Position numbers and translations under genes: made by a program. DNA of 64,000 bases from Mycobacterium sp. DL440 (GTDB taxonomy: Bacteria > Actinomycetota > Actinomycetes > Mycobacteriales > Mycobacteriaceae): NCBI RefSeq assembly GCF_011745145.1, contig NZ_CP050191.1:6248467-6312466 (forward strand). Direction: 5' to 3'. The notes beneath the pieces are model-generated. The model worked only from the letters and a program-made list of their open reading frames with translations, made no database searches and was not told the origin of the DNA. Positions 1-64,000 of the stretch are shown one piece after another (within the stretch, counting starts at the first letter, position 1; each line of letters opens with the position of its first letter).

Positions 1-56
1 TCTCGAGGAGCGACCACTGGGTAGAAAACGGGGGGATATCCGAGGCTGGGACGAGG

Positions 57-1472
57 TTACGGCTGACGCACCAGATACGGCGACACCGTAGAGCGGTGTT
101 CGTTGAGGTCCAGGGCCTTACCGAGCGCGGGGAACGCGCGTTGCGGGCAGTTGTCGCGTTCGCACACTCGGCAACCGGAGCCGATGGGCGTTGCCACCTC
201 GCCGGAGAGGTCCAGCCCTTCGGAGTACACCAGCCGATGAGCATGGCGCAGTTCGCATCCCAGCCCGATCGCGAAGGTCTTGCCGGGCTGGCCGTAGCGC
301 GAGGCGCGACGCTCCACGGTGCGGGCCACCCACATGTAGTTGCGCCCGTCGGGCATCTGGGCGATCTGCACGCCGATCCTGCCGGGATTGCCGAACGTCT
401 CGTAGACGTTCCACAGCGGGCAGGTGCCGCCAGACGATGAGAAGTGAAATCCGGTGGCGGACTGGCGTTTTGACATATTTCCGGCGCGGTCGACGCGGAC
501 GAAGGAGAACGGCACACCCCGCATCGACGGACGTTGCAGGGTGGAAAGCCGGTGTGCGATGGTCTCGTAGCTCACCGAGTAGAACGCCGACAGCCGCTCC
601 ACGTCATAGCGGAAATTCTCGGCGACATCGTGGAATTGGCGGTAGGGGAGCACGGTTGCCGCGGCGAAGTAGTTGGCCAGACCGAGCCGGGCCAGGGTGC
701 GGGATTCGACGCTGGTGAACATGCCTTCGTCGACCATCTTGTCGATGAGGTCGCCGAACTCCAGGAAGGCCAGTTCGGCCGCCATCTTGAACACCTGCTG
801 GCCCCGGGAGAGATGATTGCCCATCTCCAAGGTCTTGGTGGCCGGGTCGTAGCGGTGTAGCACGGTGTCGCCCAGATCGATGCGTCGCACGACCCGTACC
901 CCGTGCTCGGCGGTCAGCCGGTTGGCCAGCTCGCCGGCCAGATCACCCCGGTGCATCCGGATCTTGGCGGTCAGGTCCTCGGCGGCGGTATCGAGCTCAT
1001 GCAGGTAGTTCTGCCGCTGGTAGAAGTAGTCGCGCACTTCCTCGTGCGGCATGGTGATCGAACCGCTGCCGCTGCCGTCGGAGTAGCGGTCTTCGGTGGC
1101 GGCAGCCAATTGTGTGGTGGTCAACCGGTACCGGCGGTGCAGATTGACCATCGCCCGGGCGAAATTCGGGTAGGCCGCCACCATGTCGGCGACTTCGGCG
1201 ATATCCATGTCGGCGCCGAGGTCACGGTCCATCGCCACCTCGCGCATCTCGGCGACCAGTCGGGTGTCGTCGTGCGAGGCGAAGAACGTCGCGTCCACCC
1301 CGAAGACCTCGGTGATGCGCAGCAGCACCGCCACGGTGAGTGGCCGCACGTCGTGCTCGATCTGATTGAGGTAACTGGGGGAGATCTCGAGCATCTGGGC
1401 CAGCGCCGCCTGGCTGAATCCACGCTCGCTCCGTAGTTGCCGCACCCGCGACCCGACGAAGGTTTTTGCCAC
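57..1472 (-). CDS. ramB: RamB, XRE-family regulator of the glyoxylate shunt
   Basis: A 471-residue protein starting at GTG 1472. An N-terminal helix-turn-helix (about residues 8-62, with RSERGFSQAALAQML) is followed by an ImmA/IrrE-like (DUF955) middle region. A C-terminal short-chain fatty-acyl regulator domain ends in the cysteine cluster GCRVCERDNC. Length matches mycobacterial RamB (Rv0465c, about 474 aa), which controls icl1 and itself. The gene is divergent from the thioesterase-icl1 genes, as in M. tuberculosis. Paired RamB-like boxes lie just upstream of its start and again upstream of icl1, which fits autoregulation. Orthology is inferred from sequence and context. Confidence 0.93.
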   Translation of the reverse strand: MAKTFVGSRVRQLRSERGFSQAALAQMLEISPSYLNQIEHDVRPLTVAVLLRITEVFGVDATFFASHDDTRLVAEMREVAMDRDLGADMDIAEVADMVAAYPNFARAMVNLHRRYRLTTTQLAAATEDRYSDGSGSGSITMPHEEVRDYFYQRQNYLHELDTAAEDLTAKIRMHRGDLAGELANRLTAEHGVRVVRRIDLGDTVLHRYDPATKTLEMGNHLSRGQQVFKMAAELAFLEFGDLIDKMVDEGMFTSVESRTLARLGLANYFAAATVLPYRQFHDVAENFRYDVERLSAFYSVSYETIAHRLSTLQRPSMRGVPFSFVRVDRAGNMSKRQSATGFHFSSSGGTCPLWNVYETFGNPGRIGVQIAQMPDGRNYMWVARTVERRASRYGQPGKTFAIGLGCELRHAHRLVYSEGLDLSGEVATPIGSGCRVCERDNCPQRAFPALGKALDLNEHRSTVSPYLVRQP

Positions 1473-1502
1473 GTCAAACAGCCTAACAAGGGTGTGAAGG
1501 TG

Positions 1503-1521
1503 ACCTTTGCATTCTTGGCAA
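1503..1521. promoter_or_regulatory. RamB-like box pair, ramB/thioesterase divergent promoter
   Basis: ACCTTTGCA (1503-1511) and CTTGGCAA (1514-1521) start 11 bases apart. The same two words recur upstream of icl1. They resemble the AGTTTGCAAA-type RamB motif known from corynebacteria and mycobacteria. TTGGCA at 1516-1521 could also serve as a -35 for the rightward thioesterase gene. Binding is inferred. Confidence 0.5.
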
Positions 1522-1592
1522 TTTGGGCACTACTGGCATTAGCGGGCCGCCTGGCATGATCGGCTCAGACGACAGCGACTGGAGAGATGACC

Positions 1593-2414
1593 ATGACGGG
1601 AACCGCGCAGAATTCGACCACCGGGCTGAACAAGGTGATGATGCCGGTGCCCGATCCCCATCCCGATGTCTTCGACCGGGAATGGCCGCTGCGGATGGCC
1701 GATGTCGACCGCAACGGGCGGCTGCGATTCGACGGCGCGTGCCGACACATTCAGGACATCGGTCAGGACCAACTGCGGGAGATGGGCTACGAAGACGTCC
1801 ACCCCGCGTGGATCGTGCGGCGCACGATGATCGATCTGATCCGGCCTATCGAGGGCGGCGACATACTGCGGATGCGGCGGTGGTGTTCGGGAACGTCCAA
1901 CCGGTGGTGCGAGATGCGGGTGCGTATCGATGGGCGCAAGGGCGGGCTGATGGAATCGGAGGCGTTCTGGATCCACATCAACCGGGAGACCCAGGGGCCC
2001 TCCCGCATCTCTGATGACTTCCTGTCGGGCCTGCGCCGCACCACCGACGAGGCACGGCTGCGCTGGAAGTCCTATCTGAAGGCCGGCAGCCGTGAGGATG
2101 CCGCGGAGATCCGTGAGTACCCGGTGCGGGTGTCCGACATCGACCTGTTCGACCACATGAACAACTCGGTGTACTGGACGGTGATCGAGGACTATCTGTA
2201 CTCCCACCCCGAGCTGCTGGAGAAACCGCTGCGGGTGACCATCGAGCACGATGCCGCGGTGGCCCTCGGCGAGAAACTCGAGATCCTGTCGCACGTTCAC
2301 CCCGCCGGATCGACCGACAATTTTGGTGAAGAGCTCACCGACCGCACTGTTAGAACGCTCACATATGCCGTCGGCGACGAGACAAAAGCGATCGCATCCC
2401 TGTTCTCGCTCTGA
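1593..2414 (+). CDS. Acyl-ACP thioesterase family protein (Rv0466-like)
   Basis: About 273 residues, two hot-dog domains of the plant FatA/FatB type. The first begins near RMADVDRNGRLRFDGA; the second contains VSDIDLFDHMNNSVYW, the usual Asn/His-bearing helix. Expected role: hydrolysis of acyl-ACP to free fatty acid in the cytoplasm. Two ATGs are close together (1587 and 1593). The purine-rich GGAGAG at 1581-1586 abuts the first and sits six bases before the second, so 1593 is preferred. The gene lies between ramB and icl1 as in M. tuberculosis. The physiological substrate is not known to me. Confidence 0.85.
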   Translation: MTGTAQNSTTGLNKVMMPVPDPHPDVFDREWPLRMADVDRNGRLRFDGACRHIQDIGQDQLREMGYEDVHPAWIVRRTMIDLIRPIEGGDILRMRRWCSGTSNRWCEMRVRIDGRKGGLMESEAFWIHINRETQGPSRISDDFLSGLRRTTDEARLRWKSYLKAGSREDAAEIREYPVRVSDIDLFDHMNNSVYWTVIEDYLYSHPELLEKPLRVTIEHDAAVALGEKLEILSHVHPAGSTDNFGEELTDRTVRTLTYAVGDETKAIASLFSL

Positions 2415-2429
2415 CCCCGCCCGGTTTAA

Positions 2430-2445
2430 CAGTACGAGCGTACTG
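2430..2445. promoter_or_regulatory. 16-bp palindrome after the thioesterase gene, icl1 control region
   Basis: CAGTACGAGCGTACTG has perfect 7-base arms around AG. A second inverted repeat follows (AGCTAC 2459-2464, GTAGCT 2471-2476). Neither has a following T-run, so these look more like protein-binding sites than terminators. Which regulator binds is unknown. Confidence 0.35.
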
Positions 2446-2508
2446 ACCTGCGTCTTTGAGCTACTCGCCGGTAGCTTCTGACCGGTACAGCCATCATATT
2501 TCTTCGCA

Positions 2509-2549
2509 ACCTTTGCAAGTTAGCTAAGCGCTTTGGCGAAACTTGGCAA
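2509..2549. promoter_or_regulatory. RamB-like box pair upstream of icl1
   Basis: ACCTTTGCA (2509-2517) and CTTGGCAA (2542-2549) repeat the two words seen at the ramB promoter. Here they start 33 bases apart instead of 11, so they stay on the same helix face. TTGCAAGTTAGC (2513-2524) also resembles a site upstream of the XRE gene at 10106. Inferred RamB operators controlling icl1. Confidence 0.55.
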
Positions 2550-2673
2550 CTGAAACGGGTGGACCTGCGGATATAGGTTGTGACATCTTCGGATTAGCAC
2601 ACCAGTGAAGCTGCTGCGGCGTTAGCAAGTAACGAGGCGCGACGCGGCGGACCAAAACCGAAGGAGCAGTCCT

Positions 2674-3960
2674 ATGTCGACCGTGGGCACCCCCAAGTCA
2701 CCGGAGCAGATCCAGCACGACTGGGATCACAACCCCCGCTGGAAGGGCATCACCCGTACCTACACCCCGGCCGACGTGGTTGCCCTGCAGGGCTCCGTCG
2801 TCGAGGAGAACACCCTGGCCCGTCGCGGCGCCGAGGTGCTGTGGGAGCAGCTCCACGACATGGACTTCGTCAACGCGCTGGGCGCGCTGACCGGCAACCA
2901 GGCCGTGCAGCAGGTCCGCGCCGGCCTGAAGGCCATCTACCTGTCCGGGTGGCAGGTCGCCGGTGACGCGAACCTGTCCGGCCACACCTACCCCGACCAG
3001 AGCCTCTACCCGGCCAACTCGGTGCCGCAGGTGGTGCGCCGCATCAACAACGCGCTGATGCGTGCCGACCAGATCGCCAAGGTCGAGGGCGACACCTCGG
3101 TCGAGAACTGGCTCGCCCCGATCGTCGCCGACGGCGAGGCCGGCTTCGGTGGAGCGCTCAACGTCTACGAGCTCCAGAAGGCCATGATCGCCGCCGGTGT
3201 CGCGGGTTCGCACTGGGAGGATCAGCTGGCCTCGGAGAAGAAGTGCGGCCACCTCGGTGGCAAGGTGCTGATCCCGACCCAGCAGCACATCCGCACCCTG
3301 ACCTCGGCCCGCCTGGCCGCTGACGTCGCCGACGTGCCCACCCTGGTCATCGCCCGCACCGACGCCGAGGCCGCCACCCTGATCACCTCCGATGTCGACG
3401 AGCGTGACCGCCCGTTCATCACCGGTGAGCGCACCAACGAAGGCTTCTACCGGGTGCAGAACGGCCTGGAGCCGTGCATCGCCCGCGCCAAGGCCTACGC
3501 GCCGTACGCAGACCTGATCTGGATGGAGACCGGCACCCCGGACCTCGAGCTGGCCAAGAAGTTCGCCGAGGGCGTCAAGAGCGAGTTCCCGGACCAGATG
3601 CTGTCCTACAACTGCTCGCCGTCGTTCAACTGGCGCCAGCACCTGGACGACGACACCATCGCCAAGTTCCAGCGCGAGCTGGGCGCGATGGGCTTCAAGT
3701 TCCAGTTCATCACGCTGGCCGGCTTCCACGCCCTCAACTACTCGATGTTCGACCTGGCTCACGGCTACGCCCGCGAGCAGATGAAGGCGTACGTGGAGCT
3801 GCAGGAGCGCGAGTTCGCCGCCGAGGAGCGCGGTTACACCGCCACCAAGCACCAGCGTGAGGTCGGCGCCGGCTACTTCGACCGGATCGCCACCACCGTG
3901 GACCCGACCAGCTCGACCACCGCGCTGGCCGGTTCCACCGAAGAGGGCCAGTTCCACTAA
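2674..3960 (+). CDS. icl1: Isocitrate lyase
   Basis: 428 residues, the same length as M. tuberculosis Icl1. It cleaves isocitrate to succinate and glyoxylate, the first glyoxylate-shunt step, in the cytoplasm; in mycobacteria it also acts as methylisocitrate lyase. The catalytic loop KKCGH is present with the nucleophile at Cys191. ATG 2674 follows an AAGGAG ribosome-binding site at 2660-2665. A 259-base control region with RamB-like boxes precedes it, and a long hairpin follows. The neighbours (RamB, FadB2) fit growth on fatty acids and acetate. Confidence 0.98.
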
Positions 3961-3972
3961 GTCCCACTCCGC

Positions 3973-4030
3973 CGAGCAGACACAAACCTGCACATTTTCG
4001 CACTGAAATGGACAGGTTTACGTCTGCTCG
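3973..4030. terminator. Long GAGCAGAC-type palindrome after icl1
   Basis: Outer arms CGAGCAGAC (3973-3981) and GTCTGCTCG (4022-4030) are perfect complements. Inner arms AAACCTG (3984-3990) and CAGGTTT (4013-4019) extend the stem. Its place right after the icl1 stop suggests a terminator. The same outer arm recurs at 33492-33577. Confidence 0.65.
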
Positions 4031-4050
4031 CGGCAATCCTTGACAGCGCG

Positions 4051-4079
4051 GGCCCCGCTCAGAATTCTTGGGCGGGGCC
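4051..4079 (+). terminator. GC-rich hairpin before fadB2
   Basis: GGCCCCGC (4051-4058) pairs with GCGGGGCC (4072-4079) around an AT-rich loop. It could be a second terminator or a leader hairpin of fadB2. TTGACA at 4040-4045 just upstream resembles a -35 element, which leaves both readings open. Confidence 0.4.
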
Positions 4080-4112
4080 TGTCGCGTATCTGTGTATTGA
4101 GAAAGTGGTGTA

Positions 4113-4973
4113 GTGAGCAATCAAATTGAACGAGTAGGTGTGATCGGTGCCGGCCAGATGGGCGCCGGCATCGCCGAGGTGTCCGCGCGTGCCGGAGTGG
4201 ACGTGTTGGTGTTCGAGACCAGCGACGCGCTGGTCACCGCGGGCCGCAACCGCATCACCAAATCGCTCGAGCGGGCGGTCAGCGCAGGCAAGGTCACAGA
4301 GCGGGAGAAGGACGCCGCGCTGGACAAGCTGAAGTTCACCACCACGATCGACGAGCTGGCCGACCGGCAATTGGTCATCGAGGCCGTGATCGAGGACGAG
4401 AACGTCAAGGCGAAGATCTTCGCGGACCTGGATCGCGTGATCACCGACCCCGACGCGGTGCTCGCCTCCAACACCTCGAGCATCCCGATCATGAAACTCG
4501 CAGCAGCTACCCAGAATCCTGCCAGGGTGCTGGGCCTGCACTTTTTCAACCCGGTTCCGGTGTTGCCCTTGGTCGAATTGGTCAGCACCCTGGTGACCGC
4601 AGACGCCGCCGCTGCGCGCGTCGAGGAATTCGCCGGCACGGTTCTCGGGAAACAGGTTGTCCGTTGTTCTGACCGGTCCGGTTTTGTGGTCAACGCGTTG
4701 CTGGTTCCATACCTCCTGGCAGCGGTCCGGATGGTCGAGGGCGGCTTTGCCACAATTGAAGACGTCGACAAAGCGGTGGTGGCCGGGCTGTCCCACCCGA
4801 TGGGGCCGCTGCGGCTGTCCGATCTGGTCGGATTGGACACTCTGAAGCTCATCGCCGACAAGATGTTTGACGAGTTCAAAGAGCCTTTGTACGCCGCGCC
4901 ACCGCTACTGCTGCGCATGGTGGAGGCGGGACAGCTGGGCAAGAAATCGGGCCAGGGCTTCTACACGTACTGA
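4113..4973 (+). CDS. fadB2: 3-hydroxybutyryl-CoA dehydrogenase
   Basis: 286 residues from GTG 4113, the exact length of M. tuberculosis FadB2 (Rv0468). The N-terminal Rossmann fold has the NAD motif GAGQMGAG. The C-terminal 3-hydroxyacyl-CoA dehydrogenase domain includes HFFNPVPVLPLVEL and GFVVNALLVPYL. It interconverts acetoacetyl-CoA and 3-hydroxybutyryl-CoA in beta-oxidation or butanoate metabolism. It lies downstream of icl1 as in other mycobacteria. Confidence 0.93.
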   Translation: MSNQIERVGVIGAGQMGAGIAEVSARAGVDVLVFETSDALVTAGRNRITKSLERAVSAGKVTEREKDAALDKLKFTTTIDELADRQLVIEAVIEDENVKAKIFADLDRVITDPDAVLASNTSSIPIMKLAAATQNPARVLGLHFFNPVPVLPLVELVSTLVTADAAAARVEEFAGTVLGKQVVRCSDRSGFVVNALLVPYLLAAVRMVEGGFATIEDVDKAVVAGLSHPMGPLRLSDLVGLDTLKLIADKMFDEFKEPLYAAPPLLLRMVEAGQLGKKSGQGFYTY

Positions 4974-5047
4974 GAAGGGGCGCGCTGGCACTATGGCCGA
5001 GGCTTAGCTAGTCTACCCACAGTAGGGCCTGCTGGCTCGTTCTATAG

Positions 5048-6001
<954 letters not shown>

Positions 6002-6014
6002 GTTCTTTCTCTTT

Positions 6015-6077
6015 CGCCGAGACTACGGTTCTTGGCGCGATTTCGAAGATTTCGCGCCACAATCCGTAGTCTCGGCG
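6015..6077. terminator. Two-tier palindrome between convergent genes
   Basis: Perfect 14-base outer arms CGCCGAGACTACGG (6015-6028) and CCGTAGTCTCGGCG (6064-6077) enclose inner arms TGGCGCGA (6033-6040) and TCGCGCCA (6052-6059). CTTTTG follows on the + strand. It sits between umaA and the convergent DUF559 gene, whose 3' end lies inside it. Likely a bidirectional terminator. Confidence 0.75.
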
Positions 6078-6940
6078 CTTTTGTAGGGGCTGTACCCGGC
6101 CCGGCGCAATGCATCCCAGGCGCGGGTGATCACCTCCGGCCCGCGATATTCCAGTTGACGCGCGCTGACCCGCACGATGGTCCAGCCTCGGGCGGCGAGA
6201 AACTCCAACCGCACGATGTCGTTCTCGTAGTCGGCCGGGCTGCTCCAATGCTGTTCTCCGTCGTACTCAACCCCGACCATCCAGTCCGGCCAGCCCATGT
6301 CGATCCGGCGACGGACGCGTCCCCATTCGTCTGCCACCGGTATCTGGGTGACGGGACGGGGCAGCCCGCCGCGCACGAGAAGCAAGCGCAGCCTGGTCTC
6401 TTGCGGAGATTCCGCCCCGGCATCGGCCAGATCGAGTGCTTGACGCAGCCGACGAATGCGTCGCGCTCCCGGGTAGCGTTCGGCGATCGAACTGACGTCG
6501 GCGACGGTTCCGCGGGTGCTGTTGAGCAGCGCATCGATCCGGATGATCGCGGTGTCGAGCGGCCGGCGTCGCCCGATGTCATAGCAGGTCCGTGCGACGT
6601 TGGTGCAGGTCATGTCGCCGATGACGGACAGCTCGTCATTGGCGATGACGCCGGTGTGGATCAGGATCCCGGGCGGGGAGGGCTGACGGATGCGGGCGAG
6701 TTCGGCCGGCGCGTTGTCGGGCAGCCACTTGCTGCCCAGCACTGCGGCCGCGGAGTAGCCGGACAGTGTGGCGGCGCGTCTGGACCACAGCCACGCCGCT
6801 GTCGCCCGATCACGCGCGGTCAGCGGAAAGCCCGTTGGCGCATAGACATTCTGGTGCACCATCACATATTTGGACCGCAACACGTGGCGGGTGACGGTCC
6901 CAGCCGCCATCGCCTCACTGCCCACAACGATCTCCCCCAC
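6023..6940 (-). CDS. DUF559-domain protein (putative Vsr-like endonuclease fold)
   Basis: A 305-residue reading from GTG 6940, giving MGEIVVGSEAMAAGTVTRH, a start typical of mycobacterial DUF559 proteins. The open frame continues upstream through ppk2 but is shadow there. The N-terminal half resembles an AbiEi-type winged helix. The C-terminal DUF559 domain includes DMGWPDWMVGVEYDGEQHW and GWTIVRVSARQL, a nuclease-like fold of unproven activity. No ribosome-binding site is visible. The last ~17 codons and the stop lie inside the 6015-6077 palindrome, so the C-terminal tail is encoded by a terminator hairpin. Confidence 0.75.
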   Translation of the reverse strand: MGEIVVGSEAMAAGTVTRHVLRSKYVMVHQNVYAPTGFPLTARDRATAAWLWSRRAATLSGYSAAAVLGSKWLPDNAPAELARIRQPSPPGILIHTGVIANDELSVIGDMTCTNVARTCYDIGRRRPLDTAIIRIDALLNSTRGTVADVSSIAERYPGARRIRRLRQALDLADAGAESPQETRLRLLLVRGGLPRPVTQIPVADEWGRVRRRIDMGWPDWMVGVEYDGEQHWSSPADYENDIVRLEFLAARGWTIVRVSARQLEYRGPEVITRAWDALRRAGYSPYKSAETTDCGAKSSKSRQEP

Positions 6941-6993
6941 ATCGGTATTGGACGTGGGGCGCAGGCAACCGGTTCCCGCGTCGGCGCAGAAGA

Positions 6994-7872
6994 TCAGGCC
7001 TCGGCCAGCCGCTTCTTCTCCAGCTCGACGTCGAAGTCCGCCGGCGGCCACGACATGTTGAGGCCTTTGAGTGCCTCGATGAGCAGCTCGGTGATGGCGA
7101 GCCGGCTGTACCACTTCTTGTCGCACGGCACGATGTGCCACGGCGCATAGTCGGTCGACGTCTTCTCCAGCATGGCCTGGTAGGCCTCCTGGTACTTGGG
7201 CCACAGCAGGCGCTCGTCGATGTCGGCCGGATTGTATTTCCAGTACTTGTCGGGCCGTTCGAGCCGCGCGGCCAGCCGCTCCTTCTGCTCGGCGAGTGAG
7301 ACGAACATGGCCACTTTCACCAGAGTGGTGCCGGCATCGACCAATTCGCGTTCGAAGGCGTTGATCTCGTCGTAGCGGCCGCCCCAGACATCCGGTGGTA
7401 CCAGGTTGTGCACGCGGACGATCAGCACGTCCTCGTAGTGCGAACGGTCGAAGACCCCGATGTGGCCGGCCGGTGGAAGGGCGTTGCGAATCCGCCACAG
7501 GTAGTGGTGGGCCCGCTCCTCCTCGGTTGGTTTGCCAAAGCTGGTGTACCGGACACCTTGCGGATTTGCGGCTCCCACAACATGTTTGACGATGCCGCCC
7601 TTGCCGGCGGTGTCCATGCCCTGCAGGATCAGCAGAACCGAGCGGTTGTCGTCACCGCTTTTGGAGCCGGCGTAGAGCATTTCCTGCAGCGAGGCCAACC
7701 TCAGATTGCGCTCGGTCTGCAGGGTGGGCGCATCGCTCTTGTTACCGCGGAATCCCGGAGTGCCGTTGGCATCGATGCGCGCAACCTGGTCGCCCGGACG
7801 AAAAACCAGATGATCATGTGGTTCGTGGGTCCACAGTGCAGGCAGGTCCTTGTCGGTCACCCGTTCAGTCAA
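6994..7872 (-). CDS. ppk2: Polyphosphate kinase 2 family phosphotransferase
   Basis: 292 residues with Walker A GMDTAGKGG, Walker B FDRSHYED and the lid region NAFERELVDAGT of PPK2 enzymes. These transfer phosphate between polyphosphate and nucleoside di- or monophosphates. Subclass cannot be fixed here; length is close to the mycobacterial PPK2 enzymes (about 295 aa). The TTG start at 7872 overlaps the madR stop; an alternative GTG lies at 7860. It is probably co-transcribed with madR, an insertion relative to M. tuberculosis, where ppk2 (Rv3232c) is elsewhere. Confidence 0.88.
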   Translation of the reverse strand: MTERVTDKDLPALWTHEPHDHLVFRPGDQVARIDANGTPGFRGNKSDAPTLQTERNLRLASLQEMLYAGSKSGDDNRSVLLILQGMDTAGKGGIVKHVVGAANPQGVRYTSFGKPTEEERAHHYLWRIRNALPPAGHIGVFDRSHYEDVLIVRVHNLVPPDVWGGRYDEINAFERELVDAGTTLVKVAMFVSLAEQKERLAARLERPDKYWKYNPADIDERLLWPKYQEAYQAMLEKTSTDYAPWHIVPCDKKWYSRLAITELLIEALKGLNMSWPPADFDVELEKKRLAEA

Positions 7873-8566
7873 GCAGTTGCGGCGGCAAAACCGGTGATGG
7901 GTGCGGCAGTGAGTTGAACTTGTCCAACGAGCCGCCGACTTCGACGATGCCGCACAGTGCGTTCCAGGACAGCATGGTCAGGTAGTCGATCAGGTCATCG
8001 GCGGTCATCCGCGGGTTCGACATCCACGAGTGGGTGGCCAGCTGGACCCCACCGACGGTGTGGAACGCCCAGGCCTCGGCGCCGCGGGTGTCCATGCCGG
8101 CCTGGGCCATCCGGCGGCGCAGCATCACGGCCAGCATGCGCGCGATGATCTGCTCGGAATCGGCGACGGCCTTGCTCTTGCTGGCCGAGTTGTTGGCCAT
8201 CACGAAGCGATACGGTTCCGGTTCGGCGGCAACAGTCTCCACGTAGACCTTGATGATCTCGCGGGTCAGGTCGAAACCGTCGAGGTTGGACGACAGAGCG
8301 GCAGCCATGTTCGGGATCAGGGTGGTCTGGGCGAATCGCATCATGACTGCGGTGGTGAGGTCGTTCTTGTCGACGAAGTAGCGGTACAGCACGGTCTTGG
8401 ACACGCCGATCTCGGCAGCGATTTCGTCCATGCTGACGTTGCTACCGCGGCGCCGGATCGCTTCCAGGGTGCCGTCTACCAATTCATTGCGCCGCTCCAC
8501 CTTGTGCTGGTGCCAGCGCCGCTTGCGTCCATCGGTCTTCACCGTCACCGGCGGAGTCTGTGCCAC
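7865..8566 (-). CDS. madR: TetR-family regulator MadR (mycolate desaturase regulator)
   Basis: 233 residues from GTG 8566, near the length of Rv0472c. The helix-turn-helix spans about residues 40-70 (MDEIAAEIGVSKTVLYRYF). Rv0472c has been characterised as MadR, an acyl-CoA-responsive repressor of the mycolic acid desaturases desA1 and desA2; assignment here rests on gene order and similarity. It is divergent from the DUF445 gene and overlaps the ppk2 start. A DesA-like desaturase gene lies at 48134-49099 in this window, but no MadR site was identified there. Confidence 0.85.
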   Translation of the reverse strand: MAQTPPVTVKTDGRKRRWHQHKVERRNELVDGTLEAIRRRGSNVSMDEIAAEIGVSKTVLYRYFVDKNDLTTAVMMRFAQTTLIPNMAAALSSNLDGFDLTREIIKVYVETVAAEPEPYRFVMANNSASKSKAVADSEQIIARMLAVMLRRRMAQAGMDTRGAEAWAFHTVGGVQLATHSWMSNPRMTADDLIDYLTMLSWNALCGIVEVGGSLDKFNSLPHPSPVLPPQLLD

Positions 8567-8672
8567 AGTCGCAGTAGTCCCATTCCCTAGTTCCGCTTAA
8601 TACTACGGCGAATCTGCGGATACCGGATCCAGGGTCAGGCCGTCAGTCGCTGCGATAGCGCAAGATGGAAAC

Positions 8673-10016
8673 GTGGCACATCGATCTGACGCGGGAGTCC
8701 GCGCCCTTGCGGGCCCGCGGCAAAGTTTTGCCGAGACGCTGGCCGGTGCGGACAGCGCCGCTGATGCCGAGCGCATACGGGATTTGCGGCGGATGAAGCT
8801 GGTCGCGCTGAGCTTCCTCGTCGGCGCCACCGTGATCTTCCTGTTGTGCACGTGGGCGCAGTCGCGGGGAGCGGCAGGGCTGGGTGCGGCGCCATGGATT
8901 GGATATGTGCGCGCGGCGGCCGAGGCGGGCATGGTCGGCGCGCTTGCGGACTGGTTCGCCGTGACCGCGCTGTTCAAGCATCCGCTGGGTTTGCCGATCC
9001 CGCACACGGCCATCATCAAGCGCAAGAAGGACCAGCTGGGCGAGGGTTTGGGCACGTTCGTCCGGGAGAACTTCATGTCTCCCGAGGTGATCGCGACCAA
9101 ACTGCACGACGCCCAGGTGGCGGGCCGGTTGGGCAAGTGGCTGTGCGACCGCCCGCATGCCGAGCGGGTGGCCGCCGAGGCATCGACCGTGCTGCGGGTC
9201 GGGGTGGAGATGCTGCGCGACGAGGACGTCCAGCACGTGCTGGACCGGATGATCGTCAAACGTATCGCCGAACCCAAATGGGGCCCGCCGATCGGCCGGG
9301 TGCTCTCCACACTCCTGCAGGAGGGTCGTCAGGAAGCGCTGATCCAGCTGTTGTGCGACCGGGCGTTCCAGTGGTCGCTCAACTCCGGTGAGGTGATCGA
9401 GCGGGTGATCGAGCGGGATTCGCCGACCTGGTCGCCACGCTGGATGGACCACCTGGTCGGTGACCGGATCCACCGGGAGCTGATGGACTTCACCGACAAG
9501 GTGCGCCGTAACCCCGACCACGAGCTGCGCCGCTCAGCCACCCGGTTCCTGTTCGAGTTCGCCGACGACCTGCAGAACGACGAGGCGACGATTCAGCGCG
9601 CCGAGAACGTCAAGGAACAGATCATGGGCCGCGACGAGGTGGCGCGGGCGGCCGAGACTGCGTGGGCGGCGGCCAAGCGGATCATCCTGGAGTCGGTGGA
9701 TGACCCGTCGTCGGCGCTGCGCACCCGGATTGCTGACTCGGTGATGCGTATCGGGGAGTCGCTGCGTGACGATGCCGAGCTACGCGACAAGGTCGACAGC
9801 TGGATCGTCCGGGGGGCAAAACACCTGGTCGCCGAGTATGGGACCGAGATCACAGCAATCATCACCGAGACCATCGAACGGTGGGATGCCGACGAGGCGA
9901 GCCGCCGGATTGAGCTCCACGTGGGCCGTGACCTGCAATTTATCCGGATCAACGGCACTGTGGTGGGTTCGTTGGCGGGCCTGGCCATCTACTCGATAGC
10001 CCAACTACTCTTCTGA
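8673..10016 (+). CDS. DUF445 membrane protein (Rv0473-like)
   Basis: 447 residues from GTG 8673. A hydrophobic helix (about residues 35-55), AEAGMVGALADWFAVTALF and a C-terminal membrane helix (GSLAGLAIYSIAQLLF) mark the DUF445 family. The long middle part is charged and helical. Function unknown. It is divergent from madR and followed by an XRE regulator, as in M. tuberculosis. Confidence 0.88.
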   Translation: MAHRSDAGVRALAGPRQSFAETLAGADSAADAERIRDLRRMKLVALSFLVGATVIFLLCTWAQSRGAAGLGAAPWIGYVRAAAEAGMVGALADWFAVTALFKHPLGLPIPHTAIIKRKKDQLGEGLGTFVRENFMSPEVIATKLHDAQVAGRLGKWLCDRPHAERVAAEASTVLRVGVEMLRDEDVQHVLDRMIVKRIAEPKWGPPIGRVLSTLLQEGRQEALIQLLCDRAFQWSLNSGEVIERVIERDSPTWSPRWMDHLVGDRIHRELMDFTDKVRRNPDHELRRSATRFLFEFADDLQNDEATIQRAENVKEQIMGRDEVARAAETAWAAAKRIILESVDDPSSALRTRIADSVMRIGESLRDDAELRDKVDSWIVRGAKHLVAEYGTEITAIITETIERWDADEASRRIELHVGRDLQFIRINGTVVGSLAGLAIYSIAQLLF

Positions 10017-10021
10017 CCTGC

Positions 10022-10047
10022 GCTAACTAGTGCTTGCAAAAGTTAGC
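10022..10047. promoter_or_regulatory. Dyad upstream of the XRE regulator gene
   Basis: GCTAACT (10022-10028) and AGTTAGC (10041-10047) are perfect 7-base arms, with TTGCAA (10034-10039) between them. It is about 60 bases before the start at 10106, a good position for autoregulation. A TTGCAA/GTTAGC half recurs upstream of icl1 (2513-2524). Confidence 0.5.
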
Positions 10048-10105
10048 ACCCCGTCGTAGCGTGAATTTTGTCGTTATCGGATACACGGCCTACGAGGGGG
10101 ATGGC

Positions 10106-10552
10106 ATGGCGCAAGACGAAAATCTCGCGGCTGTTGTCTCCAACGCTGCGCAGGACATCGGAAGCTTCATCCGGGCCCAGCGTGAGGCGGCACAGGTATC
10201 GGTTCGGCAGCTGGCCGAGAAGGCCGGCGTCAGCAATCCCTACCTGAGCCAGATCGAACGGGGATTGCGGAAACCCTCCGCCGACGTGCTCAACCAGATC
10301 GCGAAGGCACTTCGGGTGTCTGCGGAAGTCCTCTATGTGCGTGCCGGGATCTTGGAGCCCAGCGAGCCCAGCGAGGTCCGCGACGCCATTGTCAACGACG
10401 TGGGGATCACCGAGCGGCAGAAGCAGGTGCTGCTCGATATCTACACATCGTTCCGGCAGCAGAACGAAGCCGAAGCAGGTGAGGAGCAGACATCTGATCC
10501 GACTGACACCTCACCGACTGCCGATAACCATTCGCACGAAAAGCCCATCTGA
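10106..10552 (+). CDS. XRE-family transcriptional regulator (Rv0474-like)
   Basis: 148 residues. ATG 10106 is chosen over the upstream TTG 10034 because GAGGGGG (10094-10100) sits correctly before it and the TTG lies inside a dyad. Helix-turn-helix about residues 19-75 (VRQLAEKAGVSNPYLSQIE), then a short polar tail. M. tuberculosis Rv0474 has been reported as a copper-responsive repressor; I infer orthology only. It precedes hbhA by 15 bases and is probably co-transcribed with it. Confidence 0.88.
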   Translation: MAQDENLAAVVSNAAQDIGSFIRAQREAAQVSVRQLAEKAGVSNPYLSQIERGLRKPSADVLNQIAKALRVSAEVLYVRAGILEPSEPSEVRDAIVNDVGITERQKQVLLDIYTSFRQQNEAEAGEEQTSDPTDTSPTADNHSHEKPI

Positions 10553-10567
10553 GAGAAAGGAATTCGC

Positions 10568-11206
10568 ATGACCGAGAAGACTCAGCCCACCATCGAAGAC
10601 CTCAAGGCCCCGCTGCTGGCCGCCGTCGGCGCCGCCGACCTGGCCCTGGCCACGGTCAACGAGATCGTCGCCAGCCTGCGTGAGCGGGCCGAGGACGCGC
10701 GCACCGACGCCGAGGCCCGCGTCGAGGAGAGCCGTGCCCGCCTGAACAAGCTGCAGGAAGATCTGCCGGGCCAGTTCGGTGAGCTGCGCGAGAAGCTGAA
10801 CTCCGACGAGCTGCGCAAGGCCGCCGAGGGTTACGCCGATCAGGCCACCGCGACCTACAACAAGCTGGTCGAGCGTGGCGAGGCGGCGCTGGAGCGCCTG
10901 CGCAGCCAGCCGGCCATCGAAGAAGCCGCCAGCCGGGTCGAGGGTTACACCGACCAGGCCGTCGAGCTGACCCAGGACGCCCTGGGCACCGTGGCCACCC
11001 AGACCCGCGCGGTCGGCGAGCGTGCCGCCAAGCTGGTCGGCGTCGAGCTGCCGAAGAAGGCCGAGAAGGCTGCAGCGCCCGCTGCCGCCCCCGCCAAGAA
11101 GGCCGCCCCCGCCAAGAAGGCCCCGGCTGCTCCGGCCAAGAAGGCTGCCACCCCGGCCGCCAAGAAGACCACGGCCGCTCCGGCCAAGAAGGTCACCCAG
11201 AAGTAG
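10568..11206 (+). CDS. hbhA: Heparin-binding hemagglutinin
   Basis: 212 residues (M. tuberculosis 199). A long charged coiled coil occupies about residues 1-155. The C-terminal tail is a run of Lys-Lys-Ala/Pro repeats ([16 protein letters not shown] and similar), the heparin- and glycosaminoglycan-binding region that is methylated in pathogens. Surface-exposed adhesin, also linked to lipid bodies. GAGAAAGGA just upstream is a strong ribosome-binding site. The tail is longer in repeats than I recall for M. tuberculosis. Confidence 0.96.
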
Positions 11207-11219
11207 TGCCGACGTTGAC

Positions 11220-11238
11220 GGCGGGCGTAGCGCCCGCC
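11220..11238 (+). terminator. Short GC hairpin after hbhA
   Basis: GGCGGGCG (11220-11227) and CGCCCGCC (11231-11238) form a perfect 8-bp stem with a TAG loop, 14 bases after the hbhA stop. There is no T-run. Likely a terminator or mRNA 3'-end stabiliser. Confidence 0.55.
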
Positions 11239-11276
11239 GCTCGACGCTGACGATGACGCCCGCATAGGCTGGTGAG

Positions 11277-11561
11277 GTGCAACTTGCCAACCTTGCGGGC
11301 GTCATTATTTCCGTACTCGGTTACGTGGTCGTCCTCGTCGCCGTGTACGCCTTCGTGCATGCGGCTCGCCAGCGCCCGGACGCCTATACGGCCACCGGCA
11401 AGCTCACCAAGCCGGTATGGCTGGCGATCCTGGGCGTGAGCGCGGTGCTGACGCTGCTGGTGGGTGGGGTGTTCATCCCCGTCATCGCGGCCTGCGCCGC
11501 AGGCGTCTACCTCGTCGATGTGCGGCCCAAACTGCTCGAGATCCAGGGAAAGTCGCGCTGA
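11277..11561 (+). CDS. DUF2516 small membrane protein (Rv0476-like)
   Basis: 94 residues from GTG 11277 with two hydrophobic helices ([19 protein letters not shown] and [18 protein letters not shown]). Conserved DUF2516 family of unknown function. It lies between hbhA and a secreted protein gene as in M. tuberculosis. Confidence 0.85.
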
Positions 11562-11565
11562 CCCG

Positions 11566-11994
11566 GTGCGCTCGCCAGTGGCCGCGCTCGGCGCGGCATG
11601 CCTCGCGCTGGGCGCGGCACTGACCTGGGCCCCCGGCGTAGCCGCCGACCCCCGCCCGAACTCCGGTGACCACGTCTATGTCGACCACGTCGAATGGGCC
11701 AAATGGGGCGATCTGTCGAGCCTGCGCGTCTATCCCACCGACATCGCCCGGGCGCTCACCCACCAGCCGGGCAGCGCCGCGGAGGCCGACCAGGCCTGGG
11801 CCGAGGTGCTGGCAGTGTCCCCGGATGCCGACCTTCCCGGGATGCGTGAGCAGTTCCTGTGCCACTGGACGTTCGCTGAACTCGCCGAACCCGGCAAGAC
11901 CAGCTGGAATCTGGAGCCGTGGCGACCCGAGGTCGCCCCCGAGGTGATGCTGGCCGGCGGGTGCAATCCCGGCGGCAGCGAGGAACCGTTCTGA
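11566..11994 (+). CDS. Secreted DUF2599-like protein (Rv0477-like)
   Basis: 142 residues from GTG 11566, four bases after the preceding stop. A signal peptide (ALGAACLALGAALTWAPGVA, cleavage near VAADP) leads to HVYVDHVEWAKWGDLSSLRV and a short globular domain with two Cys residues (FLCHWTF, AGGCNP) that could form a disulfide. Function unknown. deoC follows in M. tuberculosis but is absent here. Confidence 0.82.
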   Translation: MRSPVAALGAACLALGAALTWAPGVAADPRPNSGDHVYVDHVEWAKWGDLSSLRVYPTDIARALTHQPGSAAEADQAWAEVLAVSPDADLPGMREQFLCHWTFAELAEPGKTSWNLEPWRPEVAPEVMLAGGCNPGGSEEPF

Positions 11995-12007
11995 CCGGCA
12001 GCTCCTC

Positions 12008-12895
12008 CTAGAGCTTGTCGAAGCAGGGATCGTCGACAGCCTTGGGCATCGACGCATTCGTCGTGGAGAACTTCGCCACCACACCGCTGTCGGTGACCTG
12101 CACGCTGTCGGCGTGGATCCCCATCGGATAGTTCTCGGTCAGCTGGGCGGTGAACTTGTCCAGGATCGGCTGCAGGGTCTCTCGTGGCCAGGACAGGCCG
12201 ATCGCGCTCAGGTCGACGATCTGCAGCGAAATGCCCTTGTTGACCACGGTGGGCTTGGCCGTGATGGTGCCGAGCAGGCCCTTCAGTTCGATCGTCCCGT
12301 TGGACGGATTGGTCCGCACATCCGAGATGGCCGAGCCGATGAACGGCAGCTGCACCATGTCGGCCACGGTCTGGCGGATGCCGTCGGTGTTCCAGGTGAT
12401 GTCGGCGACCAGCGAGCCCACGGTGCCGCTGGCGTCGGCGGTTTCCTTGATCCGGACATCCTCGATGCCCAGCTTCACCTTCATGCCCTTGGCTTCGCGG
12501 ATCTGGTTGCCCGCGGTCTCGATGTTGATGTTCGTGTAGTGCCCGGTCACGTGCTGCATCAGGAACGGTGGCAGCGGGTCGAACGAGGCCGTGGCGCCGT
12601 CATCAACGATGCATTCCACGATGGAGGCGACGATCTTGTCGGCACGGCTGCGGGCATACAGCTCGCCGCCGAGCACACCGGCGGCGACCAGGGCCACCAC
12701 GATCACGAAGACCAGCACCACCGACAACGGATCCGACAGCAGCTTCTTGACCTTCGCCAGTGCCGACGTGTCCTGCGGCCGCTGAGCGTCGGATGCCGGC
12801 TGCTCAGGCTGGTCGGGCGGTGGCGGCTGCGGCGGCTGCTCCGCCGAAGGCGCTGGCGGGGACTGGTCGGTTGGGCGAGCCCAGGGATCGGTCAC
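12008..12895 (-). CDS. DUF2993 (LmeA-like) membrane-anchored protein (Rv0479c-like)
   Basis: 295 residues from GTG 12895. A Pro/Gln-rich cytoplasmic N-terminus (residues 1-50) is followed by one membrane helix (LSVVLVFVIVVALVAAGVLG) and an exported DUF2993 domain of TULIP type (lipid-binding fold, as in LmeA). One Cys pair is possible (VECIVDDG and DPCFDKL). The start overlaps the stop of the nitrilase gene in a GTGA, so the two are coupled. Exact role unknown; envelope lipid handling is an inference. Confidence 0.82.
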   Translation of the reverse strand: MTDPWARPTDQSPPAPSAEQPPQPPPPDQPEQPASDAQRPQDTSALAKVKKLLSDPLSVVLVFVIVVALVAAGVLGGELYARSRADKIVASIVECIVDDGATASFDPLPPFLMQHVTGHYTNINIETAGNQIREAKGMKVKLGIEDVRIKETADASGTVGSLVADITWNTDGIRQTVADMVQLPFIGSAISDVRTNPSNGTIELKGLLGTITAKPTVVNKGISLQIVDLSAIGLSWPRETLQPILDKFTAQLTENYPMGIHADSVQVTDSGVVAKFSTTNASMPKAVDDPCFDKL

Positions 12896-13707
12896 CCCAG
12901 CGATTGTGCCTTACCGAACTGAGCGAACTGTGAGCGGTTCTGCAGCACAGCGATGGTGTCCCGGACCTGGTTGGCGGCATCGAGGTCGACGTCGAAGACC
13001 AGCAACTCCCGCTCGGCGCCGGCCGCGGCGAGAACCTCTCCGGTGGGGGAGGCCACCAGACTGCCGCCGACACCCGTCGGCCCGACCTTGGCGATTTCCT
13101 CGCCCGGATAGGCCTGGTCCACCGCGGCGATGAATCCGGTGGTGTCCAGCGCACGGGCCCGGGCCAGCAGGGTCCACTGCTCCAGCTTGCCGGGCCCGGA
13201 CCCCCACGAGGCGTGCACGGTGATCAGCTGGGCGCCGCGACGGGCCAGCTCCACGTAGAGCTCCGGGAATCGGATGTCGTAGCAGGTGCTCAGGCCGACG
13301 GTCGCCCCGTCGACGGTGATCGTCACCGGCTCGAAACCGGGTGCCACAGTGCGCGATTCGGCGAATCCGAAGGCGTCGTAGAGGTGGATCTTGTGGTAGT
13401 GCGCGTCCACCCCGGGACCGGTCGCGATCAGGGTGTTGGTGACCCGCCCGTCCTGGCTCGGGGTGAACATCCCGGCCACCACGACGACCCCGGCCTGCGC
13501 GGCGATCTCGCGCACCGCCGTCGCCCACGGCCCGTCGAGATCCTCGGCGACGGGGCCCAGTGGCACCCCGAACCGGCACATGGTGGCCTCGGGGAACAAC
13601 ACCAACCGGGCGCCGTCAGCGGCGGCGCGCCGGGTGTACTCCTCGACCAGCACCAAATTCGACGACGGGTCCGTGCCGGTCGCGATCTGCGCCAGGGCAA
13701 TTCGCAT
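12892..13707 (-). CDS. Nitrilase-superfamily carbon-nitrogen hydrolase (Rv0480c-like)
   Basis: 271 residues from ATG 13707 (MRIALAQIATG). The full catalytic triad is visible: Glu in FPEATM, Lys in HKIHLYDAF, Cys in STCYDIRFPELY. Such enzymes are amidases of the Nit or omega-amidase type; the substrate is unknown. A longer frame to 13740 is not supported by the family start. Coupled to the DUF2993 gene by a GTGA overlap. Confidence 0.9.
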   Translation of the reverse strand: MRIALAQIATGTDPSSNLVLVEEYTRRAAADGARLVLFPEATMCRFGVPLGPVAEDLDGPWATAVREIAAQAGVVVVAGMFTPSQDGRVTNTLIATGPGVDAHYHKIHLYDAFGFAESRTVAPGFEPVTITVDGATVGLSTCYDIRFPELYVELARRGAQLITVHASWGSGPGKLEQWTLLARARALDTTGFIAAVDQAYPGEEIAKVGPTGVGGSLVASPTGEVLAAAGAERELLVFDVDLDAANQVRDTIAVLQNRSQFAQFGKAQSLG

Positions 13708-13712
13708 GCGGT

Positions 13713-14426
13713 TCAGCTTAGTGGCGCCACGGAAGACCACGGGACTGTGAGCACCCCGTCGCGCAACCGGCGGCGCGGCGCGGCGACCGGGTGGCCCTCG
13801 GCACGCAACAACTGCACCATGGCTCGCCAGCGCACCCGAGGCCCGAACACCCCGTGCCCGGCCGCGCTGGCCCAGGCCCGGTCGGCCGCGCCGAGCAGCG
13901 CGTGGATGGGCTGCCCTTCGACGTTGTGGTGGATCAGCACCTTGGGCAGCCGTTCGGCCAGATCCGACGGCCGCTCGATGCTGAACGGGTCACACGCCAG
14001 GGTCAGGCTCACCGGCCCGTCCGCATCGAGCAGTACCCAGCAGCATCTGCGGCCCAGCTCGTCGCAGGTTCCGTCGACGATCAGCCCACCGGGCGCGAGC
14101 CGGCGCGACATCGTCGCCCAGGCCTCGGGCACTGCCTCGACCGGGTACTGCCGCAACACGTTGAACGCCCGCACCAGCACCGGGCGCAGCCCGGCCAACT
14201 CGAACCCGCCGAGGGCGAAGTGGACGTCGCTGCCGCCGGCCATCGCGCGTGCGGTGGACACGCGTTCGGGGTGGATCTCCAGTCCGACGACGCGTACGTC
14301 GGGGCGCACCGATTGCAGCCGCGCGGCCAATTCGAGCGTGGTCACCGGCAGCGCGCCGTACCCGAGGTCGACCACCAGTGGATCGCCCGCGGCCCGCAAT
14401 ACGCTGCGCACCCGTGGCGAGTGCAC
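13713..14426 (-). CDS. Class I SAM-dependent methyltransferase, start uncertain
   Basis: 237 residues from GTG 14426. SAM-binding motif VVDLGYGALPVTTLELAARL and acidic VVGLEIHPERV. The only canonical start in the open frame is this GTG, but about 15-20 upstream codons read as plausible protein (TGYNRLRRSDRWL directly before it) with no ATG, GTG or TTG before the in-frame stop. A CTG or other rare start is possible. Target unknown. It lies 5 bases upstream of the nitrilase start, so an operon is likely. Confidence 0.75.
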   Translation of the reverse strand: MHSPRVRSVLRAAGDPLVVDLGYGALPVTTLELAARLQSVRPDVRVVGLEIHPERVSTARAMAGGSDVHFALGGFELAGLRPVLVRAFNVLRQYPVEAVPEAWATMSRRLAPGGLIVDGTCDELGRRCCWVLLDADGPVSLTLACDPFSIERPSDLAERLPKVLIHHNVEGQPIHALLGAADRAWASAAGHGVFGPRVRWRAMVQLLRAEGHPVAAPRRRLRDGVLTVPWSSVAPLS

Positions 14427-14493
14427 CAGCCAGCGGTCGCTGCGGCGCAGCCGGTTGTACCCGGTGGTGCCGCGGGTGACCGCCCCGACAGGT

Positions 14494-15006
14494 CTAGACG
14501 TGCTCGGCGATCCAGTCAGCGGTGAACGCCCCCTCGATGCTGAACACGTCGTTTACGGACTGCAGGACCAGGTCTTCGAGCTTGCCCCCGACCAGGGGCA
14601 TCGGCACCTTGCACGTGCTGTCGGCCTGCAGCCGGCTGCCCGTGGAGACTCCGGTGAGCACATAGCGGCCATCGAGCCGGCCCGGGGCGTGTGAAACCGA
14701 CGCGGTGTAGTGGCCGTTGGCGCCGTGGGGGTCGAACGGGCCGAAATACTGCTTGCGGGTGATGGCCAGATCGAGCGGTATCACCGACCGCAGGATCGCG
14801 GGCAGCTCCGCGCGCGGCAGAACCTGCCGGAACTCAACCGTGATCCCGCCCTCGTCGGAGCTGAAGGCCGTGATGTCGGATTTTCCTGGTGTGAGGTCGT
14901 CGTACCTGTCCATCAGGGCCTGCCAGTACTCGCCGTTCGCGTACACGGCATAGATTGTTTCGGCGGGTACGTCGAACGACATCGTCGACTGCCGGGATCG
15001 GCTCAT
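14494..15006 (-). CDS. DUF2505 protein, first of two tandem copies
   Basis: 170 residues from ATG 15006 (MSRSRQSTMSFDVPAETIY). An SRPBCC-like (START/Bet v 1) fold is expected for DUF2505. Shared marks with its neighbour are the MPLVGGKLEDLV motif and the C-terminal FTADWIAEHV, matching VPLVGGKIESFI and FTSVWITDHS next door. Role unknown; this fold binds hydrophobic ligands. M. tuberculosis, as I recall, keeps one copy (Rv0481c). Confidence 0.82.
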   Translation of the reverse strand: MSRSRQSTMSFDVPAETIYAVYANGEYWQALMDRYDDLTPGKSDITAFSSDEGGITVEFRQVLPRAELPAILRSVIPLDLAITRKQYFGPFDPHGANGHYTASVSHAPGRLDGRYVLTGVSTGSRLQADSTCKVPMPLVGGKLEDLVLQSVNDVFSIEGAFTADWIAEHV

Positions 15007-15029
15007 GGCTACCGAAGGTACCGCCGGAC

Positions 15030-15536
15030 TCAGCTGTGATCGGTGATCCACACCGACGTGAACCGTTGCTCGGCGGTCAACAGGTCGACCAGCTGCCCGC
15101 CGATGAAACTCTCGATCTTGCCGCCGACCAGCGGCACCCTGACTTCGACCGTGAGGTGCACGGACAGCCGGGACCCACCGCCGGTGGTGGAAAGCGTCGC
15201 GGTTCCCGACAGGGACACCGGCGCCCCGGCGACAGAGCCCTGCACCGTGCCGTGGGATGCACCGTCACGGATCGGCTGCCAATGCTCCTCGCGCCGGATG
15301 AACAGATCGCCGCGGTGAAACTGCGACACCAGCCCGGGCAGCTGGCTTGCGCGCAGGATCTGCGTGGTGACCGCCTCGATATCGCCGTCGTCGGTCACGT
15401 TCAGGGCGTCGAGCCTGGTTTCGTCGGCCCCGGAATCGGCCAGCCGGGCCAGCCAATACCGTTCGTCAGCGAATGCCCGGTGGACCTGTTCGACGCTGCC
15501 TTCGTAGTCGGTGGCCATGTCGAATGATCGCGGCAT
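15030..15536 (-). CDS. DUF2505 protein, second tandem copy (Rv0481c-like)
   Basis: 168 residues from ATG 15536 (MPRSFDMATDYEGSVEQVH). It is a diverged paralogue of the downstream gene, 23 bases away, with the same domain layout and VPLVGGKIESFIGGQL motif. Function unknown; an SRPBCC ligand-binding fold is inferred from the family. It is divergent from murB with only 26 bases between starts, so the two promoters must overlap or be leaderless. Confidence 0.83.
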   Translation of the reverse strand: MPRSFDMATDYEGSVEQVHRAFADERYWLARLADSGADETRLDALNVTDDGDIEAVTTQILRASQLPGLVSQFHRGDLFIRREEHWQPIRDGASHGTVQGSVAGAPVSLSGTATLSTTGGGSRLSVHLTVEVRVPLVGGKIESFIGGQLVDLLTAEQRFTSVWITDHS

Positions 15537-15562
15537 AGCTGGTCAGGCTACCGTTACGGCCC

Positions 15563-16675
15563 GTGGTCAGTTCGTACGTTGCGGGTGTCGCGATCGCCGA
15601 GTCGGTTGCGCTGGCCCCGCTGACCACCCTGCGGGTCGGTCCGGTGGCGCGCAGGGTGCTCACTTGCGCCAGCACCGATCAGCTCATCGATGTTCTGCGC
15701 GCGGTGTCCGATCCGATCCTGGTGCTCGCCGGCGGATCCAACGTGGTGCTGGCCGACGACCTGTCCGACACCATGCCGGACCTCACCGTGGTGCGCGTGG
15801 CCAACACCGCGATCACGGTTGAGGGTGGTCTGGTGCGCGCCGAGGCGGGCGCCGTGTTCGACGACGTCGTCGTCACCTCGCTGCAGCACGGGCTGGGCGG
15901 GCTCGAATGCCTGTCCGGAATACCGGGATCGGCCGGGGCCACCCCGGTGCAGAACGTGGGTGCGTACGGAGCCGAAGTCGCCGACACCATCAGCCGGGTG
16001 CGGCTGCTCGACCGGCGCACGGGTGAAGTCCGTTGGGCCGCACCGGAAGAGCTCAAGTTCGGCTACCGGACCAGCGTCCTCAAACACTCCGATGCCGTCA
16101 TCGTGCTCGAAGTCGAGTTCGCCCTGAATGCGGATGGGGCCCCGGACAGGCGAAGCGCACCGCTGCGTTACCGGGAACTGGCCACCGCGCTGGGTGTCGA
16201 ACCGGGGGAGCGTGCCGACCCGATGCGTGTTCGCCAGACCGTGCTGCAGTTGCGCGCCGGCAAAGGGATGGTGCTCGACGTGCACGACCACGACACCTGG
16301 AGTGTCGGGTCGTTCTTCACCAACCCCGTGGTGTCGCAGGCTGAGTTCGAGCGGGTCCAGGCGATGTTCCGGGCGGGCCGGGCTGCTCCGGAAGCGGAGG
16401 CCGGACAGGTGCCTCATTACCCCGCGCCGGACGGGGTCAAGCTCGCGGCGGGCTGGCTCGTCGAGCACGCCGGGTTCGGCAAGGGGTACCCCGGTGACGG
16501 TGCTCCCGCGCGGCTTTCCACCAAGCATGCGCTGGCTCTGACCAATCGTGGCGAGGCGAACACTTCCGATGTGATTGCCCTGGCCAGAGTGGTGCAGGCG
16601 GGTGTTTTGGACCGCTTCGGGATCCTGTTGCACCCAGAACCGATTCTGATTGGGTGCGATCTATCAGTACCCTAG
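15563..16675 (+). CDS. murB: UDP-N-acetylenolpyruvoylglucosamine reductase
   Basis: 370 residues from GTG 15563. FAD-linked reductase forming UDP-MurNAc in peptidoglycan synthesis. Visible marks: TTLRVGPVA near the start, FAD-binding [34 protein letters not shown], and the proton-donor Ser region [11 protein letters not shown]. Length matches M. tuberculosis MurB (369). It lies 6 bases before an L,D-transpeptidase gene, so two peptidoglycan genes form one unit. Confidence 0.97.
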
Positions 16676-16681
16676 ATCCAC

Positions 16682-18010
16682 GTGAGCCCTGCCGGTGATA
16701 TAGAGGCCGATGCGCCGTTGTTCAATCGGCGGCGTGCCCTGACGGTGTTGACCGTCGGAATGGGAGCCGGACTGCTGGCTGCCTGCTCGAGAGGATCGTC
16801 CGTCTCCGCGCCTGAGGCTGAGGGGACCCCGGGGCCGACGGTGACCTACGAGCCTGCCGCCGACTCCGAGGATGTGCTGCCGACGGCGCCGGTCGGCGTG
16901 AAGGTCGACAACGGCGTGTTCCAGCGTGTCAGCCTGACCAATGCCAACGGCAAGGTCGTCGCCGGCAAATTCAACAGCGACCGCACCGCGTTCACTGCCA
17001 CCGAACCCCTCGGCTACGAATCCACCTACACGTGGGCGGGTTCCGTGGTGGGGCAGGACGGCAAGGCCGAATCGGTGCAGGGCAAGTTCTCCACCGTCGC
17101 CCCGCAGAAACAGGTCAACGGTCAGTTCCAGCTCGCCGACGGCCAGGTTGTCGGCGTGGCCGCGCCGATCATCCTGCAATTCGACGCCGCGATCGACGAC
17201 AAGTACCGGGCGACCGTCGAAAAAGTTCTTCGGGTCACCACTACGCCGCCCGTAGAGGGCAGCTGGGCGTGGCTGCCCGACGAGGCCGGCGGCTCGCGCG
17301 TGCACTGGCGCACCCGGGAGTACTACCCGGCGGGAACCAAGGTCAGCGTCAAGGCGCCGCTGTACGGCGTCAGCTTCGGAGACGGCGCCTATGGTGCGAC
17401 CGACTCGACGCTCGACTTCGAGATCGGACGCCGCCAGGTGGTCAAAGCCGAGGCATCCAGCCACCGCATCCAGGTGCTCGACGGATCCGGCGCGGTGATC
17501 ATGGACTTCGCCTGCAGCTACGGCGAGGGTGACCTGGACCGCAACGTCACGCGCAGCGGCGTCCACGTGGTCACCGAGAAGTACGAGGACTTCTGGATGA
17601 CCAACCCCGCCGCCGGGTACAGCAATGTGCACGAACGTTTCGCGGTGCGGATCTCCAACAACGGCGAGTTCATCCACTGCAACCCGAACAGTATCGGTTC
17701 GCAGGGCAACACCAACGTGACCAACGGCTGCATCAACCTGAACCTGGAGAACTCTCAGCAGTACTTCAACAGCGCGATATACGGCGACCCGGTCGAGGTG
17801 ACCGGTACCCGGATTGAACTGTCCTACGCCGACGGTGACCTCTGGGACTGGGCGGTGGACTGGAATGAGTGGAAGGCCATGTCCGCCCTGTCCTCGCAGG
17901 ATTCGCCGGCGAATCTGCCTGCCACGGCCCCGGCGACGCCGACGGACGCTCCGACACTGTCCGGCACGCCCACGACCACGACCCCGCCGAAGCCCACGCC
18001 GGGCGGCTGA
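16682..18010 (+). CDS. ldtE: L,D-transpeptidase lipoprotein LdtE/LprQ
   Basis: 442 residues from GTG 16682. Lipoprotein signal with lipobox LLAACS (Cys about residue 36), Ig-like domains, then a YkuD catalytic domain. The active-site stretch reads [15 protein letters not shown] then NVTNGCINL, with the nucleophile at Cys350. TNGC stands where most L,D-transpeptidases have SHGC. A Thr/Pro-rich tail ends the protein. It forms 3-3 peptidoglycan cross-links outside the membrane. Co-transcribed with murB. Confidence 0.93.
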
Positions 18011-18023
18011 TCCTTCGCGGTTC

Positions 18024-18770
18024 TCACCTGCGGTTGAACCTTCCGTGCGGGGCCTGGTCACGCGGACGGATCACGATCTGATCGAGGTTGACGTGTGACG
18101 GCCGTGACGCGACGAACCCGATCACCTCGGCGACATCCTCGGCGACCAGTGGGGTGATACCCCGGTACACGTTGTCGGCGCGTTCCTGATCGCCGTCGAA
18201 GCGCACCAGCGAGAACTCCGTCTCCACCGCGCCCGGGGCAATCTCGGTGAGCCGCACCGGGTTTCCGAGAAGTTCGCCGCGCAGCGTGCGGTGCAGGGCG
18301 CCCTGGGCGTGTTTGGCCGCGCTATACCCCGAGCCGCCGTCATAGGTCTCGAACGCCGCGATCGAGGTGACGGTGACGATCAGGCCGTCGCCGGAGGCGA
18401 TGAGTTTGGGCAGCAGCGCCCGGGACACCCGCAGGGTGCCCAGCACGTTGGTTTCCCACATCCACTGCCAATGCTCCAGGTCAGCGTCCAGGACGGATTC
18501 CAGCCCCCTGGCCCCGCCGGCGTTGTTCACCAGCACATCCACCCGGTCCAGCTGGGCCGCCAAGGCGTCGACCGCGTCCTGGTCGGTGACATCCGCCACA
18601 ATCGCCGTGCCACCGATCTCCTCGGCCAGCGCCTGGACTCGATCAGCCCGGCGGGCCGTACAGATCACATGAAAGCCCAGGGTGGCAAGGGATCTGGCTG
18701 TCGCGGCACCGATTCCGGCGCTGGCGCCGGTAACCACTGCCACTCGTTGGCCTGACTGTGGTGTCGTCAT
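18024..18770 (-). CDS. Short-chain dehydrogenase/reductase (Rv0484c-like)
   Basis: 248 residues from ATG 18770. Cofactor motif TGASAGIGAA with RRADR favouring NADP, NNAGGA, and catalytic YSAAKHA with a preceding Ser. Closest to the YdfG/serine 3-dehydrogenase branch; the substrate is unknown. Convergent with ldtE (12 bases) and divergent from the ROK regulator leader. Confidence 0.88.
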   Translation of the reverse strand: MTTPQSGQRVAVVTGASAGIGAATARSLATLGFHVICTARRADRVQALAEEIGGTAIVADVTDQDAVDALAAQLDRVDVLVNNAGGARGLESVLDADLEHWQWMWETNVLGTLRVSRALLPKLIASGDGLIVTVTSIAAFETYDGGSGYSAAKHAQGALHRTLRGELLGNPVRLTEIAPGAVETEFSLVRFDGDQERADNVYRGITPLVAEDVAEVIGFVASRPSHVNLDQIVIRPRDQAPHGRFNRR

Positions 18771-18793
18771 CTGACCAACATTAGATGGCGTGC

Positions 18794-18799
18794 TAAGTT
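18794..18799 (+). promoter_or_regulatory. -10 box TAAGTT of the leaderless mshA-operon transcript
   Basis: TAAGTT fits the mycobacterial TANNNT -10. The GTG at 18806 begins six bases after it, where transcription should start, so the mRNA would begin with a start codon (leaderless). Confidence 0.55.
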
Positions 18800-18805
18800 C
18801 TTCGT

Positions 18806-18874
18806 GTGTCCCGGAATCTCCAGTCCCGCTTCGCGCGGCGTGCGTGTTGTTGTTGCGCACCCCGCCGCGCCTGA
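18806..18874 (+). CDS. Leaderless poly-cysteine leader peptide (cysteine attenuator)
   Basis: 22 codons, GTG to TGA, containing four consecutive Cys codons (18845-18856: TGT TGT TGT TGC) within an Arg-rich peptide (MSRNLQSRFARRA before them, APRRA after). GTG is at the predicted transcription start. Poly-Cys leaderless short ORFs are a known cysteine-sensing attenuation device in mycobacteria. The downstream operon encodes a ROK regulator and MshA, the first enzyme of mycothiol (a cysteine-containing thiol) synthesis, which makes physiological sense. Translation is inferred. Confidence 0.8.
   Translation: MSRNLQSRFARRACCCCAPRRA
18833..18870 (+). promoter_or_regulatory. Attenuator hairpin with Cys codons in its loop
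   Basis: GCGCGGCG-TGCG (18833-18844) pairs with CGCA-CCC-CGCCGCGC (18856-18870), leaving a CCC bulge. The loop (18845-18855) is almost exactly the Cys-codon run. A second hairpin follows (GGTGTGGT 18915-18922 with ACCCCACC 18926-18933, one mismatch) before the gene at 18962. Ribosome stalling at Cys codons would change which stems form. Confidence 0.65.
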
Positions 18875-18961
18875 CTGAACCCGGACACCGTTTCCCTGTC
18901 CTGCTGAGTCGCCAGGTGTGGTCCCACCCCACCAGCCGACATCCAGTAGAGGACCATTTAC

Positions 18962-20299
18962 GTGACCACCGCCATTGCCGCCCCCCTTCGGAAGCGCACC
19001 AGTAGCTCCTCAGCTTCGACCAGCACTTCCGCGCGGCCTGCCCGGCCGCTGTCCGCCGCGTCGCGCTATCCACAGTCGCGGCTCCTGCACATCGTCGCCC
19101 CGTCGCTGAAGGTGCCCGACGCCGCCGCGGCATCGGTCTTCAGCGCCGTCCGCACCCGCGGCCCCATCGCCCGGGACGCCGTCGCACAGCTCACGCAGTT
19201 GAGCATCGCGACCGTCAACCGTCAGGTCACCGCACTACTCGACGCCGGAATCCTGCGTGAGCGTGCCGATCTCGCGGTCTCCGGGGCTATCGGACGGCCC
19301 CGCGTGCCCGTCGAGGTCAACCACGAGCCCTACCTCACGCTCGGCATCCACATCGGTGCGCGCACCACCAGCATCGTGGCCACCGACCTGTTCGGTCGCA
19401 CGCTCGACGTGGTCGAGACACCCACCCCGTCGGGACCCCAGGCTGCGGCGTTGGCCACCTTGGCCTCCAGCGCCCGCCGGTACCTGAGCCGTTGGCACCG
19501 TCGCCGCCCGCTGTGGGTCGGTGTGGCCGCCGGTGGCGTCGTCGACAGTGCCACCGGGTATCTCGATCACCCGCGGCTGGGCTGGGCCGATGCCCCGGTG
19601 GGCCCGGTGCTCGCCGAAGCGCTGGCGCTGCCGGTGTCGGTCGCCTCGCACGTGGATGCGATGGCCGGTGCCGAACTGCTGCTGGGGGGACGCCGTTCCG
19701 CCCCGGAGACTGCCGGCACTCCGGCACGGACCAGCCTCTACGTCTACGCCCGCGAGACCGTCGGCTACGCGCTGTCGATCGACGGGCGCGTGCACTCCCC
19801 GGCCAGCGGGCCCGGCACCATCGCCGGCCTGCCTGCGCAATCCGAATTGCTCGGTGGCTCAGGGCAATTGGAATCCACAGTGAGTGACGAAGCGGTGCTC
19901 AACGCAGCCCGCAAGCTGCGGATCGTCCCGGCCGACGGCCCGTCCTCGACGCTGTCGACGGTGCTGCGCGCAGCGCGTCAGGGGAACGGCAAGGCGGTCG
20001 AGTTGCTGGCGGACCGCGCCCGGGTGCTCGGCGAGGCCGTGGCGTTGCTGCGGGATCTGCTCAACCCCGACGATCTGGTGCTCGGTGGTCAGGCCTTCAC
20101 CGAATACCCCGAAGGCCTGCCCGTCGTGGAGGACGCCGTCACGCGCCGTTCGGTGCTGGGGCCCCGCGATATCCGGCTGACGGCCTTCGGCAACCGGGTT
20201 CAGGAGGCCAGTGCCGGCATCGTTTCGCTGGGCGGCCTGTATGCGGATCCGATCGGTGCCATGCGGCGCGCTCAAACCCGTCGATCGGCGGCGGTGTAG
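18962..20299 (+). CDS. ROK-family transcriptional regulator (Rv0485-like)
   Basis: 445 residues from GTG 18962, preceded by AGAGGA. A Ser-rich N-terminus leads to a winged helix ([20 protein letters not shown]) and a ROK/NagC-type ASKHA domain. In the sugar-kinase-like part [18 protein letters not shown] is visible, while the usual ROK zinc CXCGXXGC motif is not seen, suggesting a sensor rather than a kinase. Rv0485 has been linked to PE/PPE regulation. It lies 10 bases before mshA, downstream of the cysteine-type leader. Confidence 0.88.
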
Positions 20300-20309
20300 A
20301 CATGTCTTT

Positions 20310-21614
20310 GTGCGTCTAGCCACAGACCTCGAGATTCCCCGCCGCGTTGCGGTGATTTCCGTACACACGTCGCCGCTGGCGCAGCCGGGTACCGGTGACG
20401 CCGGCGGGATGAATGTCTACGTGCTGCAGACCGCGTTGCAGCTGGCCCGTCGCGGTGTCGAGGTGGAGGTTTTCACCAGGGCCACGTCGTCCTCGGACGC
20501 CCCGGTGGTGCCGGTGGCGCCCGGGGTGTTGGTGCGCAACGTGGTGGCCGGGCCGTTCGAGGGCCTGGACAAGTACGACCTGCCGACCCAGCTGTGCGCG
20601 TTCACCGCGGGGGTGTTGCGGGCCGAGGCGACGCACGAGCCCGGCTATTACGATGTCGTCCACTCGCACTACTGGCTGTCCGGTCAGGTCGGCTGGCTGG
20701 CCCGGGACCGCTGGGCGGTGCCGCTCGTTCACACCGCGCACACTCTGGCCGCGGTGAAGAACGCCGCACTGGCCGCAGGTGATTCGCCCGAGCCGCCGCT
20801 GCGCGCGGTGGGGGAGCAGCAGGTGGTCGACGAGGCTGATCGTCTCATCGTGAACACCGAACATGAAGCACAGCAACTGGTTTCGCTTCACCAAGCCGAT
20901 CCGGAACGTATCGATGTGGTGCATCCCGGGGTGGATCTGGATGCCTTCACCCCGGGGGATCGCGACGCGGCGCGCGCAGTGCTCGGCATTGCGCCGCACG
21001 AGCAGGTGGTCGCGTTCGTGGGCCGGATCCAGCCGCTCAAGGCGCCCGACGTGCTGTTGCGTGCCGCCGCCAAACTGCCCGGGGTCCGGGTGCTGGTCGC
21101 CGGTGGGCCGTCGGGCAGTGGCTTGGCCGAGCCCGACACCCTGGTTCGCCTGGCCGACGATCTGGGTATCACCGACCGTGTGACGTTCCTGCCCCCGCAG
21201 TCCCGCGAACAGTTGGTCAACGTGTACCGCGCCGCCGATCTGGTCGCGGTGCCCAGCTACTCCGAATCGTTCGGCCTGGTCGCGATCGAGGCCCAGGCGT
21301 GCGGGACACCGGTGGTGGCGGCCGCGGTCGGTGGTCTGCCGGTCGCGGTGGCCGACGGTGTCAGCGGGGCACTGGTCGACGGGCACGACGTCGACGACTG
21401 GGCGGCTGCGATCGATGACGTACTGAAGCGCGATCCGGGTCCGTTGCGCCTGGCCGCCGCGGCCCACGCCGCGCAGTTCTCCTGGGCGCACACCGTCGAT
21501 GCCCTGCTGAACAGTTACGCCCATGCGATGAGCGACTACCGGTCCCGGCACCGCAGGCCGTCTGTCCGCCGTCCGGGACGCCGGTTCGCGTTGCGACGCG
21601 GGGTGCGGACGTGA
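20310..21614 (+). CDS. mshA: D-inositol-3-phosphate glycosyltransferase, mycothiol synthesis
   Basis: 434 residues from GTG 20310; the frame is open further upstream into the ROK gene but similarity starts at [22 protein letters not shown] fold, GT4 family: nucleotide-sugar side shows [15 protein letters not shown] and [17 protein letters not shown]. It adds GlcNAc from UDP-GlcNAc to inositol-3-phosphate, the committed step to mycothiol. A 5-codon ATG frame (20302-20319) overlaps the start. The stop overlaps the next start as GTGA. Confidence 0.97.
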
Positions 21615-22120
21615 GCGTCGAACAGCTGATCGCCGATACCCTCGACGAGCACGAGCTGGTCTACCACCGGCACGAGGGCGCCCACGGCGGCTTGCCCGGC
21701 ATCGTCGTCGAACTGCCCGGCGAGCGGCGCCTGGTGACCAACACCATCCTGAGCATCGGCGAGCACTCGGTGCGGGTAGAGGCATTCGTCTGCCGCAAGC
21801 CCGACGAGAACTTCGAAGGCGTCTACCGGTTCCTGCTCAAACGCAACCGGAGGCTCTACGGCGTCGCCTACACCCTCGACAACGTCGGCGACATCTACCT
21901 CGTCGGCCGGATGGCGCTGGAAGCGGTCACCGCCGAGGAGATCGACCGGGTGCTCGGACAGGTGCTCGAAGCCGTCGACTCCGACTTCAACACCTTGCTG
22001 GAACTGGGTTTCCGCTCGTCCATCCAGAAAGAGTGGGAGTGGCGCGTCTCCCGCGGTGAGTCGCTCAAGAACCTGAAGGCCTTCGAACATCTGATAGATG
22101 AGCGTCTGATCGACGACTGA
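21611..22120 (+). CDS. YbjN-domain protein (Rv0487-like)
   Basis: 169 residues from GTG 21611, coupled to mshA by a GTGA overlap. YbjN domains have a type III secretion chaperone-like fold and no assigned enzymatic role. [20 protein letters not shown] and [20 protein letters not shown] are typical. Conserved next to mshA in mycobacteria, which hints at a shared condition of expression rather than a proven link. Confidence 0.85.
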
Positions 22121-22143
22121 GCGCTCGTGAGAAGATCACACGC

Positions 22144-22887
22144 ATGCCGACGCTGATCCTGCTCCGCCACGGTGAGAGCGACTGGAACCAGAAGAACCTG
22201 TTCACCGGATGGGTCGACGTCGACCTCACCGAGAAGGGCCGCACCGAGGCGGTCCGCGGCGGCAAACTGCTGGTCGAGAACGACGTGCTGCCCGACGTGG
22301 TCTACACGTCGCTGCTGCGCCGCGCGATCACCACCGCGAACCTCGCCCTGGATGCCGCCGACCGGCACTGGATCCCGGTGCATCGCGACTGGCGGCTCAA
22401 CGAGCGGCACTACGGCGCGCTGCAGGGCCTGGACAAGGCCGCGACCAAGGACAAGTACGGCGAAGAGCAGTTCATGGCGTGGCGGCGTAGCTACGACACC
22501 CCGCCCCCGCCGATCGAGAAGGGCAGCGAGTTCAGCCAGGACGCCGACCCGCGCTACGCCGACATCGGCGGCGGCCCGCTGACCGAATGCCTCAAGGACG
22601 TCGTGACCCGGTTCGTGCCGTACTACGAGGCGACCATCGTGCCCGACCTCAAGGCCGGCAAGACCGTCCTGATCGCCGCCCACGGAAACTCGCTGCGTGC
22701 GCTGGTCAAGTACCTCGACGGGATATCCGACGAGGAGGTCGTCGGCCTGAACATCCCGACCGGCATCCCGCTGCGCTATGACCTCGACGAGAACCTCAAG
22801 CCCCTGGTCGCAGGCGGTGAATACCTCGACCCCGAGGCCGCCGCTGCCGGGGCCGCCGCGGTCGCCGCGCAGGGCGCCAAGAAATAG
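22144..22887 (+). CDS. gpm1: 2,3-bisphosphoglycerate-dependent phosphoglycerate mutase
   Basis: 247 residues. The catalytic [18 protein letters not shown] opens the protein, and the second active-site region is [14 protein letters not shown]. It interconverts 3- and 2-phosphoglycerate in glycolysis. ATG 22144 follows the YbjN stop by 23 bases. lysE, which lies between these two genes in M. tuberculosis, is absent. Confidence 0.97.
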
Positions 22888-22921
22888 TTCGCTGGACACT
22901 CGGGCTTGCGGGCAAACAGCA

Positions 22922-22936
22922 GGTTACCGAGGGTTA
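22922..22936 (+). promoter_or_regulatory. Candidate RegX3 (PhoB-type) direct repeat upstream of senX3
   Basis: GGTTA occurs at 22922-22926 and 22932-22936, a 10-base step (GGTTACCGAGGGTTAACG). OmpR/PhoB-class regulators bind tandem repeats with about one helical turn. RegX3 autoregulates in mycobacteria. The exact match to its consensus was not checked. Confidence 0.35.
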
Positions 22937-23030
22937 ACGACAGCCGAACTCCTGTATTTGTCGGTGTGACTTGTCCCGTTTTGGCCGCACGCTGCTGGGA
23001 TGACGTTCACCGTGTGCGTACGATTTTCGC

Positions 23031-24218
23031 GTGAGCTTGGTGTCGGCGTTACTGCTGACGGCGGTCGTGTCGTTGCTCGCGCTGATCGTCGGTGCGGGGG
23101 TGGCCGCCGTGGTCGCCCCCCGCATCGTGGCCAAGCGGCAGCGGCGGGAGGCTGATCAGGCCGGCCTGACGGTGTCGCAGATGCTGCAGCACATCGTGTC
23201 CGCAGCGCCCAACGGCATCGTCGTGGTCGACACGTTCAACGACGTCGTCTACGCCAACGACCGCGCCACCGAGCTCGGTGTCGTGCGTGATCGTCTGCTC
23301 GACGACCGGGCCTGGCGCGCAGCCGAGCAGGTGTTCGCCACCGGCCAGCCCATCGACGTCGATCTGTCGCCGCGCAAGCTCCCTCACCCCGGTCGGTCGG
23401 GGATCTCGGTGCGCGGTTGGGTGCGGCCGCTGTCCGCTGAAGACGGCAGTTTCGCAGTCGTCTACGCCGACGACCAATCCGAGCACGCCCGGATGGAAGC
23501 CACGCGGCGTGACTTTGTCGCCAACGTCAGCCACGAGCTCAAGACCCCGGTGGGTGCCATGCGGGTGCTCGCCGAGGCGCTGCAGGCCTCCGCCGATGAT
23601 CCGGACATGGTGCGTCGCTTCTCCGACAAGATGGTGGCCGAATCGCTGCGGCTGGCCGACATGGTCGGCGAGCTGATCGAACTGTCCCGGCTGCAGGGCG
23701 CCGAGCGGTTGCCCGATCTGGGGGTCGTCGACGTCGACACCGTGGTGGCCGAGGCGCTGTCGCGGCACAAGGTGGCCGCCGACAAGGCCGACATCTCGAT
23801 CACCACCGATGCCCCGACCGGCTTCCGGGTGCTGGGCGACCAGACCCTGCTCGTGACTGCCATCGCCAATCTGGTGTCCAATGCAATTGCGTACTCGCCC
23901 AACGGATCCGGCATATCTGTCAGCCGGCGCCGGCGGGGCGGCAGTGTCGAGATCGCGGTCACCGACCGCGGTATCGGAATCGCCAAGGCCGATCAGGAAC
24001 GGGTCTTCGAGAGGTTCTTCCGGGTCGACAAGGCCCGTTCGCGCGCCACCGGCGGCACCGGGCTGGGCCTGGCGATCGTCAAACATGTGGCCGCCAACCA
24101 CAACGGAACCATCCGGCTGTGGAGTCAGCCGGGCACCGGGTCGACATTCACTCTGTCGATTCCGGCCTATCCCGAAACCGATGAGTCCACAGGTGACTCA
24201 GACGACCGAGAGGATTAG
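23031..24218 (+). CDS. senX3: Sensor histidine kinase SenX3
   Basis: 395 residues from GTG 23031. One N-terminal membrane helix ([20 protein letters not shown]), a PAS-like domain (about 55-150), HisKA with [16 protein letters not shown] (phospho-acceptor His168), and a HATPase_c domain with [10 protein letters not shown] and [16 protein letters not shown]. Phosphate-limitation sensor partnered with RegX3. Only 8 bases separate it from regX3; the MIRU-type repeats found there in M. tuberculosis are missing. Confidence 0.97.
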
Positions 24219-24226
24219 CGAGACTT

Positions 24227-24913
24227 ATGACCAGCGTGTTGATCGTTGAAGACGAGGAGTCGCTGGCCGATCCCCTGGCATTCCTGCTGCGCAAGGAAGG
24301 CTTCGAGGCCACCGTCGTGGCCGATGGTCCCTCTGCACTGGCCGAGTTCGAGCGCTCCGGCGCCGATATCGTCCTGCTGGACCTGATGCTGCCCGGGATG
24401 AGCGGTACCGATGTCTGTAAGCAACTGCGTGCCCGATCCAGCGTGCCGGTGATCATGGTCACCGCGCGTGACAGTGAGATCGACAAGGTTGTCGGTCTCG
24501 AGTTGGGTGCCGATGACTATGTCACCAAGCCGTATTCGGCCCGCGAGCTGATCGCGCGGATCCGGGCGGTGCTGCGCCGCGGCACCGACACCGACGACGG
24601 CGCGATCGGCGACGGCGTGCTGGAAGCCGGCCCGGTGCGGATGGATGTCGAACGGCATGTCGTCAGCGTCAGCGGGGAACAGATCACGTTGCCGCTCAAG
24701 GAGTTCGACCTCCTGGAGTACCTGATGCGCAACAGCGGCCGGGTGCTCACCCGCGGCCAGCTCATCGACCGGGTGTGGGGCGCCGACTACGTGGGTGACA
24801 CCAAAACCCTTGACGTGCATGTCAAACGGCTGCGCTCCAAGATCGAGTCCGACCCGGCCAACCCCGTGCACCTGGTCACCGTGCGTGGCCTCGGTTACAA
24901 GCTGGAGGGCTGA
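24227..24913 (+). CDS. regX3: Response regulator RegX3
   Basis: 228 residues, OmpR/PhoB class. Receiver domain with acidic pocket VEDEES, phospho-acceptor Asp52 (VLLDLMLPG) and Lys in DDYVTKPYS; C-terminal winged helix with TKTLDVHVKRLRSKIE. It activates phosphate-starvation genes. Convergent with the next gene, leaving 9 bases. Confidence 0.97.
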   Translation: MTSVLIVEDEESLADPLAFLLRKEGFEATVVADGPSALAEFERSGADIVLLDLMLPGMSGTDVCKQLRARSSVPVIMVTARDSEIDKVVGLELGADDYVTKPYSARELIARIRAVLRRGTDTDDGAIGDGVLEAGPVRMDVERHVVSVSGEQITLPLKEFDLLEYLMRNSGRVLTRGQLIDRVWGADYVGDTKTLDVHVKRLRSKIESDPANPVHLVTVRGLGYKLEG

Positions 24914-24922
24914 GCCGCCGAG

Positions 24923-25699
24923 CTACTCGGCGGCGCGGGTCGCCGGGTGCACGGCGACCAAGCCCAGCGCGCTGCGCCGCCGGCACATCGCGGCCAACTC
25001 GGCGTAGGCCTTCTCGCCGAGCACCGCGGTGAGTTCGGGGCCGTAGGACTCGAACACCGGGCGGGCGCCGACATGGGCCGCGGGATCACCGGTGCAGTAC
25101 CAGTGCAGGTCTGCACCACCCTCGCCCCAGCCGCGCCGGTCGTATTCGGTGATGACGGTGCGCAGGATCTGGGTGTCGTCGGGCCGGGTGATCCATTCCT
25201 GGCTGCGCCGGATTGGCAACTGCCAGCACACGTCGGGCTTCATGGTCAGCGGCTCGACCCCGAGCTTGAGCGCCTTGCTGTGCAGCGCGCACCCGATTCC
25301 GCCGGGAAAACCGGGCCGGTTCAGGAAGATGCACGCCCCCTTGTACTTTCGGGTGCGCTGGTTGGGCTTGCCGTCGTACTCGTCGTCTTCCAGGTAGCCC
25401 TTGCGGCCCAGGCCCTTTTCCCGGAACTCCCAGTCGTCGTCGGTCAGCTGTTTGACCGCGTCATCGAGCCGGGCCCGATCGTCGTCATCAGAAAGGAACG
25501 CGCCATGCGAGCAGCAGCCGTCGTCTGGGCGGCCCTCGACGGTGCCCTTGCAGGCCGGTGTGCCGAAGACACACGTCCAGCGGGACAACAACCACGTCAT
25601 ATCGGCCGCGATCAGATGGGTCGCGTCCTCCGGGTCATAGAACTCCACCCATTCGCGGGCAAAGTCGAGTTCGACTTCGCCGGGATGCACATCTGTCAC
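24923..25699 (-). CDS. Conserved cysteine-rich protein (Rv0495c-like)
   Basis: 258 residues from GTG 25699 ([17 protein letters not shown]). The frame stays open to 25954, but the extra part reads like non-coding translation. Many conserved Cys residues: [49 protein letters not shown]. The layout recalls metal-chelating YkgJ/DUF3109-type proteins, but this is not certain. No ribosome-binding site is visible, so it may be leaderless. Function unknown. Confidence 0.82.
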
Positions 25700-25848
25700 G
25701 GCGCAAACGGTACTCGCATATGGCGGAACGCATTTCCCAACCGCGGTACGACGCGCGGTGGCCCATCCCACAGCCCGGTCCCGCCCATCTGGAAGGTTGC
25801 GGGAGGTCCGCCCACGAAGCGCTGGTCGGCTGCGGTTAGGTTGGTCCA

Positions 25849-26820
25849 GTGCGGCTAGGCGTGCTCGATGTCGGTAGTAACACGGTTCATCTCCTCGTGG
25901 TGGATGCGCGCCGTGGCGGACATCCGACCCCGATGAGCTCCACCAAGGCGGCACTGCGGCTCGCCGAGGCCATCGACAGCTCCGGCAAACTGACCCGCAA
26001 GGGTGCCGACAGCCTGGTGGCCACGGTGGACGAGTTCGCCAAGATCGCCACCAGCTCGGGCTGTGCCGAATTGATGGCGTTTGCCACCTCGGCGGTGCGC
26101 GATGCCACCAACTCCGAGGAGGTCCTGGCCCGGGTGCGGGCCGAGACTGGGGTTTCCCTCGGCGTGCTCAGCGGCGTCGACGAATCCCGCCTGACGTTCC
26201 TGGCGGTGCGCCGCTGGTACGGCTGGAGCGCGGGCCGCATCATCAACATCGACATCGGCGGTGGCTCGCTGGAACTGTCCACCGGGGTCGACGAGGAGCC
26301 CGAGGTGGCGCTCTCGCTGCCCCTGGGGGCGGGCCGGCTGACCAGGGAGTGGTTGGCCGAAGACCCGCCTGGGCGGCGCCGAGTCGCGATGCTGCGGGAC
26401 TGGCTGGCCACCGAGCTCGCCGACGCCGGTACCACCATGCGCCGGGCCGGTAACCCGGACCTCGCGGTGGCGACGTCGAAGACCTTCCGGTCGCTGGCCC
26501 GACTCACCGGGGCGGCCCCCTCGGGTGCAGGCCCACGGGTCAAGCGGACCCTCACCGCTGCTGGATTAAGACAGCTCATAGCTTTCATCTCTAGGATGAC
26601 AGCGGCTGACCGTGCCGAACTGGAAGGGGTGAGTGCCGAGAGGGCACCACAGATCGTGGCCGGTGCTTTGGTAGCTGAGGCTAGTATGCGAGCACTGGAG
26701 ATCGATTCCGTCGACATTTGCCCCTGGGCGTTGCGAGAGGGGTTGATTCTGCGGAAACTCGACAGCGAGGCCGACGGCACAGCCTTGGTAGAGACGTACG
26801 CGCGGGACGCCGGACGTTAA
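25849..26820 (+). CDS. ppx1: Exopolyphosphatase / Ppx-GppA phosphatase
   Basis: 323 residues from GTG 25849 ([19 protein letters not shown]). ASKHA fold with phosphate loop DVGSNT and the second motif [12 protein letters not shown]. Rv0496 is an exopolyphosphatase acting on short polyphosphates. It lies one gene from SenX3-RegX3 and in the same window as ppk2, tying this segment to phosphate/polyphosphate balance. It precedes a membrane protein gene by 30 bases. Confidence 0.93.
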
Positions 26821-26850
26821 GGAAAAGCTAGCCCCAAAGGCAACATAGGT

Positions 26851-27990
26851 ATGACAGGACCAGAGAACAGCCCATCCGGCACCCGACCGATCTCGGTCGC
26901 GGAGTTGCTGGCAAAGAACGGGACGATCGGGGCACCCCCGGTCGGCGGGCGCCGTCGGCGTCGGCGCGGTAACAGCGACGCGGTGACCGTCGCTGAACTC
27001 ACCGGCGAGATCCCCGTCATCACCGATGACATGGAGCCGGAACTCCTCGATGAGCCGGTTCCCGCGCCTGACCCACTGGTCGACACCGCCGTCGTCGCGC
27101 CCATCCTGGACGAACCCCGCGAACGCTCCGAACCCCGCGAACGCTCCGAACCCCGCGACGAGCCGCGGGTCCGCAGCGGCGGCGCCCGACCGCCTCGCGT
27201 CAAGCCGCCCATGAGGCCGGCCGAACCCGACGAGGTGCGCACCGAGGCCGAGGACGACTACGACGCGCACCTGGCCGCCCGCGACGTCGACCACGAGCCG
27301 GTTGAATTCCGGCCACGTCCGCGCCGCGGGCAGTCGAAGCCGCCGGCGCGTGACTACAGGCCGTCGGGCACGGGTGCCGAGCGAATGAGCCCGGACCCCC
27401 TCTACGACCTTGACGCGGACGCCGCGGACGGGCCTTCCGACGCGCTGGTAGAGCCCGACGTCCACGACCTTCATGGCGTGGACTCCGTCGACGACACCGT
27501 TTACGACGACTACGCGGGCGACGACTACAACGACGACTACAACGGCGAATACGGGGATCGTTCGTACTCGTCACTCGGGCCGTTGTTCGGCGGAGGGTCC
27601 GTGGCCGACGAGCAGGCCCGCCGTTCCCGTGGTCGTGACGGCATCGATCTCGAACCCGACGAGGACCTGTCCGACGGCACGGGCGACTTCGACGAGCACG
27701 ACGAATTCGACGAGGAGCAGCCGCCGGCCTCCCCGCTGGTTCGCGGGATGTGGATCGTCGGTCAGTGCGTGATCGCGGTGGCCTTCGGTGCCGGTCTGTT
27801 CGTCGCCTTCGATCAGCTCTGGAAGTGGAACACCATCGTCGCGCTGGTGCTCGGGGTGCTGGTCATCCTCGGCCTGGCCGGTGGCGTGCGGGTGGTTCGC
27901 AAGACCGAGGACATCGGCAGCACGCTGACCGCGGTGGCAGTCGGGGCGCTGGTGACCTTCGGACCCTTGGCTCTGCTGCAGGCAAGTTAG
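26851..27990 (+). CDS. Acidic disordered protein with C-terminal membrane helices (Rv0497-like)
   Basis: 379 residues (M. tuberculosis about 310). Residues 1-290 are Asp/Glu/Arg-rich, low complexity and probably disordered, with a basic patch GGRRRRRRG early and a Tyr/Asp-rich stretch (YDDYAGDDYNDDYNGEYGD). Three hydrophobic segments follow (QCVIAVAFGAGLFVAF, IVALVLGVLVILGLAGGV, AVAVGALVTFGPLALL). An EPRERS repeat occurs near residue 90. Unknown function; probably a membrane protein with a long cytoplasmic acidic tail. Confidence 0.85.
   Translation: MTGPENSPSGTRPISVAELLAKNGTIGAPPVGGRRRRRRGNSDAVTVAELTGEIPVITDDMEPELLDEPVPAPDPLVDTAVVAPILDEPRERSEPRERSEPRDEPRVRSGGARPPRVKPPMRPAEPDEVRTEAEDDYDAHLAARDVDHEPVEFRPRPRRGQSKPPARDYRPSGTGAERMSPDPLYDLDADAADGPSDALVEPDVHDLHGVDSVDDTVYDDYAGDDYNDDYNGEYGDRSYSSLGPLFGGGSVADEQARRSRGRDGIDLEPDEDLSDGTGDFDEHDEFDEEQPPASPLVRGMWIVGQCVIAVAFGAGLFVAFDQLWKWNTIVALVLGVLVILGLAGGVRVVRKTEDIGSTLTAVAVGALVTFGPLALLQAS
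27112..27159 (+). repeat. Tandem 18-bp repeat inside the acidic protein gene
   Basis: GAACCCCGCGAACGCTCC is present twice in perfect tandem (27112-27129, 27130-27147), then 12 bases of a third unit. It encodes EPRERS-EPRERS-EPRD in frame. Likely to vary in copy number between strains. Confidence 0.85.
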
Positions 27991-28012
27991 TACACCAGTA
28001 CACAATTAGGTC

Positions 28013-28858
28013 GTGCGCCCAGCCATCAAGATCGGTCTGTCCACCGCCTCGGTCTATCCGCTGAGGACGGAGGCTGCGTTCGAGTACGCCGCCCGCCTCG
28101 GTTATGACGGCGTCGAGCTGATGGTGTGGGCGGAGTCGGTCAGCCAAGATATCGACGCCATCGCCAAGATGTCGGCGCACTACGGCGTGCCGGTGTTGTC
28201 GGTCCACGCGCCGTGTCTGCTGATCTCGCAGCGGGTGTGGGGCGCCAACCCGATCCCGAAGCTGGAACGCAGCGTCCGTGCCGCCGAGGAGTTGGGCGCG
28301 CAGACCGTTGTCGTGCACCCGCCGTTCCGCTGGCAGCGTCGCTACGCCGAAGGGTTCAGCGAGCAGGTCGCCCAGCTGGAGGCCGACAGCGAGGTCCTGG
28401 TGGCGGTGGAGAACATGTTCCCGTTCCGGGCCGACCGGTTTTTCGGGGCGGGCGGCACGTCGATCGAGCGGATGCGTAAGCGCGGCGGCAGGCCGGGCCC
28501 GGGCATCTCCGCTTTCGCGCCGTCCTATGACCCGCTGGACGGTGATCATGCGCACTACACGCTCGATCTGAGCCACACCGCGACGGCAGGCACCGATGCG
28601 ATGGACATGGCCCGGCGCATGGGCGACGGTCTGGTGCACCTGCATCTGTGCGACGGCAAGGGCGCCTCCACCGACGAGCATCTGGTCCCGGGCCGCGGCA
28701 CTCAGCCCACCGCCGAGGTGTGCCAGCTGCTGGCGGCGGGCGATTTCTCCGGTCACGTCGTCCTCGAGGTCACCACCTCGGCGGCCAGGACGGCTTCCGA
28801 ACGCGAGGCGCTGCTGACCGAGTCGTTGCAGTTCGCCCGCACGCACCTGCTGCGCTGA
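28013..28858 (+). CDS. Sugar phosphate isomerase/epimerase-like TIM barrel (Rv0498-like)
   Basis: 281 residues from GTG 28013. AP-endonuclease-2 type TIM barrel; likely metal ligands lie in DGVELMVWAE, VVHPPFRW, VAVENMF, LDLSHTA and LVHLHLCDGKG. Substrate unknown. It lies upstream of a thioesterase gene and proC, as in M. tuberculosis. Confidence 0.87.
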   Translation: MRPAIKIGLSTASVYPLRTEAAFEYAARLGYDGVELMVWAESVSQDIDAIAKMSAHYGVPVLSVHAPCLLISQRVWGANPIPKLERSVRAAEELGAQTVVVHPPFRWQRRYAEGFSEQVAQLEADSEVLVAVENMFPFRADRFFGAGGTSIERMRKRGGRPGPGISAFAPSYDPLDGDHAHYTLDLSHTATAGTDAMDMARRMGDGLVHLHLCDGKGASTDEHLVPGRGTQPTAEVCQLLAAGDFSGHVVLEVTTSAARTASEREALLTESLQFARTHLLR

Positions 28859-28900
28859 ACCTGACCCCGCCCATCCGCCCCCGGCCGCAGAGGACGCACC

Positions 28901-29719
28901 ATGACCGGTTCCACCCTGTTCACCGATGCCATGGCGCTGACGCCCGCCGGTGACGGTGTCTATCACGGCGAGCTCAACGAACACTGGACGATCGGGCCCA
29001 AGGTGCACGGCGGCGCCATGCTCGCGCTGTGTGCCAATGCGGCCCGCGCTGAGTTGGGCACGTCGGCGCAGCCGCTGGCGGTCTCGGGAAATTACCTGTG
29101 GGCGCCGGATCCCGGTCCGATGCAGGTGGTCACCAGGGTCCGTAAGCGGGGCCGGCGCATCGGTCTGGTGGACGTCGAGCTCCGGCAGGGCGAAGAGCAG
29201 AGAACCGCGGTGACGGTGTCGGTCACCCTCGGTGAGCCGGAACATCACGTGCCTCCGCTGCTGTCGTTCAACCCGGTGGTGCCGCTGATGACGCCCGAGC
29301 CGCCGCCCGGGCTGGAGCCGATCGGCCCCGGGCATCCGATGGAGCACATCGTGCACCTGGCGCACGGCTGCGACATCCGGCCGGCGCTGCACACCATGGG
29401 TCCGCGTACCGATGGCGGGCCGCCGGTGTTCGAGTACTGGGTGCGTCCGAAGGGAGTCGCTCCCGACGTGTTGTTCGCGCTCCTGTGCGGCGATGTGTCG
29501 GCTCCGGTGACATTCGCCGTGGAACGCACCGGTTGGGCGCCCACGGTCCAGCTGACGGCCTATCTGCGGGCATTGCCGGCCGACGGCTGGCTGCGGGTGA
29601 TGTGTACCTCGGTGCAGATCGGCCAGGACTGGTTCGACGAGGATCACATCGTCGTCGACTGCGAGGGCCGGATCATCGTGCAGACGCGGCAGTTGGCAAT
29701 GGTGCCCGCAGCGCCCTGA
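28901..29719 (+). CDS. Acyl-CoA thioesterase family protein (Rv0499-like)
   Basis: 272 residues from ATG 28901. Double hot-dog fold of TesB-like type: KVHGGAMLALCANAAR is the first helix, and PADGWLRVMCTSVQIGQDWFDED lies in the second domain. Expected to hydrolyse acyl-CoA; chain-length preference unknown. The proC start follows 26 bases after its stop. Confidence 0.85.
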   Translation: MTGSTLFTDAMALTPAGDGVYHGELNEHWTIGPKVHGGAMLALCANAARAELGTSAQPLAVSGNYLWAPDPGPMQVVTRVRKRGRRIGLVDVELRQGEEQRTAVTVSVTLGEPEHHVPPLLSFNPVVPLMTPEPPPGLEPIGPGHPMEHIVHLAHGCDIRPALHTMGPRTDGGPPVFEYWVRPKGVAPDVLFALLCGDVSAPVTFAVERTGWAPTVQLTAYLRALPADGWLRVMCTSVQIGQDWFDEDHIVVDCEGRIIVQTRQLAMVPAAP

Positions 29720-29745
29720 CGTTCGGACATGGAATGCTGTCGCCC

Positions 29746-30606
29746 ATGTCGAGAATCGCGATAATCGGCGGCGGAAGCATGGGCGAGGCGCTGCTGTCGG
29801 GGCTGTTGAGGGCTGGTAGGCAAGTCAAGGACATGGTGGTCGCGGAGAAGTATCCGGACCGGGCCAAGTACTTGTCGGAGAAGTACTCGGTGCTGGTGAC
29901 CTCGGTCGCCGATGCCGCCGATAACGCCGCCTACGTGGTGATCGCGGTCAAGCCCACTGACGTCGCGAATGTGATCGACGAGATCGCCGACGCGGCAGCG
30001 CGTGCCGATTCCGACACCGCCGAGCAGGTGTTCGTCAGCATCGCGGCCGGCGTCAGCACGTCGTACTACGAGAACAAGCTGCCGGCCGGGTCTCCGGTCA
30101 TCCGCGTCATGCCCAACTCCCCGATCGTGGTCGGCGGCGGGGTGAGCGCTTTGGCAGCGGGCCGGTTCGCGACTGCCGAGCAGCTCAAGCAGGTCTCGTC
30201 GATCTTCGATGCGGTCGGCGGCGTGCTCACCGTGAGTGAGTCGCAGCTGGACGCCGTGACCGCGGTGTCCGGGTCGGGGCCGGCGTACTTCTTCCTGATG
30301 GTCGAGGCTCTGGTCGACGCGGGCGTGGAATCGGGTCTGTCGCGTGCGGTGGCCACCGATCTGGCGGTCCAGACGATGGCAGGCTCGGCGGCAATGCTGC
30401 TGGAACGTCTCGATGAGGTGAACGCGGCCGGAGGCGCCGCGCTGGACACCACACCGGCCCGATTGCGGGCCATGGTCACCTCTCCGGCCGGCACCACCGC
30501 CGCTGGGCTGCGGGAACTGGAGCGCGGGGGGTTGCGGGGCGCGGTGTCCAACGCCGTTCTGGCCGCGAAAACGCGCTCTGAGCAGCTCGGAATTACATCT
30601 GAGTAA
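29746..30606 (+). CDS. proC: Pyrroline-5-carboxylate reductase
   Basis: 286 residues from ATG 29746 (an alternative ATG lies at 29734). NAD(P) motif IIGGGSMGEALLSG and the family signature AVSGSGPAYFFLMVEAL followed by the P5CR C-terminal dimer domain. Last step of proline synthesis. Confidence 0.96.
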   Translation: MSRIAIIGGGSMGEALLSGLLRAGRQVKDMVVAEKYPDRAKYLSEKYSVLVTSVADAADNAAYVVIAVKPTDVANVIDEIADAAARADSDTAEQVFVSIAAGVSTSYYENKLPAGSPVIRVMPNSPIVVGGGVSALAAGRFATAEQLKQVSSIFDAVGGVLTVSESQLDAVTAVSGSGPAYFFLMVEALVDAGVESGLSRAVATDLAVQTMAGSAAMLLERLDEVNAAGGAALDTTPARLRAMVTSPAGTTAAGLRELERGGLRGAVSNAVLAAKTRSEQLGITSE

Positions 30607-30677
30607 TTCGATCAATTCAAACTGATTAGCCCACACCCGTCGCAGTAACCCCACCCGCCACGCTATTCTCCCTTTGT

Positions 30678-30734
30678 ATGCGCGGGTCGGTGCCAGCGGT
30701 GGGGAAGCCGCTGGGACTGCCTGTGCCTGATTGA
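30678..30734 (+). other. Candidate leaderless upstream ORF with internal hairpin
   Basis: 18 codons from ATG 30678 to TGA 30734 (MRGSVPAVGKPLGLPVPD). TATTCT at 30664-30669 is a good -10 and places the start codon at the transcription start. A perfect hairpin CCAGCGG (30693-30699)/CCGCTGG (30708-30714) lies inside the frame. The stop is 10 bases before the HTH gene. Translation not proven. Confidence 0.4.
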
Positions 30735-30744
30735 TTGGGTTGCG

Positions 30745-30972
30745 ATGACGTCTATGAACGGGCCATCGGCGCGCGATGCTGGCGACGGTCAGCCTCGGGC
30801 TCAATTTCTGACGGTCGCCGAAGTGGCGAGCCTGATGAGGGTCTCGAAGATGACGGTGTACCGGTTGGTGCACAACGGTGAACTGCCTGCGGTTCGAGTG
30901 GGCCGATCGTTCCGGGTCCACGCCAAGGCAGTCCACGATCTGCTGGAGTCTTCGTACTTCGACGCCGGCTGA
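30745..30972 (+). CDS. Excisionase-type helix-turn-helix protein (Rv0500A-like)
   Basis: 75 residues from ATG 30745. A MerR/excisionase-like winged helix (LTVAEVASLMRVSKMTVYRL then GELPAVRVGRSFRV) fills most of the protein. Related in fold to BldC-type actinobacterial regulators. No phage genes are nearby, so it is a chromosomal regulator rather than an excisionase. A candidate leaderless ORF with a hairpin precedes it. Confidence 0.88.
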   Translation: MTSMNGPSARDAGDGQPRAQFLTVAEVASLMRVSKMTVYRLVHNGELPAVRVGRSFRVHAKAVHDLLESSYFDAG

Positions 30973-31103
30973 CAAACCGGGTCGGACAGCGCGGCCGTAT
31001 GGGCTGAGCGCCCAGAGCAGGCTGGCGTTTTCCGTTTCGGTGGCTGGCCCGGGTAAAGTAACCAGGTCAATCATCAGCGTCAGTAGCGGAGACACCAGGG
31101 TTT

Positions 31104-31205
31104 ATGGGCTCAGTCATCAAGAAGCGGCGTAAGCGTATGTCGAAGAAGAAGCACCGCAAGCTGCTTCGCCGTACCCGGGTGCAGCGTAGAAAACTCGGCA
31201 AGTAG
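31104..31205 (+). CDS. Small ribosomal protein bS22 (Rv0500B-like)
   Basis: 33 codons from ATG 31104 to TAG 31205, starting [19 protein letters not shown] and ending RKLGK. Extremely basic; belongs to the AURKAIP1/COX24 family. Mycobacterial ribosome structures contain this 33-residue protein (bS22) near the decoding centre of the 30S subunit. TAAAGT at 31054-31059 may be the -10 and GGAGACACCAGG gives the ribosome-binding site. Too short for most gene callers. Confidence 0.92.
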
Positions 31206-31234
31206 CCAACTGCTGCGGCCGCTAGGCTGAGCCG

Positions 31235-32368
31235 ATGGATTCTGATGGTCGTTCGGGGGGACGCCCGACGGGAGTCCCCGGATCTGGTTCGGATACTTCC
31301 GGTGCGGCACAGTCCGCAGAGGCGTCACCCGCTCCGAAAGTAGTTCTGGTCACGGGTGCGTGCCGGTTTCTCGGTGGTTACCTGATCGCCAGGCTGGTGC
31401 AGAACCCGGCGGTCGAGCACGTCATCGCCGTCGATGCGGTGGTGCCGAGCAAGGACCTGATGCGTCGGATGGGACGCGCGGAGTTCGTCCGCGCCGACAT
31501 CCGCAACCCGTTTATCGCCAAGGTGATCCGAAACGGGAATGTGGACACCGTCGTGCATGCCGCGGCGGCGTCCTACGCGCCGAGGTCCGGAGGCCGGGCC
31601 ACGTTGAAGGAACTCAACGTGATGGGCGCGATCCAGTTGTTCGCCGCCTGCCAGAAGGCACCGTCGGTCCGTCGGGTCGTGCTCAAGTCCACCTCTGAGG
31701 TGTACGGCGCGAGCCCGCGCGATCCGGTGATGTTCAGCGAGGAGAGCAGTGCTCGGCGTCCGCCGGGCGACGGTTTCGCCCGCGACAGCATGGACATGGA
31801 GGGCTACGCGCGCGGCCTGGCCCGGCGCCGTCCGGACATCGATCTGACCATCCTGCGGCTGGCCAACATGATCGGGCCCGCGATGGACACCGCACTCTCG
31901 CGGTATCTGGCCGGGCCGGTCGTTCCGTCGCTGGTCGGACATGACGCGCGGCTGCAACTGCTGCACGAACAGGACGCCCTCGGCGCCCTCGAGCGTGCGA
32001 CGATGGCCGGCAAGGCGGGCACGTTCAACATCGGCGCCTCGGGCATCATCATGATGAGCCAGGCGATCCGGCGCTCGGGCCGGGTCCGGCTCCCGGTCCC
32101 GCGTGGGGCGTTGTCGGCGATCAATTCACTCAGTCGCGCAACGCGTTACACCGAACTCGACCGCGATCAGATGAACTACCTGAGCTACGGCCGGGTCATG
32201 GACACTACGCGAATGCACAGGGATCTGGGCTACAGTCCCAAGTGGACGACCGCCGAGGCATTCGACGACTACGTCCGGGGTCGTGGATTGACACCGATAC
32301 TCGATCCGCGATGGGTACGCTCAATGGAGAGTCGCGCCGCGGGGGTGGCGCAGCGTTTGGGACATTAG
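31235..32368 (+). CDS. galE2: NAD-dependent epimerase/dehydratase (GalE2)
   Basis: 377 residues. Extended-SDR Rossmann fold with VTGACRFLGGYLIARL; the catalytic region reads KSTSEVYGASPRDPVMF rather than a canonical YxxxK, so epimerase activity is uncertain. Annotated galE2 in M. tuberculosis (Rv0501). Its 3' part overlaps no gene; the acyltransferase start lies 35 bases on. Confidence 0.88.
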   Translation: MDSDGRSGGRPTGVPGSGSDTSGAAQSAEASPAPKVVLVTGACRFLGGYLIARLVQNPAVEHVIAVDAVVPSKDLMRRMGRAEFVRADIRNPFIAKVIRNGNVDTVVHAAAASYAPRSGGRATLKELNVMGAIQLFAACQKAPSVRRVVLKSTSEVYGASPRDPVMFSEESSARRPPGDGFARDSMDMEGYARGLARRRPDIDLTILRLANMIGPAMDTALSRYLAGPVVPSLVGHDARLQLLHEQDALGALERATMAGKAGTFNIGASGIIMMSQAIRRSGRVRLPVPRGALSAINSLSRATRYTELDRDQMNYLSYGRVMDTTRMHRDLGYSPKWTTAEAFDDYVRGRGLTPILDPRWVRSMESRAAGVAQRLGH

Positions 32369-32403
32369 TACTGGCTCTATCCGGGGTGGGAGAAGGTATC
32401 GAC

Positions 32404-33471
32404 GTGGCGGGCGAATCAAAAGCGAAAGTCATTCCGCTACACGGGAACTCGAATCGTTCCTCGGCCGCGCGCCGGGCAGCGGCCCGGTCCGACAGCGCCC
32501 GCAGGCATCCTTCGGTCCTGGCCGATCCGGGAAGCCGTGCCCCGGCCGAGCAGATCGCCGCGGTGGTGCGTGAGATCGATCAGCGCCGCACCAGCGCCTC
32601 GGGTCAGTCGACTGTCGACGAAGGCCCCAGCGAACTCGTCAAGGGCATCGCCGCGGTCTCGGAATTCGTCCGCACCCGGATGGCCGGTGAGTACTCGGTG
32701 GACGAGTTCGGGTTCGACCCGCACATCAACAATGCAATCTTTTTGCCTTTGCTGAGAACGTTTTTCCGGTCCTGGTTCCGGGTCGAGGTTTCCGGTATCG
32801 AGAACCTGCCCGAGAGTGGGGCCGCGCTTGTGGTGGCCAACCACGCCGGGGTCCTGCCCTTCGACGGGCTGATGACCCAGGTGGCCGTTCACGATCACCA
32901 CCCCGCGCACCGGGATCTGCGTCTGCTGGCCGCCGATCTGGTGTTCGATCTGCCGATGGTCGGTCAGGCCGCGCGCAAGGCCGGGCACACCGTCGCCTGC
33001 ACCACCGACGCGCACCGGCTACTGGCCAACGGTGAGCTCACCGCGGTGTTCCCGGAGGGCTTCAAGGGGCTGGGCAAGAACTTCAAAGATCGCTACAAGC
33101 TGCAGCGGTTCGGCCGCGGCGGCTTCGTTTCCGCAGCTCTGCGAGCCCAGGCGCCCATCGTGCCGTGCTCGATCGTGGGCTCGGAGGAGATCTACCCGAT
33201 GATGGCCGACGTGAAGCTGCTGGCCCGGTTGCTCGGTCTGCCGTATTTCCCGGTGACCCCGCTGTTCCCGCTGGCCGGCCCGCTAGGCCTGGTGCCGTTG
33301 CCGTCGAAGTGGCACATCCAGTTCGGTGAGCCGATCGAGACGGTCGACTACGACGAGAGCGCCGCCGACGATCCGATGATCACGTTCGAGCTGACCGACC
33401 AGGTCCGCGAGACCATCCAGCACACGTTGTACCGGCTGCTGGCTGGTCGCCGAAACATGTTCTTCGGCTGA
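32404..33471 (+). CDS. Lysophospholipid acyltransferase family protein (Rv0502-like)
   Basis: 355 residues from GTG 32404, with GGGAGAAGG upstream; the frame stays open further upstream inside galE2. PlsC-like domain: NHAGVLPFDG is a variant of the HX4D catalytic motif (here six residues separate His and Asp), with VFPEGFKGLGK as the second motif. Expected to acylate a lipid acceptor at the membrane; the acceptor is unknown. In M. tuberculosis cmaA2 follows, but here hadD comes next. Confidence 0.88.
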   Translation: MAGESKAKVIPLHGNSNRSSAARRAAARSDSARRHPSVLADPGSRAPAEQIAAVVREIDQRRTSASGQSTVDEGPSELVKGIAAVSEFVRTRMAGEYSVDEFGFDPHINNAIFLPLLRTFFRSWFRVEVSGIENLPESGAALVVANHAGVLPFDGLMTQVAVHDHHPAHRDLRLLAADLVFDLPMVGQAARKAGHTVACTTDAHRLLANGELTAVFPEGFKGLGKNFKDRYKLQRFGRGGFVSAALRAQAPIVPCSIVGSEEIYPMMADVKLLARLLGLPYFPVTPLFPLAGPLGLVPLPSKWHIQFGEPIETVDYDESAADDPMITFELTDQVRETIQHTLYRLLAGRRNMFFG

Positions 33472-33491
33472 CCTTTTCGGTCCAGTTCTAC

Positions 33492-33577
33492 CGCGAGCAG
33501 TCCCCCGCAAGCGGGAGTGGCCCCCAACTTAAGTACCCGGCCGGCGCCGTTTTCGGGTACCTAAGTGTCTGCTCGCG
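33492..33577. terminator. Complex three-part palindrome between convergent genes
   Basis: Outer arms CGCGAGCAG (33492-33500) and CTGCTCGCG (33569-33577) enclose a small hairpin CCCGC/GCGGG (33504-33515) and a larger one, CTTAAGTACCCG (33528-33539) with CGGGTACCTAAG (33554-33565), one mismatch. Bidirectional terminator between the acyltransferase and hadD genes. The outer arm matches the icl1 terminator family. Confidence 0.7.
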
Positions 33578-33583
33578 AAAGAA

Positions 33584-34111
33584 CTAACTCTTTTGCCCAG
33601 CAACCATCTTGGCGATTGCGGCGTCGCGCGCCGCGGCGATCTGTGTGCTGATCTCGTCGGCCTCGTCGATGGCTGCCTCGCCGAGCATGGTGACGATGCT
33701 GGTGGCAACCGGGTTGCCGTCGTCGTCGGTGACCTCGGCCCGGACTTCGGCGATCACGGTGCCGTGTGACTCGATGACCGAGTCCAGGTACGAGTCGAAC
33801 CACAGCTTGTCGCCGACCAGGATCGGCCGGTGGAAGATCAGCTTCTGGTCGCGGTGCAGCACGCGCTCGAGGTTGATCGGAATGTCGAACTTGTCGAACA
33901 GCTCGAGCTGGACGCGTCGGCCGGCCACCGCGAGGAACGTCAACGATGCCACCACCGAGTCGTGGCCGAATTCTTTGGCAGCCTCGGCGTCATAGAGCGC
34001 GGGATGGTCGTCCTTGACCGCGGCCGCGAACTCGCGGACCTTCTCCCGGCCGACTTCGAAGTAGTCGGGGTACCGGTAGTGAGTCCCGATGATGTTTGCG
34101 GCGATGCTCAT
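33584..34111 (-). CDS. hadD: (3R)-hydroxyacyl-ACP dehydratase subunit HadD
   Basis: 175 residues from ATG 34111 ([20 protein letters not shown]). Single hot-dog MaoC-N (UPF0336) domain like HadA/HadC. Rv0504c has been described as HadD, a dehydratase component of FAS-II needed for full-length mycolates. It lacks the DxxxxH catalytic helix of HadB, so a catalytic partner is expected. Confidence 0.87.
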
Positions 34112-34216
34112 ATTCCCTGCGCTGTTCGGTATGCGGTGCGCGGTGCGCACAAACGTGCCTGACTGCCAAGCCGCTGGCGCGGCCCGCCGCGGAAGCTTAT
34201 AACGCGGCCCGTTAGC

Positions 34217-35110
34217 TCACCGAATGTCGTGGCGGCGTGAGGCGGCAGCGGCCAGCGCGCCGCCGAGCGCACCGAGCGCCAATGCCGACGGCACACCGAT
34301 GCGCGCGGCCTTGCGTGCGGTGCGGAAGTCGCGGATCTCCCAGCCCCGCTCCCTGGCCACATCGCGCAGCGCGGCGTCGGGGTTGATCGCCACCGCGGTA
34401 CCGACCAGCGACAGCATCGGTACGTCGTTGAAGCTGTCCGAATAGGCGGTGCACCGGCGCAGGTTCAGGCCTTCGCGGATGGCCAGGGACCGCACCGCGT
34501 GGGCCTTTCCGGTGCCGTGCAGGATGTCGCCGACCAGTCGGCCCGTGAACACCCCGTCGACCGACTCGGCGACGGTCCCCAGTGCACCCGTCAGCCCCAG
34601 ACGTTTGGCGATCGTGGCGGCCAGTTCGTAGGGGGTCGCGGTGACGAGCCACACCTGCTGGCCGGCGTCCAGGTGCATCTGGGCCAGCGCCCGGGTGCCC
34701 GGCCAGATCTTGTCGGCGATGATCTGGTCGTAGATCTCCTCGCCGAGTTCGGCGAGCTCGGCGGTGGACCGGCCCTCGATGAACGCCAGGGCCTTCTGCT
34801 TGCCCTCGGCGACGTCGTCGCTGTTCTCCTTGCCGGTGAACTGGAACTTGGCCTGGGCATATGCGATGCCCAGGATGTCGCGGTAGGTGAAGTACTTGCG
34901 GGCGGCCAGGCCGCGGGCGAAGTGCACCAATGACGAGCCGTGCACCAGGGTGTTGTCGACGTCGAAGAACGCCGCGGCCGTCAGGTCGGGTGGCGGCGCC
35001 GGCGTCGCCGCGGAATCGGTGTCGGGCTCGAGCTCGGTCACAGCGAGTTCGGCGCTGGCCTCGGCGGCAAGCTCCTGTTCGAGCGCATCGGCACTACCGG
35101 GTTCGGGCAC
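34217..35110 (-). CDS. serB1: HAD-IB family hydrolase, phosphoserine phosphatase-like
   Basis: 297 residues from GTG 35110. Acidic N-terminus, then HAD motif [14 protein letters not shown], motif [10 protein letters not shown], and the Asp pair in [13 protein letters not shown] Gly/Ala-rich hydrophobic helix ends the protein ([19 protein letters not shown]), suggesting membrane contact. Labelled SerB1 (Rv0505c); true phosphoserine activity is uncertain for this subfamily. Divergent from the glutaredoxin-like gene. Confidence 0.87.
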
Positions 35111-35148
35111 GAATTCACCCTAAGTCACCGCGCCGGGATACTGGTGTT

Positions 35149-35433
35149 GTGGAGGGTGAGCAGGCGGGTACCGGCGGTCGAGCCACTGTGACGTTGCTGA
35201 CGCGAGCGGGCTGCAGCATGTGTGAGCGGGCCGCCCAGCAGTTGGCCGCGTTGCGCGAAGAACTGGCCTTCGACCTGGTGAACACCGACGTCGATGCCGC
35301 AGCTGCGGCCGGGGACGCGACCCTGCGGGCCCGGTTCGGTGACCTGTTGCCGGTGGTTTTGCTGAACGGGACCGAGCACAGCTATTGGGAAGTCGACGAG
35401 CAGGCGCTTCGGGCCGATGTGCCCACCAGATGA
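35149..35433 (+). CDS. Glutaredoxin-like protein (Rv0508-like)
   Basis: 94 residues from GTG 35149 (an alternative GTG lies at 35188). DUF836 glutaredoxin fold with CxxC in TRAGCSMCERA. A thiol-disulfide role in the cytoplasm is inferred. The stop sits at the -35 region of the hemA promoter. mmpS2/mmpL2, which separate serB1 and this gene in M. tuberculosis, are missing. Confidence 0.85.
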   Translation: MEGEQAGTGGRATVTLLTRAGCSMCERAAQQLAALREELAFDLVNTDVDAAAAAGDATLRARFGDLLPVVLLNGTEHSYWEVDEQALRADVPTR

Positions 35434-35436
35434 AAT

Positions 35437-35465
35437 TTGGTGGGCGGGCCGGAAACGATTACCTT
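35437..35465 (+). promoter_or_regulatory. Promoter of the hemA operon
   Basis: TTGGTG (35437-35442), a 17-base spacer, then TACCTT (35460-35465). Transcription is expected near 35472, which is a GTG codon. Inferred from spacing and consensus. Confidence 0.55.
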
Positions 35466-35471
35466 GGTGAC

Positions 35472-35489
35472 GTGGTGATGAAGCCGTGA
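35472..35489 (+). other. Candidate leaderless mini-ORF overlapping the hemA start
   Basis: GTG GTG ATG AAG CCG TGA (five residues) begins at the predicted transcription start. Its TGA overlaps the hemA GTG as GTGA, so its translation could feed ribosomes to hemA. It could also be fortuitous. Confidence 0.35.
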
Positions 35490-36841
35490 GTGTGCTGCTG
35501 TTCGGGGTTTCGCACCGCAGCGCGCCGGTGTCTGTTCTCGAGCAGTTGAGCACCGACGAGTCGGATCAGGCCAAGATCATCGACGAGATCCTTCGATCCT
35601 CGTTGGTCACCGAGGCCATGGTTCTGTCCACGTGCAACCGCGTTGAGATATACGCCGTGGTCGAGGCCTTCCACGGCGGGCTGTCGATCATCGGGCAGGT
35701 GCTCTCCGAGCACTCCGGCATGTCGCTGAACGATCTCACCAAATACGCCTATGTGCGCTACGCCGAGGCCGCCGTCGAGCACCTTTTCGCGGTGACCAGC
35801 GGCCTGGATTCGGCCGTCATCGGTGAAGCCCAGGTGCTGGGGCAGGTGCGTCGCGCGTATTCGTCGGCCGAGGAGCATCAGACCGTCGGGCGCACCCTGC
35901 ACGAGCTGGCCCAGCGCGCCCTCAATGTCGGCAAGCGCGTGCACTCCGAGACCGGGATCGACGCCGCCGGCGCATCCGTCGTGTCGGTGGCCCTCGGTAT
36001 GGCCGAGACCAAACTCAACGGCGGGCTCGCCGGGCGCACCGCAGCCGTGATCGGCGCGGGCTCGATGGGCGCCCTGGCCGGCGCACACCTGGTGCGGGCC
36101 GGAATCGAACGGGTCCACGTGGTGAATCGGTCGCTGCCGCGGGCCCAGCGCCTCGCGGCGAACCTCACCGAGCAGGGCGTGCAGGCGCAGGCCATTTCCC
36201 TGGATCATCTGTCTGAAGCCCTCGCCGACGTCGACGTCGTGGTCAGCAGCACCGGCGCGGTACGCCCCGTGGTCTCCCTGGCCGACGTGCACCACGCACT
36301 GGCGCAGCGCAACGCCGCCGCCGGTGATCGTCAGCTGGTCATCTGTGATCTCGGTATGCCCCGCGACGTGGATCCGGCGGTATCCGGGTTGCCCGGTGTC
36401 TGGGTCGTCGACATGGACCGGATTCAGCGGGAGCCGTCGGCGCGGGCCGCGGCCACCGATGCCGATGCGGCCCGCACGATCGTCGCCACCGAGGTTGCCA
36501 ACTACCTGGCGGGCCAGCGGATGGCCGAGGTCACCCCGACGGTCACGGCGCTGCGGCAACGCGCCGCCGACGTGGTGGAGGCCGAGTTGCTGCGCCTGGA
36601 CAACCGGCTGCCCGAACTGGAGGCGGCGTACCGCGACGAGGTGGCCAAGACGGTCCGCCGCGTCGTCGACAAACTTTTGCACGCACCCACGGTGCGGGTG
36701 AAACAACTCGCCAGCGCGCCTGGCGGGGACAGCTACGCAGAGGCTCTGCGGGAGCTGTTCGAACTCGACCCGCAGGCCGTCGAAGCTGTGGCGGCCAGCG
36801 AATTGCCCTTTATGACAACAGATCTCGATAAGTCTGAGTAG
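35486..36841 (+). CDS. hemA: Glutamyl-tRNA reductase
   Basis: 451 residues from GTG 35486 ([15 protein letters not shown]). Catalytic Cys50 in [15 protein letters not shown] domain with [12 protein letters not shown] and VVSSTGA, C-terminal dimerisation helices. It reduces glutamyl-tRNA to glutamate-1-semialdehyde, starting haem synthesis by the C5 route; HemL at 60790 does the next step. First gene of hemA-C-D-B. Confidence 0.97.
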
Positions 36842-36844
36842 AGC

Positions 36845-37801
36845 TTGGTAGAAACGCGCGATACGGTAATCCGGATCGGCACCCGGGGTAGCCTGCTGGC
36901 GACCACGCAGGCCGGCACCATCAGGGACGCTTTACGGGCCGCGGGCCACCCCTGCGAGTTGGTGATCATCTCGACCGAGGGCGACCGCAACCAGGGCCCG
37001 ATCGCCGAAATCGGCATCGGGGTCTTCACCGCGGCGTTGCGCGAGGCGATCCACGACGGCCGGGTGGACATGGCCGTTCACTCCTACAAAGATTTGCCCA
37101 CCGCACGTGACCCTCGGTTCGTCATCGCCGCCGTCCCGCGGCGTGAGGACCCCCGTGACGCGCTGGTGGCGCGCGACGGCATGGTGCTCGGCGAGTTGCC
37201 GACGGGGTCCGTGATCGGCACTTCGAGCCCGCGGCGGACCGCGCAGCTTAGAGCACTGGGTCTCGGTTTGGAAATCCGCCCCCTACGAGGCAACCTAGAT
37301 ACCAGGTTGAACAGGGTTACGAGCGGCGATCTCGACGCCATCGTGGTTGCCCGTGCGGGTCTGGCCCGCATCGGACGTCTCGATGAAGTCACCGAGTCGC
37401 TCGAGCCGGTGCAGATGTTGCCAGCGCCGGCTCAGGGCGCGCTCGCGGTGGAATGCCGCTCCGGCGACACCGAGCTGATTTCGGTGCTGTCGGAGTTGGA
37501 TGACGCCGACACGCGCGCCGCGGTCACCGCCGAACGGACCCTGCTCGCCGAACTGGAGGCGGGCTGTTCCGCACCGGTGGGCGCGATCGCAGAAGTGGTC
37601 GAGTCGATCGATGAGGACGGCAATGTCTTCGAGGAGCTGTCGTTGCGCGGCTGCGTAGCGACGCTGGACGGATCCGACGTGATCCGTGCGTCCGGTATCG
37701 GAACTCCCGATCGGGCCGCCGACTTGGGTGTCTCGGTGGCTGCGGAGCTTTTCGAGCTGGGTGCACGCGAGCTGTTGGTAGAGCGCGGGAGTGAAGAATG
37801 A
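36845..37801 (+). CDS. hemC: Porphobilinogen deaminase
   Basis: 318 residues from TTG 36845, the only start codon in reach: it lies in the hemA frame, one codon past the hem[17 protein letters not shown] opens the mature sequence; the dipyrromethane cofactor Cys is Cys241 ([10 protein letters not shown]). It polymerises four porphobilinogens to hydroxymethylbilane. ATGA overlap with hemD. Confidence 0.97.
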
Positions 37802-39474
37802 CCATGCGAGGTCGCAAGGCGAAGCCCGGCCGCATCACCTTTGTGGGCTCAGGCCCGGGAGATCCGGGGCTGCTGACGGCACGGGCGCAAACTGTATTGG
37901 CGCACGCCGAGTTGGTGTTCACCGATCCCGACGTCCCTGAAGCCGTACTGGCTCTGATCGGCACCGAGCTGCCACCGGCATCCGGCCCGGCTCCGGCTGA
38001 GCCGGGCAAGGCCGGCGCCGCCGGTGATGACGCCGCCGGAACCGCGGACGCCGGGCAAGCCGCCGTCATCGCGGGTGGGCCGGAGATCCGCCCGGCTCTC
38101 GGCGATCCCGCCGAGGTGGCCAAGACGCTGGTCGCCGAGGCCCGCCACGGGTACGACGTGGTGCGCCTGGTCGCCGGTGACCCGCTGTCGGTGGACGCCG
38201 TCATCACCGAGGTCGGTGCGCTGGCGAGGTCCCACATGAACTTCGAGATCGTTCCCGGGCTGCCCGCCACCAGCGCGGTGCCCACCTACGCGGGCCTGCC
38301 GCTGGGGTCGTCGCACACCGTGGCCGATGTCCGCGGTGATGTGGACTGGGCGGCGTTGGCCGCCGCACCTGGGCCGCTGATCCTGCACGCGACCGCGTCG
38401 CACCTGCCGGATGCCGCCCGCACCCTGATCGAGTTCGGTCTGTCCGAGAACACTCCTGCGGTGGTGACCGCGAGCGGTACCACCTGCCAGCAGCGTTCGG
38501 TGGAGGCCACCCTCGGTGGGCTGACCGACAAGACAGTGCTGGAGAAGCCGGCCGGAAGTGAGCTGGCGGGGCCCCTGGTCGGCCCGCTGGTCGTCACCAT
38601 CGGCAAGACCGTGGCCAACCGGGCCAAGCTGAACTGGTGGGAGAGCCGCGCCCTGTACGGCTGGACCGTGCTGGTGCCGCGCACCAAGGATCAGGCCGGC
38701 GAGATGAGCGACCGGCTCGTGGGCCACGGTGCCCTGCCGATCGAGGTGCCGACCATCGCGGTCGAGCCGCCGCGCAGCCCCGCGCAGATGGAGCGCGCGG
38801 TCAAGGGTCTGGTCGACGGTCGTTTCCAGTGGGTGGTGTTCACCTCGACCAACGCCGTGCGCGCGGTCTGGGAGAAGTTCAACGAGTTCGGCCTGGACGC
38901 GCGGGCGTTCTCGGGTGTGAAGATCGCCTGTGTCGGGCAGGCCACCGCCGACAAGGTGCGGGCGTTCGGCATCAACCCCGAGCTGGTGCCGTCGGGTGAG
39001 CAGTCCTCGCTGGGCCTGCTCGACGAGTTCCCGCCGTTCGACGAGGTTTTCGATCCGGTGAACCGGGTGCTGCTGCCCCGCGCAGACATCGCCACCGAGA
39101 CGCTGGCCGAGGGCCTGCGTGAGCGCGGCTGGGAGATCGAGGACGTCACCGCCTACCGCACCGTGCGTGCGGCTCCGCCGGCGGCGCAGACCCGCGAGAT
39201 GATCAAGACCGGCGGCTTCGACGCGGTCTGCTTCACCTCGAGCTCGACGGTGCGAAACCTGGTCGGTATCGCCGGCAAGCCGCACGCCCGGACCATCGTG
39301 GCCTGCATCGGGCCGAAAACTGCTGAAACCGCAGCGGAATTCGGCCTGCGGGTGGATGTGCAGCCCGAGTCGGCCGCGGTGGGACCGCTGGTCGACGCGC
39401 TCGCCGAGCACGCCGCCCGCCTGCGCGCCGAAGGGGCACTACCCCCGCCGCGCAAGAAGAGCCGCCGCAGGTAA
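37798..39474 (+). CDS. hemD: Fused uroporphyrinogen-III C-methyltransferase / uroporphyrinogen-III synthase
   Basis: 558 residues. N-terminal SUMT/CobA-type domain (about 1-255) with [15 protein letters not shown] and an Ala/Pro/Gly-rich insert near residue 65. C-terminal HemD synthase (about 275-545) with [17 protein letters not shown] and [15 protein letters not shown]. It closes hydroxymethylbilane to uroporphyrinogen III, with possible methylation toward sirohaem or B12. ATG 37798 overlaps hemC; ATG 37804 is an alternative. A basic tail ends the protein. Confidence 0.95.
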
Positions 39475-39481
39475 GTTTCGC

Positions 39482-39538
39482 CGAAACGGCATTCCGGCAG
39501 GCCTGCACTCGAAGTTCTTCTGCTGGAATGCGGTTTCG
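39482..39538 (+). promoter_or_regulatory. Long hairpin between hemD and hemB
   Basis: 19-base arms 39482-39500 and 39520-39538 pair with two mismatches (CGAAACGGCATTCC against GGAATGCGGTTTCG). It lies 8 bases after the hemD stop and 19 before the hemB ribosome-binding site. It could terminate, attenuate or protect the transcript within the operon. Confidence 0.5.
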
Positions 39539-39571
39539 CCGAGAAGGACGAGGGCAGAAGGAGTCGTAGCT

Positions 39572-40552
39572 GTGTCCTTTCCGAGGCATCGTCCCCGTCG
39601 CCTGCGGTCCACCCCGGCGATGCGTCGCCTGGTCGCCCAAACCTCTTTGGAGCCGCGGCATCTGGTGCTGCCGATGTTCGTCGCCGACGGTCTGTCGGAA
39701 CCGCGACCGATCTCCTCGATGCCCGGCGTGGTGCAACACACCAGGGATTCGTTGCGCCGGGCGGCCGCTGACGCGGTGGCGTCCGGTGTCGGCGGGCTGA
39801 TGCTGTTCGGCGTGCCCCGCGACGAGGACAAGGATCCGACCGGTGCCGTTGGCATCGATCCGGACGGCATCCTCAACGTGGCCCTGCGTGATCTGGCCAT
39901 GGATCTCGGTGACGCCACGGTGCTGATGGCCGACACCTGCCTCGACGAGTTCACCGATCACGGGCACTGTGGCGTGCTGGACGCCGCGGGCCGGGTCGAT
40001 AACGACACGACCAACGCGCGCTATGTGGAACTTGCTGTGGCGCAAGCGGAGTCGGGTGCGCACGTGGTGGGGCCCAGCGGCATGATGGACGGTCAGGTGG
40101 CCGCCATCCGCGACGGCCTCGATGCGGCCGGACACGCCGACGTCGCCATCCTGGCCTATGCCGCCAAGTTTGCCTCGGCGTTCTACGGCCCGTTCCGGGA
40201 AGCGGTGTCGTCCAGCTTGCAGGGCGATCGGCGCACCTATCAACAGGATCCGGGCAATATCCGTGAAGCCGTGCACGAGGTGGAACTCGACATCGACGAG
40301 GGTGCCGACATCGTGATGGTGAAGCCCGCGATGAGTTACCTGGATGTGGTGCGCGCCGCTGCCGATATTTCACCGGTACCCGTTGCGGCGTACCAGATTT
40401 CGGGCGAGTACTCGATGATCTGCGCCGCTGCGGCCAATGGCTGGATCGACCTGCAGGCCGCCGCCCTGGAGTCCTTGACCGGAATTCGGCGGGCCGGTGC
40501 CGACATCGTGCTGACCTATTGGGCGGCCGACGTGGCCGGCTGGCTCGCGTGA
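39572..40552 (+). CDS. hemB: Delta-aminolevulinic acid dehydratase
   Basis: 326 residues from GTG 39572 behind AGAAGGAG; the upstream open frame is not used. Schiff-base lysines lie in YAAKFASAFYG and VKPAMSYLD. The metal-site region reads DTCLDEFTDHGHCG: Cys-x-Asp and a later Cys instead of the zinc-type CxC...C. Condenses two ALA to porphobilinogen. GTGA overlap with the following membrane gene. Confidence 0.97.
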   Translation: MSFPRHRPRRLRSTPAMRRLVAQTSLEPRHLVLPMFVADGLSEPRPISSMPGVVQHTRDSLRRAAADAVASGVGGLMLFGVPRDEDKDPTGAVGIDPDGILNVALRDLAMDLGDATVLMADTCLDEFTDHGHCGVLDAAGRVDNDTTNARYVELAVAQAESGAHVVGPSGMMDGQVAAIRDGLDAAGHADVAILAYAAKFASAFYGPFREAVSSSLQGDRRTYQQDPGNIREAVHEVELDIDEGADIVMVKPAMSYLDVVRAAADISPVPVAAYQISGEYSMICAAAANGWIDLQAAALESLTGIRRAGADIVLTYWAADVAGWLA

Positions 40553-40983
40553 CCGATCAGGTGACCGAACAGAAACCGAGCCCGACCGGACGCCCCGAGG
40601 ACGTCGATACCGGGTTCTGGTTGTGGGCGTCCGCACTGGTGCTCATGGTGGTCGGGTATCTGATCGACGCACTCACCGGGTCCGGCAGGGGTGTGCAACA
40701 GTCCATGACGGTGGTCTTCTCGGTGATGTTCGTGGTGGTGTTGTCCTCGATCGTGGTGACGTTCCTGTTGCTGATGCGCCAGGGGTATCGCTGGGCTCGC
40801 ACCCTGTTGACCAGCGGGGGAATTGTCTCCGCGCTCCACTCGATCGGTAGCCTGCTGAGCGGTGAACGGCTGGACGCGGCTGCGGTGGGCTACGCGGTCA
40901 CCGCAATCGTCGGGTCCGTGCTGATCGCGGGTGGGCTGTACCTGCTGCACCGCAAGGACGCCGACGGTTTCTTCACCCGCTGA
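40549..40983 (+). CDS. Small membrane protein (Rv0513-like)
   Basis: 144 residues from GTG 40549, overlapping the hemB stop. A short polar N-terminus precedes about four membrane helices (FWLWASALVLMVVGYLI, VVFSVMFVVVLSSIVVTFLL, a weaker third, VTAIVGSVLIAGGLYLL). Unknown function; the overlap ties it to the hem operon. Confidence 0.83.
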   Translation: MTDQVTEQKPSPTGRPEDVDTGFWLWASALVLMVVGYLIDALTGSGRGVQQSMTVVFSVMFVVVLSSIVVTFLLLMRQGYRWARTLLTSGGIVSALHSIGSLLSGERLDAAAVGYAVTAIVGSVLIAGGLYLLHRKDADGFFTR

Positions 40984-41003
40984 TTCGCTAGGCTTTGCCG
41001 ACA

Positions 41004-41387
41004 ATGCCTTCATCGCCAGCGTCGCGCCGCGCGACCATTTCATTCAGCTGTTGGCTGGTCGGCGCCGTGTTGTTGATCGTCGGCGGCCTGATCGCCGCTT
41101 CGGTGTCCTGGCCGAGCGCCGAGAGCACCCTGTTCCGCGGCGTGGGTGTGCTCACGGCGCTGGCCGGCGCGGGGATGGCGTACGTGGCCGGCCGCAGTCG
41201 TTCCGGTGATGTGCGGCACCGCCGGGCCGCGATCGCGCTGGCCATGGCGATCGTCGTGGTGATCGGGTTGATGGCGGCGTTGCGTCTGGCTCCGGTACAT
41301 ATCCTGACGCTGGTCGCGCTGCTCCCGCTCATCGCGGGTACCGGCCTGAGTGCGCTGCCGCTGCGGAGGGGTGACGATGGAGAGTGA
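41004..41387 (+). CDS. Small membrane protein (Rv0514-like)
   Basis: 127 residues from ATG 41004 (TTG 40995 is an alternative). Four hydrophobic segments (SCWLVGAVLLIVGGLIA, GVLTALAGAGMAYVAG, AIALAMAIVVVIGLMAAL, LVALLPLIAGTGLSAL). It overlaps the following gene by 11 bases. Function unknown. Confidence 0.75.
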   Translation: MPSSPASRRATISFSCWLVGAVLLIVGGLIAASVSWPSAESTLFRGVGVLTALAGAGMAYVAGRSRSGDVRHRRAAIALAMAIVVVIGLMAALRLAPVHILTLVALLPLIAGTGLSALPLRRGDDGE

Positions 41388-41862
41388 ACCGGTGAACAAA
41401 GTTGCCGCCGAGGTGCTGTTCTACGAGCAGGGCGCCAGCTGGGCGTGGCTCTTGTTGGGGCCGTTCGCAGGTGTCGGCATGGCGATTCTGCAGATGACCG
41501 GCGGATACGGTTACGACCTGTGGGTTCCGATCCTGTTCCTGGTATTGGTTTCGGCGTTCGTGGCTATCCAGATCAAGGCCGCGCGCATCCACACCTCGGT
41601 TGAGTTGACCGCCGAAACCCTGCGGCAGGGCGCCGAGATCCTGAAGGTCGACGAGATCGTGCTGATCTATCCCGCGGCGTCGGGATCCGAGTCGCCCAAA
41701 TGGCAATCCGACCGGGCCCTCGGGGAGCTGTCCGGGGTGCCCCGGGGCCGTACCGGCATCGGGCTGAAACTCACCGGCGGTCGCGGGGCCCAGGCCTGGG
41801 CGCGCAAGCACCGGCGGCTGCGGGAACTGCTGACGCCACTGGTCGAGGAGCGCACCCCGTGA
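41377..41862 (+). CDS. DUF3093 membrane protein
   Basis: 161 residues from ATG 41377 with GGAGGGG upstream. Two membrane helices near the N-terminus (WAWLLLGPFAGVGMAIL and WVPILFLVLVSAFVAIQI), then a soluble beta-rich part with TGIGLKLTGGRGAQAWARKH. DUF3093 family of unknown role. Overlaps its neighbours on both sides. Confidence 0.83.
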   Translation: MESEPVNKVAAEVLFYEQGASWAWLLLGPFAGVGMAILQMTGGYGYDLWVPILFLVLVSAFVAIQIKAARIHTSVELTAETLRQGAEILKVDEIVLIYPAASGSESPKWQSDRALGELSGVPRGRTGIGLKLTGGRGAQAWARKHRRLRELLTPLVEERTP

Positions 41863-42086
41863 AACGCCGGGCAGTCCTCGAGCTGGTGGTGGCCGCCGGT
41901 GCCGCCGTGGGCTGTGTGCTGAGCTGGATCGCGGCGGCGACGACGATCGAGGTGGCGCCCGTGTTGGACGGTGAGCCGGTCACCACTGCGGTCAGCTACT
42001 CGTCGCCGCTGTTGGTGCTGGCATTGGTGCTGGCGGGTCTGGCGGGCGTGCTGACGGTGTTGGGTGTCGCCCGGTTGCGCCGCTGA
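41859..42086 (+). CDS. Two-helix small membrane protein
   Basis: 75 residues from GTG 41859, coupled to the DUF3093 stop by GTGA. Two membrane helices (LELVVAAGAAVGCVLSWIAA and LLVLALVLAGLAGVLTVLGV) with a short loop between. Common next to DUF3093 in mycobacteria by my recollection. Function unknown. Confidence 0.78.
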   Translation: MKRRAVLELVVAAGAAVGCVLSWIAAATTIEVAPVLDGEPVTTAVSYSSPLLVLALVLAGLAGVLTVLGVARLRR

Positions 42087-42089
42087 TCC

Positions 42090-42854
42090 GTGAGCGACTG
42101 GCGGCCAGTCACGCACGGTGAGTCCGGCGCCGGGGTGTTCCGGAACGCCGACGGTGCCAGGTACGCCAAGGTGGTCGGCCCCGCGGCGGTGGCCGATCTG
42201 GCCGCGGAACGGGACCGGGTGTCGTGGGCGCACGATCACCGGCTCCCCGTGCCGCGCGTCATCGACTGGGGCACCACCGAGGACGGCGGCGCCGTCCTGA
42301 TCACCAGTGCCGTCGGCGGCGTCGCGGCCGATCAGCTCGCCGAAGCGGACCTACGGACGGCGTGGCCTTCGGTCGTGCAGGCGGTTCGCGAACTGCACGC
42401 CATCTCGATCGGCGACTGCCCCTACCGGCGCGACCTCGACGACATGCTGGCGCGGGCACGCTCGGTCGTCGCCGCGGGTGCGGTCGACCCGGAGTTCCTG
42501 CGCGACGAGGATCGGGACGTCCCGCCCGGCGAACTGCTGGCGCGCGTCGAACGTGAGGCCGATCTGCGGCACCGTCAGGAAGCCGCCGATCTCGTGCTGT
42601 GCCACGGCGACCTGTGCCTGCCAAACATTCTGATCGATCCCGACCGGCTCACCGTCGAGGGCTTCATCGACCTGGGCCGTCTCGGTCTCGCCGACCGGCA
42701 CGCCGACCTGGCGTTGATGCTGGCCAACACCGCCGACACGTTCCCCGGATTCGCCGAGGACGCCAGGGCAGGTTTGGCTGCGGGCTATTCGGCGGCGATA
42801 GCTGACGACCGGCTGCGGTTCTACCTCGCATTGGATCCGTTGACCTGGGGGTGA
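42090..42854 (+). CDS. APH(3'')-type aminoglycoside phosphotransferase
   Basis: 254 residues from GTG 42090, three bases after the previous stop. Kinase-like fold: catalytic loop CHGDLCLPNILID and metal site FIDLGRLGLADRHADLAL match APH(3'') enzymes such as StrA, which phosphorylate streptomycin at 3''. An intrinsic aph(3'')-Ic is known in M. fortuitum. Its codon usage and tight fit in the operon suggest a resident gene, not a recent cassette. Substrate not tested. Confidence 0.85.
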   Translation: MSDWRPVTHGESGAGVFRNADGARYAKVVGPAAVADLAAERDRVSWAHDHRLPVPRVIDWGTTEDGGAVLITSAVGGVAADQLAEADLRTAWPSVVQAVRELHAISIGDCPYRRDLDDMLARARSVVAAGAVDPEFLRDEDRDVPPGELLARVEREADLRHRQEAADLVLCHGDLCLPNILIDPDRLTVEGFIDLGRLGLADRHADLALMLANTADTFPGFAEDARAGLAAGYSAAIADDRLRFYLALDPLTWG

Positions 42855-42870
42855 CGGCCCGAGGCGATGT

Positions 42871-43734
42871 TCAGGAGTCGAGCCAGGCCAGCTCGTCGGA
42901 CAAGTGCGCCCGCCAGAAGTCCGCATCGTGGCCGCCGGGGTAGAAGCCGGTGGCCGGGGTCCGGGGTAGTTGGTTGACGAACATTCGGGTCGCGGCGTAG
43001 AACCCGTCGCCGGTGCCGCAGTCGATGCGTAGCGGGATCGACCCCAGCGCCGGTAGCAGTCTCAGCGCTGAGTTCTGCTGCCAGTCTTCGAGGCTGTCGA
43101 AGGCGTCGGGCGGCGCGCCCCAGTACGTCAGGTACAGCGCCGGGCTGATCGCGCAGACCGCCGCGGTGCGCGCGGCACCCAGTCGGGCACCCAACAGCAT
43201 GGCGCCGTAGCCACCCATCGACCAGCCCATGAAGGCCACTCGCGAGGTGTCGATGCCCTTGGTGGCCAACATCGGGATCAGTTCGTTGAGCACCATCGCC
43301 CCGGAGTCCCCACCAGAGGCTCGACGGCGCCAGAACGAGTTGCCGCCATCGACACTGACCACTGCGAACGGCGGTCGGCCGGCCGCGGTCAGCCGGGCCA
43401 GCGCCTCCGGAATGCCCAGGTTCATCACGCCGGCGGCGTCGTTGTCCATCCCGTGCAGGGCGATCACCGGACGCAGTGGACCGTGCTGGCCCGGCGGGCG
43501 GGCGATGATCCAATTGGTATCGACGCCGCCGCGGGCCGCCGAGATGAACGACCCCGATTCGCGGGTCGGTAACGGGCTGCCCGCGGGGGCCGTCTGGTTG
43601 GGGCCGGGTTGGTTGGAGCCAGGGGACGCGCGGGGCGTCGGCGGATCGAGCAGGCTGCCCAATGCCATCAGTCCCGCGGCACCCGCACCGGTGACACCAA
43701 GACGCAGCGCGTCGCGGCGGGTCAGCGAGGTCAC
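42871..43734 (-). CDS. Tat-exported esterase/lipase (Rv0519c-like)
   Basis: About 287 residues from GTG 43734 (MTSLTRRDALRLGVTGAG); a longer start at GTG 43773 adds 13 residues. The twin-arginine signal LTRRDALRLG is followed by an Ala/Gly-rich h-region. Alpha/beta hydrolase with nucleophile GWSMGGYGAM and His in YPGGHDADFW. Related to the esterase D/antigen 85 type. Exported to the cell wall; substrate unknown. Confidence 0.85.
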   Translation of the reverse strand: MTSLTRRDALRLGVTGAGAAGLMALGSLLDPPTPRASPGSNQPGPNQTAPAGSPLPTRESGSFISAARGGVDTNWIIARPPGQHGPLRPVIALHGMDNDAAGVMNLGIPEALARLTAAGRPPFAVVSVDGGNSFWRRRASGGDSGAMVLNELIPMLATKGIDTSRVAFMGWSMGGYGAMLLGARLGAARTAAVCAISPALYLTYWGAPPDAFDSLEDWQQNSALRLLPALGSIPLRIDCGTGDGFYAATRMFVNQLPRTPATGFYPGGHDADFWRAHLSDELAWLDS

Positions 43735-43867
43735 CTGCGCATCATTCCAACCATGGGTCTCAGCAGGTGACACGGTCCGGCAACAGCGCGATAACGCCGC
43801 CCACCCGGTCGGTGACCCCGATCACAGACCTCTTGGTACAAAGTGCGAAATCTGTAACACTGTGCCC

Positions 43868-44737
43868 ATGACCGAATTGGCCGAGCAGCCACAGCAGACC
43901 GATGCCCTGCCCCTTGGGCCGCAATCGCTGGTCTGGAAATACTTCGGCGACAACCGGATGTACCTGATCGGGCCGCGGCCGGCTGTCCTGCAGAACATGT
44001 TGGCCGAACTCGGGCAGGGCGTGCTGGACCATTCGACGTTCTTTTCCGACACCGCCGAGCGGCTCAAGCGCACCATCCCGCCGATCTTCCGCACCGTGTA
44101 CGGGACCGAGGACGACAACGCCGGTATTCAGGTGCGCGACTTCCACCATCATGTCAAGGGCGATATGGCAGGCCCGGATGGAGAAGTGGTCGGGCGCTAT
44201 CACGCACTGGACCCCGACACCTACTTCTGGGCGCACGCGACGTTCGTCGAGCAGGTCCTCTACTTCGCCGACACCTTCGTCAAACGGCTCAGCGACGCCG
44301 AGAAGGAACAGATCTACCTGGAATCCAAGACCTGGTACCGCCGCTACGGGGTCAGTGACCGGCCGATGCCGGCCACCTACGCCGAGTTCGAGCGGTACTG
44401 GGACCGGATGATGAACGAGGTGGCTGTCCCGCACAAGTCCGCCCGCTACGGCGTCGGCTATGTCACCAAGGGTTTCCCGTGCCCCAAGGGGGTTCACCCG
44501 GCGGTGTGGCGCGTGGTCGCCACGGTCTTCGACCCGGCCGCGGCTTTCCTGACCGCGGGCGGGCTGCCGCCGCGCGCCCGTGACCTGCTCGACCTGCCCT
44601 GGAGTGAGCGGCAGGAGCGCAATTACCAGCGGTTTGCGGCGTTCTGGCGCACCCGCCCGGTGAACTGGGTGTGGGATCATCTACCGATGAGTGTGCGCTA
44701 CAACAAATTTGCGCAAAAGGGCTATGCCCGGGGCTGA
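43868..44737 (+). CDS. Oxygenase MpaB / DUF2236 family protein
   Basis: 289 residues from ATG 43868. Conserved His residues ([28 protein letters not shown]) fit the DUF2236 family, which includes latex-clearing haem oxygenases and fungal MpaB. TTGGTA and TAACAC upstream may be its promoter, giving an almost leaderless mRNA. Substrate unknown; a lipid or isoprenoid is plausible. Overlaps the following tetR by 14 bases. Confidence 0.85.
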
Positions 44738-45347
44738 TTCGTCGCCCGCGACGCGGTCTGATTCGTCGCCCGCGACGGTGGCAATCCTGGATGCCGCCCT
44801 CGTCGAATTCGAGCGGCACGGTCTGCGCCGGGTCGCGCTCGACGATGTCGCGCGCCGGGCCGGCGTCAGCCGCACCACGATCTACCGCCGATTCGCCAAC
44901 CGTGACGAACTGGTGGCCGCCGTGATCGAGCGGGAGAATGTCGCGCTGTTTGCCGACATCGCCAATGAGTTGAAAAGCGCAGGGCCGCAATCGAATTACT
45001 ATGTCGAGGCGTTCACGCTGTCGATCCTGCGGTTTCGTCGCCATCATGTGCTCAACCAGCTGATCGCCGACGAACCAGCCCTGGTCATGGAGATGCTGCA
45101 CACCCACTACGGCGCGGCGATCGAGCGGATGGCCGCGGCGCTGAAGGTGATCTTCCCGGCCAGGTTCGCCGACCGGATCGGCGAGCAGGCGGTCAACGAC
45201 CTGGCCGACACCATCCTGCGCTACGCGGGGATGGTCCTGTTGCTGCCCAGCGTCGAACCCCTCGACACCCCCGAGGACATCCGGGCGTTCGCCACCCGCC
45301 ATTTCCTGCCCAGCCTGCCGGCATCACTGCGCGCCATCCCGGCCTGA
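44724..45347 (+). CDS. TetR-family regulator next to MpaB
   Basis: 207 residues from ATG 44724, inside the end of the oxygenase gene. Helix-turn-helix about residues 30-62 ([19 protein letters not shown]), then a ligand domain with [13 protein letters not shown]. Co-transcription suggests it controls the oxygenase. An [13 protein letters not shown] repeat near the N-terminus comes from a duplicated stretch GATTCGTCGCCCGCGACG (44738-44755 and 44759-44776). Confidence 0.85.
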
Positions 45348-45405
45348 TCCGGGCGGGGCGGCCGCAAAGTGTTTGGCAGCTCGCACTTTCGGGCAGCCGA
45401 TAGGG

Positions 45406-45594
45406 ATGAGCACCGAGAAGCCGCCGCCCGTCAGCGAAGAGAACCGCGAGGAAGCCAAGCGCATCATGCAGTCCTACGATGACTCCCGCCCCACCGTCAC
45501 CCTGCCCGGCAGCCATGGCACGGTCTCCGGCACGGCCGTCAACGACTGGGTCGACGACGACGGCAACCCGATCTACGGCCAGCCCGACAGCTAG
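45406..45594 (+). CDS. Small conserved protein of unknown function
   Basis: 62 residues from ATG 45406 (TTG 45373 is an alternative). Polar, acidic; NREEAKRIMQSYDDSRPTVT then SGTAVNDWVDDDGNP. No membrane segment or known domain. Codon pattern is typical of the genome. Function unknown. Confidence 0.6.
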   Translation: MSTEKPPPVSEENREEAKRIMQSYDDSRPTVTLPGSHGTVSGTAVNDWVDDDGNPIYGQPDS

Positions 45595-45648
45595 CAGTAA
45601 CCGCGTACCCGCGCCGTCGCAGGCCGGTCATTGCCTACTGTGGCTGGT

Positions 45649-46137
45649 GTGACTGCGACCCCGCTCGAACGAATTGCCCCTGTTTTCGTGTCGATGGCCC
45701 ACGAGATCGTGTGGGCGTCGGTGGCAACCGTCGACGCCGACGGCCAACCCCGCAGTCGGATCCTGCACCCGATCTGGGAGTGGGACGGGACCGATCTGTT
45801 CGGCTGGATCGCAACCGTGCCCAGTCCGGTCAAGCGGGCGCACCTGGCGGTGCAGCCGCACGTCTCGGTCAGCTACTGGACCACCAACCACGACACCTGT
45901 GCGGCGGACTGCCTGGTGGAGTGGTACACCGACGACGAGACCTGCTCGCAGGTGTGGGGTCGCTTCGCCAACGGCCCGGCGCCAGTGGGCTACGACCCGT
46001 ATGTGATCCCGCAGTGGAGTGACGGGCCGACGTCGGAACAGTTCGCCGCGTTGCGCCTGACTCCCTACCGGCTGCGGGTGATGCCGGGCACGGTCATGAC
46101 GGCGGGGTCCGGCGAGGTGCTGACCTGGCGCGCGTGA
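45649..46137 (+). CDS. Pyridoxamine 5'-phosphate oxidase-like flavin/F420-binding protein
   Basis: 162 residues from GTG 45649. Split beta-barrel with WASVATVDADGQPRSRILHP at the N-terminus, the usual FMN/F420-side strand pair. Such proteins bind FMN, F420 or haem; reaction unknown. Its 3' end overlaps the convergent gene by 44 bases. Confidence 0.83.
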   Translation: MTATPLERIAPVFVSMAHEIVWASVATVDADGQPRSRILHPIWEWDGTDLFGWIATVPSPVKRAHLAVQPHVSVSYWTTNHDTCAADCLVEWYTDDETCSQVWGRFANGPAPVGYDPYVIPQWSDGPTSEQFAALRLTPYRLRVMPGTVMTAGSGEVLTWRA

Positions 46138-46855
46138 CGTCGGCACTGCTCACGACCGGATGCAGTGGCCACCGCTGCCGCTCGGCCCGGTGGCCGGCAT
46201 GCCACGGCACGGCGGCCTCGGCGACATCGCGGACGTCCTCGTCGGTGTCGATCACCGCGTAGGCGGCCGAGTGCCCGGATAGTCCGTTGACCAGGCATTC
46301 GTAACTGATGCGGTGCGCCAGGTCGCGGGTCCAGCGGATCGCGTCCGGCCTCCGGCTCGAAGGCAGTCGACGTGCGTCGCAGATCAGCAGGACCCGGAGC
46401 GCACCCACCGTAAGGGCGGTTGTGGTCGTCAACGCGCACGCCTCGTTCGCGCAGGCGCGTAATCGCCTGGACCGTGCGATGGATTGGCGTCCGCCGAACC
46501 GGGTTTGCACCGAATGCCCGTCGAAAATGACGATCACCGATTCGATCGAGTCGATCTCGTCCGCACTCAATCGTGGTGGTGCTGAATCGATTGTGTGCCA
46601 ACGTGTCCGGAAAGGCATCCGGGCACACGGCGGATGTGCACGTTTGGCCAGGATGTCGGCGCGCCTCAGATACGCGGTGATCGACTCGGAAAGGTCCGTC
46701 AGCCAACCGAGCATCAGCACCTGCGGACCGGCGGCTTCTCGCCCCGCCACTGCAATTCCACCCGCCGTTCTCAGCTCTAACTGGAAATTGTCATACTCCG
46801 ACCGGTCGTACTTTTCGCAACATAATCGACCTCGATCAATGAACTGGCATCTCAA
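46094..46855 (-). CDS. Hypothetical protein, convergent overlap
   Basis: Up to 253 residues from TTG 46855; a later GTG could be the true start because the first ~35 codons are AT-richer. The rest keeps GC-rich third positions, which supports coding. No domain recognised; LSADEIDSIESVIVIFDGH and SGHSAAYAVIDTDEDVRDV look like folded protein. Flanking DNA is lower in GC. Possibly a lineage-specific gene. Confidence 0.5.
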   Translation of the reverse strand: MRCQFIDRGRLCCEKYDRSEYDNFQLELRTAGGIAVAGREAAGPQVLMLGWLTDLSESITAYLRRADILAKRAHPPCARMPFRTRWHTIDSAPPRLSADEIDSIESVIVIFDGHSVQTRFGGRQSIARSRRLRACANEACALTTTTALTVGALRVLLICDARRLPSSRRPDAIRWTRDLAHRISYECLVNGLSGHSAAYAVIDTDEDVRDVAEAAVPWHAGHRAERQRWPLHPVVSSADVTRARSAPRRTPPS

Positions 46856-46981
46856 ATTGCGTCGAATTGGAGATGATTAATGGGGAGAATTCGATCCGAA
46901 TGAAATGCCGGCCAGTTCGTGTGGGGCGATTCCATTGATGGTGCGGACGGCGTCAAGCCGCAAAACCTGCACTTCAGCGCG

Positions 46982-47116
46982 CTAGACGCGCTCGGGACGC
47001 TTCCTTTTGGGAATGGTCTCCCCGGACTCGGCGGCCTTGTCGCGTTTTGCTGCCCGACGTTCCTTGATGGTCATTGCCGGTTTCTTGGGCGTGCGACCCT
47101 GGGATTTATCAGCCAT
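46982..47116 (-). CDS. Small basic conserved protein (44 aa)
   Basis: 44 codons from ATG 47116 to TAG 46982, with AAAGGAGCAACG as a strong ribosome-binding site. Sequence begins MADKSQGRTPKKPAMTIKER and ends IPKRKRPERV. Highly basic and disordered, of a type seen in other mycobacteria by my recollection. It may bind nucleic acid; role unknown. The promoter side is AT-rich. Confidence 0.72.
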   Translation of the reverse strand: MADKSQGRTPKKPAMTIKERRAAKRDKAAESGETIPKRKRPERV

Positions 47117-47224
47117 CGTTGCTCCTTTTGCTCGCAAACAATCACTGAGCCCGACCATACCTCAGAAAAAATTAAAAGCCAGTCGGCGATATTTCGGCCG
47201 CCAGGTGCCGTTGAATACGGCCGG

Positions 47225-47995
47225 CTACGCCGGCCGGTGCCGGACCTTTGGTGTGGCACCGTCATGGCCGAGGTGTAGACCGGGAGCCAGCATCGCCACC
47301 CGGTGCCGGTAGTCGCGGTACTGATCACCCAGGTCGTCCACCAGGTCGCGTTCTTCGAGCTGGATCGCCACCAGGATGTAGACGGTGCTGACGGCCGCGA
47401 ACAGCAGATGGCCCGCGGTCATGGTCGGGGTGGCCCAGAACGCGACGATGAACCCGGCCATGATCGGGTGCCGGATCACCCGGTAGAGCATCACCGTCTG
47501 GAACCGAAGCTCGCGATACGGCTGGCCGCGCCAGTTCAGCCACACCTGCCGCAATCCGAACAGATCGAAGTGGTTGATCATGAACGTCGAGGCGAACACC
47601 GTGCCCCAGCCGAGCCAGAACAGAGCCCACAGGATCACCCGGCCCGCAGTGGGTTCCACGCTCCACACGATCGCCGGCATGGTGCGCCACTGCCAGTACA
47701 AGAGGAGCAGGGCCAGGCTGGACAGCAACACGTACGTGCTGCGTTCGATGACTTGCGGGACGATCCGCGTCCATCGGTCCTTGAACCAGGGCCGGGCCAT
47801 CACGCTGTGCTGAATGGCGAACACCGACAGCAGCAGCAGGTTGACGAGCACCGCCTCGGCGATGGGTGCGGCAATGCCGGAATCGACCGTGCGTGGCACC
47901 ACGAAATTGCCGACGAAGCCGATCGCATAGAGGAAGGACACGACGAACAGGAGATAGCTCGCGATGCCATAGCCGATGATGAGTAGGCGCTTCAT
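47225..47995 (-). CDS. mddA: MddA-like methanethiol S-methyltransferase (NnrU/isoprenylcysteine-MT family)
   Basis: 256 residues from ATG 47995. Five or six membrane helices; the C-terminal catalytic region has YRVIRHPIMAGFIVAFWATP, the RHP signature of this family, and a Glu-rich end (LEERDLVDDLGDQYRDYRHR). MddA makes dimethylsulfide from methanethiol with SAM. The nearby dyad encloses its -10. Substrate is inferred from family resemblance. Confidence 0.75.
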   Translation of the reverse strand: MKRLLIIGYGIASYLLFVVSFLYAIGFVGNFVVPRTVDSGIAAPIAEAVLVNLLLLSVFAIQHSVMARPWFKDRWTRIVPQVIERSTYVLLSSLALLLLYWQWRTMPAIVWSVEPTAGRVILWALFWLGWGTVFASTFMINHFDLFGLRQVWLNWRGQPYRELRFQTVMLYRVIRHPIMAGFIVAFWATPTMTAGHLLFAAVSTVYILVAIQLEERDLVDDLGDQYRDYRHRVAMLAPGLHLGHDGATPKVRHRPA

Positions 47996-48054
47996 GGTGA
48001 CCTCCTGCCACCGATGGGACAGATGCCGCGCCCTGCTGCCGGCCGCAGTAGTGA

Positions 48055-48092
48055 CCTGTTCACGGTAGACCTTATATCCCCAGGTGAACAGG
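48055..48092. promoter_or_regulatory. Dyad enclosing the mddA-like -10 box
   Basis: Perfect 9-base arms CCTGTTCAC (48055-48063) and GTGAACAGG (48084-48092). Between them, on the minus strand, TATAAG (48071-48076) is a good -10; GTAAAC lies 17 bases further upstream as a -35. A repressor bound here would block transcription of the gene starting at 47995. Confidence 0.55.
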
Positions 48093-48133
48093 GGTTTACC
48101 GGCAGCTTCCGAACCTACTCGACGCCGGTCTGA

Positions 48134-49099
48134 TTACGCGGAGCGCTCCGCCTTGGCGGCCTCGCGGGCCAGCATGCGGTCGCGTTGCTCCTCGAACCTG
48201 AGAACCTGCTTCTGGAGGTCCTCCAGGTAGGCGGCCAGCTGTTCGCGGCGCTTCTCGCCGACCGCGCTCACGTCGTTGCGTTCGAAGATCCGCCACTTCT
48301 TGACGTTGGGCATCACGACTTCTTCGAGGTGCTGACGCAGATCGTAGATGCCGTGCTTGGCCATGATCACGCTGTTGCGCCGCCAGTTCGGCATTCCGCG
48401 ACCGGGCATCCGGAAACCTTCGATGATGGCGCATACCGCCTCCATCGCCTGGTCAGGGGCGAGGTCGAAAGCGGCGGAGAACACGTTGCGGTAGAACACC
48501 ATGTGCAGGTTCTCGTCGGTCGCGACGCGCTGCAGCATCGACTCGGCGAGTGGGTCGTCGCAGATCTTGCCGGTGTTGCGGTGGCTGACGCGGGTCGCGA
48601 GTTCCTGCAGCGTGGCGTATGCCGAGATCATCAGCGGGCCGGGCTCGTGGATTTCGCGTTCTTCCTCGTCGGGGTCGTAGCCGTTGCGCATGTGCTCCAT
48701 GCGCATGCGCTCCAGGGCGACGGGGTCTACTCCGCGGGTGACGACGAGGTAGTCGCGGATGACGATGCCGTGGCGGTTCTCCTCGGCGGTCCACTGGTTG
48801 ACCCAGTGACCCCAGGCACGGTCGAGTGAGAAGTGATTCGCCGCCCCGCGGTGATAGGACGGCAGGTTGTCCTCGGTGAGCAGATTGGTGATCATCGCGA
48901 CCTTGGCGACTTCGGACAGGCCCGACTGCTCCGGTGCCCAGTCTTCGCCGCCCAGTGCCGCGAAGTTGCGGCCGAGGTCCCACGGAACGTAGTCGTGCGG
49001 ATGCCACTCCTTGGCCACCTTCAAATGGTGATTGAGGCCTTCTTCGGCAACCGGCTCAAGCTCCGTGAGGATCTCGTCATCGGTGAAATGTCTCTGCAT
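48134..49099 (-). CDS. DesA1-like acyl-ACP desaturase
   Basis: 321 residues from ATG 49099 (MQRHFTDDEILTELEPVAEE); the frame to 49279 is not supported. Di-iron ligands lie in WTAEENRHG and DENLHM. Close to mycobacterial DesA1/DesA2, which introduce double bases into meromycolate or fatty chains, but distinct from both. A full desaturase in an accessory block suggests an extra lipid modification. No MadR site was identified upstream. Confidence 0.88.
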   Translation of the reverse strand: MQRHFTDDEILTELEPVAEEGLNHHLKVAKEWHPHDYVPWDLGRNFAALGGEDWAPEQSGLSEVAKVAMITNLLTEDNLPSYHRGAANHFSLDRAWGHWVNQWTAEENRHGIVIRDYLVVTRGVDPVALERMRMEHMRNGYDPDEEEREIHEPGPLMISAYATLQELATRVSHRNTGKICDDPLAESMLQRVATDENLHMVFYRNVFSAAFDLAPDQAMEAVCAIIEGFRMPGRGMPNWRRNSVIMAKHGIYDLRQHLEEVVMPNVKKWRIFERNDVSAVGEKRREQLAAYLEDLQKQVLRFEEQRDRMLAREAAKAERSA

Positions 49100-49327
49100 C
49101 AGCGTCCCATCAAGTCGTGACCCGACCGTTGTGTGTCTATGACCGTAGCCCGTGCAACCCGTACAAGCGGTCTTCCACGCTTTGAGCTCGACCCACTCCA
49201 GCAACGCAGGAGTACGCTCGTGCCCGGGCAAGTCGCGTTGAACGCCGTCGGTGCGCCCCAGCCTGTGGGGCCTGGTCAAATCTATCCGAATCGGCAGCGG
49301 CGTGACGTTGACCAGTCATGCCACGAA

Positions 49328-49477
49328 TTACGGCCGATTGCCTTGAGCGTACGCGACGGTGCAAATCGACCCGGACCACATGGCCGTTTCGCAATACCAG
49401 CCGACGGGATCACGCAACGCGTCGACAACTCGGTCCAGCTGTGACTCGGCCTCGGCCCGCTGATCGGTCGCTGTCAT
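49328..49477 (-). CDS. Small ORF downstream of the CrtI/RetSat-like gene
   Basis: 49 codons from ATG 49477 to TAA 49328, 19 bases after the oxidoreductase stop, with AGAAGGAATCC as ribosome-binding site. Begins MTATDQRAEAESQLDRVVDA and contains GWYCETAMWSG and two Cys. No known domain. The ribosome-binding site and operon position are the main support. Confidence 0.45.
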   Translation of the reverse strand: MTATDQRAEAESQLDRVVDALRDPVGWYCETAMWSGSICTVAYAQGNRP

Positions 49478-49496
49478 GGATTCCTTCTGTTTCCAC

Positions 49497-51227
49497 TCAC
49501 TTCGCCTTCGACCGGGATGTGCGGGCGGCCTTGCCTGCCAGACTTTTCGCGGCGGCCAGCGGATCCCAATGGTGCGGCTCGTCGACCTGATCGTGTTTGT
49601 CTCCGAACACGGCGCCGCCGCGGATCTCCTTGTCGATGTTGCGCCCGAGCGCCGCCCCGGCGGCGTGCATGCCGGACAACATGGCGCCCTCGATGGCGGG
49701 CCCCCACGCCATGCTGGACCCGCACAGGTACAGCCCGTCGATCCCGGTCCGCACCCCGGGTCGAAATGGGCCGAACTGGGTGATGGACAGTTCCAGCCCG
49801 TACGGGGTCCCGTCGGACGCTCCGGTGTAACGGTTGTGGGTCATCGGTGTGGCTGCCTCGCGCCACACGATGTGACCGTCGACCTCGGGAATGACCTCGA
49901 TCACCCGGTTGATCATGATGTCGGTCAGCGTTTCCTTGACCCGGAGATAGTCCGGGTTGGAGCCGTAGTCGTCGCCGTATTCCCAGTCCTGCAGACCCCA
50001 GAACGACGGGTCCGCGGAGACCAGCGTCATCACCTCCAGCACGGAACACCCCTGGGGCGCGCCGAACGGATTGTCGGGATCTTTGATGGTGGTCACGCTG
50101 ACGTAGGCGGGCAGCCGCTTGGCCGCCTCGGTGAGCAGCTCGTCGTGCGATCGGCCGTGCGCGTTCTCGGCGAGGTCGCGGAACAGGCTGGTCACGTCCT
50201 CGGACGTCGGCACCGAGTAGAAGTTCGTGTTCGGGATCACCTGGCCCAGGTCGATGTCGACCGCGAGGTAGCAGTTGAAGAACGGCTGCGACATCCGCAT
50301 CCGGTCGAGGCGCCGGCGTGTGAGGCGCCCGAGGTGCTCGCGGCCGACGAGATCGTTGTAGGTCTTCTTGATGTCGGCGTTGGACACCACGATCGGCGCC
50401 GAGATCCTTGTGCCGTCAGCCAATTCGACACCGACGGCGGCACCGCTCTCGATGCGTATCCGGCGCACCGCCGAGCGGGTGCGGATCTCGCCGCCGTGCG
50501 CGACGACGACCTCGGCCAGCCGCGCGGAGAACACCTGGCCGCCGCCCTTGGGGAACCAGGCGCCGTCGCGCAGGAAGTTGTGCAGCATCACGGCGTGCAC
50601 TGCCACCGGGGTGCGGTGCGGCGGGCTGGCGTACGTGCCGTACTGCACCGCCAGTGCCGCCTTCAATCGCGAACTCAGCTTGTGTCGGTTGAGCAGCTGG
50701 GTCAGGGGACGCAGCGCCCACAACGCAGCGGGCCCCGCCTTCACGGCGAACTTCGCCGTGCCGAACAGCGATGCGGGCGTGGTGCTGCGGTCGATGCTGG
50801 TGCCAAGGCGTTCTAGGATGTCGACTACTTTTCGGATCGCCTTCTCCTCATCCGGGAAGGCGTCAATCAGGTTGCGGCGGTAGTTGTCCCAGCCGACCGG
50901 GATCTTCAGTTGGAGGTCGGGGAAGACGATGGTGTCGAACCCGTCGCGGTCGAGCTCGGTGAAGTCGATCAACTTGTCGAGGCCGACGCCCCGCAACACC
51001 GTAGGGACCTGGCCGTCGGGTCCGCAGTCGCCGATGTAGTGAACGCCAACGTCGAACTCCCACTTGCCGACCCGGCGGAACACGTGGGTGCATCCGCCGA
51101 TCACGTCGTAGGCCTCCAGCACCAGGGTGCGCTTACCTCCGGCGGCCAGATAGGCGGCGGCGGTCATGCCGCCGATGCCCGATCCGACGACGACGGCGTC
51201 GAACTTGTCGACCGTTGAGGAGTTCAT
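49497..51227 (-). CDS. CrtI/RetSat-like FAD-dependent oxidoreductase
   Basis: 576 residues. Dinucleotide motif VVVGSGIGGMTAAAYLAAGG and a C-terminal FAD segment GIDGLYLCGSSMAWGPAIEG, the layout of phytoene desaturases and retinol saturases. Substrate unknown; an isoprenoid or carotenoid-like lipid is plausible. Divergent from a TetR gene, 89 bases apart. The tail is Lys/Arg/Ala rich. Confidence 0.87.
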   Translation of the reverse strand: MNSSTVDKFDAVVVGSGIGGMTAAAYLAAGGKRTLVLEAYDVIGGCTHVFRRVGKWEFDVGVHYIGDCGPDGQVPTVLRGVGLDKLIDFTELDRDGFDTIVFPDLQLKIPVGWDNYRRNLIDAFPDEEKAIRKVVDILERLGTSIDRSTTPASLFGTAKFAVKAGPAALWALRPLTQLLNRHKLSSRLKAALAVQYGTYASPPHRTPVAVHAVMLHNFLRDGAWFPKGGGQVFSARLAEVVVAHGGEIRTRSAVRRIRIESGAAVGVELADGTRISAPIVVSNADIKKTYNDLVGREHLGRLTRRRLDRMRMSQPFFNCYLAVDIDLGQVIPNTNFYSVPTSEDVTSLFRDLAENAHGRSHDELLTEAAKRLPAYVSVTTIKDPDNPFGAPQGCSVLEVMTLVSADPSFWGLQDWEYGDDYGSNPDYLRVKETLTDIMINRVIEVIPEVDGHIVWREAATPMTHNRYTGASDGTPYGLELSITQFGPFRPGVRTGIDGLYLCGSSMAWGPAIEGAMLSGMHAAGAALGRNIDKEIRGGAVFGDKHDQVDEPHHWDPLAAAKSLAGKAARTSRSKAK

Positions 51228-51260
51228 GGGCTGTCCTTACCTCGGGCCGATCGCGTCGCA

Positions 51261-51311
51261 TGTCGGACACTCGGCGTCGCGTTCCGAAGACACACCCGCG
51301 TGGGTAGTGTC
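51261..51311. promoter_or_regulatory. Divergent tetR/oxidoreductase promoter region with dyads
   Basis: TGTCGGACA (51261-51269) is an odd-centred palindrome, and GACACACCC (51289-51297) faces GGGTAGTGTC (51302-51311) with one extra base. Candidate operators for the TetR at 51317. Match quality is moderate. Confidence 0.35.
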
Positions 51312-51316
51312 GCCGT

Positions 51317-51973
51317 GTGGGTTCTCTCGCCGGATCGTTCGCGGCCGACCTTCCCGGTCTGCCGCGGGGTCGCGGGCGTCTTGCCGGCGAGGAGGTCCGT
51401 GAGGCCCAACGGGTGCGGCTGCTGCGCGCCGCAGTCTCCGCGATCGCCGAGCACGGGTACGCCGCCACGACAATCGCTGACATTGTGCGTCGTGCCCGGG
51501 TTTCTCGCCAGGCCTTCTATCGATTGTTCGACAGTAAGGAGGCCTGCCTCCTCGCTGCGATTGCTGCCGGCCGATCTGCGTTGCTGCCGAAGATCGCGGC
51601 GGCGACGATGGCTCCGGGCGCTGACGATCTCGCGTCGCGGGTGCGCGGCGGGGTGCGCGAATACCTGCGGGTGAGCGCCTCGGAACCCGAGTTCACCCGG
51701 GCCTGGACTCTCGAACTGCCCCAGGCCGGCCCGGAGGCCCTCGAACAGCGGCACGCCTACTTCTCGATGCTCGCTGCGGCGGTCCGTGAGGCCCACGCCG
51801 CCCACCATCGCCACGCCGGAACGGTATTCGCCGCGTTGCCGGCCGAGACGTACCTGGCGCTGGTCGGCGGCTGTCACGAGCTCTTCTACCGCTACGTCAG
51901 CGACGGCCGCTGCAGCGAGTTGCCGCAGCTGGAGGAGCCGATGACGGCCTTCCTGCTGTCGGTTCTGCACTAG
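51317..51973 (+). CDS. TetR-family regulator next to P450
   Basis: 218 residues from GTG 51317. Helix-turn-helix about residues 45-85 (ATTIADIVRRARVSRQAFYRLF), then a ligand-binding domain. Divergent from the oxidoreductase and upstream of the cytochrome P450. This TetR-P450 pairing resembles Rv0135c-cyp138 in M. tuberculosis, by recollection. Confidence 0.85.
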   Translation: MGSLAGSFAADLPGLPRGRGRLAGEEVREAQRVRLLRAAVSAIAEHGYAATTIADIVRRARVSRQAFYRLFDSKEACLLAAIAAGRSALLPKIAAATMAPGADDLASRVRGGVREYLRVSASEPEFTRAWTLELPQAGPEALEQRHAYFSMLAAAVREAHAAHHRHAGTVFAALPAETYLALVGGCHELFYRYVSDGRCSELPQLEEPMTAFLLSVLH

Positions 51974-52009
51974 GCCTCCGGGTTCAGGACGCTCACAAGC
52001 ATTGACAAG

Positions 52010-52048
52010 ACGGGACTGGTGACTGAGCCTATAAAAGAACAGTCCCGT
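52010..52048. promoter_or_regulatory. Dyad upstream of the P450 gene
   Basis: Perfect 9-base arms ACGGGACTG (52010-52018) and CAGTCCCGT (52040-52048). TATAAA (52030-52035) lies in the middle. TTGAC (52002-52006) and GTCAA (52055-52059) extend the symmetry outward. The spacing from TTGACA to TATAAA is 22, longer than usual, so the exact promoter is unclear. Candidate TetR operator. Confidence 0.55.
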
Positions 52049-52074
52049 ACTTTAGTCAAGGGTGGAGACCCCAC

Positions 52075-53442
52075 ATGTCCGTCGCGGATGCCACGACGAC
52101 GGTTGCTGAACAGCCGCGCAACCTCGACACCATCCAGCGCCCGCCCGTCCCGTCGACACTGGCGTTCGGGTCGTACTGGCTAGCCCCTGAATTCACCCGC
52201 AGGCAGTTGACCAAGCGCGGCGAGCGCATGCTGATCGACATTCCACTGCTGCCGAAGCTGCTCTTCACCTCGTCACCGCAGGACTGCAAGGCGATCTTCA
52301 CCGAGCGGGACGGTGCGCTCAAACTCGGTGAGGCGCTGCGGCAGATGGCTCCGCACGAGATGCTGTTCGGCGCCGAGATGATCGACTGGTGGAATGGCTC
52401 CAACCACGCATTGCTACGCAAGAAGGTAACCCCGGCGTTCAATGGAAATGCGTTGCGCGGCTACGAGGAGGCGATCGTCGACGCGGCCGCGAAGCGAGTG
52501 GCCGAGTGGCCGGTGAACGAACCTGTGCGATTCACCGGGTTGATGCGCGAACTCGCCCGCGACGTGATCATGTCAGTGGTGTTCGGCGTCACCGAAACGG
52601 ACCGCCGCCGCCGTCTCGAGCAAGCATTCATCGATCTCGACCACGCGTTGGCCTCGCCCGGAATGATCGGCAGGTACATGTTGGCGATGGCCCGCGGTGG
52701 CAAGTGGCCCAGCTTCGAGAAGCTCGATGCGATCAACGCCACGATCGACGCGATCACCCTCGAGGAAATCGAGTATCGCCGCAACAATCCGTCGGACGAC
52801 GAACGCAAGGACTGTCTCGAACTCTTTCTGCAGATGCAGCGTGACGACGAAGACGAGCTGATGGACGATCACATGATCGCCGTATTCCAGCGGATGCTGC
52901 TCATCGCCGGATACGAGACGACCGCCGTTACCCTGTCGTGGGTCGCGGAGCGGATCGTGCGCCACCCGCAGGTCCTGGAGAAGCTCAACCAAAGTGTTGC
53001 CGACGGCGACGACGACTACCTCGACGCGGTGATCACCGAAGTGATGCGGCTGCGACCGGCCCTGCCGGTGACCATGCGGTACGCGGCGAAGGACTTCGTC
53101 CTCAACGACGTTCTGGTCCCGGAGGGGACGGTGATCGTGGTCTATATCAACGCGATCCACAAACGGGCCGACCTCTACCCTGAGCCCGAGAAGTTCGACC
53201 CCGATCGCTTCCTCGGAGTGCGGTCCGACCCCCATCGCTGGATGCCCTTCGGTGGTGGCGCGCACCGCTGCCTCGGTGCCTCGTTCGCCATGTTCGAATC
53301 GCGGGTGTTGCTGCGAACAATATTGCAGCACCGCCGATTTCAACCAGAGGCCACGCCCGACGAGCGCCAGGATCAACACCGCAACATTTTGCTACTCCCG
53401 CACAAAGGTGCGACTGTCACCCTGCTGCCCCGATCCGTGTGA
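52075..53442 (+). CDS. Cytochrome P450 (CYP138/CYP135-like)
   Basis: 455 residues. Oxygen-binding I-helix AGYETTAVTL, ExxR in EVMRLRP, and haem-ligand loop FGGGAHRCLGASF with Cys399. Closest by motif to the mycobacterial CYP135/138 group. Substrate unknown. With the neighbouring TetR, the oxidoreductase and the desaturase it may form a lipid- or terpene-modifying set. Convergent with the anti-sigma gene. Confidence 0.92.
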   Translation: MSVADATTTVAEQPRNLDTIQRPPVPSTLAFGSYWLAPEFTRRQLTKRGERMLIDIPLLPKLLFTSSPQDCKAIFTERDGALKLGEALRQMAPHEMLFGAEMIDWWNGSNHALLRKKVTPAFNGNALRGYEEAIVDAAAKRVAEWPVNEPVRFTGLMRELARDVIMSVVFGVTETDRRRRLEQAFIDLDHALASPGMIGRYMLAMARGGKWPSFEKLDAINATIDAITLEEIEYRRNNPSDDERKDCLELFLQMQRDDEDELMDDHMIAVFQRMLLIAGYETTAVTLSWVAERIVRHPQVLEKLNQSVADGDDDYLDAVITEVMRLRPALPVTMRYAAKDFVLNDVLVPEGTVIVVYINAIHKRADLYPEPEKFDPDRFLGVRSDPHRWMPFGGGAHRCLGASFAMFESRVLLRTILQHRRFQPEATPDERQDQHRNILLLPHKGATVTLLPRSV

Positions 53443-53454
53443 TCCGATCGGGTT

Positions 53455-54105
53455 TCAGCGTTCGACGGTGGCCAGGACCCTGTTGTCGGAGTCGACGATG
53501 TTGAGCTTGCGCAGTTTTGGCATCGGGATGGATGTCGCGCCTTCGACGATCCCTTTCCCGCTCGGCATTGCCGCCCAGGTGGCGGCCGGCTGCATCTTCC
53601 CGGTGTCGTCCATCGTCCGTAGCGTGAATACACCGTCGGGTGGCAGCTGTTGTAGGTCGAGCGAAATCGCCGTTCCCCACGGCCTTGGGGTCAGGGTCAC
53701 CGAGCCCGCTGCGCCGGCGGCGGCCACGGATTGCATGGCGAAGGTGCCCGTGCCAGGCGGTTGCGGATCGCTGCGCGGGATGGCCACCAGGACCACTGCG
53801 AGTGCTATCGCTGCAGCGCAGGCGCCCAGCGCGACCCGGCGCCGTACCCGGCGGCGGGTGACTGCCGCACGTCGCGCGGCGAGCAGGTCGTCCAGGGTCG
53901 ACGCCGCCTCGCTGCCGGCCGGGGGTTCGGTCAGCAGATCGGCGGGGTTGACCTTGCTCAGCAGCGCCGGCAGGGGTGCGAAGTCGGCGGCCTGGGCGCG
54001 GCACTGCGCGCATTGGGCGAGGTGGGCTTCGAACTGAGCGCGTTCCTCGGCGTCAAGGCCGCCGAGGATATACGCGCCCAGGAGAACATGAGGTTCGTCG
54101 ATCAC
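53455..54105 (-). CDS. Membrane anti-sigma factor, zinc-binding (RslA-like)
   Basis: 216 residues from GTG 54105, GTGA-coupled to the sigma gene. N-terminal zinc anti-sigma domain with AHLAQCAQC (HxxxCxxC), then one membrane helix (RVALGACAAAIALAVVLVAIP) and an exported domain (TRPWGTAISLDL-like strands). Redox-sensitive zinc release is expected to free the sigma factor. Similar in layout to RslA of SigL. Confidence 0.92.
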   Translation of the reverse strand: MIDEPHVLLGAYILGGLDAEERAQFEAHLAQCAQCRAQAADFAPLPALLSKVNPADLLTEPPAGSEAASTLDDLLAARRAAVTRRRVRRRVALGACAAAIALAVVLVAIPRSDPQPPGTGTFAMQSVAAAGAAGSVTLTPRPWGTAISLDLQQLPPDGVFTLRTMDDTGKMQPAATWAAMPSGKGIVEGATSIPMPKLRKLNIVDSDNRVLATVER

Positions 54106-54650
54106 AGCAGCCCCATCTCGTCGAACACCGCCCGCAAGGCCCGCACTGCGTAGTAACTGCGCGACTTCACGGTACCCACAGCAACATTGAGCCTATCGGC
54201 AGCTTCAGCAAGAGTGAGGTCATCGAAGTACAGCGCATTGACCACCTCTCGATGTTCGGGTGACAACCGTTGTAGGGATTCTCCGATGACGATGCGCTCC
54301 AGGGACTTGTTGACGGCATCGGCGCTGGGCACCGCGATGTCGGTGTCGACGAGCACCTCACCTCGTCGGGACCGGCGTCGCCACTGATCGACGATGACGT
54401 TGCGGGCAATGGTGAACAGGAAGGCTCGGGGATTTCCGTCGGCGGTGTCGATCTGGTCAATGCTCTTCCAGGCCCGCACGAACGTCTCCTGCACGACGTC
54501 CTCACGGTGCTGGACATCGATGACATGGCCGGATACAAACCGTCGGACAGCGCTGCCGTGAACGGTGTACAGCATGGTCAAGAGCCGATCATCGGCTGCC
54601 CGATCAAGCCGTTCGGCCGATGCTCGGCGACGTCGTGGACGATTCGGCAT
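54102..54650 (-). CDS. ECF sigma factor (SigL-like)
   Basis: 182 residues from ATG 54650 (a longer ATG start at 54686 would overlap the previous gene). Region 2: REDVVQETFVRAWKSI; region 4: LTLAEAADRLNVAVGTVKSR. Likely reads the TGAACC-type promoter at 56358-56385 ahead of this operon. Order catalase-like, cytochrome b561, sigma, anti-sigma suggests autoregulation on oxidative stress. Confidence 0.92.
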   Translation of the reverse strand: MPNRPRRRRASAERLDRAADDRLLTMLYTVHGSAVRRFVSGHVIDVQHREDVVQETFVRAWKSIDQIDTADGNPRAFLFTIARNVIVDQWRRRSRRGEVLVDTDIAVPSADAVNKSLERIVIGESLQRLSPEHREVVNALYFDDLTLAEAADRLNVAVGTVKSRSYYAVRALRAVFDEMGLL

Positions 54651-54654
54651 GGCC

Positions 54655-55221
54655 TTAAGTACGCCCGCGGAGTCCAACAGGTTCATCGCCGCCCGATGTC
54701 ATTCGGTGCAGCATGCCATCGCGAAGGGTCAGCGTGTGCAACAGCACCGCCGACACGTGTGCGGCGATCATCGCGACCAGGGCATACGCCACGATCGAAT
54801 GGCCGTTGCGAAGCAGACCGAACAGCGCAGCGTCCGCGGGGGCGATCGACGGCAGCCGAACCAGGCCGCCGATCACGACCGGCACCCCACTCGCGGACAG
54901 CATCGCCCACCCGATCAGCGGCTGCGCCAGCAGCAGCACGTACATGCCCAGCTCGGAGGCGATGACCCCGACGCGTTCGGCTCGCCCCACCGTGGCGGGC
55001 AGGGCGGGACCGCGATCGGTGAGTCTGTTGATCACGCGGACCACGAACACGACGAACACCAGGGCGCCCAGGGCTTTGTGCACCGTCAGCAGCCCTGCGT
55101 AGCCTGCCAGCGAGTTGGCCAGCACGAACCCGACGAGCAACGTGCTGAACACGAGCACCGCGCCCAACCAATGCAACACGCGAGTTCTCAGGGCGTACCG
55201 GGTGCCCGCGGACGCGATCAC
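54655..55221 (-). CDS. Cytochrome b561 family membrane protein
   Basis: 188 residues from GTG 55221, GTGA-coupled to the catalase-like gene. Four membrane helices with His residues for haem b (TRVLHWLGAV, LTVHKALGAL, RNGHSIVAYALVAMIAAHV). Transfers electrons across the membrane. Probably supplies electrons to the exported haem protein upstream. Confidence 0.9.
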   Translation of the reverse strand: MIASAGTRYALRTRVLHWLGAVLVFSTLLVGFVLANSLAGYAGLLTVHKALGALVFVVFVVRVINRLTDRGPALPATVGRAERVGVIASELGMYVLLLAQPLIGWAMLSASGVPVVIGGLVRLPSIAPADAALFGLLRNGHSIVAYALVAMIAAHVSAVLLHTLTLRDGMLHRMTSGGDEPVGLRGRT

Positions 55222-56318
55222 AGTGCCACCTCGCCGACCTCGACCTGCGGAGCCGCTCCGGTGACACCGGCTCGGCGACGAAACGACGCCGCATACACTG
55301 CCGAACGCGCCGCCAGCAGCGGGTCCGGCGAGGGTTCGATGCCATCCGGCAACACCATCGGGTCGAAATTGAGGTCGCGGGCGTTGCCGGCGGCCTCAGT
55401 TGCCATCGAGTCCAGAACCACGGTGCCGGTGTCGATTACGCGGCGATCCGCCGGCCATCCGATGGTCGCGTCGCGCACGTCGTCGTGGGGTTCACCGATC
55501 GACACCAGCAACCGCCAGCGCAACGGACCGGATCGGATATCCCGAATAGCATTGTCGAACAGCCAGTTCGGGCTGGGCGATGGCTTGGCCGGCGCCTTCA
55601 CCTGCTGAAGTGGGGCCAGTGACCATCGCACCGGGGTACGATGACCGGCGGCATTGACAAAGTAGAAGGCGTTCAATCCCCGGAAGGTGCTGTCGGCAAA
55701 TCCGGAGGTGGGCGGTTGCTGTTTGATCACCGACATCGCCGCGGCGGTTTCGGGATGATCGGCCAGAAAACGTGCCATCGCCGCCGGATCCGGTTTGCCG
55801 GTAGCCGGCACCGGCTTGGACGCGAGCAACCGGTCATAGAACCCCTGCACCGAATTGTCCTGGAACACGGGGAGATTCAGCATGGCCGTGCGCCACTGCT
55901 GGGCGTCGGGATACCCGATCGCCAGAGCCAGGCCTCGTGGGGCCGCAGCCGTGTCCGGCACCGCGGGGTTACCCCCGGGCAGTGAGAACCGGCCGACCAA
56001 CGGGGTGCGACCGGCACCGAAGACAGTAGCCTTCGTCACTTCGGCTCCGGCACCATTGCTCTCGAAAAATCCGCTGACCGCAACCCCTTTGGCATGGTTG
56101 AGCCGATAGCCACGATGGGCGCCGGCGACCTTGTGGAACGCGTCGACGAACATCTGAGGGGTCAACCGTGCATGGGATCCCGCCGGGCCACGCGCGTAGA
56201 GCACCGCGCCCAGGTCGGCAGCCAGGAAGCCGCCGACAGCCGCGAGGCCGACGACGACGCTGCGCCGACTGACCGAACTGTTGCGCCACGATGAGGGAAC
56301 GACCGATTTCGGGTCCAT
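55218..56318 (-). CDS. Tat-exported catalase-related haem peroxidase (SrpA-like)
   Basis: 366 residues from ATG 56318; the longer frame upstream is not used. The N-terminus has the twin-arginine motif SVSRRSVVVGLAAVGGFL. A minimal catalase fold follows: distal His in LNHAKGVAVSG and proximal Tyr in AARSAVYAASF. Likely a periplasmic peroxidase that takes electrons from cytochrome b561. It heads a four-gene operon. Confidence 0.9.
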   Translation of the reverse strand: MDPKSVVPSSWRNSSVSRRSVVVGLAAVGGFLAADLGAVLYARGPAGSHARLTPQMFVDAFHKVAGAHRGYRLNHAKGVAVSGFFESNGAGAEVTKATVFGAGRTPLVGRFSLPGGNPAVPDTAAAPRGLALAIGYPDAQQWRTAMLNLPVFQDNSVQGFYDRLLASKPVPATGKPDPAAMARFLADHPETAAAMSVIKQQPPTSGFADSTFRGLNAFYFVNAAGHRTPVRWSLAPLQQVKAPAKPSPSPNWLFDNAIRDIRSGPLRWRLLVSIGEPHDDVRDATIGWPADRRVIDTGTVVLDSMATEAAGNARDLNFDPMVLPDGIEPSPDPLLAARSAVYAASFRRRAGVTGAAPQVEVGEVAL

Positions 56319-56357
56319 GAACGACCTACCTGTGTGTGTTGGGCCTGTACCCGGGTG

Positions 56358-56385
56358 TGTACGCGCGTCGGGCCCGGAAGGTTCA
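56358..56385 (-). promoter_or_regulatory. Candidate ECF-sigma promoter of the catalase-like operon
   Basis: On the minus strand: TGAACC (56385-56380), a 16-base spacer, CGTACA (56363-56358). TGAACC with a CGT-type -10 resembles the SigL promoter pattern. The -35 overlaps the TGA stop of the upstream AraC gene. Transcription would start near 56350, about 30 bases before ATG 56318. Confidence 0.6.
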
Positions 56386-57402
56386 CCGCGATCCCCGGAA
56401 TGCCTTGTAGGTGCGCGGTGGCATTCCTCCTTTCCATCGTTTGAATGCGGCAGTGAAACTCGGGGTATCGGCGTAGCCGAGCCGTCGCCCGATCTCGGCG
56501 ACGCTGAGCGCACCGGTGGCAAGAAGTTCTTCGGCGAGGCGCTCGCGCACCTCATTCAGAAGGCTGCGGTAGGAGGTCCCCTCATGTTCGAGATGCCGCC
56601 GCAGCGTTCGTGAACTCATGTGGAATTCGGAAGCGACGGCCTCGAAGTCGGGTGGCCGCCCCGGTTGTTGGACAAGTTGATCACGAACCCGTCCCGCGTA
56701 GCCGGACCGTGCGCGCCGTTGCGTCAGCAACTGTCGGCACTGTTCCTGGGTCGTGGCGGCCGCGTACGGGTCTGCTTGCGGTATCGGGAGATCGAGGATG
56801 TCGCGTTGGATCTCGATGAAGTTCTCCTCCGCACCGAAAACGGGTGGCAGCCCGAGTGCTCGATAGGGAGCGAGCGATGCCGGTGCCGGATGGGTGAAGT
56901 GCGCACGCCCGAGTGGCGCCGGGTTGGAGGTGACCTGGTGTCCGAGGTTGGCGATTGAGGCGGTTTCCCGTTCGACGAAGAACTGGCGCACGCCGGCCGG
57001 CAAATCCGAGGGATCGAGCATCAGCCGGACGTGGTCACCCGCAGTGACGATCGACATTCGGGTGAACGCGAACGTCAGGTCCACGTAGCGCAATCCGACC
57101 TCGATCGCGGAGCGCACCGTCGGGCAGCTCGACAGCGCGAAGCCCCAGATGCCATGGGTCGTCAGGTGATACCGCAGGCCCGCCTCGATCGCCAGGGCCG
57201 GCGCATCACCCGCCGCGGCAATCAGATTCTGCACAATGCGCAATTCCTGCCGGCCGGACACGGTGGCCTGCGGGTCGGCCAACATCTCAGGCGCCAGTCC
57301 GGTTCCGGCCAGGACGACATGGGCCGGAATGCCGTGCTCTGCGCCCAGCTTGGTCAGCAGCAGCGCGCTCGCGGGCGGGCGCGGCAGGTCCAGATCAGGC
57401 AT
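56383..57402 (-). CDS. AraC-family transcriptional regulator (OruR-like)
   Basis: 339 residues from ATG 57402, chosen over GTG 57408 because GGAG is correctly spaced. N-terminal arabinose_bd-like (PF12625-type) domain; C-terminal helix-turn-helix (VAEIGRRLGYADTPSFTAAF). Its stop overlaps the -35 of the catalase-like operon. Divergent from the SDR-lipase pair, 129 bases apart. Confidence 0.9.
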   Translation of the reverse strand: MPDLDLPRPPASALLLTKLGAEHGIPAHVVLAGTGLAPEMLADPQATVSGRQELRIVQNLIAAAGDAPALAIEAGLRYHLTTHGIWGFALSSCPTVRSAIEVGLRYVDLTFAFTRMSIVTAGDHVRLMLDPSDLPAGVRQFFVERETASIANLGHQVTSNPAPLGRAHFTHPAPASLAPYRALGLPPVFGAEENFIEIQRDILDLPIPQADPYAAATTQEQCRQLLTQRRARSGYAGRVRDQLVQQPGRPPDFEAVASEFHMSSRTLRRHLEHEGTSYRSLLNEVRERLAEELLATGALSVAEIGRRLGYADTPSFTAAFKRWKGGMPPRTYKAFRGSR

Positions 57403-57449
57403 CGTCACTCCACCATTTCTTCGTGTCCGAAAATCCTATATTCCTGACC

Positions 57450-57471
57450 GGTCACCAACTGTTGGCTGACC
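57450..57471. promoter_or_regulatory. 22-bp palindrome in the AraC/SDR divergent promoter
   Basis: GGTCACCAAC (57450-57459), T, then GTTGGCTGACC (57461-57471): a near-perfect inverted repeat with a single inserted C at 57466. Candidate operator controlling the AraC gene, the SDR-lipase pair, or both. Confidence 0.5.
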
Positions 57472-57531
57472 ATTCCCGCACGTAGTTTGAGGTTCGCTGA
57501 GCGCTCAGGCGCTGAACCCGGAGGAGCGACA

Positions 57532-58428
57532 ATGTTGTCCACCGTCAAGGACGCCGTCACGTCACGGCTGGGCATCGGACCGAACGCGCGGCCTGCGGAC
57601 CGGTGCACTGTGAACCGGTCGCTCGTGGGGCGGGTCGTCGCGGTGACCGGCGGAGCGGCCGGAATCGGCCGCGCCATCGCCGCGCAGCTAGCAGCCGCCG
57701 GGGCCCGCGTCGCGATCGGTGATCGTGACGGGCTCGGCGCCCGCCGCGCGGCCTCCGAGATCACCGGCGCCGTGGAAGGGTTCGATCTCGACGTCACCGA
57801 CACGGCGTCGTTCACCACGTTTCTCGATGCGGTACAAGCGAAATGGGGACAGATCGACGTACTGGTGAACAACGCCGGCGTGATGTGGGTCGGCAAGTTC
57901 GACGAGGAACCCGAGGACGCCACGCGCCGGCAGATCGAGGTGAACCTGCACGGCGTCATCCGCGGCGTGAGGGCAGCCGCACCCGCGATGCGGGCCCGCC
58001 GCCACGGGCACATTGTCACGATCGCCTCGGCGGCCTCCAGGCTGTCCCCGCCGGGGGAGGCCACCTACGCCGCCACCAAACACGCGGTGCTCGGCTACCT
58101 GCGCGCCGTACGCGCCGAACTGCGCGGCACCGGCGTCGAGATCTCGGTCATCATGCCCGGTGTCGTCGACACCGAACTGGCCACGGGCACCGCGACCGGC
58201 GCGGCCAAACTGCTGCAGCCCGTCGACGTGGCCCGCGCCGTCGCCGCGGTGATCGAGCACCCTCGATTCGAGGTGACGCTGCCGCGCTACGTCGGCCTGG
58301 CAGTCCGCCTGGTGGAGCTCCTACCGCAGGCCGTTCGCGATGTCGTCCTCGCCCGGATGGTGCCCGATCAGGTCACCAGCACCGACAAAGCCTCCCGGCA
58401 GGAGTACGAACAGGGGTCGCTGCGATGA
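57532..58428 (+). CDS. Short-chain dehydrogenase/reductase
   Basis: 298 residues from ATG 57532 with GGAGGAG ahead. Cofactor motif TGGAAGIGRAIA, NNAGVM, catalytic YAATKHA. Classical SDR with a C-terminal extension (YVGLAVRLVELLPQAVRDVV) common in membrane-associated SDRs. ATGA overlap with the lipase gene. Substrate unknown. Confidence 0.88.
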   Translation: MLSTVKDAVTSRLGIGPNARPADRCTVNRSLVGRVVAVTGGAAGIGRAIAAQLAAAGARVAIGDRDGLGARRAASEITGAVEGFDLDVTDTASFTTFLDAVQAKWGQIDVLVNNAGVMWVGKFDEEPEDATRRQIEVNLHGVIRGVRAAAPAMRARRHGHIVTIASAASRLSPPGEATYAATKHAVLGYLRAVRAELRGTGVEISVIMPGVVDTELATGTATGAAKLLQPVDVARAVAAVIEHPRFEVTLPRYVGLAVRLVELLPQAVRDVVLARMVPDQVTSTDKASRQEYEQGSLR

Positions 58429-59771
58429 CACGCGTGTCCAACCGGATCTCCGCTGTGCCACTGCTGCCGCGGGAGGATCCGTTCTTCGAGCCGCCGGTCG
58501 GCTTCGAAGCGCAGCCTCCCGGCACCGTGCTGCGCACCCGGGAGGTTTCGGTCGCCTTCCTGGGCCGGGTGCCGCTGAAGAAGGTGTCGGCGTGGCAGCT
58601 GTTGTACCGCAGCAGTGATCTGAACCGGCGCCCGGAGGCTGCGGTGACCACCGTGCTGCTGCCTGCCTGCGCCGATCCGCACCGGCCACGTCCGGTGCTG
58701 GCCTACCAATGCGCCATCGACGCTGTCGCCGACCGGCACTTCCCCTCGTATGCGCTGCGGCTGGGCGCCGACGCGCCCTGGTGCGTGCCGCAGTTCGAGC
58801 TGCTGGTCCTCGCCAACGCATTGCGGCGCGGGTGGGCGGTGTCGATCGCCGATCACGAGGGTCTGGGCGGGCATTTCGGTGCACCGCGTGAACCGGGCTA
58901 CCGGGTGCTCGACGGCGTTCGTGCGGCACTGTCTTTCGAGCCGCTGCGCCTGGTCGCAGATGCGTCGATCGCCCTGTGGGGGTATTCCGGGGGCGGGATG
59001 GCCAGTGCCTGGGCTGCTGAGGTCGCGCCGACGTACGCGCCCGAACTACGCATTGTGGGCGCCGCGCTGGGCTCCCCGGTGGGCGATCCCGGACAGGCGT
59101 TGCTCAAGCTCAACGGCACGGCGCTGGCGGGACTGCCGGCCATGGTCATCGCCGCGATCCGCCGTGTTTATCCCGACCTGGACCGGCTGGTCGACCAGCA
59201 CGCCACCGACACCGGGCGGCGTCGGCTCGCCGAGATCGAGACCCTGGGCACCATCGCGGCCATCAGGGCATATCGGCACGATGACATCGACAACTACATC
59301 GACACACCGCTGGCGGATCTCCTCGCCACGCCCGAGGTCGTGAGCATCATCTATGACCTGCGGCTGGGCGCCATCGCGCCGCAGTGCCCACTGCTGGTGG
59401 TGCAGGGCGTGCACGACCAGTTCATCGCAGCCGTCGACGTGGACGGACTGGTGCAGGACTACATCGACGGCGGAGCCCATGTGCATTACCTGCGCGACCG
59501 GCTCAGCGAACACATCACGCTGCATCCACTGTCGGTGCCCGCGATACTCGACTGGCTGGCCGACCGCATTGCCGGACGGCCACTGGGCACCCCGGCAGTC
59601 ACGACCGTGTGGTCGATGGCAGCATCACTCAAAACCCTTGGCGGGCTGCTGATGACCGCGCTGGTGGCGATCAAGGTTGCGACGGGTCGATCTCTGACAC
59701 CGCGGTCGTGGAGCCCGCAGACCGCACTGCTGCATGCTCCGAGCCGGCGTGGACGGTCGATGTTCGGATGA
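58425..59771 (+). CDS. LIP-family lipase (secretory-lipase type)
   Basis: 448 residues from ATG 58425; the frame to 57843 is shadow. Alpha/beta hydrolase with GYSGGGMASAW nucleophile, Asp in QGVHDQFIAAV and His in LSEHITLHPL. Family is that of fungal secreted lipases and mycobacterial relatives, but no clear signal peptide is seen. Coupled to the SDR by ATGA. Confidence 0.86.
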   Translation: MTRVSNRISAVPLLPREDPFFEPPVGFEAQPPGTVLRTREVSVAFLGRVPLKKVSAWQLLYRSSDLNRRPEAAVTTVLLPACADPHRPRPVLAYQCAIDAVADRHFPSYALRLGADAPWCVPQFELLVLANALRRGWAVSIADHEGLGGHFGAPREPGYRVLDGVRAALSFEPLRLVADASIALWGYSGGGMASAWAAEVAPTYAPELRIVGAALGSPVGDPGQALLKLNGTALAGLPAMVIAAIRRVYPDLDRLVDQHATDTGRRRLAEIETLGTIAAIRAYRHDDIDNYIDTPLADLLATPEVVSIIYDLRLGAIAPQCPLLVVQGVHDQFIAAVDVDGLVQDYIDGGAHVHYLRDRLSEHITLHPLSVPAILDWLADRIAGRPLGTPAVTTVWSMAASLKTLGGLLMTALVAIKVATGRSLTPRSWSPQTALLHAPSRRGRSMFG

Positions 59772-59780
59772 GATCAGCGC

Positions 59781-60161
59781 CTATGTGCGCCGAAGTAACA
59801 CCGCATTGTCGAAAGGCAACCGGCCAAACGCAATTCGGCCTAGGCCTGTGACATGTTCAGCCGCTTCCTGCCTGGTCACCAGCTGGGGATCGGTGACGGC
59901 GAACGTCCGGCCGTGACGCTTGAGCTGCGCCCCGCCGGCTGCGACGACGTTCTTCAGCCAGTCCCGGTCGGGGCCGTAGGTGAGCAGGATGGCCACCCCT
60001 TCGTCAGTGCTGAAAACCGACAGCGGGGTGCGGTAGCGAGCACCTGATTTGCGGCCGACGTGTTCGAGGATCCCGAATGTGGGCGCCCATCCGGCCCAAA
60101 GTCGCTGGATGGGGTTGGTGACGTGGCGGTTGAACCGGGCCAGCCATTGCGGGAGTTGCAT
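59781..60161 (-). CDS. Nitroreductase-family deazaflavin (F420)-dependent oxidoreductase
   Basis: 126 residues from ATG 60161. Ddn-like split barrel: GRKSGARYRTPLSVFSTDEG and YGPDRDWLKNVVAAGG are family marks. Uses F420H2 to reduce unknown substrates. Convergent with the lipase (9 bases apart) and divergent from a paralogue. Confidence 0.87.
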   Translation of the reverse strand: MQLPQWLARFNRHVTNPIQRLWAGWAPTFGILEHVGRKSGARYRTPLSVFSTDEGVAILLTYGPDRDWLKNVVAAGGAQLKRHGRTFAVTDPQLVTRQEAAEHVTGLGRIAFGRLPFDNAVLLRRT

Positions 60162-60345
60162 GGCCCCATTCAATCGCGGCCGTGACGGCGGTCACAACCT
60201 ACTGTGGTCGGATTTCGGTGGGTCGAGCGAGCCGCGGTCTCATCGGCCCTCAGCTGAAACGCCTGAGCAACAGCGTGTGCTCGACACCCGCGCGGGCCAT
60301 CACTTCACCTTGCCGCGCCAGGTCGAATGCGCCGAGACTGGAGCC

Positions 60346-60732
60346 ATGGCCTATCTCAAACCGCCGTGGTTCGTCCGCAAGGTGTTCAACCGCATCGCGA
60401 TGGCGACCGGCGTCGGGCACAGCGAGACGCTCATCGTGACCCGGCGGACCAACAAGCAGCCTCAGCAGATACCTGTCGTCGTCCCCGTGGTCGACGGGGT
60501 CAGATACCTGGTGTCCACCCGTGGCGAGTCGGACTGGGTCCGCAATGTGCGGGCCGAGCCCAAGGTCCGGGTCGGATCCCTCGACTACATCGCCGCCGAG
60601 GTTCCGGTGCCGCAGAGGGCACCGGTCATCGCGGCCTACCGGCCGCTGGCCGGCAAGGTGGTGGAGGGCTATTTCCGGGATCTGCCCGATGACGCCGATC
60701 ACCCGGTGTTCGCGCTCACGCCGGCGGGGTGA
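60346..60732 (+). CDS. Second Ddn-like deazaflavin-dependent oxidoreductase (Rv0523c position)
   Basis: 128 residues from ATG 60346. Same family as the preceding gene, with TRRTNKQPQQIPVVVPVVDG and STRGESDWVRNVRAEPKVRV. It lies 57 bases before hemL. The two paralogues share low identity, so they probably act on different compounds. Confidence 0.83.
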   Translation: MAYLKPPWFVRKVFNRIAMATGVGHSETLIVTRRTNKQPQQIPVVVPVVDGVRYLVSTRGESDWVRNVRAEPKVRVGSLDYIAAEVPVPQRAPVIAAYRPLAGKVVEGYFRDLPDDADHPVFALTPAG

Positions 60733-60789
60733 CCGCGTCCACTACACCCTGTAGTTGACCGATTTGCACCGGCTGGGACACTGGTGGTC

Positions 60790-62100
60790 ATGCGTGTTGA
60801 CAAACCGCAGACTCAGCGATCGGCGCAACTGTTCGCCGACGCCTGCGCAGTGATCCCCGGTGGCGTCAACTCCCCGGTCCGTGCCTTCAGCTCGGTCGGA
60901 GGTACCCCCAGGTTCATCACCTCGGCCAAGGGCTACTGGCTGACCGATGCCGATGACAACCGCTACGTCGACCTGGTCTGCTCGTGGGGTCCGATGTTGC
61001 TCGGCCACGCTCACCCGGCGGTCGTGGAGGCCGTGCAGAAGGTGGCGGTCAACGGGCTGAGCTTCGGCGCCCCGACCCCGTCGGAGACGGAACTCGCCGC
61101 CGAGATCATCGACCGGGTGGCCCCCGTCGAGCGGCTGCGTCTGGTCAACTCGGGCACCGAGGCCACCATGAGCGCGATCCGGCTGGCCCGCGGCTACACC
61201 GGCCGCGCCAAGATCATCAAGTTCTCCGGCTGCTATCACGGCCACAGTGACGCGCTGCTGGCCGATGCCGGATCGGGCGTCGCGACCCTGGGCCTGCCGT
61301 CCTCGCCCGGTGTCACCGGAGCGGCCGCGGCCGACACCATCGTGGTGCCGTACAACAACGTCGCTGCCGTGGAAGAGGTCTTCGGCCGGTTCGGTGACGA
61401 GATCGCCTGCGTCATCAGCGAAGCCAGCCCGGGCAACATGGGCACGGTGCCTCCGTTGCCCGGCTTCAACGCGGCGTTGCGCCGGATCACCGCGGCTCAC
61501 GGTGCGCTGCTGGTCCTCGACGAGGTGATGACGGGTTTCCGGGTGAGCCGGGCCGGTTGGTATGGAGTGGATCCCGTCGACGCCGACCTGTTCACCTTCG
61601 GCAAGGTGATGAGCGGCGGGCTGCCCGCCGCGGCGTTCGGCGGCAGTGCCGAGGTGATGGGGCGGTTGGCCCCGCTCGGGCCGGTCTACCAGGCCGGGAC
61701 GCTCTCCGGGAACCCGGTGGCGATGGCCGCCGGGCTGGCCACGTTGCGCCACGCCGACGATGCCGCCTACGCCAGGTTGGACGCCAACGCCGACCGGTTG
61801 GCAGGCCTGCTCACCGGTGCTCTGGCCGACGCGAGTGTGGCGCACCGGGTGCAGCGTGCGGGCAACATGCTCAGCGTGTTTTTCACCCACGAGCCGGTCA
61901 ACGACTTCGCCGCGGCCAAGGCGACCGAAACCTGGCGTTTCCCGCCGTTCTTCCATGCGTTGCTGGAGGCCGGTGTGTACCCGCCCTGCAGTGCCTTCGA
62001 AACTTGGTTTGTCTCAGCGGCTTTGGATGACGAGGCGTTTGACCGCATCGCCGACGCGCTGCCCGGTGCGGCCCGGGCCGCCGCGGAGGCCCGCCCGTGA
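60790..62100 (+). CDS. hemL: Glutamate-1-semialdehyde 2,1-aminomutase
   Basis: 436 residues from ATG 60790 (GTG 60784 is an alternative). PLP aminotransferase fold with Lys272 in [16 protein letters not shown], plus [16 protein letters not shown] and [12 protein letters not shown]. Converts glutamate semialdehyde to ALA, next step after HemA. GTGA overlap with the phosphatase gene. Confidence 0.97.
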
Positions 62101-62711
62101 CCGTACGCACGACCGTGCACGTGATGCGTCACGGCGAGGTGTTCAACCCGGAGAAGGTGCTCTACGGCCGGCTGCCCGGCTATCACCTGTCCGAGCGTGG
62201 GCAGGCCCAGGCGCGGGCCGCCGCGGACTGGCTGGCCGGCAAGGACATCGTCTATGTGGTGGCCTCCCCGCTGGAGCGGGCCCAGGAGACGGCGACGCCG
62301 ATCGCGGAGAGCCATGGGCTGCCGATCGCCACCGACGGCGACCTCATCGAGTCGTGGAACCAGTTCGAGGGGGAGCGGGTGGCCCCCGGCGACGGTGCCC
62401 TGCGTGACCCGCGGAACTGGCCGAAGCTGCGCAACCCCGCCAAGCCGTCGTGGGGTGAGCCCTACGCCGAGATCGCCCCGCGGATGATGACGGCCATGCA
62501 CCGGGCCCGGGAGAAGGCGGCCGGGCACGAGGCCGTGTGCGTCAGCCACCAGCTTCCGGTCGAGACGTTGCGCCGGGCGATGACCGGGCGCAAGCTGGCC
62601 CATCTGCCGTTGCCGCACAGCCGGCTGTGCAATCTGTCCTCGATCACGTCGTTCACCTTCGACGACGACACGCTGATCCGATGGGGCTACACGGAGCCCT
62701 GGGGAATCTGA
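62097..62711 (+). CDS. Histidine phosphatase family protein (Rv0525-like)
   Basis: 204 residues from GTG 62097. Catalytic MRHGEVFNP, and the second His in [11 protein letters not shown]. Substrate unknown. Conserved between hemL and the thioredoxin-lipoprotein in mycobacteria. ATG of the next gene follows its stop directly. Confidence 0.9.
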
Positions 62712-63317
62712 ATGAGGTCGTTGGTCGCCCGGGCGAGTGCGGCGGTGCTGGCAGGGCTGGTGCTGCTCACCGGTTGTTCGACGGGTGACGACGCGGTGGC
62801 CCAGGGCGGCACCTTCGAGTTCGTCGCGCCCGGCGGCAAGACCGACATCTTCTACGACCCACCTGAAAAGCGTGGCACCCCAGGCGAATTGAGCGGGCCC
62901 GAACTGACCGACCCGGCCAAGACCCTCTCGCTGGAAGATTTGGCCGGCAAGGTCGTGGTGATCAACGTGTGGGGCCAGTGGTGTGGGCCGTGCCGGGCCG
63001 AGATCGGCGAGTTGCAGAAGGTGTACGAACAGACGCGCGACAAGGGCGTGGCGTTTCTCGGCATCGACGTGCGTGACAACAACCGTGAGGCCGCAGTCGA
63101 TTTCGTCACCGACCGCAAGGTGACCTTTCCGTCGATCTACGACCCGGCGATGCGCACCATGATCGCGTTCGGCGGCAAGTATCCGACCACGGTGATCCCG
63201 TCGACCGTGGTGCTGGACCGTCAGCACCGGGTGGCCGCGGTGTTCCTGCGTGAACTGCTGGCCGACGATCTGCGACCGGTCGTCGAGCGGTTGGCTGCCG
63301 AGGGGCAGCAGCCATGA
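62712..63317 (+). CDS. Thioredoxin-like lipoprotein, cytochrome c maturation (Rv0526-like)
   Basis: 201 residues from ATG 62712. Lipobox VLLTGC (Cys near residue 22), then a TlpA/ResA-type thioredoxin domain with WCGPCRAE. It reduces apocytochrome c haem-binding thiols outside the membrane. ATGA overlap with ccdA, the membrane electron donor. Confidence 0.93.
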   Translation: MRSLVARASAAVLAGLVLLTGCSTGDDAVAQGGTFEFVAPGGKTDIFYDPPEKRGTPGELSGPELTDPAKTLSLEDLAGKVVVINVWGQWCGPCRAEIGELQKVYEQTRDKGVAFLGIDVRDNNREAAVDFVTDRKVTFPSIYDPAMRTMIAFGGKYPTTVIPSTVVLDRQHRVAAVFLRELLADDLRPVVERLAAEGQQP

Positions 63318-64000
63318 CCGGATTCGCCGAGATCGCCGCGGCCGGGCCGGTGCTGCTGGCGCTGGGGATCAGCCTGCTGGCCGGGTTGGTGTCGTTCGCC
63401 TCGCCGTGTGTGGTGCCGCTGGTGCCCGGCTATCTGTCCTATCTGGCAGCGGTCGTCGGGGTACAGGAGGGCCCGGCGGTGACGGGGGCCGGGGCTACCA
63501 GGCAAGCCACCAAGACTGCCCGACTGCGGGTGGCCGGGGCGGCGGCGTTGTTCGTCGCCGGCTTCACCGTGGTGTTTCTGCTCGGCGCCGTGGCGGTACT
63601 CGGGATGACCACCACGCTGATCGTCAATCAGGTTCTGCTGCAACGTATCGGCGGTGTCATCACGATCGTGATGGGCCTGGTGTTCGTCGGTTTCATCCCG
63701 ACGCTGCAACGCCAGGCCCGGTTCGCCCCGCGGCAGTGGTCCACGATGGCCGGGGCGCCACTGCTCGGCGCGGTGTTCGCGCTGGGCTGGACCCCGTGCC
63801 TGGGGCCGACGCTGACCGGGGTGATCGCAGTGGCCTCGGCGACCGACGGCGCCACCGTGGCGCGCGGCGTGGTGCTGGTGCTGGCCTACTGCTTCGGGTT
63901 GGGCATCCCGTTCGTGCTGCTGGCCCTCGGCTCGGCGCGCGCGGTGACCGGCCTGGGCTGGCTGCGCCGGCACACCCGGACCATCCAGATCTTCGGTGGT
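63314..64000 (+). CDS. ccdA: CcdA cytochrome c biogenesis membrane protein (partial)
   Basis: 229 codons from ATG 63314, running off the window end. Multi-helix protein; the redox Cys pair is SFASPCVVPLVPGY and ALGWTPCLGPTL. It carries electrons across the membrane to the thioredoxin-like lipoprotein. The ccsA/ccsB genes should follow, as in M. tuberculosis. Confidence 0.95.
   Translation, partial: MTGFAEIAAAGPVLLALGISLLAGLVSFASPCVVPLVPGYLSYLAAVVGVQEGPAVTGAGATRQATKTARLRVAGAAALFVAGFTVVFLLGAVAVLGMTTTLIVNQVLLQRIGGVITIVMGLVFVGFIPTLQRQARFAPRQWSTMAGAPLLGAVFALGWTPCLGPTLTGVIAVASATDGATVARGVVLVLAYCFGLGIPFVLLALGSARAVTGLGWLRRHTRTIQIFGG

Follow-up and report, generated by a model that had tools for sequence, protein, structure and literature searches.

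Upstream of two neighboring genes in Mycobacterium sp. DL440, one encoding a ROK-family transcriptional regulator and the other MshA, the first enzyme of mycothiol synthesis, lies a very small open reading frame (uORF) that is rich in cysteine codons. The question is what this leader senses and which of the two genes it serves. In the window, i.e., the whole stretch of 64,000 nucleotides that was analyzed, the ROK gene occupies 18962–20299 (GTG 18962; PF00480, 58.4 bits; NagC/Mlc-like below cut-off) and mshA 20310–21614 (TIGR03449, 663.5 bits vs. a cut-off of 462.5, scanned from 20313); these and all features described below are on the + strand. With the mshA start read by eye as GTG 20310, the gap between both genes is 10 nt. 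The first-pass annotation proposed a cysteine attenuator in front of mshA. Its attenuator-like Cys leader is indeed conserved, but mshA loses its place as the central target, as the leader tracks the ROK gene. The tiny Cys-rich uORF very probably lets ribosomes sense a shortage of cysteine. We consider it likely that it belongs to a cysteine-responsive translational attenuator of which ROK is the conserved target, mshA being a passenger behind it in Mycobacterium.

Based on gene order, we take the ROK gene of the window to be the ortholog of Rv0485/Msmeg_0932, a label that is also found in PMC4633059. The locus has been described: Shell et al. (2015) presented a leaderless uORF upstream of Rv0485/Msmeg_0932 that is rich in Cys and conserved, and suggested attenuation (PMC4633059, Fig 7B). 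The leader is thus already in print and its existence is no news. As here, it concerns an orthologous leader before the same gene, kept between M. tuberculosis and M. smegmatis, and Fig. 7 includes ribosome profiling of this locus in M. smegmatis (PMC4633059). In contrast to the assignment made here, the text of that paper describes the gene that follows the leader in Fig 7B as ‘putative hypothetical,’ and a test of ROK against mshA, an RNA switch and sister-genus leaders for the Rv0485 locus are not found in the available part of it (PMC4633059). A literature search, mostly at title level, gave no further title on the Rv0485/Msmeg_0932 leader. Beyond what was found in print, the leader is tied to ROK and not to mshA, and ROK is divergent to a TauD-type gene in sister genera.

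The Leader in the Window and Across Mycobacteria

The leaderless frame that had been annotated before ROK-mshA, with its 22 codons and its uninterrupted row of four Cys codons, is present as described. This uORF, MSRNLQSRFARRACCCCAPRRA, runs from GTG 18806 to the stop codon TGA at 18872–18874 (18806–18874), and its Cys codons TGT TGT TGT TGC (18845–18856) are the presumed cysteinyl-tRNA sensor. An extended -10 element, TGC-TAAGTT (18791–18799, with the hexamer TAAGTT at 18794–18799), is located 6 nt before the GTG, and the transcription start is predicted at 18806. Here and below, the term leaderless was assigned solely by promoter position, namely the distance between the -10 element and the RTG. 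A GTG at 18804 is disfavored as the start, because the -10 spacing and the invariant hexamer columns point to 18806; across the mycobacterial leader alignment, neither T, A, T, and T of the hexamer nor the TG before it shows any variation. The statement that the Cys codons fill the loop of a strong hairpin turned out to be nearly exact, as they form a 7-nt hairpin loop (18847–18853) plus its closing pairs. Folding of 18806–18980 gives a minimum free energy of -62.4 kcal/mol (z -2.59), and 0 of 200 shuffles were equally stable.

The four-Cys motif alone proves nothing, because TGYx4 is no commoner in the 6.38-Mb genome than the reversed pattern that served as control (65 vs. 79 rows). Among the other 64 TGYx4 rows, only five overlapping ones, at the locus L279, correspond to a leaderless ORF of at most 60 codons. 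This second leaderless Cys leader of the same genome is found at approximately 4.35 Mb (L279:1435–1524), contains eight consecutive Cys and precedes a 159-aa ORF and an ORF that is rhodanese-like by eye. Its peptide, VSARLELVLTKRRAVDLCRVAGCCCCCCCC, scores 49.4 bits against a cut-off of 45 for NF042933, the Ms5788A leader family, and also matches NF042934 (cis_reg_atten). The window leader has the same leaderless plan as this member; it gave no match to NF042933 or NF042934 at E up to 1, in a search whose filters may drop a query of 22 residues.

While the motif alone is uninformative, conservation speaks against a product of chance. With the ROK gene as query, named mycobacterial loci were collected (the best 80 of at least 281 relatives). 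Two of these, L013 and L076, end before the leader, which leaves 78 loci for comparison and, when the window is included, 79 leaders. In 78/78 complete named loci, ROK is preceded by a leaderless RTG ORF that has at least three Cys in six codons, and in these and the window the uORF ends 69–97 nt before a Shine–Dalgarno-led ROK start. A TANNNT hexamer is located 6 nt (71 leaders) or 7 nt (8 leaders) upstream of the RTG in 79/79, a count obtained with a leader-calling script that favored starts with this hexamer. The longest Cys run is five in 3 leaders, four in 47, three in 22, and two in 7; it therefore reaches at least three in 72/79, and the seven leaders with a run of two still have at least three Cys in six codons. 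The uORFs are 13 to 27 codons long, and 65 of the 79 peptides end in RA-stop. In a separate sample of the genus Mycobacterium, the leader is present at 30/30 ROK loci with a spacing of 4–9 nt (6–7 nt in 27 of the 30); two of the 32 genomes on the genus list had no ROK match. Such a leader was found in 0/1003 antisense windows of the loci L002–L081. The alignment across mycobacteria that had been proposed as a check thus spoke for the leader, and these comparisons support a strong conservation of a leaderless Cys leader with an attenuator-like anatomy.

This anatomy resembles that of other mycobacterial leaders. Canestrari et al. reportedly described polycysteine leaderless sORF attenuators of M. 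smegmatis in Mol Microbiol in 2020, which are said to act by SD sequestration at six loci. The leaders studied here likewise combine a leaderless RTG (79/79, by promoter position) with a run of Cys codons and a sequestered downstream ribosome-binding site. At the ROK leader, the first gene encodes a transcription regulator. Generally, leaderless ORFs with contiguous Cys codons are reviewed as attenuating downstream translation (PMC9031893), and six Cys sORFs have been predicted in M. tuberculosis (PMC9094748).

ROK or mshA as the Partner of the Leader

To cover sister genera of the same GTDB family, 66 loci were picked from 234 sister-genus genomes in which ROK had a match, so that 27 genera were represented. 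The sequence of one (L166) is incomplete, so 65 loci were scored, and five further loci were checked separately. The identity of ROK is 36–60% there. A relaxed rule, fixed after leaders had been seen (leaderless ORF of 20–60 codons with at least two Cys in the last 18 codons), detects a leader before ROK in 59/65 loci, and the strict rule does so in 32/65; for the five further loci this is 5/5 and 3/5, respectively. With either rule, leaders were found in 0/647 antisense and 0/386 sense control windows. Failures under the relaxed rule amount to 6/65 (g3 and g4, 0/2 each, L164 and L144) and under the strict rule to 33/65; g3 consists of Corynebacterium-sized genomes, and L144 does carry the peptide, but with a longer tail. 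The sister-genus peptides are strongly alike, typically ..VTYVTAALGSRLPLARELCC.., with an RLP motif common to 52 of the 59. In a different family of the order, 0/14 ROK loci have a leader under either rule. For g9 and g11, the genomes searched have two ROK matches each, and the leader was scored at the better match. A leader of the Nocardia type was also sought in the genome of the window itself and was dismissed, the best E being 0.835.

The position of mshA makes it possible to separate both candidate partners. In Mycobacterium, mshA adjoins ROK in 28/30 loci. In the sister genera it is mostly apart from ROK, and 13 of 20 sister-genus stretches contain no mshA within roughly 8.7 kb downstream of ROK. 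Non-adjacent mshA genes have the leader in 0/22 cases, strict or relaxed. Three of these 22 (G020, G027, G083) are on the same strand 3–9 kb downstream of ROK and the remaining ones are far from ROK or on another contig; in G135 there is no ROK among the matches listed. Since the leader is kept before ROK where mshA is elsewhere and is missing from all 22 non-adjacent mshA genes, it goes with ROK and not with mshA. In Mycobacterium, mshA is probably co-regulated, but as a passenger of the leader. The two Mycobacterium loci L119 and L135 have ROK-mshA gaps of about 0.9 kb and 3.8 kb, and there the leader stays with ROK.

RNA Folding and the Position of the Ribosome

For the fold tests, 94 leaders were reduced to 72 by removing near-identical ones, and 61 of these 72 form alignment A1; 14 of the 29 genus-sample leaders besides that of the window, all on reversed loci, were left out. 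Segment A, the 5′ arm of the uORF hairpin (18821–18844), comprises CAGTC at 18821–18825 and GCGGCGTGCG at 18835–18844 and pairs with the uORF tail. This tail, GCCGCGCCTGA (18864–18874), which codes for ..RRA-stop, is segment B and may pair with A or, according to the RNAalifold consensus, with C. Segment C, AGTCG(CC)AGGTGTGG (18907–18921), was delimited by alignment and RNAalifold and would pair with B when the switch is open or with D when the Shine–Dalgarno region is sequestered. Segment D, CCACC..CGAC (18929–18940), is the 3′ arm of the SD-sequestering hairpin. Within this hairpin, the anti-Shine–Dalgarno sequence GTCCT (18898–18902) covers the ROK Shine–Dalgarno sequence AGAGGA (18948–18953), as judged from folding, permutation and alignment. 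Because B is shared by A and C, and C by B and D, the pairings A:B, B:C, and C:D are mutually exclusive, as in classical attenuators. Segment B sits where a terminating ribosome would cover the RNA.

In the aligned leaders, the helix over the ROK Shine–Dalgarno sequence is conserved. Over the 72 leaders, cognate anti-SD and SD sequences pair with -8.63 kcal/mol vs. -7.88 kcal/mol for permuted partners, and 0/2000 permutations reach the cognate value; the same test gave 3/2000 for the uORF stem and 9/2000 for the inner arms, while five control pairings gave 160 to 2000 of 2000. The OFF structure consists of SD:GTCCT enclosing the AGTCG/CGACT and GGTG/CACC helices, plus the uORF hairpin. In A1 (61 leaders), 85.7% of its cells are paired, vs. 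33–40% when it is slid along the alignment. The proportion is 87.1% for the anti-SD helix, 86.3% and 95.1% for helices 5 and 6, to which segment D contributes, and 88.9%, 87.8%, and 64.8% for helices 1, 2, and 3 of the uORF hairpin, in which segment A pairs with the uORF tail; the inner Cys hairpin (helix 3) is thus kept moderately. Double-change cells number 21 vs. 10.8 in shuffles (0/500), although they are not in excess of slid controls (21 vs. 21–33), and the same holds for pair types (30 vs. 26–41), which do not exceed shuffles either (104/500). The SD-sequestering structure, as the feature shared with the polycysteine attenuators, is therefore present computationally, with double changes and pair types not above the slid controls. 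Most likely, the regulatory output is this downstream helix over the ROK ribosome-binding site and not the Cys-loop hairpin itself. No Rfam covariance model matched the interval 17000–22000 at E up to 1.

Within the proposed switch, the competition by B:C is the most uncertain element. RNAalifold proposes it as a helix of the uORF tail GCCGCGCCU with the spacer AGGUGUGGC, for which 97.3% of the cells are paired over 61 sequences; it is nearly invariant and without covariation (93/500). Leader by leader, the helix is weak. It reaches at least four expected pairs in only 26/72 leaders, with 0.9 in the window, and in a single-leader shuffle test at most 5% of the shuffles were as good in 23/62, 2/10, and 10/47 leaders of three groups. 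Another anti-sequestor, P2:P3 (GGAC after the stop codon with GTCC), is conserved by eye, but shows no covariation (785/2000 permutations; 331/500 for cells paired), and B:C was preferred for this reason.

The effect of the ribosome on these folds was computed with an assumed footprint from 15 nt behind to 14 nt from the start of the A-site codon. When the upstream RNA is omitted, the modeled cost of opening the Shine–Dalgarno region, averaged over 72 leaders, is 4.08 kcal/mol while the first three Cys codons are occupied by the ribosome and 5.95 kcal/mol when it is at the stop codon. The difference of +1.87 kcal/mol is positive in 58/72 leaders (+2.8 in the window), and dinucleotide shuffling of the spacers brings it to 0.00 (range -0.19 to +0.15 in 12 replicates). 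In a position scan under the same setting, the Cys codons are not special, as the cost is about 3.5–4.4 kcal/mol from the start codon onward and is higher only from the fourth Cys on, above all at the stop codon. Since codons before the Cys run cost the same as the Cys codons, the model implies that the Shine–Dalgarno region would close when the end of the leader is reached and that any earlier stall would keep it open. When the upstream RNA is allowed to pair, the costs are 5.17 kcal/mol for the Cys state, 6.04 for the stop state and 5.13 for free RNA. The Cys state is then more open than the stop state in 49/72 leaders, but no more open than free RNA (lower in 37/72, p 0.45). The effect is negative in 5/5 tested members of a divergent Mycobacterium subgroup (L127, L128, L132–L134). 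A switch by ribosome position is thus suggested by computation, with exceptions.

Taken together, the leader would work as follows. Transcription would start on the GTG, so that translation of the 22 codons begins at the extreme 5′ end. With ample Cys-tRNA, the ribosome would run to the stop codon and cover segment B, leaving C free for D; GTCCT would then pair with the ROK Shine–Dalgarno sequence and ROK would be poorly translated. The low translation of ROK would be followed by mshA, probably via coupling across the 10 nt. With scarce Cys-tRNA, the ribosome would stall on the Cys run and A could not hold B, which would pair with C, weaken the sequestering hairpin and allow ROK to be translated. 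ROK would then most likely control sulfur acquisition. For the locus of the window, we infer the dependence on cysteine, the coupling to mshA and the role of ROK in sulfur regulation.

Other explanations would give the leader a different role, or none. It is improbable that it arose as a means of tying the entry into mycothiol synthesis to the cysteine supply, with mshA as the selected target, which had been the central point of the first-pass annotation. The short distance between ROK and mshA, in the window and in most Mycobacterium loci, fits such a feedback, and in sulfur-limited Rhodococcus qingshengii the mycothiol enzymes were slightly more abundant, with MshA seen only there, in stationary phase (PMC8557817). 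Yet the leader is kept with ROK across genera and missing from mshA genes located elsewhere, and an attenuator would raise its gene under cysteine shortage, whereas thrift in a pathway that consumes cysteine would call for the reverse. There is also a small chance that the peptide and not the supply of Cys-tRNA is under selection, through nascent-peptide arrest or as a small peptide acting in trans. The RLP motif and the strong likeness of the sister-genus leaders, as well as the RA-stop tail of the mycobacterial ones, would suit a selected peptide. However, the N-terminal parts vary in mycobacteria along with the length, the RRA tail is accounted for by RNA pairing, the peptides of Mycobacterium and the sister genera are unlike each other by eye, and no NCBIfam match (nine leaders) or Pfam match (six leaders) was obtained. 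A non-functional small ORF, conserved merely because it overlaps with the promoter and the 5′ region, is very improbable. TGYx4 does occur at chance level in the genome, but Cys run, frame and -10 spacing are kept in 79/79 leaders while the length changes by whole codons, the antisense windows are devoid of such leaders, and the sister genera have leaders too.

The remaining alternative concerns the mechanism. The stall could determine whether ROK is reached by read-through or lost to termination, either Rho-dependent or through decay of RNA that is not translated, instead of governing access to the Shine–Dalgarno region; we regard this as unlikely, though clearly worth weighing. Rv0485 orthologs have a high 5′UTR-to-CDS RNA ratio in two species, M. 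marinum and M. bovis (PMC4128351), which would be more easily explained by termination or decay than by control of translation alone, and the 87-nt spacer between uORF and ROK is free of ribosomes. A precedent is the ilvB1 uORF of M. tuberculosis, a transcription attenuator in which, as proposed here, amino-acid codons in the uORF choose between alternative RNA folds (PMC13236596). The ilvB1 attenuator uses an intrinsic terminator (PMC13236596), whereas none is credible at the ROK leader: no GC-rich hairpin with a U tract was found before ROK, and the three terminator-like matches in 18700–19000 all lie inside the uORF and look spurious, their T tail being the TTGTTGTTG of the Cys codons. The conservation of the SD helix beyond permutation also argues against termination as the sole output. 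Transcription attenuation and SD sequestration could act together.

ROK and Sulfur Supply

If translational attenuation of ROK is the function of the leader, the protein should report sulfur supply, a prediction that can be compared with its neighborhood. In 15/65 sister-genus loci, belonging to six genera, a TauD-type dioxygenase gene (PF02668) is divergent to ROK within 600 nt. At L209:1653–2609 (-) and the 14 other loci concerned, TauD is divergent to the Cys leader and ROK, an arrangement that looks like a regulator-target pair. In Mycobacterium, TauD was found beside ROK in 0/30 loci. In R. qingshengii IGTS8, which is linked to the loci studied here by gene order alone, ROK (peg5940) is located beside TauD (peg5939) and a choline sulfatase gene, and mshA is peg5948 (PMC8557817), a distance of eight gene numbers. 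ROK of this strain was 18–33-fold up in a sulfate-starved culture with dibenzothiophene, and TauD and the sulfatase were detected only in the dibenzothiophene culture (PMC8557817). Moreover, in all four loci of genus g21 (L180, L181, L199, L200), the gene for an ABC-transporter solute-binding protein of SBP family 5 directly follows ROK; at L220, from the same genome as L180, the SBP gene overlaps ROK by 4 nt and is followed by a permease gene. The TauD neighbors, the induction of ROK in IGTS8, placed by gene order only, and the SBP gene after ROK make it probable that this regulator responds to sulfur and is itself subject to cysteine attenuation.

Tentatively, and with somewhat less than even confidence, this can be extended to the whole family. 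ROK (Rv0485) would then be a family-wide sulfur-starvation regulator of the Mycobacteriaceae that is switched on by stalls of cysteine-starved ribosomes, with mycothiol synthesis placed in the same operon in Mycobacterium. Dissimilar leader peptides, CCCC..RRA in Mycobacterium and ..VTYVTAALGSRLPLARELCC.. in Nocardia/Rhodococcus-like genera, would have an equivalent role upstream of ROK. If true, the lasting association of a cysteine attenuator with the gene of a transcription regulator in many genera would turn local attenuation into a regulatory cascade, in which the cell reads cysteine at the ribosome and relays the reading to transcription. A signal would also have been found for a ROK protein that reportedly regulates the PE13/PPE18 pair and is essential for virulence (PMC4128351).

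Two further features concern the regulator itself. By eye, the mycobacterial ROK protein (18962–20299 in the window) lacks the Cys-rich CxCGxxGC of the Nocardia/Rhodococcus-like orthologs L208 and L209, and its zinc site has possibly been lost. At 18781–18796 of the window, an inverted repeat TTAG-N8-CTAA overlaps the -10 element and is fairly conserved in mycobacteria. With a longer consensus of this repeat, the site of the window is the sole match in the genome within 3 mismatches; a role as genome-wide operator was therefore rejected, and the repeat is a candidate ROK operator for autoregulation.
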